DNA of 64,000 bases from Rhodamnia argentea (Eukaryota > Streptophyta > Magnoliopsida > Myrtales > Myrtaceae): assembly GCF_020921035.1 (NCBI RefSeq), contig NC_063159.1, positions 8,100,501 to 8,164,500 on the forward strand. The letters run 5' to 3'. A program made the translations under genes and the position numbers. The notes under the pieces were generated by a model. It did no database searches and was not told the origin of the DNA. It was given only the letters and a program-made list of their open reading frames with translations. Within the stretch, counting starts at the first letter, position 1. Each line of letters starts with the position of its first letter. Positions 1 through 64,000 of the stretch are shown here, piece after piece.

Positions 1-1104
1 GGTAAATGAAAATAGGAACATTTACTTTGGTTGTTATATCAATTCTAATCCAACCTTTCAATTATGTAATAATTTCGCATGTACATAAGCAAGCATTGCA
101 AACCTTGCCTCTCTAAGTTATGTGTTGTGTCTGACCAAAAAAAAAAAAAAAAGTTATGTGTTGTGACCATACGTAAGCTTTCGAGCAATAATGTGGCTAC
201 TAGACGCATGAGCTTTACATCAAGCTAAATAGGGTTGGGACTTGGGAGCTACTTTATGTCAAAATTAAGCCAACCAAATTTTGAAACTTGGCTAGTCCAT
301 GGAGCTCAGGTTTTCCATTTCAAAGCTGTACTTCATATCTCCCAAACTTGGTTAACCTATCTATGAATCAGGGTATTAGTCAATGAAACATCAGTAACCT
401 ATGCTGAGTGAGGTGAGGCTGCATTTGAAGTACTTAATTAAGTTTGTGGATCATGCTGATGCAATACAAATGTTGGGCTAGAATTGATTAAAGGACTAGG
501 CACAAGCTTTTATTTCAAAGCATGCTTACTTGATATATGCTAGTGACACGTGAATTTGGAACATTGGTATTTTGCTGCTAGACTTGACGAGGAAAAAACA
601 TTTCTAATGTGACTATGAGAATATGTTGATGCATATTGGTTTAGTTATTGGTTGTAAGGGATTTTACATGAAAAACAAGGTAGTCACTAGTCCATTATCT
701 TCAAAAGATTTTATGAAAGAAGTGGGCGGATGTGTGGCAAGAAAATGTTCTGAATATTGTAAGCAGATGAAACAGTGTAGCCGAGACTCCACAAATCTAC
801 AATCACTTGCATGGACGAGAGGTTGAAGGAAGTAACAATAGCTGGATGCATAATGCATGCATAGGATTAAGAGTTGACATGGCTTTTTTCTAATGGATTT
901 AGATGGAAATTATTCTGTGTGTATGAAATTAGAGGAGCAAAATAGAAACCCAGGTTGAATCTGATGAGGATGAAATGAATAATTGATCTGATGTTTAGGA
1001 AAGTGTAAAATACTAGGTAAGTCTTCCATGATTGTATGGAATTGACTGCGTGCTGGGTTGCAGCTGTTAATATTTGCTGAAACTTCCATTTTGCTGTTAT
1101 GCAG
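1..1104. other. 5' flank or intron of the UTP5 gene, no exon recognised
   Basis: This AT-rich stretch precedes the first exon I can recognise in the UTP5/WDR43 gene. That exon begins in mid-codon after an AG acceptor at 1103-1104, so the stretch is most simply an intron of the same gene. A poly-A run lies at about 138-152. Short open frames here show no family resemblance. The N-terminal exons of the gene are probably left of the window. Confidence 0.5.
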
Positions 1105-4100
1105 ATGGAAGTGTACTAGCTTCTGCATCTGCACAAGTAAAGATATATAGTTGCTCAGATCACAAAAAGATACAGAAGTTTTCTGGCCATCCCGTGAGTC
1201 TTGGTTTTATAGCCAGTCTTGTATTTTCTGTTTTATGCATCCACTATGCTCCTTGTAATTTATAGTCCATTGAATTCTCTGAATTGTAGGGAGCTGTTCG
1301 CTCTATGATCTTCACTAATGATGGGACGTATGTTCTTTCCTGTGCTGCTGGTGAAAGATATATTGCTGTTTGGCGAGTTGATGGCAGTAAAACGCACTCG
1401 GCAAGCTGTACACTGTCCATGGAGCATCCTGCAGTGTATCTTGACAGCAAATGCATTGATAACGGAGAAGTCAAGGGCCTGTATATTTTGGCTCTTACAG
1501 AGACTGGTGTTTGTTATTTCTGGTTTGGACAGAACATTGAGGAACTACGCAATTCGATACCTGCAAAAGTCTATTTATTTATTGAAAACTCTTCGTTGAA
1601 GAATCATCATGGTGCACCTACAATACTTGCTGCAAAATTACAAGGCATTCCAACTCGTGCATCTGGGCACATTTTTATTTCCCATGGTCTGCTAGTAAAG
1701 CCACTCTTTCAGAAAATTTTAGTGCATTCTGGCGAAAACATGACTTTAAACAGCTCTTTAGACGGAATTCTTTTGCCCACTGGTCAATCCCTGGTTAGGG
1801 CTAAGAGAGGACAAGATGCAAGGAATAAAGGTAAGTCTTGCTTGTTGCTTTTCTTATAGGTTTAATCTTGCAGTGTTAAGTGTAGTTTTAGACCTATAAC
1901 TTGTAGGGTTTTTGCAATTTTGTCCTCTAGCCTTTTCTTTCTTTCTTTATTTTTTTGGTATTTGGCTCAATTAAGTCTTCTGGCTCTCTCTGTTTGTGGA
2001 AGCAAGTACAGACTTTTGGTGCTTCGGTGGAAAATTAGCATTTATGTTGATTGATAAACTAGTCTGCTGGCTGCCTGCCATTAGTAGCAGTTGCAGATAA
2101 AGTTCCATGACATTCTGTTGATCAAGAAGATTATACTATTTTCTTTTTAACTCAATGGCTCCTTGGCAATTCCATTAATGTACACATGATGGATCAAAAT
2201 ATGCCTGTTTTGAAAAGAACACAATTGTTTAGGGCATCTATAAATTGCAGGGATGGATAGAGAGATGTGTGCTCCTGCTATTTATTGTAATTTGTGAACA
2301 TGATAAATGGAAGCATAAAGTTCAGATGATTTTACGGCTGAGTTCAACATAATTAATTGTGAGCATGACTTTGTAAAAAGGATTTGTTTGAAGTTCATAG
2401 ACAAATGCCAAAAGAATTAATTGGAAATGATAATTTTTTATAGCATGTTTTTCCATTGGTAGGATTATGACATTGCAGGCTGCAAAGACCTCTAGATCGA
2501 GATGTTGTTAAGTACTCTTTTTTAATGATTTAATTTTTGTACCCGTTCTTAACCCATATTTGATGGGCTGAATTGTTGCATTGATTAATTATATTCAGTT
2601 AATGGGCCTTAAATGGGTTTAGAATGTAAAGCCCAAAAATATGGGTGTTAAATGGGTTCACAATTTATTTTAATACAACCCATCTTTATGACTCTCTCTT
2701 CACTCTCTTTTGTTCTCACTCGATCTCGCTCTCACTCGCAACACGCTCTTGCCCCAATTTGAATATGAGTTTTTCTAGGTTGGGGTAAATATGGAAGTAT
2801 TTTAGCAATATGGGTTGGGTCGAGTATGGGTCACTAGATTTGTATTGCATGGAAATGGGTCAAAATGGGTTAAGTGGGCCAATTTGGGTCGAATTATTTT
2901 CAACCTGATCCACCTGTTTAACGGGTTTATCTATGAGTTTGTGGATCCTTGGATCATAGGATGTACGAGGGATATTAACTGCTTTTGCCACAAGCACCTT
3001 CCAATATATGTGAAGTAATTGTGAGTTGCTTTCAGTTATCCATGTTCTGAACCATCCCATAATTTTATACTAGGGGTGCCATATCTTCTGCAAATCTTTA
3101 TCTGCTACATGGTATTCTCACTGATCATTTGCCTTTATTCTCCTATGCTCTACTGAAATCATTCACATTAATGTTCTAGCTGGTATATTTAAGTTTCTTC
3201 CTCATAATTGTTACTTCCTCATAAAGCAGTGACGGCATTGGATCGAGCGAATGCTGAAGATGTCCTACTTCCAGTTCCAACTTTTACTGATTTGGGAGAA
3301 AGAAAGAAACCACATCAATATTCTGGCATTGACCCTGATGATGTAATTGCTGATATAGTTAACAGCAGGAGTCGAGCAAAATCTTTGGAGAGCGAACAAA
3401 TGCGTGGTACTCTTCTTCCTAAAGTATAACACTCTTGCTGTGACCTTATCTTGAGACTTTTGATTGACTAGGCGTGCCAGTATAACTCATGCATGGAGGA
3501 GTAAATATACCAACAGATAAACAAATAATTTGGTTGGAAGTTTCTGTCTGAAGATGGTTTACCTCGAGATGTGAATTTGCTTGTGCTTGATCATATTACG
3601 CATCATCTGAGGAGGCTTAGTCTAATCTTGTATTTACATTGCAAGTTTATGAGAGATTTCCAGAATTCGTCATCCCAAGAGGCTTAGGGCTTGTTTTCTA
3701 TAACTCAATTAATTTTGAAGATTGATAACTAACAAGATTATGCTTGTTTCATAACCCTGAGGAGCTTGACTTAAAAGATTCAATTTAATAAAAAGTTCAC
3801 TTACTGAGGTAAGTAAGAAAGGGATTTTGTCATCTGTACAATAAAAAGGTAATTGATGACAATAGAATCATGCCAATTATATTGCTATAACTTACCCATG
3901 ATATTACAGTTTTGTTTTTGGTATTACCAATATTTAGGGATCCAATTTCAGTTATCGTCAAACAAGTTTTTATTAATACTTTAAACACTTAAAATTATGG
4001 ACACACAAAATCTAGCACTTAAGTTTTCAGGACTTATTTAAATTTCTTCTGGAACCACATGATTCTTCATCTCCTTCTCACATTCTGTGAATAGCCAGCA

Positions 4101-7100
4101 GTTTTATTAAAAATATATATATTTTTCATTTCTTAGAGAGTTGCTTTCTGAGTGATTTCCCAAATACATCTCTGTCAATACATCGTTCTGAGAGATACTT
4201 GTCATAAAACAGCTTCATATTCCGAAGGTTATTTAGGGGAAAGCATGGGAAGAATGCGGTCAAGAAAGATAAAATGTCGGAAGAAAGAAATCATGCAATT
4301 CTAGTTTCGAGAGAGAAATTGGACACAGGAATAGCAGTTAGATTGGAGCAGGGAGGCAAGGAAAGAAAGAATTACAGTGACATTGTAATCATTGTTTTAG
4401 TATGAGGGCTGTTGTACCCCACTTATAACATAGCTAACTGCAGCAGGTGTTGATCTTTATTTTTTCTTTCCTTATATCTTAAATTCTTCATTTGTTGGTC
4501 CTTTTGCAAGCAATCTGATATATGTATCTCCAGGAATAAAGGCTTTTGAACTCTTTTTAAAAACAGTAATGCTCCGATCATCTTTTGACATTTGTCCCCT
4601 CATCCTATACTAGAACATGTTATATACTAGATGGTTTGTGATACATCTTTTGCACACCATATTGTGTTTTGTCAACTTCCCTAATTATTTTAAATGTCCG
4701 TTTGTTTTATTTATCTTTTATGCTGTCTTTCATATGCTTTAATTTCTTTTGGTGTTTTCCATGGCTAAATATCCCTGCTTTTTTTTATAGTTATATTCAT
4801 CATTGGATTTTGGTAAATGATGCTGTCTTTGTTTATATTTCAAGTTGCATGAGGAAAAAATTGGGTGTACGTATTGCCTGTAAAACTAATTATCTTTTTA
4901 AATAGACATACATGTATTTATTCACAAGTAGGAAAATCGTTTCTTTTGGTTTCTTTTTTTCGCCAACTTCATACGAAGAAACACTATCTTCATTTATTTG
5001 TTAGACTATCTGATATTCTGTTACTTGTCTATGGACTTTAAACATGTCTTTGTCTATGACCAGCTATTCTGTTTAAAATAAGTGCATTGATAATTATGCT
5101 GGTAGCTGATACTATTTGTCACTTATTGCGGTTTCTGCAGATGATTTAGAAGTGGGCACATCTACACTATGCCTGGAGGACCAGTTGAGATCCCTAGGAT
5201 TTATTGGTGGAAATGATGATTCTTTATATAAATCAGCCCCTGATCCTGCTTTCTTCAAGGATATAAATCTAGAAGCCAATCTATCAAATAAGAAGGTTCT
5301 ACTTAGGAATATATCTTTTTTGTTGCATTAGCCTCTAATTTCTGTTGTTTGTACTTTTGATTCCCATGCGTCACTAATGTTTCCCTGCCTCATTAGATAA
5401 GGGATGCGATTGTATCTATGGGAGCAAGTGATGCATACAACCTACTGAGAGAGCTTTTGGCCTCGTGGCAGTCAAGGTTCTTTCTGTATTCTTCTTAATT
5501 TTCTTTTGCTAATATATATGGAGCTGTTGTTTGGCTAGGTTCGTCCTCAGTCTGTTTGTTTCTCTTATTCTCATAATCATCGAGCAGGTTTAGAGATGGT
5601 AAAACATGCTAATAGTAATTTGATCCATGAACAGGTCATCTAATGCAAAGCTAGTTCTTCCATGGATCAGCAGGATATTGGTCATTCACAGTGATTATGT
5701 CCTTTCTCAGGAACCATCGACTGAGCTGCTTTTTTCTTTGGGCAAGGTAAAAAGTTCGTTGAAGTAAAATTAGCCTATTTTTTCGTTAGTTGGTTCTCTT
5801 GATGAGTGATTTTTGGATACGCCCCTCAATGATTAAAATTCCCTTGTTAAAACCTTTTCCTTCGCTATTAGAAATTTTTTCGGAACCCTTGTAATTGTAG
5901 CAATAATTGAGTGGAAGAAGCCAGAAGCAATGATGTTCATCACCTATTACTTTTTCCTCTGCAATTGTTGGCCAATAATATTTGTATGCTTTATAGTACA
6001 AGGTTTTCGTTATTTGATATGTCTCCCTTGTTCAGCCTCTAACCTTTCGCGGCCCCTCCATTCATTGACAAGTCTGCATGTTAATTGTTGTCATGTTATC
6101 TTGTTTTTAGTTTTTTCGGGTCATCAAAAGCAAATTGACAACTATGAGGGGATCTCTTGTTTCTGATCGGAATACTCCCAAGACAAAGGCTTCAGCCTTG
6201 TCTCCTCGGCCAAAAAGTTAATTAATCAGTTGCATGAAATGATTCCATGAGAATATTGTAATATAAGCATCTATATGTTAGCTTTTCCCTTAGTGAAGCA
6301 AGAGCTTAGGACATATTTTTCTTGAGCAAAGCTGGCCCATCTCTTGTTTCTTTTTCAAGTGCTTTTCTTAGAATAGGCATTTTGTTCCTTCGACTTTAGA
6401 ATCAATGTTGTCGAGTGTCTTATCAATTCAAATTGCTGGCTATCTGATCAGAAAGTTATTCCACGAGTCTGAACTCAGAAACCCCAACATTAGACCCTAA
6501 TATCTGGGTTAGGACATCAAAGGAAGTAAAAAGAGTGAAAGGCAGCAGAAAGAAAAGCAATGGCGAAAGATTGAAGGAAAAAAAAAATGGCTGCTACTGA
6601 TGCAACCTCAGTTCATTAAATCTCCTTTATATTTGTCAATGTGTTTAATTGTAAAAGGTGCGTGAGGGAAAGGTGCGATTATGAGTTCTTTAATCTCTGT
6701 TTCTTGGAAAAATCCTTCCAATCTTTTTTCCAGGTGTAGGTAGCATCCACTGTGATATGAAAGAATTGTATTTGTTTCTGTTTTGCTTCATGTCTAGATT
6801 ATTTTACTTCTCAGATTCATTGTAGAGCTTCACATTATCAACTATTCTTGGGTTATGTTTGCCTTATGGTATGATATATATAATTCCTTTACCTTATAGA
6901 TTGCAAAAGCTAGAGGGGCGGCCATCCAACCATTGCTACAGTTAGTTGGTCGGCTGCAGCTTGTCGTCACTCAGGTTTGTGCCCTTCATATCTTCGCTTC
7001 AGATAATTTTTTGAGCTTGGCAGTCTCTAATTTTGTTAAATGTTGTCTTCTAACAGATTGACAAGGCCACACATGATCAAACTAGAGATTCCCTTCATGA

Positions 7101-7206
7101 GCATCAAACTGATGAAAGTGATGATGAGGACGAAGACATTGATCACGTCTTTTACGGGGATGAGGATGAATCTGGACAAACTAGCGATGATAAAGATGAT
7201 GAGTAG
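1105..7206 (+). CDS. UTP5: WD-repeat protein UTP5/WDR43, 3' part (5' end outside the window)
   Basis: This is a nucleolar component of the t-UTP (UTP-A) part of the small-subunit processome. In the known family it supports rDNA transcription and early pre-18S rRNA processing. I read eight exons: 1105-1193, 1290-1830, 3230-3406 (donor could be 3403), 5141-5295, 5397-5476, 5635-5746, 6900-6974 and 7057-7206, ending in TAG. Phases join without a break and give about 458 visible residues. The first exon reads DGSVLASASAQVKIYS, then SGHPGAVRSMIF and a VWRVDG blade, which are WD40 repeats. The segment from LEDQLRSLGFIGG to QLVGRLQLVVTQ matches the C-terminal Utp12 domain. The tail is very acidic (DESDDEDEDIDHVF), as expected for this family. 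The start codon and first blades lie off the left edge. Introns contain at least one dispersed repeat (about 2541-2930). Family assignment is firm; the donor of the third exon is uncertain. Confidence 0.85.
2541..2930. repeat. Dispersed inverted-repeat element inside a UTP5 intron
   Basis: It lies in the 1.4-kb intron 1831-3229. Its ends are rich in ACCCGTT / AACGGGT and AACCCAT / ATGGGTT motifs facing each other, so it can fold back. A related copy is at about 51360-51870: both contain a segment resembling TTTTAGCAATATGG followed by a TTGGGTCG-like stretch. It looks like a non-autonomous DNA element. Exact ends were not resolved. Confidence 0.45.
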
Positions 7207-7842
7207 AAGCTCTTTCTTTTTAAGAGGTAGTCATTCTTTACAAGTATGCTTTGTTCTTTTTAAACATTGTTTTTTTTTTTGGGGTCAAGCTTCTAAACAT
7301 TGGTTTGAATTGGGTGTTTTCGCTGCTTGTAGTGTGAAACTTGCTCAAGATGGAGATGGTCACTTGGGGCGAGTCGCCAGTCAAGTTGCAGCTACCCCAG
7401 GAGAAATTCATATATATGCCGCCGGTTTTGTGCCCTCCACCATCTTCTGATCTCGAACGCGTGTACTTTTCTCACGCAATCGCCTTGATGATGAAGACAA
7501 CCGCAGGCTGGCTGTTGCGGTGGTGGCCGTCGCTCGACAATGGATTGCGGCATCTCCGTTTGTACTTTTCTGTAATTTGTTTTCTTACTAATTCAATCAC
7601 ATTCCCCATCTACCAAGCCCTCTATAGATTGTTTATCTGTATCTGTCCTTGTATCCTGTTTCTCAAACAAAGAGCAGGATATAAAAAATCCGAAAACTTC
7701 TTGTTCGATCTTACCGTATCCTTTTCGACTTTGTTTCTTAGGTACCAAATGCAGCATAGGAGTAGAACATGCTATTGTACCCCCGACGAGTTGACGAAGT
7801 ACATGTCAAATTCTCTAGATATAATTTTAAAATCGAGATAAT
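7207..7842. other. 3' flank of UTP5
   Basis: This stretch follows the TAG stop of UTP5 and probably contains its 3' UTR. Two overlapping open frames (7040-7450 and 7341-7841) run across it. They have no recognisable domain, and the first overlaps the last UTP5 exon in another frame, so I do not call them genes. Confidence 0.5.
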
Positions 7843-8213
7843 GACATAAATGGTCTTGAATTTTTAATTAGTTCAATATGATCCTTGAATTTCAGCGTAA
7901 TGCGCAATATGATCCTTAAATTTTTTAGTTGTTCAATGTGTTTCGTGAATTTTTTGTACATGTTTAATTTGGTCTCTTGATACATATCAACATGTTCAAT
8001 GTTGTCATTTTATTAATTCAATTTCAAAAACAACATTGAACATTTTTTTATAGTTGATGGATGAAATTTAAACATCCGGATCATATTGAATAATTTAAAA
8101 GTTCAGGATGACATTGCATATTGGAATAAAATTCAAGAATCACATTGAACAAATTAAAAGTTGGGGGATTAGATTGAATATTGAGTTAAAGGTTAGGGAT
8201 TATTTTTGTCATT
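7843..8213. repeat. Foldback element, AT-rich (family also at about 34390-34755)
   Basis: The left arm has repeated phrases like TTCAATATGATCCTTGAATT. The right arm has their reverse complement, such as CACATTGAACAAATTAAAAG. The outer ends AATGACATAAAT and, inverted, AATGACAAAAAT mirror each other. The centre is near 8030-8045, where the halves meet. A second copy with the same phrases lies at about 34390-34755. No coding capacity is seen, so it is likely a MITE-type non-autonomous DNA transposon. Confidence 0.6.
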
Positions 8214-8439
8214 TTCTCTCCAAAATCGGAGACCCGGAAATTGCAGATGACAATTTTTTGCATTGCATTGCATTGCACGGCAGCCTAAAAGCAGTTTTGG
8301 CACTTTGACATAATCTGCTGGATGCTAGATATAATTATGTAAGGTTCTAAACCTAGTTATGTAAACTCAGCTAAAGCCAAGAGAATTAAAATGATCCGGT
8401 TTTACACGGAAAACATGAAATATGAGATCGAAGCAACCG

Positions 8440-8610
8440 AAAGTTAAAGTCATTCAAAATGGGATTTTGTGAAAAGGTTTATGGCCGGATTGTCACAATT
8501 GAAAGGTTTATAACTGAATTGACAAATTGTTAAAAAGTTTAGTATTCAATTAGTACAAGTGAAAGGTTTTGAACTGAATTGACCGCCGTACAAAAGATTT
8601 AGGACTGCCG
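8440..8610. repeat. Partial copy of the 9-bp-duplication inverted-repeat family
   Basis: This is a run of phrases of the type AAAGGTTTATAACTGAATTG, the same wording as the right arm of the complete element at 50075-50493. Only one arm is recognisable, so this is a truncated copy. The following 8610-9099 contains nothing I can identify up to the 3' end of the PR-10 gene. Confidence 0.5.
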
Positions 8611-9099
8611 AAACGAAAATGGTTATTGTATTCGATTTTAAATTAGTACAGTGTTCTCCGTTGATCATATTTTCGATTTCAATACGTCTCGATCTAGATG
8701 AAGCACGAATAGCGCGACATGTGGAGTTACCAAATGATGCAGCTATAAGTTGTTGATCTGCACATAATGTCAATATGATCGCAAATAATCGAGACAAGAT
8801 GCGGTTGCTCATCTCTTTATTTATCTCGAGTAATCTCAATAATTCAAATCCGATTTCAAAGAACTTGGTTTTCATAACTCCGGTGAGCTCTAAAATGCTG
8901 CAGATCGAAATTTCATCGGTCGAAATCACAAAAACAAAGTAAAGAAGATATGCTAGCTCTTCATGAGAGCAAGAGCTTTTGTGTGACACTCAAACAAATT
9001 CATGTGTGTAACTCAAACAAATTCATGTGTGTAAACCTAAATCATAGCAAAGAATTACAAACAACAATCTTAATGAAGAGGGCGGCGTTGGAACATGTC

Positions 9100-9682
9100 C
9101 TATGCATAGGCCTGTGGGTTCTCTAAGAGGTAAGACTCCACAACCCTGAATATGGCCATGGCCTTTTCCTTCCCAGCCTTGATCTCCTCCTCTTCAACTT
9201 GAAATGCCTCCTTGGTGTTGTACTTGCTCTTCATCTTGCAAACCGACCCTCCGTCGCCGGCGGCCTCAAACTTGACCTCGTAATTGATGGATTCGAGCTT
9301 GTCGCCCAGCGCGTCGCCCTCGACCATCGTGTACCTACACACGAAGTTCTCCTTGTCGAGCTCGTCAATCCGGTGCCTCACGTACTTGAAATGACTAGCT
9401 ACATTTGTCACCGAACAAGAAGTGAACTCACCAAACTCGTTACTAGAGAGAGGATCCAAAAAAAAAAAAAAAAAGGGTGTGTATGCGACTAAACGTACCT
9501 TCGGTGAAATTAACTTGCTCGATGCTCCCGGCCCCTCCGTCGCCTTGTACGAGCTCCACGCTCTTTATGAACTGAGGCAGGAGCTTCGGGATCAGGGCAT
9601 TCGACTCGACGATCAACGCCTTGAACATGCGAGCCGGAGCGATCGGGCATGTGAGCTCTTGTGTGATGCTGGTTGCACCCAT
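9100..9682 (-). CDS. PR-10 / Bet v 1-like protein, copy 1
   Basis: This is a small cytosolic pathogenesis-related class 10 protein, whose family binds hydrophobic ligands in an internal cavity. There are two exons, 9499-9682 (184 nt) and 9100-9398 (299 nt), encoding 160 residues, a normal length. The intron (100 bp, phase 1) lies at the family's usual site right after VNFTEG. It holds a run of about 16 A on the plus strand. I chose the ATG at 9682, which gives [16 protein letters not shown]; the longer frame upstream has no family support. The glycine-rich loop reads [10 protein letters not shown]. The usual loop ends in lysine (GDGGPGTIK, as in the neighbouring copy), so this copy has a Glu there. 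The second exon carries [16 protein letters not shown] and KYNTKE, then the long C-terminal helix. It is in tandem with copy 2, 1.3 kb away on the same strand. The biological role of either copy cannot be told from sequence. Confidence 0.9.
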
Positions 9683-9747
9683 GGCTAGTAGCAATGAGAA
9701 AGAAATAACCCAGACAAGTGTATGGTTCTTGAGTGCAGTTAATGCCT

Positions 9748-9758
9748 TCCTATTTATG
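9748..9758 (-). promoter_or_regulatory. Probable TATA box of PR-10 copy 1
   Basis: On the minus strand this reads CCATAAATAGG, about 70 nt upstream of the chosen ATG at 9682. This spacing suits a short plant leader. The match is TATA-like rather than perfect. Confidence 0.45.
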
Positions 9759-9802
9759 GTTAGCGTTATAAGAACAGGTAGGGCTGGTTTGGCAAGAGTC
9801 AC

Positions 9803-11005
9803 GTTTGAGGAAATGGAAGAGTCAAAGGGTTTGCAGCCTAAAAGGAATGTAAAGAGTCATTAAAGTTGGTCTCCCTCGTTTGCTTTTTTGTCATGGAAAA
9901 TGGTTTCGGTCCATTTCAGATTCAAGGTGAAATGTCAAAGATCGTGTTCCAAACATAAACGCAAGAGAGCACGTTCTCATGCTCACATGGGCGGCCATCA
10001 CTTTGAATTGGTCGCACTTGAGTTTGATCTACATGACCGGGCCGATCTGATGTCAGAACAAAATGTTCTTATTTGGATAAACTCATATTGATCGATTTTC
10101 GCAATTTTCTTTTTCAATAAGTAGCAGCAGGCGAGAATACTTAATTGGTCGGTGATATCACATCAGCATGTCACACGATATAAGCATCATATCATATATC
10201 TCTTTGCACGTAACGTCCTACTTTCACAGCTGATTTGTTCAAATGTATCGAGTAAGGCCTTTCAAAATCATTTTAAGGAGAGAAATAATTTTGGTTAGGT
10301 TTGATGCAAACTTCCCTAACACCGGTGGTATGACTGGGTCAAAATCGGGTCGGCAATGGAGGCTGCTGCTTTTCCGTTAAACTTTGCTTCTCCTTTTCTT
10401 TATCTTGTTCTGTTTTTATTATTATTGTTGTTGAATCATTTGATCTCTTATCTAATGTCCCTTACAACAGATAAGATATGATTAGCTTAAACATTATTTT
10501 AAAGAGCCCATGTGTCACAATAAGATAAGCCCAAACCCTAAACATATTGATATTACGAGAGTATACTCTTCATTAATGATATTACGTATTGCGGATTATG
10601 AAAGTATATATTGAGAGCTTTAAATGTCAGTCCGAATTTGAAATATTGGGCCGTAATTCGCAATCTTATTGGCCATTCGGCATTCTATTTATTATCCACG
10701 TTTTCGTTTGTCATACGAAAATTACTGAAATAAGAGAATTTCGCCGTACCAATCTTTCTACGAAAATAATATGCAGCACAATTTACAAATTCCCACTCCT
10801 TAAAATTCCACGAAACCACTACACCAGATTCCTGCCACACCTTTCGTCCTCTTATTCTCAGCATAAGATAAGAACAGCACTCACCAACCAAATATTCTCA
10901 ACTCCAAACACTGAGCGACTCAACTTCTCTTCTCTACTTTTGGATTCAGCACAACCAGACATATTTAACACAGAACACGAACAATACAAGATGGATGAGA
11001 TCGGC
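9803..11005. other. Intergenic DNA between the two PR-10 genes
   Basis: This is upstream sequence of PR-10 copy 1 and downstream sequence of copy 2. The 258-aa plus-strand frame 10589-11365 is mostly antisense to the second exon of copy 2 and is not a gene. No repeat with defined ends was seen. Confidence 0.5.
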
Positions 11006-11750
11006 TCAATAGGCATCCGGATTTGCCACCAGATATGCCTCGATGGCCTTGAACATGGCGGACGCCTTCTCTTTCCCGGCCTTGATCTTCCCCTCGGGGA
11101 GGTCCACCTCGCCGATGGTGTAGTACTTGCTCGTGCTCTTGCACACCGAGCCTCCGTCGGGCGACGCGGTGATCTTCACATCGTAGCTGATCTTCTCGAA
11201 GGTGGTGCCCAGCGGGTCGCCCTCAATGATCGAGTAGCAGTAGGCGAAGTTCTCCTTGTCCAGGGTCTCGACCTTGTGCTTTACCGTCTTGTACTGACTG
11301 CCTATAAAAGCAACAAAAGAAAGATAAGAGTTGTGACTCTCCGGTTTCGACATCGCAGGCACTGATCTTGATGGTGCCGATCAGGCCATTTAGACTTAGA
11401 CATGGCCTGTTCGAAATCGAGTCACATGATCACTCGTGTAATGTTAATGGTTAGGAACATCTTAATTAACCAAGTTATGTTTCTGTCTTTGTCGATGGTC
11501 ATGGTAATGTTCCATAAGGTTGAAACCGAGTTCATTCCGAGTGATCGTAACACAGGACGGACTAACCTTCGCCGAAATTGATCAACTTGATGGTCCCGGG
11601 ACCTCCGTCGCCCTCGAGGACTTCTATGCTCCTGATGGCTTGCGGGAGGACCTTGGGGATGATGTTATCGGCGTCGAGGACAGCGGCCTTGAACATCTTG
11701 GCCGGAGGGATCGAGGACGTGATCTCGGAGTCGTAAGTGACGACACCCAT
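11006..11750 (-). CDS. PR-10 / Bet v 1-like protein, copy 2
   Basis: This is the second PR-10 protein of the tandem pair. Two exons, 11567-11750 (184 nt, exactly as in copy 1) and 11006-11301 (296 nt), encode 159 residues. The 265-bp intron is again phase 1 after INFGEG. The protein starts [16 protein letters not shown]. It has the canonical glycine-rich loop GDGGPGTIK, then [17 protein letters not shown] and the C-terminal helix ending VANPDAY. Start choice is firm because the Met-Gly-Val start is the family norm. Copy 1 and copy 2 differ at many positions, so the duplication is not recent. A good TATA box lies upstream. Confidence 0.93.
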
Positions 11751-11854
11751 GGTTGGATCGGAATAGAGTTGATGAAACTGAGAAGAGGGTGATCAGGAAA
11801 GACTTAGTAGTGTTGAACTTTGTAGTGAAGAGAAGAGGCTGAACTGAAGCTGAC

Positions 11855-11861
11855 ATATATA
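11855..11861 (-). promoter_or_regulatory. TATA box of PR-10 copy 2
   Basis: TATATAT on the minus strand, about 105 nt upstream of the ATG at 11750. It is followed by a CT-rich leader (TTCTCTTC), a common arrangement for plant core promoters. Confidence 0.6.
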
Positions 11862-11914
11862 CAGAGAGACTGAGTGTGAAGGTTTCTGATCACCGGAATT
11901 TTTTTTTTTTTTCG

Positions 11915-12154
11915 AAGGGCATATTTATTTCACGAAAAAATGAATAATTTATAAAAAAAACTTAAAAAAATCGATCGCTTATGTTATTTGCACAAAAGAA
12001 TAAATAAAAATATTATCCACGTTCACAGAAATATTTAGACATAAATTATTACCGATAATAAAAATATTTATTATCGATTTATTTCAAGTGATACAAGCAA
12101 CTGTTTTTAAGAAAGTATCTTCCAAATCAATCATAGTTCGCGAAACAAACGGAG
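11915..12154. repeat. Tourist-like MITE, copy 1
   Basis: A roughly 240-bp AT-rich element. The right end inverted reads ACTCCGTTTGTTTCGCGAAC. The left end resembles the same sequence (CATATTTATTTCACGAAAAA). The centre carries a phrase like ACATAAATTATTACCGATAA. Related copies are at about 21483-21790, 22200-22360, 26365-26592 and 41402-41612, and the larger element at 14527-15946 shares the terminal CTCCGTTTGTTTC. It is non-coding. Confidence 0.6.
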
Positions 12155-13562
12155 TATGACAATACAAAAATAGCCTTAATTAATTTGTGGGATGTTCCAA
12201 TCATGACATCGACCTTGCCCATAAAATAAAAGTGTTCATATGATAATTGAATCTTAGTCAAAGAAGGCACCTTCCTAGAACGATACCAAAAACACTGTTC
12301 CATTTCCCTTTCATGTGTTGACTTGACTTCAATCCAGGGAAATTTCCTCAGCAAATTCTTGGTTGAGCTTCACTGATATCTTACATAGTCTTTATCATAG
12401 TAGAAAGTCTCAACCCCTTAGATGCATACCATCGCAGTCCACTGTAGAATCAGAACACGTAATTGCTGAAATTTGCGTGAGAACATACACTTTCAATTTG
12501 AAAGTGCGGGTTCGAAAACATATTTATTCTGAATCGGAGGGAGAAATGCACTGGAATACCAAAGAAGTCTGATAGGAGAAGAATGGCTGACACTTTGATT
12601 GACTTAGAGATTATATAAAATAATTATAACTAAAGCGAGTCTAACTCTCGGGCGGATCATTCTATCCTACGTCGTTTCGATTTGTTCCCGAAAGTAGCAA
12701 ACTTGAAGGTCGATGATGGCCTCGGGAAGCGGTTATTATCAACTTCGTCCGCAGAAGTAATTATGAATTGATTGCATGTAGTAGAAAACTTGAAAAATCG
12801 AGGGCACAATTTTTCAAATTGGGTTATTTGGGTACTACCTGTTTGTATCGAGCTTCCATCAATAAGAAAAGCACTGATTGTTCTACATGTTGTATTAGTG
12901 TAATTTAGCATTAGGAGGGGTAGTTTGGTAATTACACTTTATTACACACAGTGTATATATAAAGTGGGTTTTTAAGGTTTTATTACATTTAGTCAACAAA
13001 GGCTGCTCTGAAAGTCAAGATTGACGTCTACATACTTTGATTTTTCCTCTTGCTTTCATATGTCCAGTCCTTTCAAATCATATTATTGCAAATTATGTAG
13101 TGAAGTTGGTGGATCACAAGTGACATTGGCTCACGGGTTCCCTTGCTAATTTAACATCTTTTAATGTTCTTTTTTTTATCTAACACTATTGGCATAGCAA
13201 CGCAGATATGTGGAAATGCTTTATAATTATTAAAACAAAAAAATTGTCTAGTTCTTCTTATCTAAATTACAGAATATGTGAACGTATACGAAAACGATCA
13301 TGGTGTTGATCAGATTAATTAATGAATCCCGCTGCGCCGTTTAGGCTCGCCATTCGTCTCACGGTGATGGTCACATCGATCGGTTAATGGTGTTGATTAG
13401 AAGTCACGCGAGCAGGAGCGCGACCGCCGCCGCATTCGACGGTGACACGACAACATCCTTAATGGCTTGAGTTCTACTTATCAAGACTTAAGTTTTTTCG
13501 GAGCAATGCGGCATATTTTCGTAGTCTTATTAAAAAAAAAAGTTTGGAAACAGCACCGACCA
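12155..13562. other. Intergenic, no gene recognised
   Basis: AT-rich sequence between the MITE and the tRNA gene. Open frames are short and have no recognisable domain. No bounded repeat was seen. Confidence 0.4.
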
Positions 13563-13636
13563 GCTCTCGTAGCTCAGTTGGTTAGAGCACCCGTTTAGTA
13601 AGCGGGAGGTCTTGAGTTCGACTCTCAACGAGAGCA
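13563..13636 (+). tRNA. trnT-AGU: tRNA-Thr (anticodon AGU)
   Basis: A perfect cloverleaf of 74 nt. The acceptor stem GCTCTCG pairs with CGAGAGC and the discriminator is A. The D-arm stem is GCTC/GAGC. The anticodon stem CCCGT/GCGGG closes loop TTAGTAA, with anticodon AGT at 13597-13599. The T-arm stem TTGAG/CTCAA closes loop TTCGACT. The internal A box (TAGCTCAGTTGG) and B box (GAGTTCGACTC) are intact. A TTTT Pol III terminator follows at once. There is no intron. It should be an active nuclear tRNA gene that reads ACU (and ACC after inosine editing). Confidence 0.95.
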
Positions 13637-13640
13637 TTTT
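13637..13640 (+). terminator. Pol III terminator of tRNA-Thr
   Basis: A TTTT run directly after the discriminator base, the normal signal for Pol III release. Confidence 0.8.
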
Positions 13641-13870
13641 GTCTCACGAGTTTTTCTGTTTTTCTTCATCCAAACTTCCATAACATTTTTCGCTTTTTTA
13701 CGTCCAACGATTCGATCGAGCCAAAAAAAAAACAGTTTGATTTCGCATGACTTTTCGAGATTGATGCTAGGATCTGTGGCTCGATCCACGAAGAGTGGTC
13801 CATCTAACATGACGAAAATGTTTATTGGGCTTCAAGTTGGGCCGAGCCCATAAGACTATCAACACACAAG

Positions 13871-13872
<2 letters not shown>

Positions 13873-13908
<36 letters not shown>

Positions 13909-13921
13909 TCTCTCTCTCTCT
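13873..13921. repeat. (CT)n microsatellite
   Basis: An almost pure CT dinucleotide tract of about 48 bp with one CC interruption. It lies in intergenic DNA about 250 bp downstream of the tRNA gene. The remaining DNA up to 14523 has no recognised gene. Confidence 0.9.
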
Positions 13922-14921
13922 TTAAGAAACAGTAAATGTTGAGAAAGCAAATTCAATCTGGCCGTGCCCACTAAATGCAGTCACAAGTTAGACGAGGCCT
14001 CCTCTCTGTTTTCGATCTCGATCTTACCAATGCCCGGTACATGTTCCAGTGGTCCACACAGACAGAGAACAGATACGGAGAGATTTCGTGAATTTTGATC
14101 AATTCCCACATTTAATCCGTCCCCCAATTTCAAATCGGCTTCCGTTCGCAGGACGGGGAGGGCGACGCTTCGGGCCGCCACTGTGTTGGAGCGTGGTTCG
14201 CGCTCCTTGTCGACAGGAACAGCACGGAGCTGCTGCTCTTTTTTTGCTTGTAGTCAAGAGATGTAACAGAGATGTACGATGTGCTAATTACAGTGGAATC
14301 CTCTGTTATGGTGAATCAGGACAAATCTTGTGTCTCGATTTTTTTCTTTCTTGCTTTCACGTTTTATTTCGCATCTGGTTGTGTGCCGAATCCCGACAAA
14401 GTGTTCTGACATTCGCGCACCTCGCGATTCAATCCCTAGGAGGTTGCGCAACCATTGGGAAACGATTACCGCGCACTCGAAGCCAGCCAATTTAGTCCCC
14501 GAGCAGGAATGGTCATTCCTCATTAATGCTCCGTTTGTTTCGCGGAAAATATGACTTTTTCGGAAAATATTTTCCGGGAAGTCATTTTCTAGGAAAATGA
14601 CTTCCTTTTCCGGTGTTTGGCAAAAACTTGAAAATGTTTAAGAAAATGTTTTCCGCCGTTTGGTAAGGAAAATTCGTCTTATTTTTTTCTTCAAAATAGA
14701 CTCTGGTGGTCACTTCTTTTAAAGTCTCCTCTCTCTCTCTCAGCTCTCATTTCTAGAGATAGAGAGAGAAATCCGAAAGAGATAGGCGTTGCGCATAATA
14801 TAATCCCCCGCACCGAGCAATAGAGATTTTGATTTCGGAGTGCACGCAAAGCACGCCACTAATGCTGCAGAAGAAGCGTGAGGCGACAGTGCTCGGAGCT
14901 CTGGCACCGTCCCCGCCCACG

Positions 14922-15068
14922 ATGTTGTCGGCGTTCACCGGGAAGTAGGTGGTCCCCGTCGATTGCGTCGCGGAGGTCTTGCAGCGTCTCCTAGAGGCCA
15001 CTCTCGGCGGTGACTCGGAATTGGCCGTCAAGTGCCTCGCCGACCCGCTCGTCAACGTCAACTACGTC
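14922..15068 (+). pseudogene. Captured first-exon fragment of an ankyrin-repeat gene
   Basis: The frame opens ATG and reads SAFTGK, a TAG stop, then VPVDCVAEVLQRLLEA and KCLADPLVNVNYV. From memory, a plant ankyrin-repeat family begins with the pattern VFPVDYEAEVSQRLLEA...CIADPFVDVNFV, so this is the N-terminus of that protein. The in-frame TAG, probably from a CAG glutamine codon, breaks it. The segment ends in GTC followed by GTAAAA, where an intron would begin, so the capture happened at DNA level and kept an exon-intron junction. It lies inside the Harbinger-type element. Confidence 0.65.
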
Positions 15069-15214
15069 GTAAAATCCCACTCTCAACACGCTTCAATTTT
15101 TTTTTTCCTTAAATTTTTCATAAAATTTCTCTACACGAACTCCACATAATATGGTGTAACAACAAGAAGAAGACGATACCAAAATTGGGAAAAAAAGGAT
15201 GATAAAGACGTCCT

Positions 15215-15439
15215 CAACGGAATCGTGAAGCGTTCACGTTATGGGACGGCGGGATCTCGAAATGCCAGAGCCTCCCCATGCGCTCCACCTTGTACTTCAT
15301 GCACGGGAACTCCTCCGCATACGCCCTCTCCACCGCCGGTTCATGTCGTGCGGGAACACGTGCGTCACCCCCTCCCCACCCGCCTCCTCACCATCACCGC
15401 CGCCGTGAATATCGGCCCCATCCTCCCCAGCGCCTCCAT
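15215..15439 (-). pseudogene. GC-rich coding-like fragment of unknown origin inside the transposon
   Basis: On the minus strand one frame reads EEFPCMKYKVERMGRLWHFE and continues IPPSHNVNA before a stop. Base composition contrasts with the AT-rich transposon arms. I do not recognise the source gene. It could be a second captured fragment inserted between two pieces of the ankyrin gene, or an unrelated stretch of that locus read antisense. Confidence 0.3.
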
Positions 15440-15525
15440 GGCGAGTCCGCCGCCGAGGTCCGCGTGGAGCACGAGGAGTTCAGTACGGACGTCACGGCTC
15501 TGCTCCCGGCTATAACTTTTCTTGC
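15440..15525 (+). pseudogene. Second captured fragment of the same ankyrin-repeat gene
   Basis: The plus-strand frame reads GESAAEVRVEHEEFSTDVTA and continues LLPAI. The same remembered ankyrin family has SPSEVRVEYEEFKTDVTAL a short distance after the N-terminal part captured at 14922-15068. Order and strand are kept, but the connecting residues are missing, so the copy is rearranged and cannot encode the protein. Confidence 0.6.
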
Positions 15526-16074
15526 TCGAGGCCGGCGATGCCAGGCCTCACCCGGCCACCCACCGACTGTGGTCATGGCCTGCGACCGGTCGAGGGAGAA
15601 GAAGGAATATTAAAAAAAATAAAAAAAAGACGAAAAAGGAAAAAAATAAAGAAAGTAATTAAAAAATAAATTTTATCCAAAAAATAAAATTGAAAAAATA
15701 AATAAAAAAGAAAAGAAAGCAAAAAAATAATTAAAAAGAAAAAATAGTTGAAAGAGAGGAAGAATGAAAAGTGTGGAAAATGTTTTCCTCTTCTCAAAAT
15801 GAGGAAATCATTTTCCTTAGTTTTAGAAGGTTTTTTTTGTTGACCGGAAAATATTTTCCGTTGACCGCTAATTTTCCGCCCCCCAAACACCGGAAATTGG
15901 GGAAAATGTTTTCTGGAAAAATATTTTCCGTGAAACAAACGGAGCCTAAATGCATGAATGCTTGTACTTGTAGAATTCTGCCATTTTCTAATTTAGATGG
16001 AAAAGAGGGTGGAAAAAAGATGTGTGTTTTTTTTAATAAAAAAAATTGAAAAAAGCGCATTAGAAATCATAAAA

Positions 16075-16305
16075 ATTATCACGAAAATACAATCGAATTC
16101 TAAAATTTTCAAAAAGTGTAATTAAATCCTAAAATTTATTACAAAATTACAATCGAGCCTTAAAAATTTTTAAAAATACAATTAATGTAAAAATTTGATT
16201 GAATTAATTCAAAATTTGTAGAATTCGATTATACTTTCATAATAAATTTTAAAATTTAATTGTATTTTTTGAAATATTTGAAGACTCAATTATATTTTAG
16301 CAACG
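16075..16305. repeat. AT-rich foldback element
   Basis: The left arm (ACAATCGAATTCTAAAATTT and following) and the right arm (GTAGAATTCGATTATACTTT) are inverted copies. Both contain a TAAAATTTATTA-type core. It is non-coding. The ends are not sharp enough to give a target duplication. Confidence 0.5.
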
Positions 16306-17244
16306 AGTTTTTGAATTTCGAGTCAACTTTATCTCCTGAAAATTTTCATTTGGGGCTTTGGGCCAGACAAGATGGAACGATGTGACTTTGTTTGTTCTGC
16401 AAATACTCAAACCCGAATTCGCATTTTTCTTTCGACAGACTGCCCCAAAAGAAGGGAAGAGAAACCGTACCATGGCTGTCGAATAGCCAACCCATCTGTT
16501 ATTCGACAGCTCGATCTCGAAGACTATTGTCATCCCCCCCAATAATTAAAAAAGAAGAAGGAGAAGGAAGTCTTGTCAACTGATCTGTCGAATTGCTGGT
16601 TGTGGTTGCGTTTGATGAGACCTTAGGGATGTGATTGAATGAACTCTCTGCAAACAGTTCAGAAAATTCTCTTTTATCTTTTTGGTCTCCTTCCCTCTCC
16701 GTCGGGGGAGCTCCCCTGTCTCAAGGCACCGACATGGAGTCGGGGTGATTTGTACTTCGAGGTTTAAGATAGAATGAGTATATCTTTAAGATCTTTGAAG
16801 ATGAGATTAGCCCTGTCGTATGTAAATTGATAGGAGTTGTTAATGCTTTTCTAACGAGATCATAGTAAGTCGAAATCAGCTATTGTACTTAAGAATTCTG
16901 CACATCTCATTCGAAAAATTGAATTCCGAATTAAGCCGAGCGTGATGCAATCTAATACGTGAATTTAATTTGTTACACCATTCTTAGTAACAACTAAAGA
17001 AGGTAACGCTTTAAACTGCAATTAACTCGGGTACCGAATGAAAATCCGATCGCTTCGAGAGAAAGAAATAATTGAGCTAAGACACTTGATGATCTTGAAT
17101 AATATTAGATAACTGGGTTAAGAGATCTCGGATAAAGACAATCTTAGATTTAAATAGTTATGTCATGCCGATAATATTTCTATTTGTAACGGAGTACTCA
17201 ACTCTTTTCACAAGCCTCCTTGCCAAAATTACGACGAGTACTAA
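16306..17244. other. Intergenic, nothing recognised
   Basis: There is no gene, no clear repeat boundary and no RNA gene that I can support in this stretch. Confidence 0.4.
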
Positions 17245-17625
17245 GCCCTACAGCCTTAAATAGGATAGGACAGGGTCGATTCCCAATTTATGGAATCGAG
17301 AACCGACTCTGTCCACTTCAAGACCGAACATGCCATTCTCGATCCGGCTCCCAAGACAACTTGAGGACCAGTTTTTTTTTTTTTTTTTTGGTTTCCGCTA
17401 CAAAAATTTAACAATAAAAATGAAACAAACTAACAAGGAACCAAGAAAATGCTGCTCCATAAATTTCCTTCTATGATTTCTACCTACAAATATATATGTC
17501 ATATGGATCAGTACCGCCGATTTGATCCGGCCAGTACGGTTCCTGCCCCGATCAATTATTGCGGGGAACCACCCAAATCCGATCGGTCCGATCCGATTTC
17601 CGAATTGGACCCCGACGCACATCCC
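17245..17625. repeat. GGTTCC-type foldback element, copy 1
   Basis: It is made of repeated phrases of the type GGTTCC, GAACCG, GATCGGTCCGATCC on both strands, with a terminal CGCACATCCCCACC. Phrases such as GGGTCGATTCCCAATTTATG have clear counterparts at 35365-35410. Copies are at about 35330-35745 and 47960-48420. It is non-coding and likely a small DNA element of internally palindromic structure. Confidence 0.5.
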
Positions 17626-20600
17626 CACCACCCTGCGCGATTCCTCTTTGACTTTTGACTTTGTCCATCAGTTTTGCAGCTCGTGTGTTCATCCTCGCAC
17701 CAATAATTCAGAAGCAGCGAAACTTCCGATTCCATCGAAAACGAAAGAGGCGACGGAGGAGAGGCGGGATGCCGGGTCGAGGGGGCAAAGAGCATCGGCT
17801 GCCACGTGCTGCTTTTCCGCAATACTTGCGAAGGACTCGAACTCGAACTCCCCCACCCCCAAAGAACGGTTTGAAAAAAGATAAAAAGAGGAAGGAAAGC
17901 AACCTTCCTCCTCCCCACCCCTCCTCCTTTCTTTGATTCGTGACCCGTCACCTAACCCCCCCGAAGAAAAAAACTTATACAAATCACTTCTCATGTCTCC
18001 ATACATAGTAAGTACATTCCTCCTATTTTCTTTTCCCAAATTCCACATCTAATTATGTACATGTGCCTATTTCGAGGGATACCCTTTTCGATATATTCGC
18101 GATAACGACGGTCTTTTTTTTTTCTTTTTCCTTCCATTACCTAAACTTTGTCGCGCGGTAGGTACTTCTCTGGCGAACGTTTCGGTATGCTGGGGGACAC
18201 GACACCCATCGGGGGTCGTTCTGACGTCGAGGGGCGATTTTGATTAGGCTCCGTTCATTCGCCCATTGTTCTTGGCGAGGACGAGATAGATTCCTCGAAT
18301 TGTGTGTGATGGAGAGAGATAAAAGGGGGATGAAAAGAGAGACGGCAACAGAGAGGCCGGAAAAATCACGACAAAACGACTTGTGGAAATTGAAGTCTCC
18401 TAAAATTCGTGGAATTGAAGGTGCAATCAAGTCCTGGCGAGTTAACGAAAAGGTTCGATTGGACCAATTTCATAACGTTTTACGATTTGATTTTGTTTTT
18501 TTTTTTTAAATTTAGAGAGGACATATTATTTTCGTCTTCAGTTTTTGGACTCGCCGTGTACTTACTAAAATTAAAAAATAATAAATAAGTTGTAAAAACC
18601 GGTATTTCTAGCGTTACGGACAATTTAGCCCCTCTCTCTCTCTCTCTCTCTCTCTAAAAGCGGAGTGGGGGAGGGATGGGGATGTGCATGAAAGGCGCAC
18701 GTACGTTGGCGTCGGGCCCCACCCACGCGCGGGGCCCGGTCCGCAAGCGCGTTGGTCCACTAAGAACACAGCGCATTTGCCGATCGTACGCCACCCCGCC
18801 GGGCCGGGCCCCACCCTCCCCCGCCGTCGCTAAAGACACCGCCACGTGGCCTTCCTAAATTTCCCTCCTTTAAATTTTTTTTTTCCCCGTTTCATCCTTT
18901 TCGGAAGTTCCAGAGATCGCCCGGCACGTCACGTCTCCTCTCCCCCACCCCCACCGCACCCCACAAAACCGGGCCCACCCCACAACCACAAATCCGTCGC
19001 CGTCTGCTGACGTGGACGCGCTCGAGTGGGGTGGGCCCCGCTGTGTTTTAGTTCGATGTCCAATCTCGTCTTGATGATGACGATGATTAACAATGGCCTT
19101 TACGTGCGTGGGTCTTCACTTCATTTTTGATGACCTAATATTAGCTGGATCCATAGGCTTAAGTGACATTTTTTTTTTCTGGAATTTAAAAATAAAGCCC
19201 ACTGTCTTGCCACTCCCCCACCTCATAAAGAGGAAAAGAATTTGCTAGGATGGGAATTGCAAGGTTTATTTATTGTCTTGTTAATTTAGCAATAATAATA
19301 GGCAGTGAAATTTTATGCCCGAATTTCGAAACCCTTTTCTCGTTGATCGATCGATCGCTCCATGTGTCGTTGCGACAAGAAATGATTCCATCACTTGAAG
19401 TTTGATGTAACTAGTAGCTATCATATAGCGACGTTCTGATACGATCAAATACTAGCAATTTTGTCTCTTGTGAATGCTGAAGTGACATGTCTTACGAGTC
19501 GCAACTCGAAGCTGAAAAATCAATTTATTGTCGCGGGAACTTGCGGCCGGATCGGTTCAATCCGGGCCCAATTTCTATCGTGGACTCATGTTCCCCCTCA
19601 TTGCGCCGAGCTAGGCTCAAATCAAACCAAGCGCGATTAGTAACGGGGCCTCATCCCGTCCAGGCCCCAACCGCCGCACCCGATTCCAAGCCCAAGCTCC
19701 GCCTCATTGAGGTATTCCTTAGTCCAGGCTCGCTCAAACCCGCATATACGAGAAGTTATTTTTATGTCGCGATAACCTAGCTGTCATTATTCCGTAAGCT
19801 TACCATGTTTAATTATAAGGCACTTAGAAATTGGGATTGACCAAGATCGCGCGCGGTTGTATTGCACACTCGAGGGCCAAAAGGGGTTATGCATAATATA
19901 TGTGCATATACATAAACAATTTTTGTTACGAAAATCTCGAAGGCTGGTTAGGGCATGCTTGGACTATCTTGCCCAAGTAGCCCGCCAAGCTACCCACGGA
20001 CCTAGAAATAGAAGCCAAGCCTTCCCGTCCGTTGATCGGGTCTTAATCTTTGATCCCACGCACATCCAATTGTTTCATTGCATCCAACCCATATATCGAA
20101 AATCCAAATTCTTATGCTCGAGGACGGTGCTTCGAAACAACAAACACGATAAAAGAGAAGAAAGTTTGGTAAGGCTTAACTTCAACGGCATTCGAAATGC
20201 GTTTAGCTTAGCTTAGTGTCACCCACGACTACCACACACACATGGGACAAATTTTTTGGTTTCCTTAAAGAAGTAGGACTCAATACATTGCCATATCCTC
20301 GTACCAAAAGAGACCCTTTCCCATCTATACAACAAGCATTGGAATGGAAACAAACAACGACACCTTGGGGGATAAAAAGTTTGAAAAAAAGAAAAAAAAG
20401 TAAGAGTGAGACTTTTCCAACTTCCACGAGATGACACGTGGCAAGCACCCATCACCCCAAACCTCCAAGCGAGGAAAATAAAAATAAAAATATGCGTATA
20501 TTCCATTTTCCTTAAAAGCATCTCTACTCCCATAAAAAGCTAAACCCCTCAAAACCCAATAAATTACCCACACAACGAATGATTAGCTTTAGGATTAAAT

Positions 20601-21019
20601 TTAACTTAATTAACCCCTTCTTTTGCTAAAGCAACATAAAGCTTCTGCAAAACCCCAACTTTTTTTTTTTTTGGTTTCCCTTCGATTCTTAACTTTGTCT
20701 TCTTGGACTGTGGAGAGAGAGGGAGGAAGCTTTTTGGCCATGGCGTGGCCTTGGAGCTTCATCGTAAAAAGAGAAAAGCTCCTCCCCCCGGGGGGGAATA
20801 TGCGTCGCAGGGACCTCCCGCTTTAGCTTAGGTCACGGCTTTTATGTATTTGTCTGTTCATAGCACTGAAGACGAAAAGCTGTTTTTGATTTATTTATTC
20901 TGGGCATTTATCCAATATGATATACATGATGAGTAGGCTCGCAAACCAAAGACGAAAACGTTTTGAAAAATTTCAAAAGTTGGTCGAAAACACCTTGGTG
21001 ACGTGTTAAAACTTGGAGG
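17626..21019. other. Gene-poor region with GC-rich patches
   Basis: This holds several short open frames with no domain, a (CT)n tract at about 18632-18656 and a GC-rich patch at 18650-19040. A poly-T lies near 20660. A G-box (CACGTG) occurs at 20434-20439. A 28-codon frame with a good start context (GCCATGGCG) begins at 20740. I see no supported gene. The 119-aa minus-strand frame 17689-18048 has no recognisable family. Confidence 0.4.
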
Positions 21020-21409
21020 GGGGTTAAATACTACCAAAAAAGAAAAGCATGCGACAAATACATCTACGATAAATTTATTCAAAATTATTTTTTTAATTAT
21101 CAAAAATCTTAAATTGATACTCATATGATAAGTTTAGCATCCATTAATTTTCGTTAAATTGACTTAATACCATGAGATACCGCAAGCTAGTATATCTATG
21201 ACAATCACAAGATAAAAACCTCAAACTGGTATACCCATCAACTGTCTCGTGTTATCTAGCACGGTAATTTAACTGTAAAATTGAATAGAAATTAATGGAG
21301 TGTAAATTTATCACTAATACACCAATTTGAAATTTTTGATGATCAAAAAATTATTTTCCGATAATTTTGTCACGGGTGTGCTAGTTTAAAATTGTTTTAT
21401 GGTATTAGC
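21020..21409. mobile_element. Mutator-like long-inverted-repeat element, copy A
   Basis: The ends read GGTTAAATACTACC and, inverted, GGCTAATACCATAAAAC. The arms consist of repeated phrases of the type GGTACACTTGTGACAAATTT in mirrored orientation. The central box is decayed (inverted AACACGAGAC in place of GACACGTGGC). Flanks AAACTTGGA and AAATTTGAA may be a worn 9-bp target duplication. There is no coding capacity. Confidence 0.6.
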
Positions 21410-21482
21410 CCAAATTTGAAGATTGCGAATTGGTTAATTTTCCCTCTCATTTATGAATTTCATTTAGTAGTTGATGCGTGAT

Positions 21483-22360
21483 ATTTCATATAAATTACTC
21501 TCTTAACGGGCATTTTACTCGATAAATGAAAAAAAAACAATTTGATGACTATTAAAAGCTCCGGCCGTTTGAAGATAAATAATTTAAATAATATTTTGTT
21601 AAAAACGGTATTACTTATAAATATGAGTACAAGAAAAATATTTCTATCTTTTACAAATATGTTTAAATATAAATTGTTATTGATAACTAAAGTTTTTTTA
21701 TTGATTAATTATTTTATGTAATATAAGTAATCAATTTTTTTAAAAAAAATTTCTAAGTTATTTATTTGTCTAGAAATATTATTAATTAATTAATTTTTTT
21801 TTTTTGGCATTTGTTTGACACTTTTTTCTTTTCGAATGACAAGTGCCCATTTCGGATGGGGCATATCATTATCCCCGAGAAAAACACCAGTGAAAACGCA
21901 AGCCAAAAAGGCCTTATCCTTATATTCGGCTGCCGCACACGTGTCAATTGAGGGAAGTGGGAGGATGACGTGGCACACGCAATTACGAAAAAGGCCCCCA
22001 AAATGGAGAGGATGCAAGGACGAGGAAGTATTTCACGCGACTGCTAAGTCATGCGACACCGACGCATGATTTAATAAACAAATCGCAGCAAATTATTTAA
22101 AAGTAAGATAAGATATATATTGCGTCGATAACGTGATTGTTCGGTCGATACAACCAATATCAATCATGTTATCGCTTACATCGCCCGTACATATGAATGA
22201 AAGGAAAACATTTTCATTGTTTTCGAAAATATTCAGACATAAATTGTTGTCGGCAATAAAAATATTTATCATTAACTAATTATTTTAAAAGGTATAAATG
22301 ATCATTCAAAAAAATATATCTTTTAAATTATTTATTTTTCTCGAAAGAAACGAGATATTG
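21483..22360. repeat. Two decayed Tourist-like MITE copies with an intervening unique stretch
   Basis: Segments 21483-21790 and 22200-22360 share the MITE core (phrases like ATAAATTGTTATTGATAA and TTATTTTTCTCGAAAGAAAC) with the copies at 11915-12154 and 41402-41612. The stretch between them (about 21800-22090) has a G-box (CACACGTGTC) and TGACGTGG but no supported gene. Confidence 0.45.
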
Positions 22361-24494
22361 ATTCAGCCGGATCCTTTGAAAGGCCACCTTATGTCATAAA
22401 ATAATAGGTCTCAACTTAATCACCTCTGAGGTAAAAGAGAAGAAAAAAGACCACACTTCATCTATAATTACCAGATAAAGTTAGAATTTTTTCGGTTTAG
22501 TGTGTTTACCTCCTATTTTCACCGCATAACATGTGGAAAGGTCTCGTTCCGTTGATTTAGCTATCTTCAAGTTACACGTGGTATTATCTTAGCCGGTAAT
22601 AGCTAAACTTCTAACTCTATAAAGTTATCTCCATCTGCATTAATTTATATCATTGTATTTTAGTAGTTAAGGTAACTTGTCTTGGTCAGTCAGGCGATCC
22701 AAGACGCCATCCAATGCCATAAAAAAAAAGGATTGTCTAATTCAATAGGAGTCCTTTTATGCAGAAAAAAAAAAAATGCTCTCACCATCTTGCGCCATGT
22801 AAAATTCCTTAAAAAGAAAAAACCTAAATAAAAATCCGTTAGAAAAGTCACCTCCCCTAGATTTAATTTACATTTATAAATTCCAAAAAAGGAGACCTTC
22901 ATTTTCTCAACAAAGCAACAAGAAAATATATATGTATTCAAATTGAATAGGTGTCTAGCTGTTCAAACCGAATTATTATAAGACTATTCAGACTTGATTG
23001 ATAGCTGAATATGACAATATATGTATTCGGCAGGTTGAGTTTCAACACGTCAAATAAATTATAGAGTCATATAAAAAACAATCATGTTTTAAATTGCAAA
23101 CTCACGGCACAATTTAATTTTTCATGTGGATGAAAGAAAATATAGCGCAAGCAGCCCTACTTACTTTGTTTCGGTCGATCTGGACTAATATCTTGCATTT
23201 TCTTATTTTCTTACTCAATAAACATGCACTTGCGTTGCGTGTATATAAAAAAACTAGCATTTGAAAGATTAAACAGAACCAATTTAATACGAAATATCAA
23301 TCATCAAAAAGTGAAAAGAAATTATTTACAAAAATATGCAACATGAAGATATTGTGCTTATAAATTCGAGAGAGGCTGAAATATTTTTTACGATATTTTT
23401 GCATGATAAAAATTTCCATATATTAGTTACCGTTCGATCAGACAAAGGCTCTCTCATGACTCCGAACAGAGCTGCTCAGTTATCCACGATCAGAAAGCTA
23501 ATAATGCACTTCAACAGTTTAAGAAAGAGAACTTGGACTCAGCCACACTCTACTTCCAAGGTCAAAGAAAGAAAGGCGCTTCAAAAGTTCATGTCTCATT
23601 CGGCAGGGGCTTTTTTACAGAGGGCGTCCAAAATGCATACTTGTCTGGGCGATTTTGATACGTATTCAAGACTTCGATTTCCATTCGGAATGGAAGCATG
23701 AGCTAAATCCACGAGCCACGAGCGGGCGAACCTATGACTTCAATAGTGCCAGGCATGAAAAATACGAATTACCTATTCACGTATTTGTTCGTATACATAA
23801 TACATGTAAAAAAATAATTCAGGAAAAGAAGGAAAGGTAAAGACAAAAATATTCCAAGGAGCAGTAAATAGTGAAAGTTCAAAGGTTGTCGTACAACTCT
23901 GTTGGGGCAGAGTTAGATGCGGGGAGTTAGTTAATATTTTCGATCAGCTGGATCCACTCTCATAGGAACGACCCACTTTTGAATTAAAAAGAAAAAAAAA
24001 ATTCCTGTTAAAAGTGATGTTGAATTAAAAAATTCGCCCAGAAAAAAAAAAAAAAAACTAAAGCAAATATCGAACTCGGAAGCAGAACAAATCGTGTCTT
24101 CTTCTGTTTCAATCCCACAACAACAAATTCCCTGAAATTTCTTTCCCCATCAACGCCCAAATTCTCTCCCTTTTCTGTTTTCTTGAGTGGTTCTTTGTAT
24201 TTTGAACTCAAAATCAGTTGCAACACGTTTTGCTTGTTCTTGAAACTAGAAAAACCAGGGTTCTGTAACTTCCCCCCTCAACAATCGACACCCACCGAAC
24301 GATTTCTCGAGTTTTCTTCTTTATCTGTAAGTTTTCTTCAACTGGGTTTTTCAGATGATGAAGTGGGTACTGCTTTCTTGATTGCCCCCGGCTCGAGGAT
24401 GTGAAGATTTCTGGTTTTGGGGTCACAGACTGAAACACTCTTGAGTTCTTGATTCTGATTCTGCACCCCAATCTGAAGAGGACAGGGAGGATCC
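22361..24494. other. Intergenic and 5' flank of the type-B ARR gene
   Basis: Open frames at 23336-23701 and 23655-23840 show no known domain and low-complexity composition, so they are not called. The last 400 bp before the ATG at 24495 are CT-rich, as expected of the leader of the response-regulator gene. Confidence 0.45.
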
Positions 24495-27400
24495 ATGTCA
24501 ACGTTGACTTCGAGCTGTTCTTGGAAGGCCGGAGACGTCGTCCCCGATCAATTCCCGGCGGGCTTGCGGGTCCTCGTGGTGGATGATGATCCGACTTGTC
24601 TCAGGATCTTGGAGAAAATGCTCATGACATGCCAATATCAAGGTAGTTTGATATGATGTTCTTGTCCCGTTCGTGATGCTCAATTCATTTGCAGATTCCG
24701 ACATAAATCAAGAAAATCGATTCCATTTCTTAAATTTTTTTCACTCGTAAGGGTTTACTTTTTTTTCCATTTCATGAAAAATGATGGATTAATGTCCAGT
24801 TTTGAGTCCTTGCAGCTACAATTCCTTGCCCTTTTCCCTTTACTTCTTGCTTTTTCCATTTTGGAATAGTATGATGAGTTAGGTTTTTAGCTCTTTCTTG
24901 GTTGATTTCTCGCCTCTAGAAGTTGGTTTGCTACGGTGAGAAGTCCGAGTGCTTGTTTGAGCTCTCAGAAATTGAAGTCCTACAGTACTTAATGCTCGGT
25001 ACTAGTTGATTCATGATTCTTTCTGTTTTTGAATATTTCAGTGACAACATGTAGTAGGTCAGAAGTTGCTTTATCCACGCTTCGAGATAACAAAAATGGA
25101 TTCGACATTGTATTGAGTGATGTTCACATGCCGGACATGGATGGCTTCAAACTTCTTGAACACATCGGGCTCGAAATGGATCTCCCTGTAATCAGTATGC
25201 ACTCCATTTGAATTCCTATGTCCTGAAAATGGATATTAGAAATTTGTGTTAAATAAAACTGATTGACTTACTTTGTGTTACCTAACTTATGCAAATGAAC
25301 AGTGATGTCCGCGGATGACGGGAAGCAGGTTGTTATGAAGGGTGTGACCCATGGTGCTTGTGATTATTTGATAAAACCGATAAGGATCGAGGCATTGAAG
25401 AACATATGGCAGCACGTGGTTAGGAAGAGGAAGAACGAATGGAAGGAGTTGGAGCAATGTGGAAGTGTGGAAGATGGAGAGCGACCGCAGAGGCACTTGG
25501 AAGACGTGGATTACTCATCTACGGCAAATGAAGGAAGCTGGAAAAACGGAAAGAAAAGGAAGGAAGAGGAAGAGGATGTAGAAGAAAGGGATGATACGTC
25601 GACACTGAAGAAGCCACGAGTGGTTTGGTCTGTTGAGCTTCACCAACAGTTTGTGTCGGCTGTTAATCAGCTTGGAATTGACAGTATGAACTCATTACTT
25701 TTATTCTACCAGCTGTTATGCTCATAACATTGTCATATTTGCAAGTATTGTTAAGGGTCATCTTCAAAGGACTCAAGGTGAATGAATGTTAAATGTTTAT
25801 AATAAAGAGACAATCCATCATGGTGCTTATCCTCACACTTAGCTATGGGAGCGTTTAGAATTCAAGCACGGCTTTGAAACACTCAAACGTGGATTAATTT
25901 GGTTCTTGGGGTACAAGACTATGCTAGGTTGTATTACAATGTCCTTGGTCTTTCAACTCTTGGAATTCTTGCTCTGGCAACTTAGGGAAAGCAAATTAAT
26001 CTTCTCTAATGAAAGGATATCCAAACCATCCGTTTTATCACCTGTTTCGACAGAAAAATGAAACTTTTCATGTTCTGTGAAAATTACTTTGTGAAATGGA
26101 AAATGAATGGCTCATGGACATATATGACTTTTATTTTAATAGACCATGACTGATCTCCAGAAGACTACGAGTTGATGAAATCCCCATAAAGAAGCTTAAC
26201 AATTGTTCTGTGATCTTTCACAAATTGTTTCATGGAGCACAATAAGCCCATTTTGCAAGATATAAGAGCTTCTATTTAAGTGGGTGTGAAATCAAAATAA
26301 TTTTCTTTAAGCTCTTGCATGATCCCTGTTGCTATGTTCTGTCCTTGAAATATTTTCTGTCTGTTTTGTGGAAAATGAATGATTAGGAAACATTTTCCTA
26401 TAAATAATTGCTTGTATCGCTTGAATTAATTAGTTAATGAAAATGTTTTCATTAGCAATAACATTTTTTGTCTAAAAACATTTTCGAGGAAGGCAAAAAT
26501 TAGTTTTTGTTTGTTCATTCTTATAAGCAATGTAAGGGATCATTTCTAGGAAAATATTTTTCAAATCACTCATTTTCCTCCAAACAAACGCATACTATGT
26601 ATGATCAACTTCTACGGGATCTTCCTTTTACCATTTATCTGTGTTTTTCTCCCTTGTCATCTCTACCATTCTGAAAAATCTCTTGGTCCGTAAACACAGA
26701 GGCTGTTCCCAAGAAAATACTAGAGTTGATGAATGTTCCTGGGCTGACAAGAGAAAATGTTGCTAGCCACCTTCAGGTATCCTTTATTTTAATGGGTTCA
26801 TACATTTGTCCTATGCTTAATAAGCCATTTTTGTGTCGTTCTTCTCAGTACCTTCTAACTGTACAATAATATGGTGCAGAAATACCGCCTGTATCTTAGA
26901 AGACTGAGCGGCGTGCCGCAGCATCAGTCTGGAGTAAATAGCTCCTTTATTGGAACACAAGATGCAGCTTTTGGGATCTCCTCACTTAACGGGTTTGAGT
27001 GCTTCCAAGCACTTGCTGCTACAGGCCAGCTGCCACCCCAAAGCCTTGCTACACTCCAAGCAGCAGGGTTGGGTCGGACTGCCGGAAAATCTGGCATATC
27101 CATTCCCGTGTTGGATCAAAGAAACCTCTTCAGCTTTGACAATCCAAAATTAAGATTCGGAGAGGGACAGTCGCAGCAAAATCTCGGAAGCAATAGTAAA
27201 CAGGTGAACTTGCTCCATGGTATCCCAACCACAATGGGGCCTAAGCAACTCGTGAATCTTCAACAGTCTGCTCAACCTTTTGGAAGCATGAGCATGCCAG
27301 TCCATACACACGGAGCCCAGAGTAGCTCTTTGCTGATGCCGATAGGCCCACAGGCTAGAAGACACGTCATCGGTGAAAGTGGTGGCGGTCGCCCTCCGGT

Positions 27401-28255
27401 GCTTCAGGCTAATATGGGGCAGTCTGTTATGTCGACTGGTCTTGTTGGCGGGGCCTTAGGCAGGAGTAGTACTACTGAAAATGGGCGAGGTCTGGGGCAC
27501 AATACGATTTTGCAGACATCATCTGCTTTGAATTTTCCCATGAACCAAGTATCAGAAGCACCGGTTAGTAGTTTTCCCATCCAGAGTAGTTTCCCTGCAT
27601 CCAAAGGTGGATATCCGGAGGATGTGAACGCCAGTATTATTAAAGGGAATGGAGGGGGTATGCCGAGCTACGATATACTCCATGACTTGCAGCAAATTAG
27701 ATCCCATGATTGGGAGTTTCAGAATGTGGGTGTGACATTTGATACATCTCAACCAGGAAATACTGTCCAAGGAAATATCGACACATCTGGATTGCTCTTA
27801 GTTCATCAGGGTTTATCTTCTGGGCAGAGCAGCAGTGGACACAATAGAAACATCTCTGCTGCTGGCAAGTCCTTGCTTTCCGCCGACGGAAACCGGCAGG
27901 TGACTTCTCCTAATGTTGGTCAACCTCCAAACTCCCTTGTTGACAATCCGGTGCAAGTTAAGACTGAGGGTTTCCCTGATATGAGCTATCAGGCTGTGCT
28001 CTATCCGGAACACTACAGCCAGGAGGATATCATGAATGCATTTCTCAAGCAGGTGCATGAATTTTGTTGCTTTAGACTTGCTTACGTCTTGATGTAGTAG
28101 GATAATCTGCTCTGTGCACTAGCTATAATGTGACTTGCTCAAATATAAAACCCTGACACGGAATTTCTCTTTTCCTGCTGCAGCAACAAGGCATTGGGCC
28201 ATCTGATAGTGAGTTTGAGTTTGATGGGTTTTCCATGAATAATATTCCTGTATAG
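24495..28255 (+). CDS. Type-B two-component response regulator (ARR1/ARR2 type)
   Basis: This is a nuclear transcription factor that executes cytokinin signalling after phosphotransfer from His-phosphotransfer proteins. Six exons, 24495-24642, 25042-25194, 25303-25683, 26700-26776, 26880-28052 and 28184-28255, join in phase to give 667 residues. The receiver domain (about residues 24-145) has the acidic pocket VLVVDDDP, the phospho-acceptor Asp in [12 protein letters not shown] and the Lys in YLIKPIR. A basic linker ([16 protein letters not shown]) leads to the GARP/Myb-like DNA-binding domain, from [20 protein letters not shown] to [16 protein letters not shown]. The long C-terminal part is Gln/Gly/Ser-rich, as is usual for trans-activation. 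It ends [14 protein letters not shown], a tail close to that of ARR1 and ARR2. All key residues are present. Intron 3 (25684-26699) holds a MITE. I cannot separate ARR1 from ARR2 orthology without a tree. Confidence 0.93.
26365..26592. repeat. Tourist-like MITE in intron 3 of the ARR gene
   Basis: The left end GGAAAATGAATGATTAGG and the right end inverted GGAGGAAAATGAGTGATTTG mirror each other. The outer right end inverted reads GCGTTTGTTT, as in the other copies of the family. It lies fully within intron 25684-26699 and does not touch splice sites. Confidence 0.55.
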
Positions 28256-30089
28256 GATATGCTCCATGGTCAGGTTTCGTACAGCTCAAATCGCGCTTAC
28301 ATAGTTTCCCCCAGTTGGTTATTTTCCCCTCCTGCGATTGGGCTGCAAATTCAAGAGCATTCTTGATTTGAAGTGGCAGTGCTGGACCGTAATGATATTA
28401 TTGAATGGACCGATTTCAGTAGAAGATATTTGTGGAGCATGGGAGGCACTGCTGCGTGATATGCAAAGACGTACATGCTAGTTCTTTTTGACTGCTTTTG
28501 ATAGAATAATACTTTAGCCAGAAGAAGCAACTAATTTAGTCTTGTCTAGTTGTTGTTAGAATTTCTTAGGCACTTTGTTCAGCTGGACAAGGTTTTGTGA
28601 TACTTGCAGTACTTTTAGGTCTAGGAAGCCTTTTCTAACTCCAATAACAACACCCAATGTGGTTCTGGTCCGTCTTTTATCTCCCACTTGTTTATTGAGG
28701 TAACTCAATGTCATTGTAAGTATTTGCTTTTTCATTGCGTTGGACAAGGATTTGTGCATTCTTTACTCGGTGCTCCTTGTATTTCATTGCCCTGTACATG
28801 TTTTTGTGCATCCTTTGCTTAGTTCGTTTTGTATTTAAGTTCTCTTCCGTGTTGAATCTTCTGCCGGCTATTCGAGACTGTTTCTTGATCTCCTTATCAT
28901 TCTCAACCGTTAATATCATGATTCCACGAAGAATGGTATGGTTGCTCTGTGGCCAATGCGATATGTTGCAGATAAAACCCTGCAGAAAAGGCTGCTTATC
29001 CTTCTTTGACTCGCCATAATCTCATAAATAGCTTACTTCAAGGATGACCGTAATTCGTCATTGATTTTGCCGTCTTAGGGCTCGAAAACAGGGTCTTCTG
29101 GGAGCCGATGTGAGAAAATATTGAGTGCTTCGCTATTGTGTTGGCGGGATCAAATCACATGGTTGTGAAATGTCCAGTATATGCAACACCAAATTCAATG
29201 TACTCAACAAGTCGCTTCTCTGTGTTGGAGGTACTAGGGATACGTATAAAAAAGTAGTGCCCATGAGTTCTAGCATTAGGTAGGAAAATTTATGAGAAGG
29301 ATTTTCTTCATCCTTCGTTTACTTTTGGATAGAGAGAGTGAATTGGCCAATGGTTTCTCTTTGACCTACTTAGCACGTTTGGCCTGTTGGGAATGTCTAC
29401 CAAAACCTTGAGGAGTCAAAATACACAGACAGGTAAAAGGGGAAAACGCACAGAGAGAGAGAGAGACATCATAAGAAAATTTCCAATATGTACAGGGCAA
29501 AATCATTCAACTATCTGATGCAGTCAAAGATTCATCACCAGGAAAAAGTTGATGCCCTTCAAGGAAAAAGAGCTAAGAAGGCACATTGGTATTTTGGCTC
29601 AGAAAAGTTGCATTTGCGAGTGACAAGCTCCAGCTAATTGCCAATATCTGGGGATCCATGTCTGCGACTCCGGAAGTTACGTATGCCTCCAAGTTTTCGC
29701 TCGAATGAGCTATCGCCGGTCAAGCTTTATGAATGCATTTTTTTTCGAGTAAAATGCAAAGTTTGTCGTATTTTTTATCCTCGTCGAATGGTCGCCTGTG
29801 TAATGCTCCAATGGCAATGGAACCTACTCAATTCTCCCAGTAGAATATAGGGTGCCGTTGCCGCTATATCAATATAGGACAGGTATCTAATCTCTTTCGC
29901 CTCACGTTTAGACCTCTTGCCAGGAGCATTAACATCACCATGAATTCTGTTACGGGACAAACTGTCAAAGAGCATATCGAACGATGTATCCGCAGGCCGG
30001 ACTAAGTTCATGAACAAAGATTCCAATCAGAATATAGAACTGAAGCATCATCCTACAACCTGTAAATAACAACCACAACTCCAGTGTAC
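28256..30089. other. 3' UTR of the ARR gene and intergenic DNA
   Basis: The first few hundred bases are likely the 3' UTR of the response regulator. A GA tract lies at about 29452-29464. Minus-strand frames at 29775-30026 and 29965-30228 are not supported as genes; the second overlaps the COBRA-like relic in another frame. Confidence 0.45.
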
Positions 30090-30290
30090 TATGTTTAATA
30101 GCAAAATCTTCTTGAAGGAGCACATCTTCTTCCATGGGTACCTCTCTTAGGAAACCATGCTGTGGACTGTCATTTCCCAAGAACTCTAGGATCCTTTTGT
30201 GCATACGCTGCACCTCTTGCCACGGCAAGACAGTTCAATCCAGAGATCTCACATGAAATTGGTGTTAAGAGGATCCGCCACTGGACCAAA
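30090..30290 (-). pseudogene. COBRA-like gene relic
   Basis: On the minus strand this reads SGLNCLAVARGAAYAQKDPR followed by VLGK, a stop, then QSTAWFPKR. The intact COBRA-like gene starting 550 bp further right has [34 protein letters not shown] at the matching place. DNA similarity extends a little upstream (ACACCAATTTCATG versus ATACCATCCTCATG). The relic has in-frame stops and covers only the C-terminal part, so it is a dead partial tandem duplicate. It begins just downstream of the intact gene on the same strand. Confidence 0.6.
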
Positions 30291-30837
30291 GCCCGCCGAT
30301 AAGTTGTTCAGCAACGGGACAAGTTAGCTTACGAGAAATGTCAGCAACATGCTCACTGACTGATGCCCCAAATTAGGGATTCACGGACAGCAAAATATGT
30401 GAAAGCCTTTCTGGGTCATTAACTAGTAGCTGTACCGCTGACCTTGCAGTCAGGTGAAAGAGTAACAAAACTTAGGTGTATGGCACGACCGATTAAGCAG
30501 AAAACATCTCTACTAAATTATGCACAAACGATAAACAGAAAACATCTCGAATAAATTATGCACAAAGTACAAAATGTATTTAACTCCACAAACATCATAA
30601 CAAGTACAGTATCATGAAAGAGCATAAAAGGATGTAGAGAAGCATGCATGCCAACCAGAATCTAGAGTTACATCATTCTTTTAACCTGCAGATGACAATT
30701 GCAGTGTGTGCAAACAGTCTTCTCAGCCAAGTAAAGAAGGGAGAATTCGGAACCTCCCGGTTAGGCGTATACAGTGACAGTACACCGAAAGAATATAAAG
30801 AATCTGCAGCCACTACATAAATTAGGTCCTCATCCTG
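30291..30837. other. Downstream flank of the COBRA-like gene
   Basis: This lies between the intact gene and its relic and probably contains the 3' UTR of the intact gene near 30700-30837. No further exon-like similarity was recognised. Confidence 0.4.
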
Positions 30838-33509
30838 CTATCGCTGCGTCAACTTGAAAAGAACTGCTGCTAGAAGGGCTGAGTAGACTATGTTCGAAAA
30901 TGATTGGCTTCCACTGCTTGTGGGATAAAAAGAAGGAAGCGCGCACTCCTCTCCATTAAAGAAAACCTTAGTAGGAAAGCCATCTCCTCCCGGAACATTT
31001 ATCCCAGCAATATTTTTCTTGGTAAATGAGACCACAGACTGTTGTTTCCCGGGGACCCTAGGGTCCTTCTGTGGATTAGCTCCATCAGTTTCTGCTACAA
31101 GATAGTTTAATCCCGGGCGTCCTTGCATGAGGATGGTATTATTAGCGCCATTTATCTCCAACATGGTCGCATTCAACGAGTACATCTTTTCAAACCCAGG
31201 AGCAGCCTTATCCATTTGCACCGCAGCGAACCAATCAGGAAACGAGGTCTCGTCCCAGTTGAAGATCGTGACCCTCGCACTCCAACCACGGGTGTAGTCA
31301 GTGTATAAATGCCAATTGATGCTGACCCCGCAGTTATCACCACAAGGAAGTGGATTGGGCACTGTACGATGCTTCAGTTCTGCCCAAGCAAGTGCCAATG
31401 CTGTACGATTCTCGAAAGGAACAAGAAGTGCCTCTGACGGAAGAAGAATGGCTGGATCTGTGGTGCTACATGTTTGGCTGGTGCTGGTAGGGCACCCGCA
31501 TGCGCAAGTCCGGCACGGGACAATCGACTCATTGTAGTATGAAGAGAAAGACACGCAACATTTAGGGCTCGACCCCTTGGTTTGAGTGATATTGCACACC
31601 ACCTGCCAGCTGGCAACTGCAGTAGAGTTGGAGGGTAAGCCACTAGGGTCTGGGAACTGGCTTGGGCTCACTCGAATGGGTGGACCACACTGGTAGTCGG
31701 GATTCAGCGTGCCGTTGATCTGCCAATTCTGCGGAGGTGAGAGCGCCGATCTGTTGAGATCTGGTGGCATTTTGTAGACCTGCATCTGAAACACTGACGT
31801 CGACTTGCTTGGGTCCATTGACGGTGGCAAGATGGTGCCGTTTCTACAACAATTAGGAATCAAACCTAAAGTGCTGTCATTGGCCTTGGTTGGAGGCAAA
31901 TCAATTATGGTCGGCCGCTTCTCACAATTCAATACAGTTGAGAAATCCATTTCCTTGTAGTACGTGCCCTGGGTGCCAAATATGCAGTCACTAGAATCGA
32001 CAACATATGGATAAGCCCCTTTCATCGTGTAGATGAACTCCTCCCTCATCCAATCCCAGCTCAATTTCCAGTTATCAAGACGACCAAGAGGGTTGTGGTT
32101 GGCAATGGTGACCTGTGCCCAGTAGGACGAGTCATATGTTCTGATAACATCGTACATGATCGTCAGATCGCCATTTTTACGGGAAAGAAAATCATCGCCA
32201 ACAGTGATGTTGGCCTTGAAGTTGGTGTCTTTGGTGCAGCACACTTGCATCTCACTCTTGCCTGCAACAACCACATCCGAGAATTAAAACCTTCGCTTAA
32301 CATTAAGGGTGAACTGCATACTCGCAAACGATCGACAGCAATAACATCCCATATAATTACCCATTATCGCACCAGTAAAAACCGCTTCCATTCACCAAGT
32401 AATCATTGAAAATGGGGGGAGATTGGTTTCTTAAGTCTCGATTATTAGAGAAGGCTCTGTTAACAGAGCTATCTCTTAAAAGCACAGAAACCCCACAATA
32501 TGACCTCTTACTACTGAAGACATCTCCCTTCTGCATCGTTGAATCAAACAAGTTGAAAATTGTAATATATACAAAGAAAATCAAAGATGAATTTTTCTTC
32601 TTCAGATGAACTATTGCATAATCAAAGTGGCATCAGTCCTTTTCCACATGATCTCAAGTAAACGATGATCACCATCATATGAGTACCGTCATATCCAATA
32701 TAGTTTCCCCAAAAATTCAGGACAGAGACAGCACAAAACCACATCGAACCTCAAAGAACAAGATCCATATCATTTTCCCACTAAAGTGTTCAAGAAACCT
32801 TAGTACCAACCAATCCATCGCACTCAAAACCACTGATCCTTCACTTAGCCCCCAACATCAAAAGTTCCATTTGATAAACTTTCACCCGGTCAGAGATCAA
32901 TTATAGTCATTAAGAATAAAAAAAGTAAGAAATCACATCAGGCTCGAAACAGAGCGACGAGCACGAAATCAGCGGCAATGACAATCACTCACCCTGCAAA
33001 GTAGGCTTGGGACACACGAACCCATCGTTCGCCAACGAGATATTCGTCGGCATCGGCACGTCCGGCGACTTCACCCCAAACTGCGTCCCCACCAACGTGA
33101 CTTGCACCTGCATCTGCGTGACATCGCCCGCCGTCTCGATCGCCGTCTTCAGATCGGTGGCCGGATACCCCGCGAAGACGGTGCCGTTCCCGACACCGGC
33201 GGGCAGAGACGACCCGTCGGCCAGGATGGCATTCGAAGCAGAGACCAGGAGCTCGTCGTGCTGGAACCCGACGAAGACCATCCAGGACTTGAGCTCGTCG
33301 GCTCCATTGTTGAGGACGGTGAGCGTGGACTCGAAGCGGTAGGCCTGGTGGGTCGCGTTGACGGGGGGTAGCTGGGATCCGCCGGTGTAGGAGTAGGAGA
33401 GGAAGACGCCGTTGCAGGCGTCGGAGGCGGGCGACGGCGCGACGTCGGTTTGGGAGGAGGAGAAGGGTACAGCGGTCAAAATGAGGAGGATTGAGAGGAG
33501 GGTGGGCAT
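30838..33509 (-). CDS. COBL7: COBRA-like protein, COBL7 subgroup
   Basis: This is a GPI-anchored extracellular protein of the COBRA family, which affects cellulose deposition and oriented cell expansion. Two exons, 32993-33509 and 30838-32261, are separated by a 731-bp phase-1 intron and encode 646 residues. The N-terminus is a signal peptide ([20 protein letters not shown]). An additional N-terminal domain of about 150 residues follows ([15 protein letters not shown]...), which marks the longer COBL7-11 subgroup. The COBRA domain contains [10 protein letters not shown] and the diagnostic CCVS with the Cys-rich CRTCACGC. Many N-x-S/T sites are present. The C-terminus has a small-residue stretch (SSGSQSFSN) and a hydrophobic tail, as for GPI addition. 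The leader contains a GA microsatellite. Plus-strand frames across this gene are antisense shadows. Confidence 0.93.
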
Positions 33510-33687
33510 TGTGCCTGATGGGTTTCCGGTAAAGTTTCAAGCTTTGAACATGAAGAAGAAGAAGAAGAATTGACGGAAGAGAGAGAGAGATTGTGTGAGG
33601 ATTTGTAGAGAGAGAAGGCTGAAAGAGGAGAGTGTGAAAGAAAGGCGTAAACGCGTAAGAGAGAGAGTGGACAGCTAGCTTTCCTGT

Positions 33688-33709
33688 TGAGAGAGAGAGA
33701 GAGAGAGAT
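33688..33709. repeat. (GA)n microsatellite upstream of the COBRA-like gene
   Basis: A GA tract of about 20 bp, plus shorter GAGAGA runs at 33578-33612 and 33659-33668. It is 70-200 bp upstream of the ATG at 33509, on the sense strand as CT. Such tracts are known binding sites for plant BBR/BPC GAGA-factors, so a regulatory role is possible. Confidence 0.6.
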
Positions 33710-33735
33710 TTTGTAATGAACGTGTTGTGTACCAT

Positions 33736-34389
33736 TTCCTATTTGAGTTGTTCAAATTCAAACGACTCGGTTTGGTGGCTTGTTTCGAACATCCGCTAAT
33801 CATGTCGGGATTAATATAATCTAACCTAATATATCTAATTTCCAAGACAAATTGCGTTTCTTATTTTAACATATCGATAATCGCACCCTCTACACCCTTA
33901 ATTACCAAATAATAATTTTTTTTTCTGTAAAGCATAAAATACCTCGAAATTTTACGTTTCAAAATAACGGAGCAATTTTAGGACTTGCTCGGGTCCAATA
34001 TCCTAGGATATTCTGCCAATTCAAGTACTTTTTTCTTATCCCCAGTTAATTTTTAGCCTCGGTAGTGAAGATTTTGACGAATTTAATACATCCATGTCAA
34101 TAAAAAAAATACTAGTTACCATTCAAAATGTGAGTTTCGAATTTATGATGAGTCGGTTAAAAGAAATGTGCTCTTTTGACCATGTACATTTATTAGATAT
34201 GTCAAAGTTGATTCAAACTCACGAATATGTAAATTGAAGATTTCAATTGATCAGATGCTTATAGCGGACAATTGACGATATCTCCCTGAGGGACCTAAGT
34301 TGGGGCTCATTGACTTACTTGTTCTGACATATTCTAGTCAAAAACTAAAATCATTAAATTACGTCCATGTTCTTTCACTCATCAAAATA
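33736..34389. other. Intergenic, nothing recognised
   Basis: AT-rich DNA upstream of the COBRA-like gene, without a supported gene or bounded repeat. Confidence 0.4.
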
Positions 34390-34755
34390 AGGGACAGTAG
34401 CACAAATTATCGCTCAATTTTGGTTAAGTGTACAATGTCGTTTATGCTTAACTTTGGCCAAATTGGCATCTTTTTTTTCTAGATTTTTAATTTATTCAAT
34501 ATAACCTCAAACTATTGTTGAATATTCAACTTAGTCCATATTCAATATGTGGTCTATGAACATTTAGATATTTTTCTGTTGTGTGGAGACTACATTTGAC
34601 ATTTATCAAGTTTAGGAACCACATTACACAAACTAAAAATTCTTGGGATAGTATTTCAAATTGGGCCAAAGTTTAAGAATGATATCGTACACATTAAAAA
34701 TTCAAACATGACATTGCATATCAAATCAAAGTTTAAAAACCATTTATACTGTCGT
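34390..34755. repeat. Foldback element, second copy of the 7843-8213 family
   Basis: It shows the same mirrored phrases as the first copy, for example TTCAATATAACCTCAAACTA in the left arm and CACATTACACAAACTAAAAA in the right arm. It is more decayed than the copy near UTP5. There is no coding capacity. Confidence 0.5.
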
Positions 34756-35329
34756 GAAACTCAACTAATCCACTTATGCTTGTACCTTCATACGTATATT
34801 AAGAAGATCACGACGTGGATGACTCATTCCGATCACGACGTGCATGAGTCATATTTGATTGAAACGATCTACGGGCGAAAAGTGTGCGTGTGACTTTTAT
34901 GGTGGGAAGAAGCCAATGGCGGAAGAAAATGTCGTTGTCGGGAGAGCAGGTTGATGGAAGCTTCGCTTCGACGGCACAATTTCGGTTCGAAAAGGAGAGC
35001 GTGGCGCTGGAATTCCGGGGTTGTCTTTCGGGTTCTTCCTTATAGCCCACTGCATAAAAGTCTCCATCGATCGTGTATCATAAGTCCAATGATTGACCGC
35101 CGTTGTAGGCTAACACACCTGGGAAATCAATTCTGTAATACCGGCCCGCCCTACTCGGCTCGTCCGGCGACATTCTGGCCAAGATTTTCTGGTCGCGAAT
35201 AGACCCGTATGGCACCGGGTGGGGCCAGTTCTCCCATCTGGTTAAATTGGTCCCAAGAATAGCATGCAAATTGACAATCACCAAGCATGTCGCTCCTTGT
35301 TCAGTTCAAATATCCAGTTTCTATTAGGA

Positions 35330-35745
35330 TTAATTGGTTTCAAGGTGGATTGTTCCTGAAATCAAGAACTGGACCAGGCAAGGTCGATTCCCAGTTTGGG
35401 GAACCGAGAACTGGAGAATCGATCCTGTTCCATGTTCCGTAACCAGTGATTTCCTTTATGTTTATTCTATTATCTAAAGGTGAGAGTTTCCCAACATTAA
35501 AAAATGATAATATTTTTGCTACTTAGGGTTTGTTTTAGAATTAAAGAAATTAAGAAATTTTGATCGATCCGTCGATTCTGTCCAAGTAGTCTAGTTCTTT
35601 ATGTTAAATCGGAAACCGGATTGGTTATTCTTGATTCCAACTTTTAGAAATCGGAAACCGAACCGATCCCCCGGAACTACCCAAAACCGGCCGATCTGGC
35701 CCGGTTCTCGAGTTAGACGAGGACCGATGCACACCCCTAATTTCT
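35330..35745. repeat. GGTTCC-type foldback element, copy 2
   Basis: It contains GGTCGATTCCCAGTTTGGGG, a near match to copy 1 (17245-17625), many GGAACC/GGTTCC words, and the terminal GATGCACACCCCTAAT. The adjoining stretch from about 35190 has similar words and may belong to it. Confidence 0.5.
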
Positions 35746-38348
35746 ACTCTCACCCCTGATATAACCAATCTCTGCCGATTATGGCCATCGTTGGGAGATC
35801 GACATCGGCTCCCCTCGGTTCACGTTGAGGTGGCCCACCCCACATCCAGCCCTCTAGGAACATAATCGCCTCGTTCCCCCACTAGCACAAACTATGACAT
35901 TATCCTATCGACTCAATCGTGTTATCCCTCGATATTATATATATATACCAGAACGAGAGGTTTCCGGATGTATCGGGTCGACTGCGATGAATTGCACCCT
36001 TTACCTTGGTGTTTTTCTCAGTTGAAACATCTAAATACATGAAAGTGGCTAAGTTGACTCAATTTACTGACTACATGTATAAGGGAGAGTACTCCCACTT
36101 TCTAATCCCTCTTTCAATTTTGCTTTACTTTTTCTACGCAATTTCACCCCCTTTTTTTTCACGCAGTTGTCTAGAAAAATGTACTTTAATGTCCTCTGGC
36201 GCCAATTAACATAACAAATTACGGCATAATCACAATGCGTTGTATGAGTATACGATTTATATCGATCTCGACAAAAGGTGCATCCATTATTTATCCTTAA
36301 TATGAAATTAAAGCGTGTTTCATAGCATCCGTGTTGTTGTCAAAATCGCATCCGTCGATCCTACTTTTAATTCGGCTGTCTTTTAAGTGTCTTATGATTT
36401 TATCACTTTAAGATGATACAGAAGAAGATGTGCAAGACTAATTACTCCTAATCTTACCAAACCTGCTTGGACTTTTTTGATGCCAAGTCCGGCTTGGAGA
36501 GGTTGAAGAACTGCCTGCAACCTGGCCCACTCTGCAGGAAGAGCCGTGCCTCGTCGTCGAGCTTTCCGGCGAAAACACCAGGCGACAAACGGAAGAAGAT
36601 TGCTGTTGCGTTCCCTGACCGTGAAGCTAAGAGATTTGGGGAAAGTGGTGTGAGGTGTTCAAAGGGAAACAGCAAAAAGAGAGCGAGGAAGGAGAACAAG
36701 AATGCCTCGCCATTGGAAGACGGGAAACACGATTGCGTATTGGAACTTGCCGAGAAGCTAGCGGAAAAAGCAATTGAATCTCGGTCGCCGCTTCCGACGG
36801 TGGCTGTGTGTGTTCCGACTTACTTACCCGCTATTGCATCACGTCTTCTGCCTCTTCCGTGGCTCGCTAATTCCGACAGCAACCCCTCCCTAAGTTGGCC
36901 GAAGAGTGGGCGGCGAAGTACGTGCAGTTTTCTTGGATGGTCGAACCAAGTCGAGTGTAGGATTCGGATCGAAGATCGCAACAGGCTATGAGAAAGAAAT
37001 TCGCTGCGGCCTGCGATTTATTTCTATTCATCGTACTTCCCCATGCTGATCATATTAGTGGTGTGCTCATATCATGTGCTCCAGATTTAGTTAGTGAGAT
37101 TTTGTCGGATCGTCGTGAACTGTTTAAAAAGCTAACATCAAGTCTCGTATGGTATCGTAGCACGAGTTCCCGAGTTCGAATCTTCTACTTGCCTTTTCAA
37201 TTACATATTTTCATGCTCGGTATTAAGTAAAAGGACCGGACTAAGCGTTAGGGAGAGTGATAGAATAATTAAATATTAGACCAAAATTCATATAAGAACT
37301 TAAGTTTTTAGAACAGTATGCAGTAGTAACATCAAATTTCATGTAATTCAAACGAATTTAAGGTATACCTAGCCTTGTCCACCTGAACAGATGTTTCGAA
37401 AATGAGAAAGGATGCTACAGAACGGGGGGCTAGGAGAATGAAAGATGAGCATCCTCGGATAGGGATGTATTGTTTTTTTTTGTGACCAAACAAAAAGCAA
37501 GTGTGAACAACGTGAATTGTCCATCATAGATTGTCCCAGCTTTTCTCATGCTCTGGTCCCTCGAATTGGCCTTTGTATGAAGCATGAAGGCTTCTTCTCT
37601 CTTTATTGATAAGAGAGAAATTGTGAAGCGACTATTCGACTGAGCCTGGGAGTGGCTAGAGAACATCGATAGCGAGATTTGAGCTTTGTTGGGACTTAAG
37701 ATCGCACTAAACGTCGGAAGGTTGGTTATTGAGCAATGTGTGATGTTCCTAGATTAACCCACACGAGACATTATCCGTTTTGATCCATTTCATATCGAGC
37801 CGCACGATTTTATCATTTGGCGTACGTGCATGCACTTTCCTCAGAGGTCACTCATCCTCATAACATTCTGGTCTAAGCACGCTTTTCGAAGCAAATCTTG
37901 CCGTACATATCCTAGACACGCTCTTTTCATGTTCGGTATGCAATTCGATTCATTCCCACCCCCTTGATCATTCTAAAAATTTGCCAAGAGCCACTCCTTA
38001 TCCGATCTCTCGAGCCCAACGATAACTCCTCGCACTCATCGGACTGGGTTGTTACTCTGTAAGTCCCGTGAGTGGCCCTGCCGAGCCCCACAGGGTTGAA
38101 AATGTGTGGCTGTCCCCGGTGGTAAAGTAAAACGGGTGAGTTTCCCTTTCCTTTTCCTTAAAACTTTTTTAACCTTTTGCTCTGTTCCTCACCTCCCAAA
38201 GATATGGCCTATCTTCAAAAGATAAAAGGGGCAGACCTTACTTTGTACTCCTTCACTCTCTGAGTTCAGCTCTTCCATTCCATCATCACATTCCCACATT
38301 GAAGCTCTACAAAGTTTCACTTCCCCTGCGCTTCCACCCAGCCCAGCC
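35746..38348. other. Gene-poor region and 5' flank of the extensin-like gene
   Basis: A 174-codon plus-strand frame at 36467-36991 is open but has no ATG start and no recognised domain. It is Lys/Arg-rich at first (SKKRARKENKN) and could be an isolated exon relic. A possible retroelement trace is listed separately. The last 130 bp before the ATG at 38349 are CT- and CA-rich, like a plant leader. Confidence 0.4.
37150..37300. mobile_element. Possible LTR-retrotransposon fossil trace
   Basis: The words TGGTATCGTAGCACGAGTTC and AGGGAGAGTGATAGAATAAT resemble a tRNA-Met-type primer site region and an LTR edge of plant Copia-like elements. Nothing else of such an element is recognisable, so this is at most a short, old, broken remnant. 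Confidence 0.25.
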
Positions 38349-38903
38349 ATGGCGGTCTTCCAGAGCACCATCCTCCTGCTCCTGTTGGCTCTCACTCCCC
38401 TATCACTAGCCACCAACACCTCCTCCTCACATTCACCCGCCATGAACAGCTCCACCTCAACCCCCACCGCCTCCTCCTCCAAATACCAAATTGAGTGCAC
38501 CGTGTGCTCTGCCTGCGACAACCCTTGTGGCAAAGTCCCCCCGCCGCCGGTGCCGCCCTCTCTGCCTCCACCGAGCTCCGGCGGGTCCTACTACTACCCT
38601 CCTCCTCCTCCGCCATCCCAGCCCTCCTACAAGTACTATCCCCCGCCGCCGTCGCAGCCCTCCTACAAGTACTATCCCCCGCCCCCATATGGCGGAGGCG
38701 GGTACTACTATTACCCTCCGCCCAATTACCAGAACTACCCGGGGCCGCCCCCGCCGAACCCGATCGTGCCGTATTTCCCGTTTTACTACCACATCCCTCC
38801 TACTGCTACGTCCAGCTCTCCGGCTACACATGCCCACTCGCCCATGAGCTCTGTCTTGCTAGGCAGAGTCGGCGCGGCTCTGGTTTGGTTGCTCCTGATT
38901 TGA
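38349..38903 (+). CDS. Small extensin-like, Tyr/Pro-rich cell-wall protein with likely GPI signal
   Basis: A single exon encodes 184 residues. A signal peptide (MAVFQSTILLLLLALTPLSL) is followed by a Ser/Thr/Pro stretch and a short Cys cluster (CTVCSACDNPCG). The centre is hydroxyproline-rich: PPPP blocks alternate with YYY and YKYY, including an imperfect tandem PSQPSYKYYPPPP. Such Tyr motifs are known cross-linking sites in extensins. The tail has small polar residues, then SSVLLGRVGAALVWLLLI, which suits GPI attachment. It is therefore an extracellular wall or plasma-membrane-surface protein. The start context (GCCATGGCG) is excellent. Three other long frames over the same DNA are shadows caused by the GC-rich repeats. 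The exact role is unknown. Confidence 0.8.
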   Translation: MAVFQSTILLLLLALTPLSLATNTSSSHSPAMNSSTSTPTASSSKYQIECTVCSACDNPCGKVPPPPVPPSLPPPSSGGSYYYPPPPPPSQPSYKYYPPPPSQPSYKYYPPPPYGGGGYYYYPPPNYQNYPGPPPPNPIVPYFPFYYHIPPTATSSSPATHAHSPMSSVLLGRVGAALVWLLLI

Positions 38904-40267
38904 AGAAGCGAGCTATGGGGGCAGATCAAGCAAATTGCAGGCGAGACAATGTGCGCAGTTTCAGGGTAAGTTGTTTAGAGAATTGCCCTTCTTCCATGGG
39001 CTCAGGATCATCATCATCATCAATCACAAAGATGGGCAGGAGCAGAGTGACACAGAGAAGCCATTGAATAGTGACTCGTTCCCAGCAATTACTTTCTTCT
39101 CTGTATTCTCTCTTTCCATAACATCGACGTGTGGAGTGATGATGTGCAATTTGGACATTGAATTGTACCTATCTTTGTTTGGTTCCTGTGGCAAACGTGG
39201 CAATAAAGCGAGACACACAGAGAGAGAGAGATAGAGAGAGAGAGAGTGGTCATTTCCTTGGAATTCAATCATGAAAGGGTTCGCCCACTAGGCAAATTGC
39301 AATTAGTATGCTTTTTCCACTTTTGCTGAACTGAATCAGTGGTAGGGTAGAGAGAGAGAGAGAGTGACTGTTGGGTACAGGGGCGATGCTCAATGATTCT
39401 GCAACTTTCGGTATCTGGCCACTGTTTAGATCTGAATTTCTCAGGTAATCTTTGGGGTTATGCAAGCTGAGAAGCTTGTGATGATGTGCATATGCTCTGT
39501 TTCGTCTTTCTCAGTAGAATAAAGATTGGGTCGTAGAGGAGGTTCTCGGTCTCACTAACAATTTGGCAGGGCTTTGACAATGGTTCGACGATTCTTTTGG
39601 CCGAGTAACTCATAATTCGACTCCACCTCGAATGTAATTAAAATTTCACGATAAGTAGTCGTTGGGCGTGTTCCTAGACAATTCATCATTTATTCCGTAT
39701 CGAAACACGCAGCGATTTCTTATCATGTAGTAAGAGCGAAACTTGTAAAACCCCATACATTTGAGCGAGTTTTGTTCGGAACTTCCGTTTAAATCCCGGC
39801 TCGAATTAGAGCCAGGTTCGAAACATAACTGGATCTTTTCAGAATCGAATCCCGACCCGGTCCGCCTCGGAATCCGTGCTCCTAGCATTTGTCGTGATCA
39901 CGAGAAAGTGGTAAAGGCATTAGGTGTGTGGGGGGAGCGTGCCTAACGGTCCGCGATGCAATGATTTTGATTTTGATTTTGAGGTAAAGAGAAAGGAAGC
40001 TGCCCAAAGTGTCACTTTTTTTTTTGTTTTTTTTCAAGTGTAAATTCTTGACAAAGCTTGGAAATTTCGGGGAAAAATAAATAGAACAAGAAAGAAGAAA
40101 AGATGATGATAAAGATGGGCCGTGAGGGAGTACGATGTGAACGTGAGTGGGGTTTGTTTCTTACGTGTCGATGCGCCTTCGCTTGTGGGCCCCCCTCCCG
40201 ATCCTTTGAGCCGACCATCTTCCACCTTGCCACGTGGAAAAAGCTTTGCTTGTGTGATTACAAAAAA
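38904..40267. other. 3' flank of the extensin-like gene and intergenic DNA
   Basis: The first 300-400 bp are probably 3' UTR. GA tracts lie at about 39221-39246 and 39349-39364. A 110-bp segment at 39763-39870 recurs at 40898-41007 (see findings). No gene is supported. Confidence 0.45.
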
Positions 40268-41362
40268 AGGGGGTCAATACCGTCAAAAACTCCAAACTCG
40301 ACAAATTTATTCAAATTTATTTTTTAATTACAAAAAAATCTCAAATTGATACACTTATGATAAATTTACTCTGAACTATTTTTTACCACAAAAAATCACA
40401 AACTAAACTATTTTTTTAATCGCCAAAAACCTCAAACCGATACACTTGTAATATATTTACTCTCGGTTAGTATTCGTTAAATTTTATAGTCAAATTTCTG
40501 ACTCGATGACACGTGGTAGGGTGTATCGGTTTGGGATTATTACCCTCTATTTATCACGGATGTATCGATCTCAAATTTTTCTTGGTATTAACTCAATTTA
40601 ATGAAAATTAACAGAGGGTAAATTTGTCACGTACATATTTGTGGTAAACTATAGTGTCGGGCTCGTCGGTGTGGGGATTTTGAAAAGGGAGCTACTATTT
40701 TGATAGTTTTCATTATTTATGACCCCACGATTTTTCAATTAATAAGTACTTTATGCAAAAACACTTTGTGATGGTGTGTGAATGTATGGTCAGAAATAAC
40801 CGACAGTATTATCAGATTGTTGGGGGAGTATTTTCCTTTTAAAAACTGTTAGTATAGTAAAGATCATACGGGTAAGAGAAAAACTCATGTATCTTGTAGC
40901 GAATTTTGTTTGGACCGTTCGTTTAAATCTCGGCTCGAATTAGCATTGGGTTCCAAATATATTTAGATCTATTCGAAATTGAATTCGACCTGGTCCACCT
41001 CGAAATTACCATTAAATTGTTGAATTGGATGACACGTGGCAGTTCATGAGTGTACATGTTTGAAATTTTTACCTATGCTTATTACATGTGTATCAATTTG
41101 AATTTTTCGAGGTATTAACCCAATTTAACGAAAAAAAAAATTGTCACGGGTGTACCGATTTGAAATTTTTCGTGGTAAAAAGATTAGTTTATGGTAAATT
41201 TATCATAGATGTATCAATTTAGGATTTTTTGTGATAAAAAAAATAGTTTGGGACAAATTTGTCACAAGTGTACTAATTTATGATTTTTTGTGGTAAAAAA
41301 ATAGTTTGTGGTAGATTTATCATATGTGTACCAGTTTGGGGGTTCCCGTAGTATTAACAAAA
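40268..41362. mobile_element. Mutator-like long-inverted-repeat element(s), copy B, split by about 370 bp
   Basis: The left part, 40268-40640, starts GGGTCAATACC and contains the mirrored GGTACACTTGTGACAAATTT-type phrases and an intact central G-box (CACGTG at 40510-40515). The right part, about 41010-41362, has another G-box (CACGTG at 41033-41038) and ends in GTAGTATTAAC. The DNA between is unrelated to the family and includes the 110-bp repeat. Either one element was split and partly duplicated, or two partial copies lie side by side. Confidence 0.55.
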
Positions 41363-41401
41363 AAAAAATGCCTTTCATTTTTTTTCTTTATTTTTGCATT
41401 T

Positions 41402-41612
41402 ACGCTCCATTTATTTTACGAAAATTGAATAATTCGTAAAAAATGATCACTTATATCAATTGTAATAATTGCAAAGATTATTTCTCATTGTCCACGGAAA
41501 TATTAGATATAAATTGCTATCGAAAATAAAAATATTTTTTATTAACTGATTATTATAATGACAGTTTTTAAAAAAATATTTTTCAAATCATTCATTTTTC
41601 GCGAAACAATCG
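41402..41612. repeat. Tourist-like MITE, copy near 41.5 kb
   Basis: The left end CGCTCCATTTATTTTACGAA mirrors the right end, which inverted reads CGATTGTTTCGCGAAAAATG. The core phrase ATATAAATTGCTATCGAAAA is shared with the other copies. It is about 210 bp and non-coding. Confidence 0.6.
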
Positions 41613-42457
41613 AAACATTTTTCATACTTAAATTTCAAAATGAATAAATATATATCAAGATTCTCCTAATAAATTTTCCATTATCCTTCTCACCCAAACA
41701 TTTATCTATTTCGACTTAACTAGATTTGGAGTTTGGAAAAAAAAATTCCATTTCATTTAAGATTAAGTCAAAATTACAAATCTCTATAAGTGAAAGTGGG
41801 TTCGTTTACTTTTTGTTGATGGGGGGTGAGGACAATTTCCATCTCCCCCCCAACATCTTATCACGTGAACAATGCTCATGATTTGAATCATTGTTAATTA
41901 CGTGATTACATGCACTTTTTTATCACTTCCTAATATTGTATTTGATAATGAATAGAGAGACAAAAAATCTTCAAATGTATTTTCAGAGGCATTCCACCAA
42001 TGAATATCGGAATACATGAAAATGGTAAGTTGACTAATCTATTGACCACGATAAAGGCACTTTCTACTCTTGCTCAGGCTTTCTTAGATTAAATACGCGA
42101 TTCGAGAAATCCGACCCGTGTTTAATAGATACCCGAATATGAATTACATTGGTATTGAACATACTTGAATCCATCGTGGTCGCATTTTGATTATTGTGGA
42201 TTCGATTCTAATCGATAACGAGAAACTATTTTGAAATTCTACCCGTGATATTTCGGATTGTAAAAGCAGGTCAAGGACTTCGGGTCGTTACGGATGGTTC
42301 GATGCGTTAATTACCATTGTCGGATCGGTACAATTATCCTTTTCAAGTCACGTTTGCATATAAATATCTGCAAATTAATGCAGAAAAATCTATTTAAACA
42401 ATCTAAGTAAAATAATTTAAGTTGCTAGATATTTATCTCAACCATTTGTTGAAAAAG

Positions 42458-42507
<50 letters not shown>

Positions 42508-43142
42508 GGCTTAGGAAGTAGGATTTAGATGTATACAGAGGCCCAAGCCCATTAAATCTGTTGTGCGCTTCTCCTTCTTCTCTCTTTCATCAACCGAACG
42601 CCGCCGAACAGAGGGTTGAGTCGCAGCTCGATCGAGTTGCGCCGTCGAGTCCGTAGCTGCTCCGTCGAGACCGTCGCTCGCAGCCTCTCTTTGTACGGAC
42701 TCTCTTAGTCTCGGGGTGGCTTAGCGCGGACGCTTGCCGCCATCTTCGGTTGGCGATGTGCAGCGACGCCACATCCGCGCAACCCTTGCCGCCGTAGTTG
42801 GACCTCCGCCGCTGAGGTCTGGTTCCGGTTCGCCTCTCCCCGTCTCTCGCGTTTCGCAGCTTTTCGAGACGCCGCTTCGTCTATCTCTGCTTCTCTTGCT
42901 GGAATTTTCAGCCGCGACGGGCCGGGCCTAGGCGGGACACCGTTGCCCCCAAGCAGTCCCTACGCCCCGTGCCTGTCCCTAAACCCAGAGAGCACTGGAC
43001 GTACGCTTCTAAGGCATTTTGAGATTAACCCATTTGAAAATGACCCTAAAGCTTCACGTTTTGGCTTAATTATCCAGAAATTCGTTTCTCCCGATACCAT
43101 ATAGTTTGGTTTGCCTTGTCTGAATGTGAGGATTCGAGCGCG
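41613..43142. other. Intergenic and probable promoter/leader of TAM41
   Basis: An A-run followed by a (TA)n microsatellite lies at about 42461-42504. A GC-rich stretch at 42560-42940 resembles a leader/core-promoter region and contains a CT-rich start (CTTCTCCTTCTTCTCTCTTT). It has open frames on both strands (42590-42772, 42734-42931) with no recognised domain. I infer that the TAM41 transcript begins in or near it. Confidence 0.4.
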
Positions 43143-46100
43143 ATGACAAGTGCTGAGGAAGTGAAAAGAGACGAACTTGCCGGCTTTCTGAAAGTGCTTC
43201 CACCGGTGGAGTTTTCCTGTGTCTATGGATCGACTCTGCATCCTAACAATCCGGACAAGGTTTCTCTTTTCGTGATTATCTGTGTTGCTGTCCCAGTATT
43301 TGGTTGTAAAGAAATGCGAGTAGTTTTTACATTTGCGAGTGTAATAAATTTTTCAGTCATCCATGGTGGATTACATTCTTGGAGTATCAGATCCTTTGCA
43401 GTGGCATTCTGAGGTACGCTTGATGTTGCAACGTGTTCCACATTTCTTTTAATACGTGGAAGACTATCTGAATTGTTCATAGCTTCAGTTCTCTTGGCAT
43501 GTCTTAGAATCTCAAACTGAATCGAGATCACTATGCTTCCTGGATGGTCCATGTTGGTGGGGCAAAACTGGTATCTCGCTCTCTCTCTCTCTAGTGCTTG
43601 ATTGCTTGCAAGCGCATAATAAAAGGTTTTACTGAATAAGTCTTCGTTTGTTTTGTTAGATTACGGAAATTGCTGATGAAATTGGTGTGGGGGTTCATTT
43701 CAACCCTTTTGTTACTTGGGATGATAAGGTATTACTGACTATGGAGCTTGAACATCCCTGATTCTTTCACAATAGATGCTTATGTTTAGCGTAGCGAGCT
43801 TTAATGTTTATTCATGTTTAACATATCAATGATTGTGTAGTGCCTCACGTTTAGGTACTTTTGACTAGATGCTCAAGTATGGAGTTGTTCGGATGCATGA
43901 CCTGCTACAGGATGTACTCACGTGGGACAGATTCTACTTGAGTGGTAGATTGCAAAAACCTGTATGTTTTAGCCTTTCACTGTTTTGTTTGTTTACTTTA
44001 CCTACCATTCTACTGATTTTTAAGAAATTCTTTCGTCTTCATGTTTTGGAGAGATGGAATCGAGAATGTTCCTTTATGAAACATCCCTTTTCCTTCAGAA
44101 ACAGTGTAAAAATGACTTTGGAAATTGCTATTTGTAATGCTTTAAGTTGATGATGCCCGCGCATTTATCCCGTTTATAGATAACCACTTGTTGCCATTAT
44201 TGCAATTTTTTTTTTAAGTAATACTGTGGATACAACAACTCGGATACTAAATGGATTTAGCAAATGATGTAGGAATACTCAATGTTATTTTAAGTTAGTG
44301 GGCCCATTCAAGTACTCAACATATTTTTGCCACATCATTTAGTAAATCCATTATGTAGTGTCTCCAGCATCATTCATTTTGGTAATGGGCGGAGATTGTG
44401 AAGAGGAAGGCTAATGGTCCGAAGAGAAAGTAGTTCCGTTAATTTGAGTTCAAAGAAAGGTTGCCAGAGTAATTTCAACATTTAATATGGGACAAAAGAA
44501 AAGGTATTTTTTTTTTTTTTGGGGGGGTTTAATAGGTGTTATCGTTTTATTTGGTAACATGGAAATATTAGTGAGGAAGTATTAATGAAGGTGAACACAA
44601 ATAAGAGGAAGATGCTTGTTTTTTCTTGTGGAAGTAATAGGTCATGTTTGCTGGTTACTGCTGGAATTAGGTAACTTTACCCTTAATTCTCAACTATCAA
44701 AGTCTGTTGGTAGATACATACAATCTGGAGCATAAACAACTACAACATTAAACCTACTGTGTTTCTCTGTACTGTTTGTTATTATCTTAAATTGTGAGAT
44801 TGGTAAATCTTAGGTAAACTTCATTGAAGAAGAATAAATGCTAGAATAGCAAGGCACAAAGTAAAGCATTTAGCTAAATGATTGGAATGCCGTAATCAGT
44901 TTAGCTTGCCTCATCGTCTCATGTTGTTGTTGTTGTTGCTGTTGCACTCAACTTGGTTAGACTGTCGGTTCTAAGCTTCTTGTTGACTGAAAAATGCTTT
45001 TCTTTTTAACTTATTGAGTTAGTTTGTTTAGTTTAGTTTCTAATTATACTTGGTAAATCTTGCAGGTTCACATACTGCTTGATAACTTGGATATTGAAAA
45101 TGCCAATTCTTGTAATCTGAGAGCTGCAGTCTCGGCTGCTCTTCTCCTCTTGCCGCATGAATTTTCTGAGGTTTAGTTCTTTGTCATTCTTTATCAGCTT
45201 TTCGTAATTTAATGTCTATTACTTTATGTTTGATTTTTTCGCAGGAAGACCTTTATGCTAAGATATGCAGTCTCTCATACATGGGTGATCTACGTATGCT
45301 TTTTGCCGAGGATAGGAATAAGGTAAAGCATTATTATAGATCATATTTTGGGAACACTTGTCTGTGTTATTATTTAGAAAGGGACATATCCTGGTTCGAG
45401 GAATAACATGGGAAGCAGTTATATGGGTGAAGCTAATTTCACCAGAGCACATGAATGTACATTGCATTGATTGATGCAATCTGAAGTTAATTGACTTTCA
45501 CTGAAGACTAGTACCTAAAATGGGGCTTTCTTGGCCTTGGAGGCTTATGTCCCAACACTTAAGTAGCAAACAGTTGCGTTAGATTCCCGTAATCCACGAA
45601 ATTTTATTATTCTTCATAGACTACAGTTTGACAGACGCACACTTATGAAATTTTACCTTTGACCTTAATTATTTTTCTCCTGTCTCATCTATTGGCACAA
45701 CTCTTTTTGGATACACTCAGTTCTTTTTTAAATTTGTAAAAATTGAAACTTTTGATGAGGTAGTTTTTGGAAAGAAAATTTAAGCGGTTTGTTTGTAGAA
45801 TGGTTCATGCCTGTGTTTTGGGATTTTCCATTTCCTGGTTCTTTTTTTCCCTATTTGTGAGCATTAGCTGTTGTTTATTTATATGATTTGCTTCAGGTGA
45901 AGAAGATTGTACAAGGACAATTGAGTCTGTTTCAGTCTATCTACAAGCCATTTCTTGAAGAATATGAGACAAAAAATATGATAAGGTTCTCATCACGCAG
46001 TGGTCATCAAGCAGATATTTGTCAGGTGTGATTGCTTTTACTGTCTTCATAGCCAGTTTCAGTTGTTTAGTCATATCAAATTGAAATCTCAATGATTGTC

Positions 46101-49100
46101 TATCCTAGGGGAAGACAATGTTTGTTAAGTAATAGGATTGCGTCCAGTTATATCCTACTATTACGTGATGTACAAGTTAGCGACTAAATGTTCACAGTGT
46201 GTTTAAAATTATACTCTCCTGTCCTTTGTAATGCATTCTCATCTCTCTACTATTTGCGTGTGCATTAGCCAAAAAGATTTTAGTATTTGAATGACCAGAA
46301 AAGCCTTGCAATACCAGCCAAAAGTAGTCAATATTTTTAATTCAGTGAAAAACTGCGAAGTTGTTTGGGGTGTCTCTAAATGCTAATTTTGACATGTTTT
46401 AAGGGGGTTAATATCACAGAAAACCCCAAACTGGTACACCTGTGATAGATTTACCCCAAACTATTTTTTTAACCACAAAAATCCCCGAACCGGTACACTT
46501 GTGACAAATTTACCCGAAGCTGGTACATCTATGACAAATTTACCCTTCGTTAGTTTTCGATAAATCTAACTGTCAAATTGCAGAGTTGGATGACACGTGG
46601 CGGTTGATAGGTATACCATTTTGGGGTTTTTGCCCTTTGTTTATCACAAGTTTATCAATTTGGGGTTTTTCGTAATATTAATTCAATTTAATGTGGGATA
46701 AATTTGTCACAAGTGTACCAGTTTAGGGCCTTTCGTGGTCAAAAGAATTAATTTAGGGTAAATTTGTCACAAATATACCAGTTATGGTTTTTGGTAGTCA
46801 AAAAAATAGTTTGTGGTAAATTTGTCACAGGTGTACCAGTTTGGGGTTTTTTGTGGTCAAAAAAATAGTTTGGGGTAAATTTGTTACAAGTGTACCAATT
46901 TTGAGATTTTTCATGGTAATAATCCTTTTTAAGGAGTTAATTGTTTGATTTAAATAGGTGTCGCGTTCCACTTTAGAAAGTAAAACGTAATAGCCAAAAG
47001 TTGAAAGTCAAAAGCGAAATCACACACCCACTAAGTATGTATATAGGCCAAAGTTGGTACTTGGTGTTTGTGTTGTTTGAGAGACAGAGAGGTTTCTAGC
47101 TGGAGTGATGCTCGGCCATGATCACTTGCAAGGAATCCCTTGATTTTATCTGATGTCTTCGTCAGATGAATGTGGTGAAATGCATTTGACCTTGGAACAA
47201 TAATGCACCTTTTCTTCTAGGTCTGGAATCTGTTCACATTCATGTTGCACATGACATTTTTTTACAGCCTTTTTCATTTCAAAATGAAGATTGATAGCTC
47301 ATCTCTTTTTCGTTAACCATGCAGTATTTTTCTGATATTTTTCCATCTATAGTTATATCATTGTTGAAACTTTTTTTTGCTTTCATATATCTTTGTGAAG
47401 TACTATTGATATTGGATTGTAGCACTGCAGACAGAATGAGCCATGTCTATTGTGGTAATTTTTTTTTTATAAAACTATTTTTGGTCATTGATAACTCTGG
47501 TCATGGACCATTTGTTTTTGCATAACTTCATGGCATACCCAGATGTATTGTACTTATGAGATTAGAGGTTCTACTTGCCCTAATTTATGATTAATTAAGG
47601 ACTTTATAAATATCCTTCATCCGCTGTCGCTGCTGATTGTCTGGAACTTAGATTGAACATCAATGTTTATGTACTTGAAGGATTTCCTTGCTAAGGTGTA
47701 TGTATTGAAAGTTAATCTTACAAGATGCGACATTCGAGATCGCTTCATTATCATAGGTAATTGAGATGTGAGGGCTGAATCATTGAGCCTTGTAACTGAT
47801 CCGGCAGAACTCTTTTCATCAGGATATTGATCTATACACGACCTGTTCACTTGTTTCCTTGCTACCACAAGCAATGAGAAATCGCATGGGAATGAAGCTA
47901 GGAGAGCAGAAAAGGATTGCTGAATCAGGTGCACTATCTAATTTTCGTATCGGTGGGTGGGATGTGGCAGTAAGCATTGGGTAGGCCGGTTCCTGTCGAA
48001 CTAGTTTGGTTCTCATTTCCGGGAAGCTAGAACCGTCTAGGACCAATTTGGTTCCCCGTTCAGGCCTTACAACCGCCAGCTCTACCCGGGAGCCGGTCCA
48101 ACCAGTCCGGTTCCTGGGTTGAAGTGGTTCTTTGAAGCCTTTATTTAAGAAAGAGAGAATTGCACTCACCGAGATTTTAATCATTGTTTCAATATTGACA
48201 AATAACCACTTGACCAAGGACAATTTTTATAGTCAAATGATGTGACTTTTATCATTTATTATGATTTTTTTGCTTTTTACCCAAAACATTAAAATGGGCC
48301 TCTTTCCAGGTAGAACTGGACTAGTTCCAAATTTTCGGAATCGGGATTCACAGGATAGCTTCCCGGTTCTAGGTCGGGTACCGACTCACCTTGGCACTAA
48401 TCACCCTAGGGGGATGTTCTGCTTGACGTATCATTTTAGATATAGTTGTTTTTGGAGTTGTTTTGCTTGTACTTATAGCAAATGATGCATCAGAATTTCT
48501 AGTTATGACTATTTTATCCTTGTATACTCTGTTGCAACGATGGAGATAGTCATCCCGGGTTCCTGATGATGCTAATCAAAGTAAGATGATCACATATCTC
48601 GTGTTATATAAGTGACAAGATCACTTTGATAATTTAAGTTATAAGATGGCCGAAGATCTCTGAAGGATCATTGATGGGACCAGCCTTCTTGCGACAGTGG
48701 CATGTGATTGCAGACATGAGATATGTCTTGTTGGCCCTAAATTTCACATGAGAATTTGCCATACGTGATTGGTTTTCTGATTATAATGGTGGTTTTTACT
48801 GTCATTTTTTAGTGCAATCATGGCAATCTAGCTCGAAGATGGCATGAAATAAGTTAATAAAAGAGGTTACTGGATCTGGTGAAGGATGGAAAACCAAACC
48901 TGAACTTTATGTGCATACTCTTTGCAGGTCGAGTAGTGTGTGATATCAAGATCAGCTCAAGAGAAGAGGCAGCGAAATGCATGCAGAAGGTTCTCCGGCG
49001 GACCGTGATGATGTCGAGTGCGAGGCAGGCAGTGTCGGGTTTCCTGACTACTGGTGGTCTCAATGCTGTTAGGTATCTCGGCAGGAAGATGGCCAAGGCT

Positions 49101-49112
49101 TGGAAGTCCTAA
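43143..49112 (+). CDS. TAM41: Mitochondrial phosphatidate cytidylyltransferase, TAM41 family
   Basis: It makes CDP-diacylglycerol from phosphatidic acid and CTP on the matrix side of the inner mitochondrial membrane, the first committed step to cardiolipin. Ten exons are 43143-43259, 43357-43413, 43508-43570, 43660-43728, 43869-43961, 45066-45170, 45245-45322, 45897-46025, 47823-47928 and 48928-49112. All phases agree, giving 333 residues, the usual length. The nucleotidyltransferase signature is VYGSTLHPNN followed by MVDYILGV. Later blocks include NRDHYASWM, VHFNPFVTW, KYGVVRM and AAVSAALLLLP. The C-terminus is ISSREEAAKCMQKVLRRTVM to LGRKMAKAWKS. The start MTSAEEVKRDELAGFL fits the plant family; no strong presequence is visible. 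Introns 5, 8 and 9 carry inserted elements. Confidence 0.92.
44223..44370. repeat. Small MITE in TAM41 intron 5
   Basis: The inverted repeats AATGGATTTAGCAAATGATG and, inverted from the right, AATGGATTTACTAAATGATG are about 65 bp apart. Weaker mirrored sequence continues outward. The element lies within intron 43962-45065. The family is not seen elsewhere in the window. Confidence 0.5.
46405..46926. mobile_element. Mutator-like long-inverted-repeat element, copy C (best preserved), in TAM41 intron 8
   Basis: The ends GGTTAATATCACAGAAAACC and, inverted, GGATTATTACCATGAAAAAT mirror each other, and the arms stay mirrored for some 200 bp. Each arm is built of a repeated phrase like GGTACACTTGTGACAAATTT. 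The centre carries GACACGTGGCGGTTG with a perfect G-box at 46594-46599. The flanks TTTTAAGGG (46397-46405) and TTTTAAGGA (46927-46935) are a near-perfect 9-bp target duplication, typical of Mutator-like elements. There is no transposase. Confidence 0.7.
47960..48420. repeat. GGTTCC-type foldback element, copy 3, in TAM41 intron 9
   Basis: The left arm (CCGGTTCCTGTCGAACTAGT) and right arm (GAACTGGACTAGTTCC) are inverted relatives. Both contain CTTCCCGG / CCGGGAAG words. It lies between the last two coding exons and leaves their splice sites intact. Confidence 0.5.
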
Positions 49113-50065
49113 ATTCATAGCTTATCTTACCTAGTGAACCTAAATTTTAGCTAAAGTTTAGGAAAAGAGACACACGTAGATGGGTTTTTCCGGGGATGCT
49201 TATCTTCTTGTTCCTTTGCGGTTCATGGTTATGCGAACTGTCAGTAATTGATTTGCTGTGCAATTTGAACAAATTTATTTTGATTTTCTGTGCAAGAACT
49301 GTATTGTTACTCTCGCTCCCATTGGGAAGACATAAAAGCTTAAGAAGGAGAGGACGGAGCAAGATTGACGAATCACGGGAAATTTTGGTGTGCTGTATAG
49401 TTTGCTCTGTCTCGTTTTGCTGCAGTGTCAGTATCCCCGGAATTCGTTCAGACGATTGATGGTTGACAGAGGGAAATGGCGAAATTAGAGAGCTCTTATT
49501 GGGGAAACGACCAATTCGTCAAAAAGCTATGTGATGGACCATCTTGATTGAAACTATGGATTCGGTGCCACTTATTCCTTGCCGCGATTTGCAGTGAACC
49601 GGCATTTTTATTGCCAGATATCAGCTGTCATCATAGAAAAGCAAGAGACATCGATAAAGACGCCTTCAACCGTGCCGCATCGAAATTCTTTGCGCGAACT
49701 CACCTGAAACCGATCGGAAGGAGTGACGCTGAACTAACAGAAATATGCACGGGTTAACCGCGAAAGATCGTCTAGCAGAACGACCAAAATACAAGGGGGT
49801 CCTTCTTGGATATCTTACCCTATCAATTGTGCCCTCTCATGTCATGTACTTTAGGATTGAGCGACACCAGGAAAATGGCAAAAAGAATGGATGTTCGCTA
49901 TGTGGCCCTCATGTGTTAAACCGCGAGCAATTAATCCATGTTAATCCCTAGTCAAAGGGACTATGATCAAGGCTTGATATGATGGATGAGATTTTCCACA
50001 AGAAGTACTTCTAACATTTAATTTTAGGACTTAAAAACGATATAAATCGAGTAATCAAGTAGGGG
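49113..50065. other. 3' flank of TAM41 and intergenic DNA
   Basis: The first 300 bp or so are likely the TAM41 3' UTR. No supported gene or bounded repeat follows before the element at 50075. Confidence 0.45.
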
Positions 50066-50502
50066 ATAAATATGAAGTAAAATTATTCAAAAAAGTCCTA
50101 AACCTATTGTATGTGTACCAATTCAGTCCTATACTTTTTAATTTGGCCAATTTATTCTTGAACCTTTTAACAATTTGTCAATATAGTCCATCCAACTAAT
50201 TTTGACAGAAAGTCGCTGACGTGAGCGCTATCCTACTTAACATGGCCCGCGTTGACATGTACAATTTTCTGATAATTTTTATTGAAGTTTTCATTTTTCA
50301 ATGTCAATGTCGGTGCGCGGTTGTGCCACGCAGGACGCACGGCTTCCATGTCGGTGATTTCCGATCAAACTTGACTTAATAGACTATATCGGCAAATTAT
50401 CAAAAGGCTTGAGACTAAATCGGCCGAATTATAAGGTTTATAACTGAATTAGCACAAAAGAATTGCGTTTAGGATTTTTTTATAATTGTCCCAATAAATA
50501 TG
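50066..50502. mobile_element. Complete inverted-repeat element with a 9-bp target duplication
   Basis: A perfect direct repeat ATAAATATG lies at 50066-50074 and 50494-50502. Between them is a 419-bp element whose ends mirror each other: AAAATTATTCAAAAAAGTCC at left, and ACAATTATAAAAAAATCCTA read inverted from the right. The arms carry phrases such as CCAATTCAGTCCTATACTTT and their inverse. There is no open frame of note. The 9-bp duplication and long imperfect arms point to a Mutator-like MITE. Partial relatives occur at 8440-8610, 50830-51000, 52647-53475, 54240-54630 and 54830-54960. Confidence 0.75.
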
Positions 50503-52646
50503 TTATTTCGTATAACGGATCAATCAAAAGTTTGAGTCTTTTCTTGAGCATGAAGCTTATCTTAGTATATATCGACTCTGAAGCGTTTTTATCAATTTGG
50601 TATGACCCAATCATTAGAATTGGCCGCTCTACTAAGAGAATTGATTGAAGCTGAGAGAATGAAACGAAGAATATCTCATCCTACCCCGGAAAACCCCACA
50701 ACTGGAGGCTGTCGCCGACCCCGGACATGAGGCCGGCGACGGTCCCTGGTCGACTTAAGCCCGGGTATGATGGCCATGGCGGCTATGGCCAAGCTCCGAT
50801 ATAGAGCTTTCTTGGCTTGCCGGCAAAATTATCAAGAAAGTCCTCAATCTATCATACATGTCAATTCAGTCCTACACCTTTTCACGTTTTGTTAATGTAG
50901 TCCATTTCGGCCAGGCGTTGCTGATGTGGATGCCGACCATTTTACGTAGCATGATCAATACTGACGTGGACAAAATTTGTTATTATTATTTAATAATTTT
51001 TTGAATTTTTTTATATTCTAATTTATTTAAAAATTTAAAAATTTTCTCTTTTTTTTTTTTTTTTCCTTCTTCCTTTGCCATGCCTTGGCGATAGCCAGAA
51101 GATGTTGCCCCTCGCCAGTAGTTGCCTTTGGTCGGTCGCCAGCCATCGTCGAGGCTCGGCGGCTCACGGAGGAAGAATGAAAAGAAAAGAAAGAAAAAAA
51201 AAATAACATAAAAATTTCAAAAAACATTAATGAATTAATAAATTTTATCCACACCAGTGCCAACTCAGCTCGAGCTTGTGAGGCCTCACTGTCACGACCT
51301 GCAAACAATCTCGCCACAAACACAGACAAAGATGAGGGAGAGCACCGTGGGTAGTGTCAAGTTCTAATAAATGGATAGTTAATGGGTTGGGGTTGTAAGT
51401 GTAACTATATATCGGTTGTGAATGGGTATTTAAATTCAGTCACAATCCATTTAGCTTATTAAGGTGACTAGTTGAGTCAACGAGATGGCTTTAAAATAAT
51501 TTATATCTCTTTAATAATTTTTATTATATTTATTATATTTTTTATTTTATTTTCTTTTACCTTTTTTTTCCCTACAAAGCCAGTAGCGGGCAAGAGTCGC
51601 GGCACGGCCCTTACAAGCAACCAATGAGGGCTCTGTGGCTCTCGCCCAAAGTCCAGTGAGGATTAGCCAACGGCCCTTGCCGGACTTAAAAGGAAAAAAA
51701 ATTGTCCATAGTGTTCTAGGAACATATTTTAATTTAAAAATTTATAAGAAGCAAGTTTTCCCATATCGGATTAAATATTAAAGTGTTTTAGCAATATGGA
51801 TTGAGTCGGCATAGGTCAATTTGGATTAGACCACTTATGATCCGACCCTCTTGACCCGTTTGATAGGTTTAGTATTTGATACAGACAATAAAGTTGAGTA
51901 TGTTGCTGTTTGGTGTTACCCTTATCAAGTTAGATGCAAACATGGCCCCAAGAGGCAAAAGCATTGACATCGCATGGTAGACCAATGCAGATGACTTTTA
52001 AACGTCATATAATTTAAGTCTTGAAATGCCGGGAACGTACAATAAAAGTCCGGTATCTCATATAGAGAACCTTGTTAGATAAAATGCGCAAAGCCTAACC
52101 CAGTAACATAAGTTCGAACCACACCCACCTTCTCTAAAAAGCTTTAGGCGTTGAAATTAGGAGTCAATTTTCTCTTTTAATTGCTTAATCCCTCGCACGT
52201 GCATCATGACATAGACCTAGGATGATTTAATGAAAGGCTGGACAGATTTAAGCTTAAATATGTCCTGCTGGCACCAGCCGGGTTAAGGAAAAGGTGGCGG
52301 CAAGCAGAAACAAAAGCCAGGCCGTGGCGTTGACAACTTTTGCAGCATTTACTAAGGAGCAAAGTACAGATGCAGTCGTGTGTGTGTGCTCATATGACCC
52401 CGTTTTTCAGGTCGTACCCGTGCTATGTCTATTGCACTCATGATCCCATTCAATCCCACAAGAACAAAATGACCAAAAAAAAAAAAAAATCTCCATGAAA
52501 CTAAAAATCGATTTGACCAAAGGTCATTATAGGCATTAAATAACATGAGTTATGTGGTCGGCAATTGTTATTTTCGACCCCGATTCATGATAATTCTGAA
52601 CAATGACGTAAATTGATTTCAACATGCTTTACACAAGTTTCGAATT
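50503..52646. other. Repeat-derived intergenic DNA
   Basis: It contains a half copy of the previous element (about 50830-51000), a GC-rich patch near 51070-51180 and a relative of the UTP5-intron repeat (about 51360-51870). The rest (51890-52646) is unidentified. The 100-aa minus-strand frame 51027-51329 is low complexity and not called. No gene is supported. Confidence 0.45.
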
Positions 52647-53475
52647 TAGAAATTGTCCTGTCAATCCTATTCCTCTTTGTGCAGATGCTAATATAGTCTT
52701 AAACTTTTCAATTTTATCAATTTAATTTTGAATTAATACCATAGAAAACTCCAAACTTATGACAAATTCACTTCCAATTATTTTTTTAGCCTCTAAAAAT
52801 CTCAAATTGGTATACTTATGACAAATTTACTCTAAATTAATACACTTATGACAAATTTACCATCCGTTAGTTTTTATTAAATCTAATTGTCAAATTGCTA
52901 AGTTAGATGGCATGTGGCGGTTCAAAGTAGTATCACTTTGGGATTTTTACCCTTTATTTGTCACATGTTTATTAATTTGGAATTTTTTTTTGTGATATTA
53001 ATCCAATTTAACTGAGGGTAAATTTGTCATAGGTATACCGGCTTAGGATTTTTCTTGCTCAAAAAAATTATTTTATGATAAATTTGTCACAAAAGTACCA
53101 ATTTAGGATAATCAAAAAAATATTTTGAGGTAAATTTATCATAAGTGCATTGGTTTGGTATTTTTTGTGGTCAAAAAATAATTTTGGGTAAATTTTTCAC
53201 GGATATATCAATTTGAGGTTTTCCATGGTATTAACTTTTTAATTCTAAACCTTTGTGCGAAATTTCGATATAGTCATTTCGATCATTTTTTACTAGAAAC
53301 TGTTGATGTGGTAATATGTCACTTAGGATAACCGACTATGACCGAACCGCCACGTGAGCAATATAGGGCGAAAAATGATCGGAAGAACCACATTGTAATT
53401 TCGCGCAAAGGTATAGAATTAAATTGGTAAAATTGAAAAGTTTAGGACTGATTGGATAATTTTTCTGTAAATTAA
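52647..53475. mobile_element. Nested pair: 9-bp-duplication element interrupted by Mutator-like copy D
   Basis: The outer element has its arms at 52647-52732 and 53237-53475, with mirrored phrases (AATATAGTCTTAAACTTTTC at left, AAAAGTTTAGGACTGATTGG at right). It is split by a copy of the G-box family at about 52733-53236 (ends TTAATACCATAG and, inverted, GTTAATACCATGG). At the centre of the inner copy the G-box has become CATGTG (52911-52916). Flanks TTTAATTTTGAA and TTTAATTCTAAA look like a worn duplication. The G-box family therefore inserted after the other. Confidence 0.65.
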
Positions 53476-53495
53476 GTAAAAAATGGATTCTTTAT

Positions 53496-53921
53496 TGGGT
53501 TAATACTACGAAAAATTTCAAACTAGTACACATGTGATAAATTTACCAAAGACTAAATTTTTACTACAAAAAACTTCAAATTGGTACACTTGTGATAAAT
53601 TTATTTCGAACTAATTTTTTTATCATCAAAAACTCTAGACCGGTACATTTATGACACATTTACCTTTAGTTAATTTTCGTTAAATTTGGTTATTACCATG
53701 AATACTCCAAATTGATATACTTGTGACAAACGGAAGGTAAAAATCCCAAACCGGTACATCTGTAAACTGTCACTTGTCGTCTAACTCAACAATTTGACGG
53801 TATAGTTTAATGAAAACTAATAGAATATAAATTTTTCACAAGTATATCAATTTGAAAATTTTAATTTAAAGTAGATTTGTTATAAGTGTACCGATTTAAA
53901 GTTTTTTGTGATATAATCCCA
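53496..53921. mobile_element. Mutator-like long-inverted-repeat element, copy E
   Basis: It begins GGGTTAATACTACG and ends GTGATATAATCCC. It carries the same mirrored phrases as the other copies, with the centre in the opposite orientation (CACTTGTCGTC at 53771-53781, the decayed G-box). It lies only 20 bp from the nested pair, so this stretch is an insertion hotspot. Confidence 0.6.
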
Positions 53922-54291
53922 TCATATTCAAATTTGAGCAGTTTTGTATGAGCATGAATTTTAGTGCTAATTGTGCAAAAAAAAAAAAAAGGAAAGGAAG
54001 GAAAGGGGAAGTAAAACAGAAGTCATGCATCAAGCGCATCTATGTCCATACGTAAAAGCCAATGAATGGAACTATACAAGGCGACAATTTCCGCGGATCC
54101 AATGACGGCGGTCAAACTAGATTCCTTTTGACCAAATAAAAAAAAAACTTGATTCAAAAGTCTATTCCAAATTCTTTCCATTCCTCCTCATCATTTCTCC
54201 ATCTGAAAACACTGACTTAAGCATTGAAGAGTCGCTCGAAATGGGCACCGGTGCTAAAGGTAACCGAATAGATTGAATTAACACAAATATA

Positions 54292-54578
54292 AAAAATTTA
54301 AGATTAATATCACGAAAAATTTCAAATCGATATATCTGCGATAAATTTGTCAAAAATTATATTTTCGATTTATCCAAAACTATTTTTTTGACCTAAAAAA
54401 ATCATAAATTGGTACACTCGTAATAAGTTTACTCTAAACTAATTTTTTTTTACCACAAAAAACTCCAAATTGGTATACCTGTGACAAATTTACCTTCCGT
54501 TAAATTGGATTAATATAATGAAAAATTTCAAACTGATACACATGAGATTTTTTATGGTATTAACCTAAAAATTTAAGA
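54292..54578. mobile_element. Mutator-like element, copy F, short internal-deletion form with a 12-bp duplication
   Basis: The same 12 bp, AAAAATTTAAGA, flank the element at 54292-54303 and 54567-54578. The body starts TTAATATCACG and ends GGTATTAACCT. At about 263 bp it lacks the central G-box segment. It interrupts another partial copy of the 9-bp-duplication family (about 54240-54630), a second case of the same nesting order. Confidence 0.65.
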
Positions 54579-54630
54579 TTCAATTGAAAAAGAAAAATTT
54601 AGGAATGAATTGGTATAATTGTAATAATTT

Positions 54631-55871
54631 TATAACGTGTTTTTGGTAAAACCCAACCCCTCGCCCAAGTTCTCTTCTCTTCTCGTTGTCCGCTATTACC
54701 TCGTCCTTTCATAATTTTCCGATTGAAGAAAACTTTCCCAAAGTCAACTTCCTTGCTTTTCTACTAAGGCAACTAACCTTTGCCACTTCACATCCGTTTG
54801 ACAACTCTTCAAAATATTCAGGGTTAAATTGATACAAATTTTTTCTTTAGACCATATTAACAAATTAGTCAAAGAATTTTGTACTTAATTGACATAATTA
54901 AAAAAATTAGAACTGAATTAGATATCGTATAAAAGGTTTAGAAAGTTTTGGACAATTATCCTGTGAAAATGTGTATATATGACGCCATCTAAACCTCCTA
55001 AAAGGGATTCGCCAAAAAGCGAGATCTAGACCGCCTTACCCTTTACTAAGCTCACTCCTTTCGGATGTGTTACTAGCCCGTAACACTTATTCAAAAAACA
55101 AAATCCGACGTCGTTAAAATCTTGTCATTTTGAACGATACGGGAAATAGGTCAAGACTATCCGCGAATAAATTCGCCGTCATCACTACCACCCGATGTAT
55201 CCCCGCGCGCAAGCAAGATGGGGGCAGACACTATCATAGCAACATAATGCCTTTGTATTGTACATGGTAATATGCCGTTCTTGTCTCGTTATGTGGCACA
55301 AAGTGAGGCCCTAATTCCTCCTTTCCCTTATCTTTTTCCAAGCAAGCAAGTGGTCAAGAACATACCCTTGAATTTTTTTGTCTGATCTTCTCTATTCAAC
55401 CCCCGTTCTCCCTACCACTTTTCCATCTATTATCTTTATCACAATCTAAACTTACCTAAAATTTAAGGGGAAAAAAAAAAGACCAGACAAGCAAAGCAAA
55501 AGCAAGTGTGCTCACCTGACTGAATCAGAATCTTCTGCAACAACAAGAACTCGCGACAATGGAAATTAAATTTTGGAACATCATATAATAAAAATTGTTA
55601 GCACATTACAGAATCTTTTTTGCTCTGCTACTACAAGGTTACACTCAACGACACCCATCTACGACTACTCCCAAGAACAGTTAGTCATCATCATAATCAC
55701 CATCAGATCTAAAATCAAAGATTACAAGAGAAGAGACGATCTCCACCACCACCCACCTACAAAAGTCGACAGACACCATGAAAAGGAAGGGAACCCTAGA
55801 AGAAAGGTCGGAACTTTGAGCAGCTTTCTCTCTCGCCTCCTTATTCCTAAAAAAAAATTTCAATGGAAAGT
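54631..55871. other. Intergenic DNA and 3' UTR of the GATA gene
   Basis: A half copy of the 9-bp-duplication family lies at about 54830-54960. The last few hundred bases before 55872 are probably the 3' UTR of the GATA factor (minus strand). The 100-aa plus-strand frame 55573-55875 is not supported. Confidence 0.45.
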
Positions 55872-56483
55872 CTAGGCGTAGACAGAGCCGTACGACAGAG
55901 CCATCAAGAGCACCGCGGCTTGCTCGACCTCTCCGAGCTTCGTCCTCTGCCTCTCGTCGCTCAGTCTCTGCATCAGCACTTCCCTCCCCCAGGCCAAGAC
56001 CCTCCGCTTCAAGGAGCCGCCGTTGCCGTTCCCGCCGCCGCCGCTGCCGCTGCGCTTCGCCTTCTTGATCTCCACCCCGACTTTGTTGAGCCCGATCACG
56101 GCCCGCCTCTTCTTCCTGCTCCTGATCCCGCACGCATTGCACAGAGACTGCAAGACCGAAGCACAGATCGATCACAAGCCGCGTCGAAAAATGGGGACAG
56201 CGATCGAGCGAGCGATCGGACCGATCAGCTTACCTTAGGGCCAGCTGGGCCGCCTCGCCAGAGAGGCGTCTTGGAGGTCCCGCAATCGGCGCAGGTCTTC
56301 TTCCCCTCCGCCGAAGCTCCGTCGGAACAGTCCGTCGATCCCTGCAACATCAGCGAAACCAAATCGAGCTGTTTCAGCTGCCTAGCCAGCCGCAAGAAAC
56401 TCCAAGATCTCGACGAGACGAGACGAGCTCGCAAGAAGTTACGATCAGCCCGACCCACTAACCTTTTCACCCGGATCCGGCAT
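55872..56483 (-). CDS. LLM-domain B-class GATA transcription factor (GATA15/16/17 type)
   Basis: A small nuclear transcription factor; this class controls greening, cytokinin-linked development and branching in known plants. Three exons, 56463-56483 (7 codons, MPDPGEK), 56234-56341 (36 codons) and 55872-56147 (92 codons with stop), encode 134 residues, a normal length. I preferred the split start to the longer uninterrupted frame because MPDPGEK joins in phase across GT-AG signals, while the longer frame adds residues without family resemblance. The zinc finger is CADCGTSKTPLWRGGPAGPK plus SLCNACGIRSRKKRR, C-x2-C-x18-C-x2-C as in class B, and is itself split by an intron. A Gly/Asn/Ser linker follows. 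The C-terminus AVLLMALSYGSVYA contains the LLM motif. A GA/CT tract lies upstream. Confidence 0.9.
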
Positions 56484-56728
56484 TTGCGTCGGCCCTCAGC
56501 AAGATCTAGCAGCTCCCCGAAGCCGGCGAAGCACCAGAAACCCTAGTGATCGACCCCCGAGCGTCGCGATCGGGGACGAAGAAGCGATCCCACAGTGAGA
56601 TCTACTGAGCCGAAGTAGACAGGAGGAGCTAGAAGCGATTCAAACCCAGAATGAGGGATCAGAGAGAGAGCAAGACAGAGGTCAGTGATGATCCTGAGGA
56701 AGCTGAAAATGGAGCCAACAAGCGCACA

Positions 56729-56778
56729 GAGAAAGAGAGAGAGAGTGAGACTCTAGAGATAGAGAGAGAGAGAGAGTG
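56729..56778. repeat. (GA)n-rich tract upstream of the GATA gene
   Basis: Two GA runs (about 56729-56742 and 56758-56780) lie 250-295 bp upstream of the GATA ATG; on the sense strand they are CT-rich. They are compatible with BBR/BPC binding or a pyrimidine-rich leader. Confidence 0.6.
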
Positions 56779-56789
56779 AGAGAGGCAAA

Positions 56790-58339
56790 AAATTGAAACC
56801 GAACCGACACACGCCGCAGGCGGATCCAATCTTTATCCTTAAAATCGAAAAAACCCTAGCTTTCACACCGAGGAAATGACGCGGGTGCCCTCCGTTTTTG
56901 AATTGTTTCACCGAGATTGCCACCCGCCAAACCCCCCCACGAGCGGGAGGGTGGGAAAATGGGCGGAAAAAAAAAAATGGAAAGAGGAAGAGGCGCGCGC
57001 CATCCAACCCACCACCTCCCTTTCGATTTTTCGCATCTTTGTATGAATCTTTCTTTGCTTTTAAAGGGGGGCATTCTTTCGCGACATCACAAGTTCGGTT
57101 CGCGCTGTGAATGAATCTCTTCAACGGCTCTAGCCGACGCGTATCGAATGCTTCTTAACGGCTAATATATTGATGGGATTACGGTGATGAGCCTTGCCAA
57201 ACTCGAACATTCGGGTCGTGGGCGATATTAAATCGCTTTGACTTAAGTTGAATGTTCTATAACGGGTTGAGAAATCATTATGACGGAAGGGTTGCTAGTG
57301 CCGGCTGTTAGCCTGCCATTTTACTAATCCGAAGACAATAAATAAATAAATAAATAAATCCGATGCAGTTGTAAAAATAAAAGGATCCCATTATGTCATG
57401 GTTCGTCACTAAGGTTGTCTATCTATTACTCGTCGATAGTGAAATGCTCTCTACCCTGGATATATAACACAATGTGATAATTTCGGGGCATGGTTGCAGT
57501 GACCCGACTATTTAAAGGCGATTGAATAGCCAACCAATCTCACAAAATGCCTTTGATTTGTGAGAATGCCCCCCGACGACTTGGATATCTGAATGAAAGA
57601 CCTTTAGCTTTCTGAGTCGAAAATTGCAGGACATTCGAACCAACGGACAGGAATCCAAAGATACAATCAAACAGAATGTTTCCGGTAACCTGGAAAGAAC
57701 ACACACGGGGCGCGCGGTAATTCGAAGGCAAACCCGACAAGGATTTCTTTGTGCCGATTTGGGTTGAGTGAACCATGGGATCGGGGGACCTCACTCCCAA
57801 AATCCTAGAGGGACCACAAAGCGAGAGAGGTAGCGAAACGAGGAGGAATTGGACTGCCTTACTGTTCATCTCAAAAGGGGAACAGATCAAGCAAAAACAG
57901 GGTGGCTGCTCTGCCCACAATCCAATGACAGCAGCATCTCTCTGCTGTCCCTTTCTTTGCTCCACCATTCACTACTCACCCGATCCGAAAAGAGAATCCG
58001 AACCCGACCATCATTCCGGAAGCTGAGCCCGACCCGAGACAAAACAAACGAACGATGGACACTCGTGTAAAGAAACTTCATAGTTTTTCCATATGCTGAT
58101 TATCCTCGTGTTTACGCATAATCAGCATCTTGGAAATCGAATAATTCGAAAAAATCAATATAATTTGTGTAGATTATTTGATAAGCAAAAAGAAAGCGAA
58201 TATTCACAGACTTTAATGAATGAAGCCTCTCACCTTTTTACTCTCAGAAAAAAGAAAATTACCTGACTTGTATGTTTCCTAGAAACTTGCCCAATAAAAA
58301 CTGACTCCCCAAGCCCCCAAGGGATTATATACACTTGGC
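56790..58339. other. Intergenic region between GATA and DUF1218 genes
   Basis: It holds an (AATA)n run at about 57343-57358 and a strong hairpin at 58086-58136 (listed separately). Several open frames on both strands have no recognised domain. The last part is probably the 3' UTR of the DUF1218 gene. Confidence 0.4.
58086..58136. repeat. Strong hairpin, 11-bp perfect stem plus outer pairs
   Basis: ATGCTGATTAT (58093-58103) and ATAATCAGCAT (58118-58128) are perfect inverses with a 14-nt loop. Beyond a small bulge, TTTCCA and TGGAAA pair as well. It lies about 210 bp from the DUF1218 stop codon. It could be a minor MITE, a processing signal or chance. Confidence 0.6.
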
Positions 58340-59710
58340 TCACACCACATCAGAGAACTTGCTGAAGACTGAATGGAACCCAAAAGTGGGATGCTGCTGA
58401 CCCTGATGACCGCCTCCGGTTGCGGGGTCCTCGCGATTGACGGCTGCGATGCGGGGTGGTGGCGACCGGGGCGGGGACGCGTAGAGTGCCGAGGCCTCGA
58501 GCATCTCCTGCCGCGCGATTTCTTGCTCTCGGAATGCCTTCTCGGTGCGTAGGGCGGTCAAGTATAGGCCGGCGGCTAGGAAGACCGTGGCCAAGGCGAA
58601 AACGCCGGCGGCGCAGAAGAGGCCTTCTCGGATGACAAGGCAAGCGGGCCTCGGCCTGGCCCAATTCCTGAGGTGGCCCGACTCGACGCTCAGCCCAATC
58701 AGCAGAAGGATCTCCCCAACTGCAAAAGAAATCCTGAAAAGCCCAAAGAAAGAAAAACATGCTGTCATGATCATAGCTTTGTGTTTCATCAGATCATATT
58801 AACAGGCACGGTGGTTTTAAAGGCATCGCTAGATGTTACTTGAAGTACATTCGTTCAATATAAAGGCGATAGATTGTGACTCGCATTGCGAATGGCATAA
58901 CAAGCAATCAAAATGGCATCTGCGGGATTCCCGGCTCTGCAAATGTCTGGTCGGATAGGCCTTGTGATCACGGCGAGGGTGACCTTACGATCACGACGCG
59001 AGGGGCCGAGGGATCTCCGACGGAAGCACCAAATTGAAGGGAGAGAGAGACCAGAGAGATAACAGAAGGCAAGCGTGATTATTTACCAGGTGGAGACGAA
59101 GAAGAACGCAGCATGCCATGTGAGGGTCCTGGCGGCGAAAGCTGGCGAAGAAGGGGGCAATTTGCTGATGGCGATCAACAGGTAGGTGTGCTCGACCACC
59201 ATGGCTGCCGCCAATATCAGGAATGCGGCCGCCGCCGACAACAGCGGCATCTTCCCGCTCCCACTGTACACGCAATCGTAGTTCCCCGGCCCGCCCTCTT
59301 CACTGCTGTTAGTATTGGATTCCCAAGTCACCTGCCACGACGGTACCCGACAGCCAACATCATTGTTTCAATGTTCCTTGTATTATTGGGTTTCAATAGT
59401 TAGGAATTTCGTTGATCTTATCAAATGTTTCATAACCTTCGAAACGGTCCGACTCAAGCATAGTGGCCATACTGATGTAACTAATATAGTCAATTTCAAA
59501 ACAGATACCATTCAACATAAGAGGAAACACTGAAAGTTTTGAAAGAAGCACCTGCGAACGGGTCGCTTCAGCGACTAGGCAGAGAATGAAGCTGAACAGG
59601 CCGCACAGAATCGTCAAGATGACGAGGGCAGCGCCCGTCTTGCTGCCCAGGCGGGTCCTCCCGCGGCTTGGCGCGAGGTCCGCGTGCGTGACGGCCTTTC
59701 CTTGAGGCAT
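58340..59710 (-). CDS. DUF1218 four-helix membrane protein (MWL / DEAL-VCC-like)
   Basis: This belongs to a plant-specific membrane family with members linked to lignin content (Modifying Wall Lignin) and to vein patterning/bilateral leaf symmetry (DESIGUAL/VCC). Three exons, 59552-59710, 59087-59331 and 58340-58733, encode 265 residues. Four hydrophobic segments are visible: GAALVILTILCGLFSFILCL, MPLLSAAAAFLILAAAMVV, a third around TLTWHAAFFFVSTWISFAVG, and one around LFCAAGVFALATVFLAAGL. The family's short motif AEATRSQ follows the first. Cys residues occur in the first loop (NYDCVYSG) and after TM3. The cytosolic C-terminus is rich in Pro/Ser/Arg (SPPPRIAAVNRED). The start MPQGKAVTHADL is longer than in many members before TM1 but is the first ATG in frame. 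Which branch it belongs to is not decided. Confidence 0.85.
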
Positions 59711-59889
59711 TCTGGAGCCGTGAAACTGTGCGATTCGCACATGACACTGATCAAGACGACAAGCGAAGTCATCCTTTCGGAGCTCGTATAAATGGAGAGA
59801 TAGAGAGAAGGGGAATTGCTTGGGGCAAAGGTTGCTTAAAGGCCAGAGATTCCCCAAGCTCGGGGCTTTACTGTTAAGTATTCACGCAA

Positions 59890-59892
<3 letters not shown>

Positions 59893-59920
<28 letters not shown>
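59893..59920. repeat. (GA)14 microsatellite upstream of the DUF1218 gene
   Basis: A pure GA tract of 28 bp, 183-210 bp upstream of the ATG at 59710 (CT on the sense strand). It is comparable in place and type to the tracts ahead of the GATA and COBRA-like genes. Confidence 0.75.
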
Positions 59921-59923
<3 letters not shown>

Positions 59924-60855
59924 TTCTGTCGTCGGTTCCAAAATTCTTGCTTTAAGAACATATGCAAGTAATCCTCGTTTTTTAAGGTAAAGCTACAAAG
60001 TTCACTAGAAAAATCTCTTGCTTTTGCCTTTGCCTTTGGTTCTTTCCTTTGAAGATCCCAGTGCATTTTGGATTGATCTTGAAAAATCCATGTGAAAAGA
60101 CACAGATCAGTTAGCTACTTTGGTTGCTCGGTCCTATTGAGGAAAGTCATCAAAAGCGGTCGACCCCTCGAACCGAACACGGCGCCTACGTCGACAGTGT
60201 TTCCCGAGAGTGCTCTCGAGACCACGCCCTCTGTTTTGAATTCCCATTCATACCCGGGATTCTCTTGAAGCCCACTCGTGATATAAAAATAGGAAAATAT
60301 CATGCGATAAGTTGACGTGTCGTCGATCATCCAATTAACAACTTTTTCGATCCGATATTCCACAAAAAAAAAAAAAAAAAAATCAGGGGCTCAAATGGGT
60401 AATTTACAGCATCTAGAATGCGGGAGGGAATTCGTGGTTCTGCATATTTTTCTCCTGTTTTCTTCCGACAGCACCTGCTTTTCTCACGTTTGAATCTTTG
60501 GACGACCCTATGTTTCAGCGTGCAAAATGGAATTGAACGCGAAACGAACAGACTCGCCAAAAGGCGAAAAGCACAAGATTTTTCGAAATTAGACAGCTCT
60601 TCTCAAGATTTGCCCAGTTCAACGCTCTGCAATCTCTAGCTGTTGTTTAAGGTCTTCACGTCCTCATCAAGTTCAGGTCAAACAATAATATGTATTGAAT
60701 CTTTGCCCTTTGGTCCAAAAGGGGCAAAGCACAAGGACATTGACATTTACATGTTCAACACGTCTCTTCCCATTTATATTCTATCTCCCTAACTTCCCCT
60801 AGAAGACCCCCCTCCGAATCACCCTCCATTTCCCATCTCTCTCATCAAAACGATC
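59921..60855. other. Intergenic region between the divergent DUF1218 and DUF3511 genes
   Basis: A shared upstream region of about 1.1 kb between two genes pointing away from each other. An A-run lies at about 60363-60382. The final 80 bp are CT-rich, like the leader of the DUF3511 gene. No other gene is supported. Confidence 0.45.
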
Positions 60856-61203
60856 ATGGACGACTTCCCCTCGAGGTTTCGAGCCGTCGAGACCGACCGG
60901 AAGCTCGAGAGCTATGGCTATGTCGGAGATGGCATCGCCCAGATGCAGCGGCACGCGGGGACGGATCTGCATCGATCTGGCAGGGTCAACCCGTCAAGTT
61001 CGCCGTGGAACCAGATCACCCATGCGAAGGATAAAGGTTCGTCTTCGTCGTGGCCGTGGGGTCTCAGCGACGCCGAATCTAAGAGACGGAAGAGAGTGGT
61101 TAGGTACAAGGCGTACGGCACAGAGGGGAAGATCAAAGCTTCGATAGGGAGCAGCTTTCGATGGATCAAGAACAAGTACTCCGAACTTGTGCATGGTAGC
61201 TAG
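60856..61203 (+). CDS. DUF3511 domain protein
   Basis: A single exon encodes 115 residues, the usual size of this plant-specific family of unknown function. The C-terminal half has the family core: SKRRKRVVRYKAYGTEGKIK, then ASIGSSFRWIKNKYSELVHG. The first half is variable, with polar runs and GSSSSWPWGLSD. It is strongly basic, with no signal peptide or membrane segment. The ATG at 60856 is in a good context (ATCATGG) and just after a CT-rich leader. Three overlapping frames on both strands are shadows. No function is proposed. Confidence 0.88.
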   Translation: MDDFPSRFRAVETDRKLESYGYVGDGIAQMQRHAGTDLHRSGRVNPSSSPWNQITHAKDKGSSSSWPWGLSDAESKRRKRVVRYKAYGTEGKIKASIGSSFRWIKNKYSELVHGS

Positions 61204-61681
61204 CAAGAAAGAACCGATTCTGCCGCTATGCTAATCGAATGAGCAACTCTTCATCTTTTTCAAAGGCAGTTCCCTTTGCAAATTTTTCTTCTCTCCTTTC
61301 TTGTACATTTTCAAGCAACAACATACGAGAATCGACATCGACAGATCCGATTCAGGATGAAAATGGTTTGTTCATGTCGAGGAGGGTCATATAGCTGGAA
61401 AGTTTCGATTAAGGTTTCAAGGTTCAATTTTTTGCATCAGAAACAAGTAAACATTTGTATCACAATCCTTACTCTGAATATGAAATAAGGCAGCTTTCCT
61501 CTCCTCCTCCTAAGTCCAACTCGCTTGCCGGAACATTTCCCCCGAACCAGACAAGAAAGATCCCTCAGGATCATCAATCAATCAATTGATAGTAAGAAAG
61601 CTGATATGATAGTCACAGTACAATGACAACCTCTGTTTCTTTTGTGAACTCTTGGTCGTTGAAATTATACAAGAGCTAAAC
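61204..61681. other. 3' flank of the DUF3511 gene
   Basis: This probably holds the 3' UTR of the DUF3511 gene. The small frame 61276-61488 has no family resemblance. Nothing else is recognised. Confidence 0.4.
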
Positions 61682-61840
61682 TTACAAAGAAGTTCTATGA
61701 CCTGATGAGCCATTAACATTCAAGGGGGCAGACACAGATTTGGAGTGACTGGATGCAACACCTTCAACTCTGTTTTTCAGCCCTTGGATCTTTGTAAAAT
61801 CTCCATCGATATTAGATCTTAGTCTTGCGTAATTACCCAT
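61682..61840 (-). CDS. Unrecognised 52-codon frame with coding-like composition
   Basis: It reads MGNYARLRSNIDGDFTKIQG then LKNRVEGVASSHSKSV and ends GHRTSL with TAA. The sequence is polar with a heptad-like start and looks more like a real exon than the surrounding AT-rich DNA. It could be a free-standing small gene, the last exon of an unseen transcript, or an alternative 3' exon of NEP1, whose last recognised exon lies only 190 bp upstream on the same strand. I do not recognise a family. Confidence 0.3.
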   Translation of the reverse strand: MGNYARLRSNIDGDFTKIQGLKNRVEGVASSHSKSVSAPLNVNGSSGHRTSL

Positions 61841-62027
61841 AATACATGGCATAGGAATACCTTATCAGCACTAAAGAGATTTCACAGAGCGAGCAAAGAG
61901 TATACCAAGTTGGATGGTGAAGTCTCGTGCAAATAATCACAACATTTAGCTTGGACTGCAGATACGACCGAGAATAAAATGGAGAGATCGGTTCACCTGT
62001 CCCGTGAGAGCTAGTGACTATGCGGGG

Positions 62028-63820
62028 TTAAATAAACTTCAAATGCTTCCGCAAGGCATCCCAAATTATGTTGATACAACATGCAGCACTCAATGGATAG
62101 TTGGAAACTGTTGCAGAGTTCAAGACAAAGTCAGATATGCAATAATCATAAAATGGCAAGACCCATACAGATAACATCATTTACAGCAAAGATATGTTGC
62201 TCAAGAAAGATAGCATTGTCGCATTGTCAATAGAACAATACAATTTCTCTTCATATTTTAGGATATGAAAAGAGACTGGAGTCCAGGAAAGAGGAACTAA
62301 AAGGATGCAAATTATAGGTTTTAAAACTGAAGGGTGCCAGACCCAAAAAAAAAAAAAAACTGAAGAGTGGAAAATCTTTTGTAACATCCCCGGTAATTGG
62401 TAATTTACCTGACTTTCACTTTGATCAAAGGCAGTGACCCTTACAAGGAGGAAGTAAAACATCAATGCACAGGCAATTCGCAGTAACAATCAACAATGGT
62501 TTAATCTTTGACAAAATTTGCCAGGGAAGCAATCTTGTACCCTACTGCTAACCCAACATAACATGATACTAGGAAACAATTAGAATTTCTAGCTAAATTT
62601 GATAAAAAACAAACAATATGATTTACTCACTTGAAATAAAATCATCTGTATACTCGGTTTCGATTTTCCCATGTGCCATCGCACCAACCTGAACGTGAAT
62701 ACTATTAAGGCATTCTGCTGAAAGATGCAACATATTGCTACACAACCTCATACAAACTCACCACAAACACTAGAGGAGTATCATCACCAATAGCAGCCAC
62801 ATAGTCCTGCATTTCAACCAGCTTTTCTGAGCTGTGAGAAAATCCTGACATACAAAAGGAAAGCAACAGAATTGTTTAATTTACTCAACATTTGACTTGT
62901 AGAGAGAGAGAGAGAGATGATACCCAGTTCTTACCGATTCGTCTGGCACTGACAGGGAGATATTGTGTCACAGGGTTTTTGATCACCCGTAAAAGTTTCT
63001 CACGCTTGCCCGCAGCTGTTATACTCAATTTTTGCAGTAATTGCACTGTAAAGACATATAAAAATAACAAAATGCCTTTATAAAAGAATTGGCTGATAAT
63101 GGTCAACATGCTATTAGGTAAGAGCAAAAGGTACGCACACATTATGCCTGAGAAGCGCTTGTATGTCCTGGGGATACGGACATGAGGCTTGACTTCAAAG
63201 AGCACACCCCTTTCAGTCCTCACATAGACAGCACGAACCTTTCCTGCCTTATTAAGTGGGCTGTCTAGGATTGCCAAAAGAGCCTGAAAGCAAAGTCAAG
63301 AGTTAAGTGAACTGATGCAATAAGCAGTCACAACAGAGCCGACTATTGACACATTTGATCCCAATGCACACAAGCTACATAAGGAAAAAAAGAAAAGAAC
63401 CAGTCAAATGTTAAATCAGTTGTTTACTAAATGTATCTGCTTATCGAGATGCCATTTGCCCATGAACCGGCATTAAACCCTATCTTCCATGTCACCACCT
63501 GGGAATTCCTTCTAGAAGCATGATCGACAGTTTCCATGCTCGGTTACAAAAGTAAAGATCACATAACTTGTTAAGCCATCCTGAGTTATCAAATTAATTG
63601 GTAATGGGGAAACACTGAATCTACGGACTATGAAACCCATGAATGCAAAAAACAAAGTCCTTCAGTAAAACTTTGTCTACGAGTCTTCAAGAAAAGCATA
63701 AAACCCACAGCCGCCAATTTCACAAACCTGGTGAACGATGTCGGGTCTATAATCAGCTGGATTTCTACCGTTCCTCTTCAAAAAGTTGGCGTGATCATCT
63801 GAATTCAAGATTTGATAGGT
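62028..63820 (-). CDS. EMG1: 18S rRNA pseudouridine N1-methyltransferase NEP1/EMG1, 3' part (5' end outside the window)
   Basis: A SPOUT-fold methyltransferase of the nucleolus that acts on a pseudouridine of 18S rRNA and is needed for 40S assembly. Six exons are visible: 63728-63820, 63139-63283, 62935-63045, 62762-62844, 62631-62688 and 62028-62107, all in phase. They give about 189 residues, from [20 protein letters not shown] onward. Typical blocks are [56 protein letters not shown] and [11 protein letters not shown], the last being part of the cofactor knot. The final exon reads [20 protein letters not shown] and ends KHLKFI. The remembered family form is SGYPLSAAYCISRICDALE, so this end is diverged. 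The donor after GIM had to be placed one base on (ATGT|GTGCGT) to keep the frame. The N-terminal exons lie right of 64000. Confidence 0.9.
62108..62630. other. Last intron of NEP1
   Basis: A 523-bp intron with a poly-A run (62345-62359). I searched it by eye for an alternative last exon with the usual family ending and saw none. The 102-aa frame 62181-62489 is not supported. Confidence 0.5.
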
Positions 63821-64000
63821 CTGCAAATGTGACCAAGTTGCTTAGTCTGATGAAGAAGCAAGACAACCAAGAAAGACATGGATATGGGCATACATATTAC
63901 ACTATACGTATAAACGTATCGAAAACAGATAAGTAACAGAAACCCACAAATCTAGAGTACCATTGCAATGGAAATTGCTTCTTTTAAAGTAAAAATTTTA
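63821..64000. other. NEP1 intron running off the window
   Basis: Sequence upstream of the AG acceptor at 63821-63822. No further exon was recognised in these last bases, so the next upstream exon is outside the window. Confidence 0.5.

Follow-up and report, generated by a model that had tools for sequence, protein, structure and literature searches.

We find that the 1,420-bp insertion at positions 14527-15946 of the analysed Rhodamnia argentea DNA (64,000 nucleotides in length, referred to as the window) is very probably a decayed, non-autonomous Pack-type PIF/Harbinger transposon with cargo from at least two genes. The original prediction had described a Pack-type Harbinger element carrying ankyrin-gene DNA, which agrees with the ends, the TAA duplication and the colinear ankyrin matches reported here but was incomplete, as a second gene of the IRX15/GXM family is also represented.

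Termini and target site

The outer parts of the element are composed as follows:

14524-14526, no strand, left target-site duplication TAA (same 3-mer on both sides)
14527-14552, plus strand, left terminal inverted repeat of 26 bp, 24 of 26 bases identical to the right repeat
14553-14692, no strand, left subterminal arm in which GGAAAATATTTTCC-like motifs recur (approximate inner edge)
15768-15920, no strand, right subterminal arm; a TIR-like sequence lies inside it at 15836-15857
15921-15946, minus strand, right terminal inverted repeat, 24 of 26 bases identical to the left repeat
15947-15949, no strand, right target-site duplication TAA (same 3-mer on both sides)

Both ends coincide with the predicted positions, and the matching terminal repeats and the TAA directly outside each of them are likewise borne out. 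The outermost base of the repeats differs, being T on the left and G on the right. Among duplication lengths from 2 to 11, only a length of 3 fits, and lengths 2 and 4-11 give mismatches. Allowing as many as 3 mismatches, a 24-bp pattern of the ends was found at only two places in the window, both of them the element's own ends, while 100 shuffles gave a mean of 0.00 and a largest count of 0. The window yielded 78 inverted 14-mer pairs (spacing 100-5000 bp, overlapping words counted separately, low-complexity words dropped), of which the element's pair alone has the same TAA/TTA on both sides within 2 bases, and no pair flanked in this way appeared in 30 Markov-simulated windows. These features, a 3-bp TAA duplication and terminal inverted repeats that end at it, are those of PIF/Harbinger elements. 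The duplications of hAT (8 bp), Mutator (9 bp) and Tc1/Mariner (TA) do not fit, nor does that of piggyBac, which is TTAA, and we therefore exclude these superfamilies. The end patterns had 0 exact matches in viral_contigs and genome_contigs, neither of which is a plant collection, so that this result says little.

Inside the terminal repeats, the inner arms contain the repeated GGAAAATATTTTCC-like motifs, and the internal TIR-like sequence at 15836-15857 is 86% complementary to 15918-15939; the inner structure differs between the two arms. When the two 200-bp ends were aligned without anchoring, they matched over about 165-190 bp with many gaps and a score of 100, compared with at most 56 in 500 shuffles and a best of 98 among 1,908 pairs of actual window segments at the same spacing. 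Because same-spaced window DNA comes this close, the long arm match adds little to the argument.

Gene-derived DNA between the ends

The predicted GC-rich core is clearly present, with 60-72% GC in several 50-bp bins compared to 40.4% across the window. It includes the following segments, of which the last is A-rich:

14922-15068, plus strand, presumed ankyrin-gene piece 1, ATG + 49 codons (residues 1-47 on 14925-15068)
15069-15216, no strand, mostly AT-rich stretch starting GTAAAA, probably the start of an ankyrin intron
15217-15439, minus strand, coding end of an IRX15/IRX15L/GXM gene (Pfam PF21729, NCBIfam TIGR01627)
15434-15514, plus strand, presumed ankyrin-gene piece 2 (matching residues 61-87 of the reference protein), adjoining the antisense GXM piece
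15515-15606, no strand, GC-rich stretch without a Pfam match reaching a cut-off
15607-15767, no strand, A-rich stretch (14% GC over 15607-15760)

The ankyrin pieces were located by tblastn with a plant ankyrin-repeat protein (the reference protein) that is not a database sequence, and it is on the basis of this protein that we take both pieces to be ankyrin-derived. Piece 1 is its best match in the window (27 of 48 residues identical, 53.1 bits) and piece 2 its second-best (20 of 27, 42.4 bits); the third-ranked match reached 21.9 bits, and 100 shuffled queries gave at most 25.8 bits. The two pieces are colinear, lie in one orientation and represent consecutive parts of the reference protein, as had been predicted for the two plus-strand segments. 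Over 14922-15071, the GC content at codon position 3 is 0.86, and piece 1 contains an in-frame TAG at codon 9.

Searches with the pieces themselves gave no ankyrin match in Pfam, NCBIfam or PDB, where the best hit (E 0.96) was of no use. Pfam does recognize ankyrin repeats in the reference protein, with the best Ank_2 stretch at residues 83-162, and the fact that the captured parts mostly precede this stretch may explain the missing Pfam and NCBIfam matches. A search of viral_contigs with the 49-residue piece returned 62 pattern matches and no relative, and a text search with six ankyrin peptides found no paper. In genome_contigs, there were 41 pattern matches to the reference protein; two sequences, from one and the same alphaproteobacterial MAG, proved to be relatives, one with 36% identity over residues 81-193 and the other with 34% over residues 64-193. 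This similarity lies mainly over the ankyrin repeats and we rejected these sequences as the ankyrin parent. No other comparable ankyrin match occurs within the window, and the parent gene is not located there.

The match of piece 1 stops exactly before GTAAAA, a plausible splice donor, and the DNA that follows is AT-rich (31% GC over 15073-15205), which suggests that 15069-15216 probably opens with the first part of an ankyrin intron, after which 3' untranslated DNA from the second gene may follow. GTAA occurs four times in the element. The proposal that the ankyrin intron had been captured as DNA is plausible, although only the donor side fits: the element lacks both a match to residues 48-60 of the reference protein and any acceptor.

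The original prediction also noted a GC-rich minus-strand segment between the ankyrin pieces, to which it gave no identity. We confirm that this segment is present and assign it to the IRX15/GXM family, which serves xylan formation. In the 20 frames scanned, PF21729 is the sole Pfam family below E 0.1, with two matches (E 6.1e-5 for profile positions 164-189 and E 1.4e-4 for 120-149, of 189) that occupy adjoining stretches of both the minus strand and the profile in neighbouring frames; two further Pfam matches, with E 0.12 and 0.19, are meaningless. Frame pieces queried separately matched PF21729 with E 4.8e-5 and 2.5e-4 and TIGR01627 with E 7.4e-4 (profile positions 187-222 of 225) and 0.002 (positions 153-172), while a third short piece alone had no match. 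None of these single-frame matches reaches the curated cut-offs. That of Pfam is passed only by a query in which the three frames were joined by hand, spanning 15217-15439, with E 5.9e-20 and 72 bits against a cut-off of 27.8; with TIGR01627, the same query reached E 1.3e-18 and 67.6 bits, which is below a cut-off of 149.85 that was set for the whole domain. Two frameshifts break the segment, one at about 15368-15377 and one at 15336. The match to profile positions 120-149 extends weakly to about 15463 and the junction with ankyrin piece 2 is therefore uncertain by up to 8 codons. A PDB search with the GXM piece gave 0 hits, and the window contains neither another comparable GXM match nor the GXM parent gene. 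With this segment assigned to another gene than the ankyrin pieces, the cargo is chimeric and combines at least two genes in opposite orientations.

We also considered a third gene in 15515-15606 and rejected it, as the best E values, 0.084 with five frames and 0.19 with the window frames, are far below the cut-off.

Coding capacity

Twenty-two stop-to-stop frames of at least 45 aa overlap the element, and 20 of these were compared with Pfam at an E threshold of 1; the other two, at 14284-14637 on the minus strand and 14315-14554 on the plus strand, belong for the most part to the left flank. None of the 20 scanned frames matched a transposase family, and it is this, together with the host gene pieces between the ends, that places the element among the Pack-type transposons. 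The cargo is decayed, as a stop codon interrupts the ankyrin sequence and two frameshifts disrupt the GXM sequence, and probably no protein is made from it. On the plus strand, a 135-aa open frame at 15206-15613 spans the antisense GXM piece and ankyrin piece 2; it has no Pfam match and is probably a chance product of GC-rich DNA.

Origin of the element and alternative readings

Following published work on such elements, we propose that a PIF/Harbinger transposase encoded outside the element recognized its ends and mobilised it, and that insertion would have duplicated a TAA target, which now flanks both sides. The element has probably captured, in one orientation, ankyrin DNA from the 5' end of the gene and from within a later exon, to judge by the match to the reference protein, and, in the other, IRX15/GXM DNA comprising the 3' coding end, to judge by the profile matches. 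The likeliest route of capture would be the published one, in which neighbouring related insertions are mobilised as a unit together with the intervening DNA, and internal deletions or recombination may have contributed besides. An effect on the parent genes, for example via small RNAs, is speculative. Several observations count against the Pack-PIF interpretation, namely that the window holds no sister copy and only a weak one-sided match at 12111-12154, that the ankyrin reference is not a database sequence and the pieces themselves have no ankyrin match in Pfam, NCBIfam or PDB, that the GXM matches of single frames fall short of the cut-offs, that the arm match is hardly exceptional and that the outermost base differs between the two ends.

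The arms could also be read as two separate but related MITE insertions that flank a pseudogene cluster, in which case the whole would never have moved as a unit. The TIR-like sequence at 15836-15857 makes the right arm resemble a small element of its own, and the arms are unlike in inner structure. Separate insertions should have produced separate duplications, yet the two outer ends share a TAA; this argument is not decisive, since a 3-base match arises by chance in about 1 in 64 cases, and more readily if both insertions chose TAA/TTA. We consider this explanation unlikely. A different question is whether the cargo came from a locus in which the ankyrin and GXM sequences were already rearranged, for instance a pseudogene of chimeric make-up or another element that had captured genes before, and was taken up in one capture rather than several. 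The position of the GXM piece between colinear ankyrin pieces of the same orientation, as if it had entered an ankyrin pseudogene, speaks for such a source; against it stands that no such locus is known here, and our results are compatible with both orders. This scenario, which we regard as possible but rather less probable than not, concerns the order of events and is thus compatible with the Pack-PIF interpretation.

It could further be argued that the chimera has been kept for a function, either as an RNA that is antisense to GXM and sense to ankyrin or through the 135-aa frame at 15206-15613. A frame does stay open across the antisense GXM piece and ankyrin piece 2, and a plus-strand RNA would be antisense to GXM, but the stop codon and the two frameshifts in the captured pieces and the lack of a Pfam match for the 135-aa frame make a retained function very improbable. 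Still less credible in our view is the combined proposal that the chimera was built inside the element by successive captures and that its plus-strand RNA acted or still acts against a cell-wall gene family via small RNAs. Under that proposal, the GXM piece would join reversed ankyrin DNA at a short shared stretch at 15434-15439, six bases that can be read as part of both genes.

Comparison with known gene-carrying elements

Gene capture by PIF/Harbinger elements is already in print (PMC2528002, PMC8903248), so that the element described here is of a known kind; the original remark that capture is less often reported for Tourist/Harbinger elements was fair. According to PMC8903248, TAA/TTA duplications flank most Pack-PIFs of maize and rice (52.4% in rice, 81.2% in maize), and the cargo of maize Pack-PIFs often comes from more than one locus, as in subgroup B1 of Zm-Pack-PIF cluster #18, which has pieces similar to two genes. 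Our element resembles these Pack-PIFs, as they are described there, in its PIF-type ends, its TAA/TTA duplication, its non-autonomous nature and its captured coding DNA, and differs from them in host, terminal sequence and the broken ankyrin and IRX15/GXM pieces that it carries (PMC8903248). In grapevine, PMC2528002 describes Pifvine-3, PIF elements with captured exons and introns. They share with our element the TAA/TTA duplications and the carriage of host exon DNA, the intron being only plausible here, but in Pifvine-3 the captured DNA is described as an extended 5' region next to the coding regions of the element itself, whereas our element is short and without a transposase match. Pack-MULEs and Pack-CACTAs, as cited in PMC8903248, likewise enclose gene fragments within their terminal repeats, and these too can stem from several loci. 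They belong to other superfamilies, with duplications of 9 nt for MULEs (PMC2528002) and 5 nt for the CACTAs of PMC8903248, in contrast to the TAA found here.

A narrow literature search found no paper linking IRX15, ankyrin and transposon capture. Set against the published record, the insertion is a clear but ordinary example of the documented gene-carrying transposons of plants. The class described in the papers cited above for maize, rice and grapevine thereby gains one clear PIF-type Pack element with a two-gene cargo, in which pieces of unrelated genes lie in opposite orientations within one short element. For gene annotators, it is also a caution against calling 14880-15600 an ankyrin gene or a GXM gene, as the stretch is neither.

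Surrounding sequence

Of the 10 window frames scanned, five matched a Pfam family with E no higher than 0.01: two matched Bet v 1, one COBRA and one DUF1218, and one gave a weak Myb match below the cut-off. The COBRA and Bet v 1 genes give the window the look of plant DNA. The Bet v 1-family coding stretches lie at 9100-9564 and 11006-11380 on the minus strand and are probably tandem genes, and a COBRA-like gene with COBRA and COB_C domains is located at 30838-32283, also on the minus strand. The one-sided TIR-like sequence at 12111-12154 (minus strand; E 0.004, 13 bases identical, about 80% over 46) lies upstream of a Bet v 1-like gene and is perhaps a relic of a related element. Just downstream of the transposon, at 16064-16279, are AT-rich inverted repeats with 72-nt arms that are 76% complementary, together with further pairs, and these perhaps represent another small MITE.
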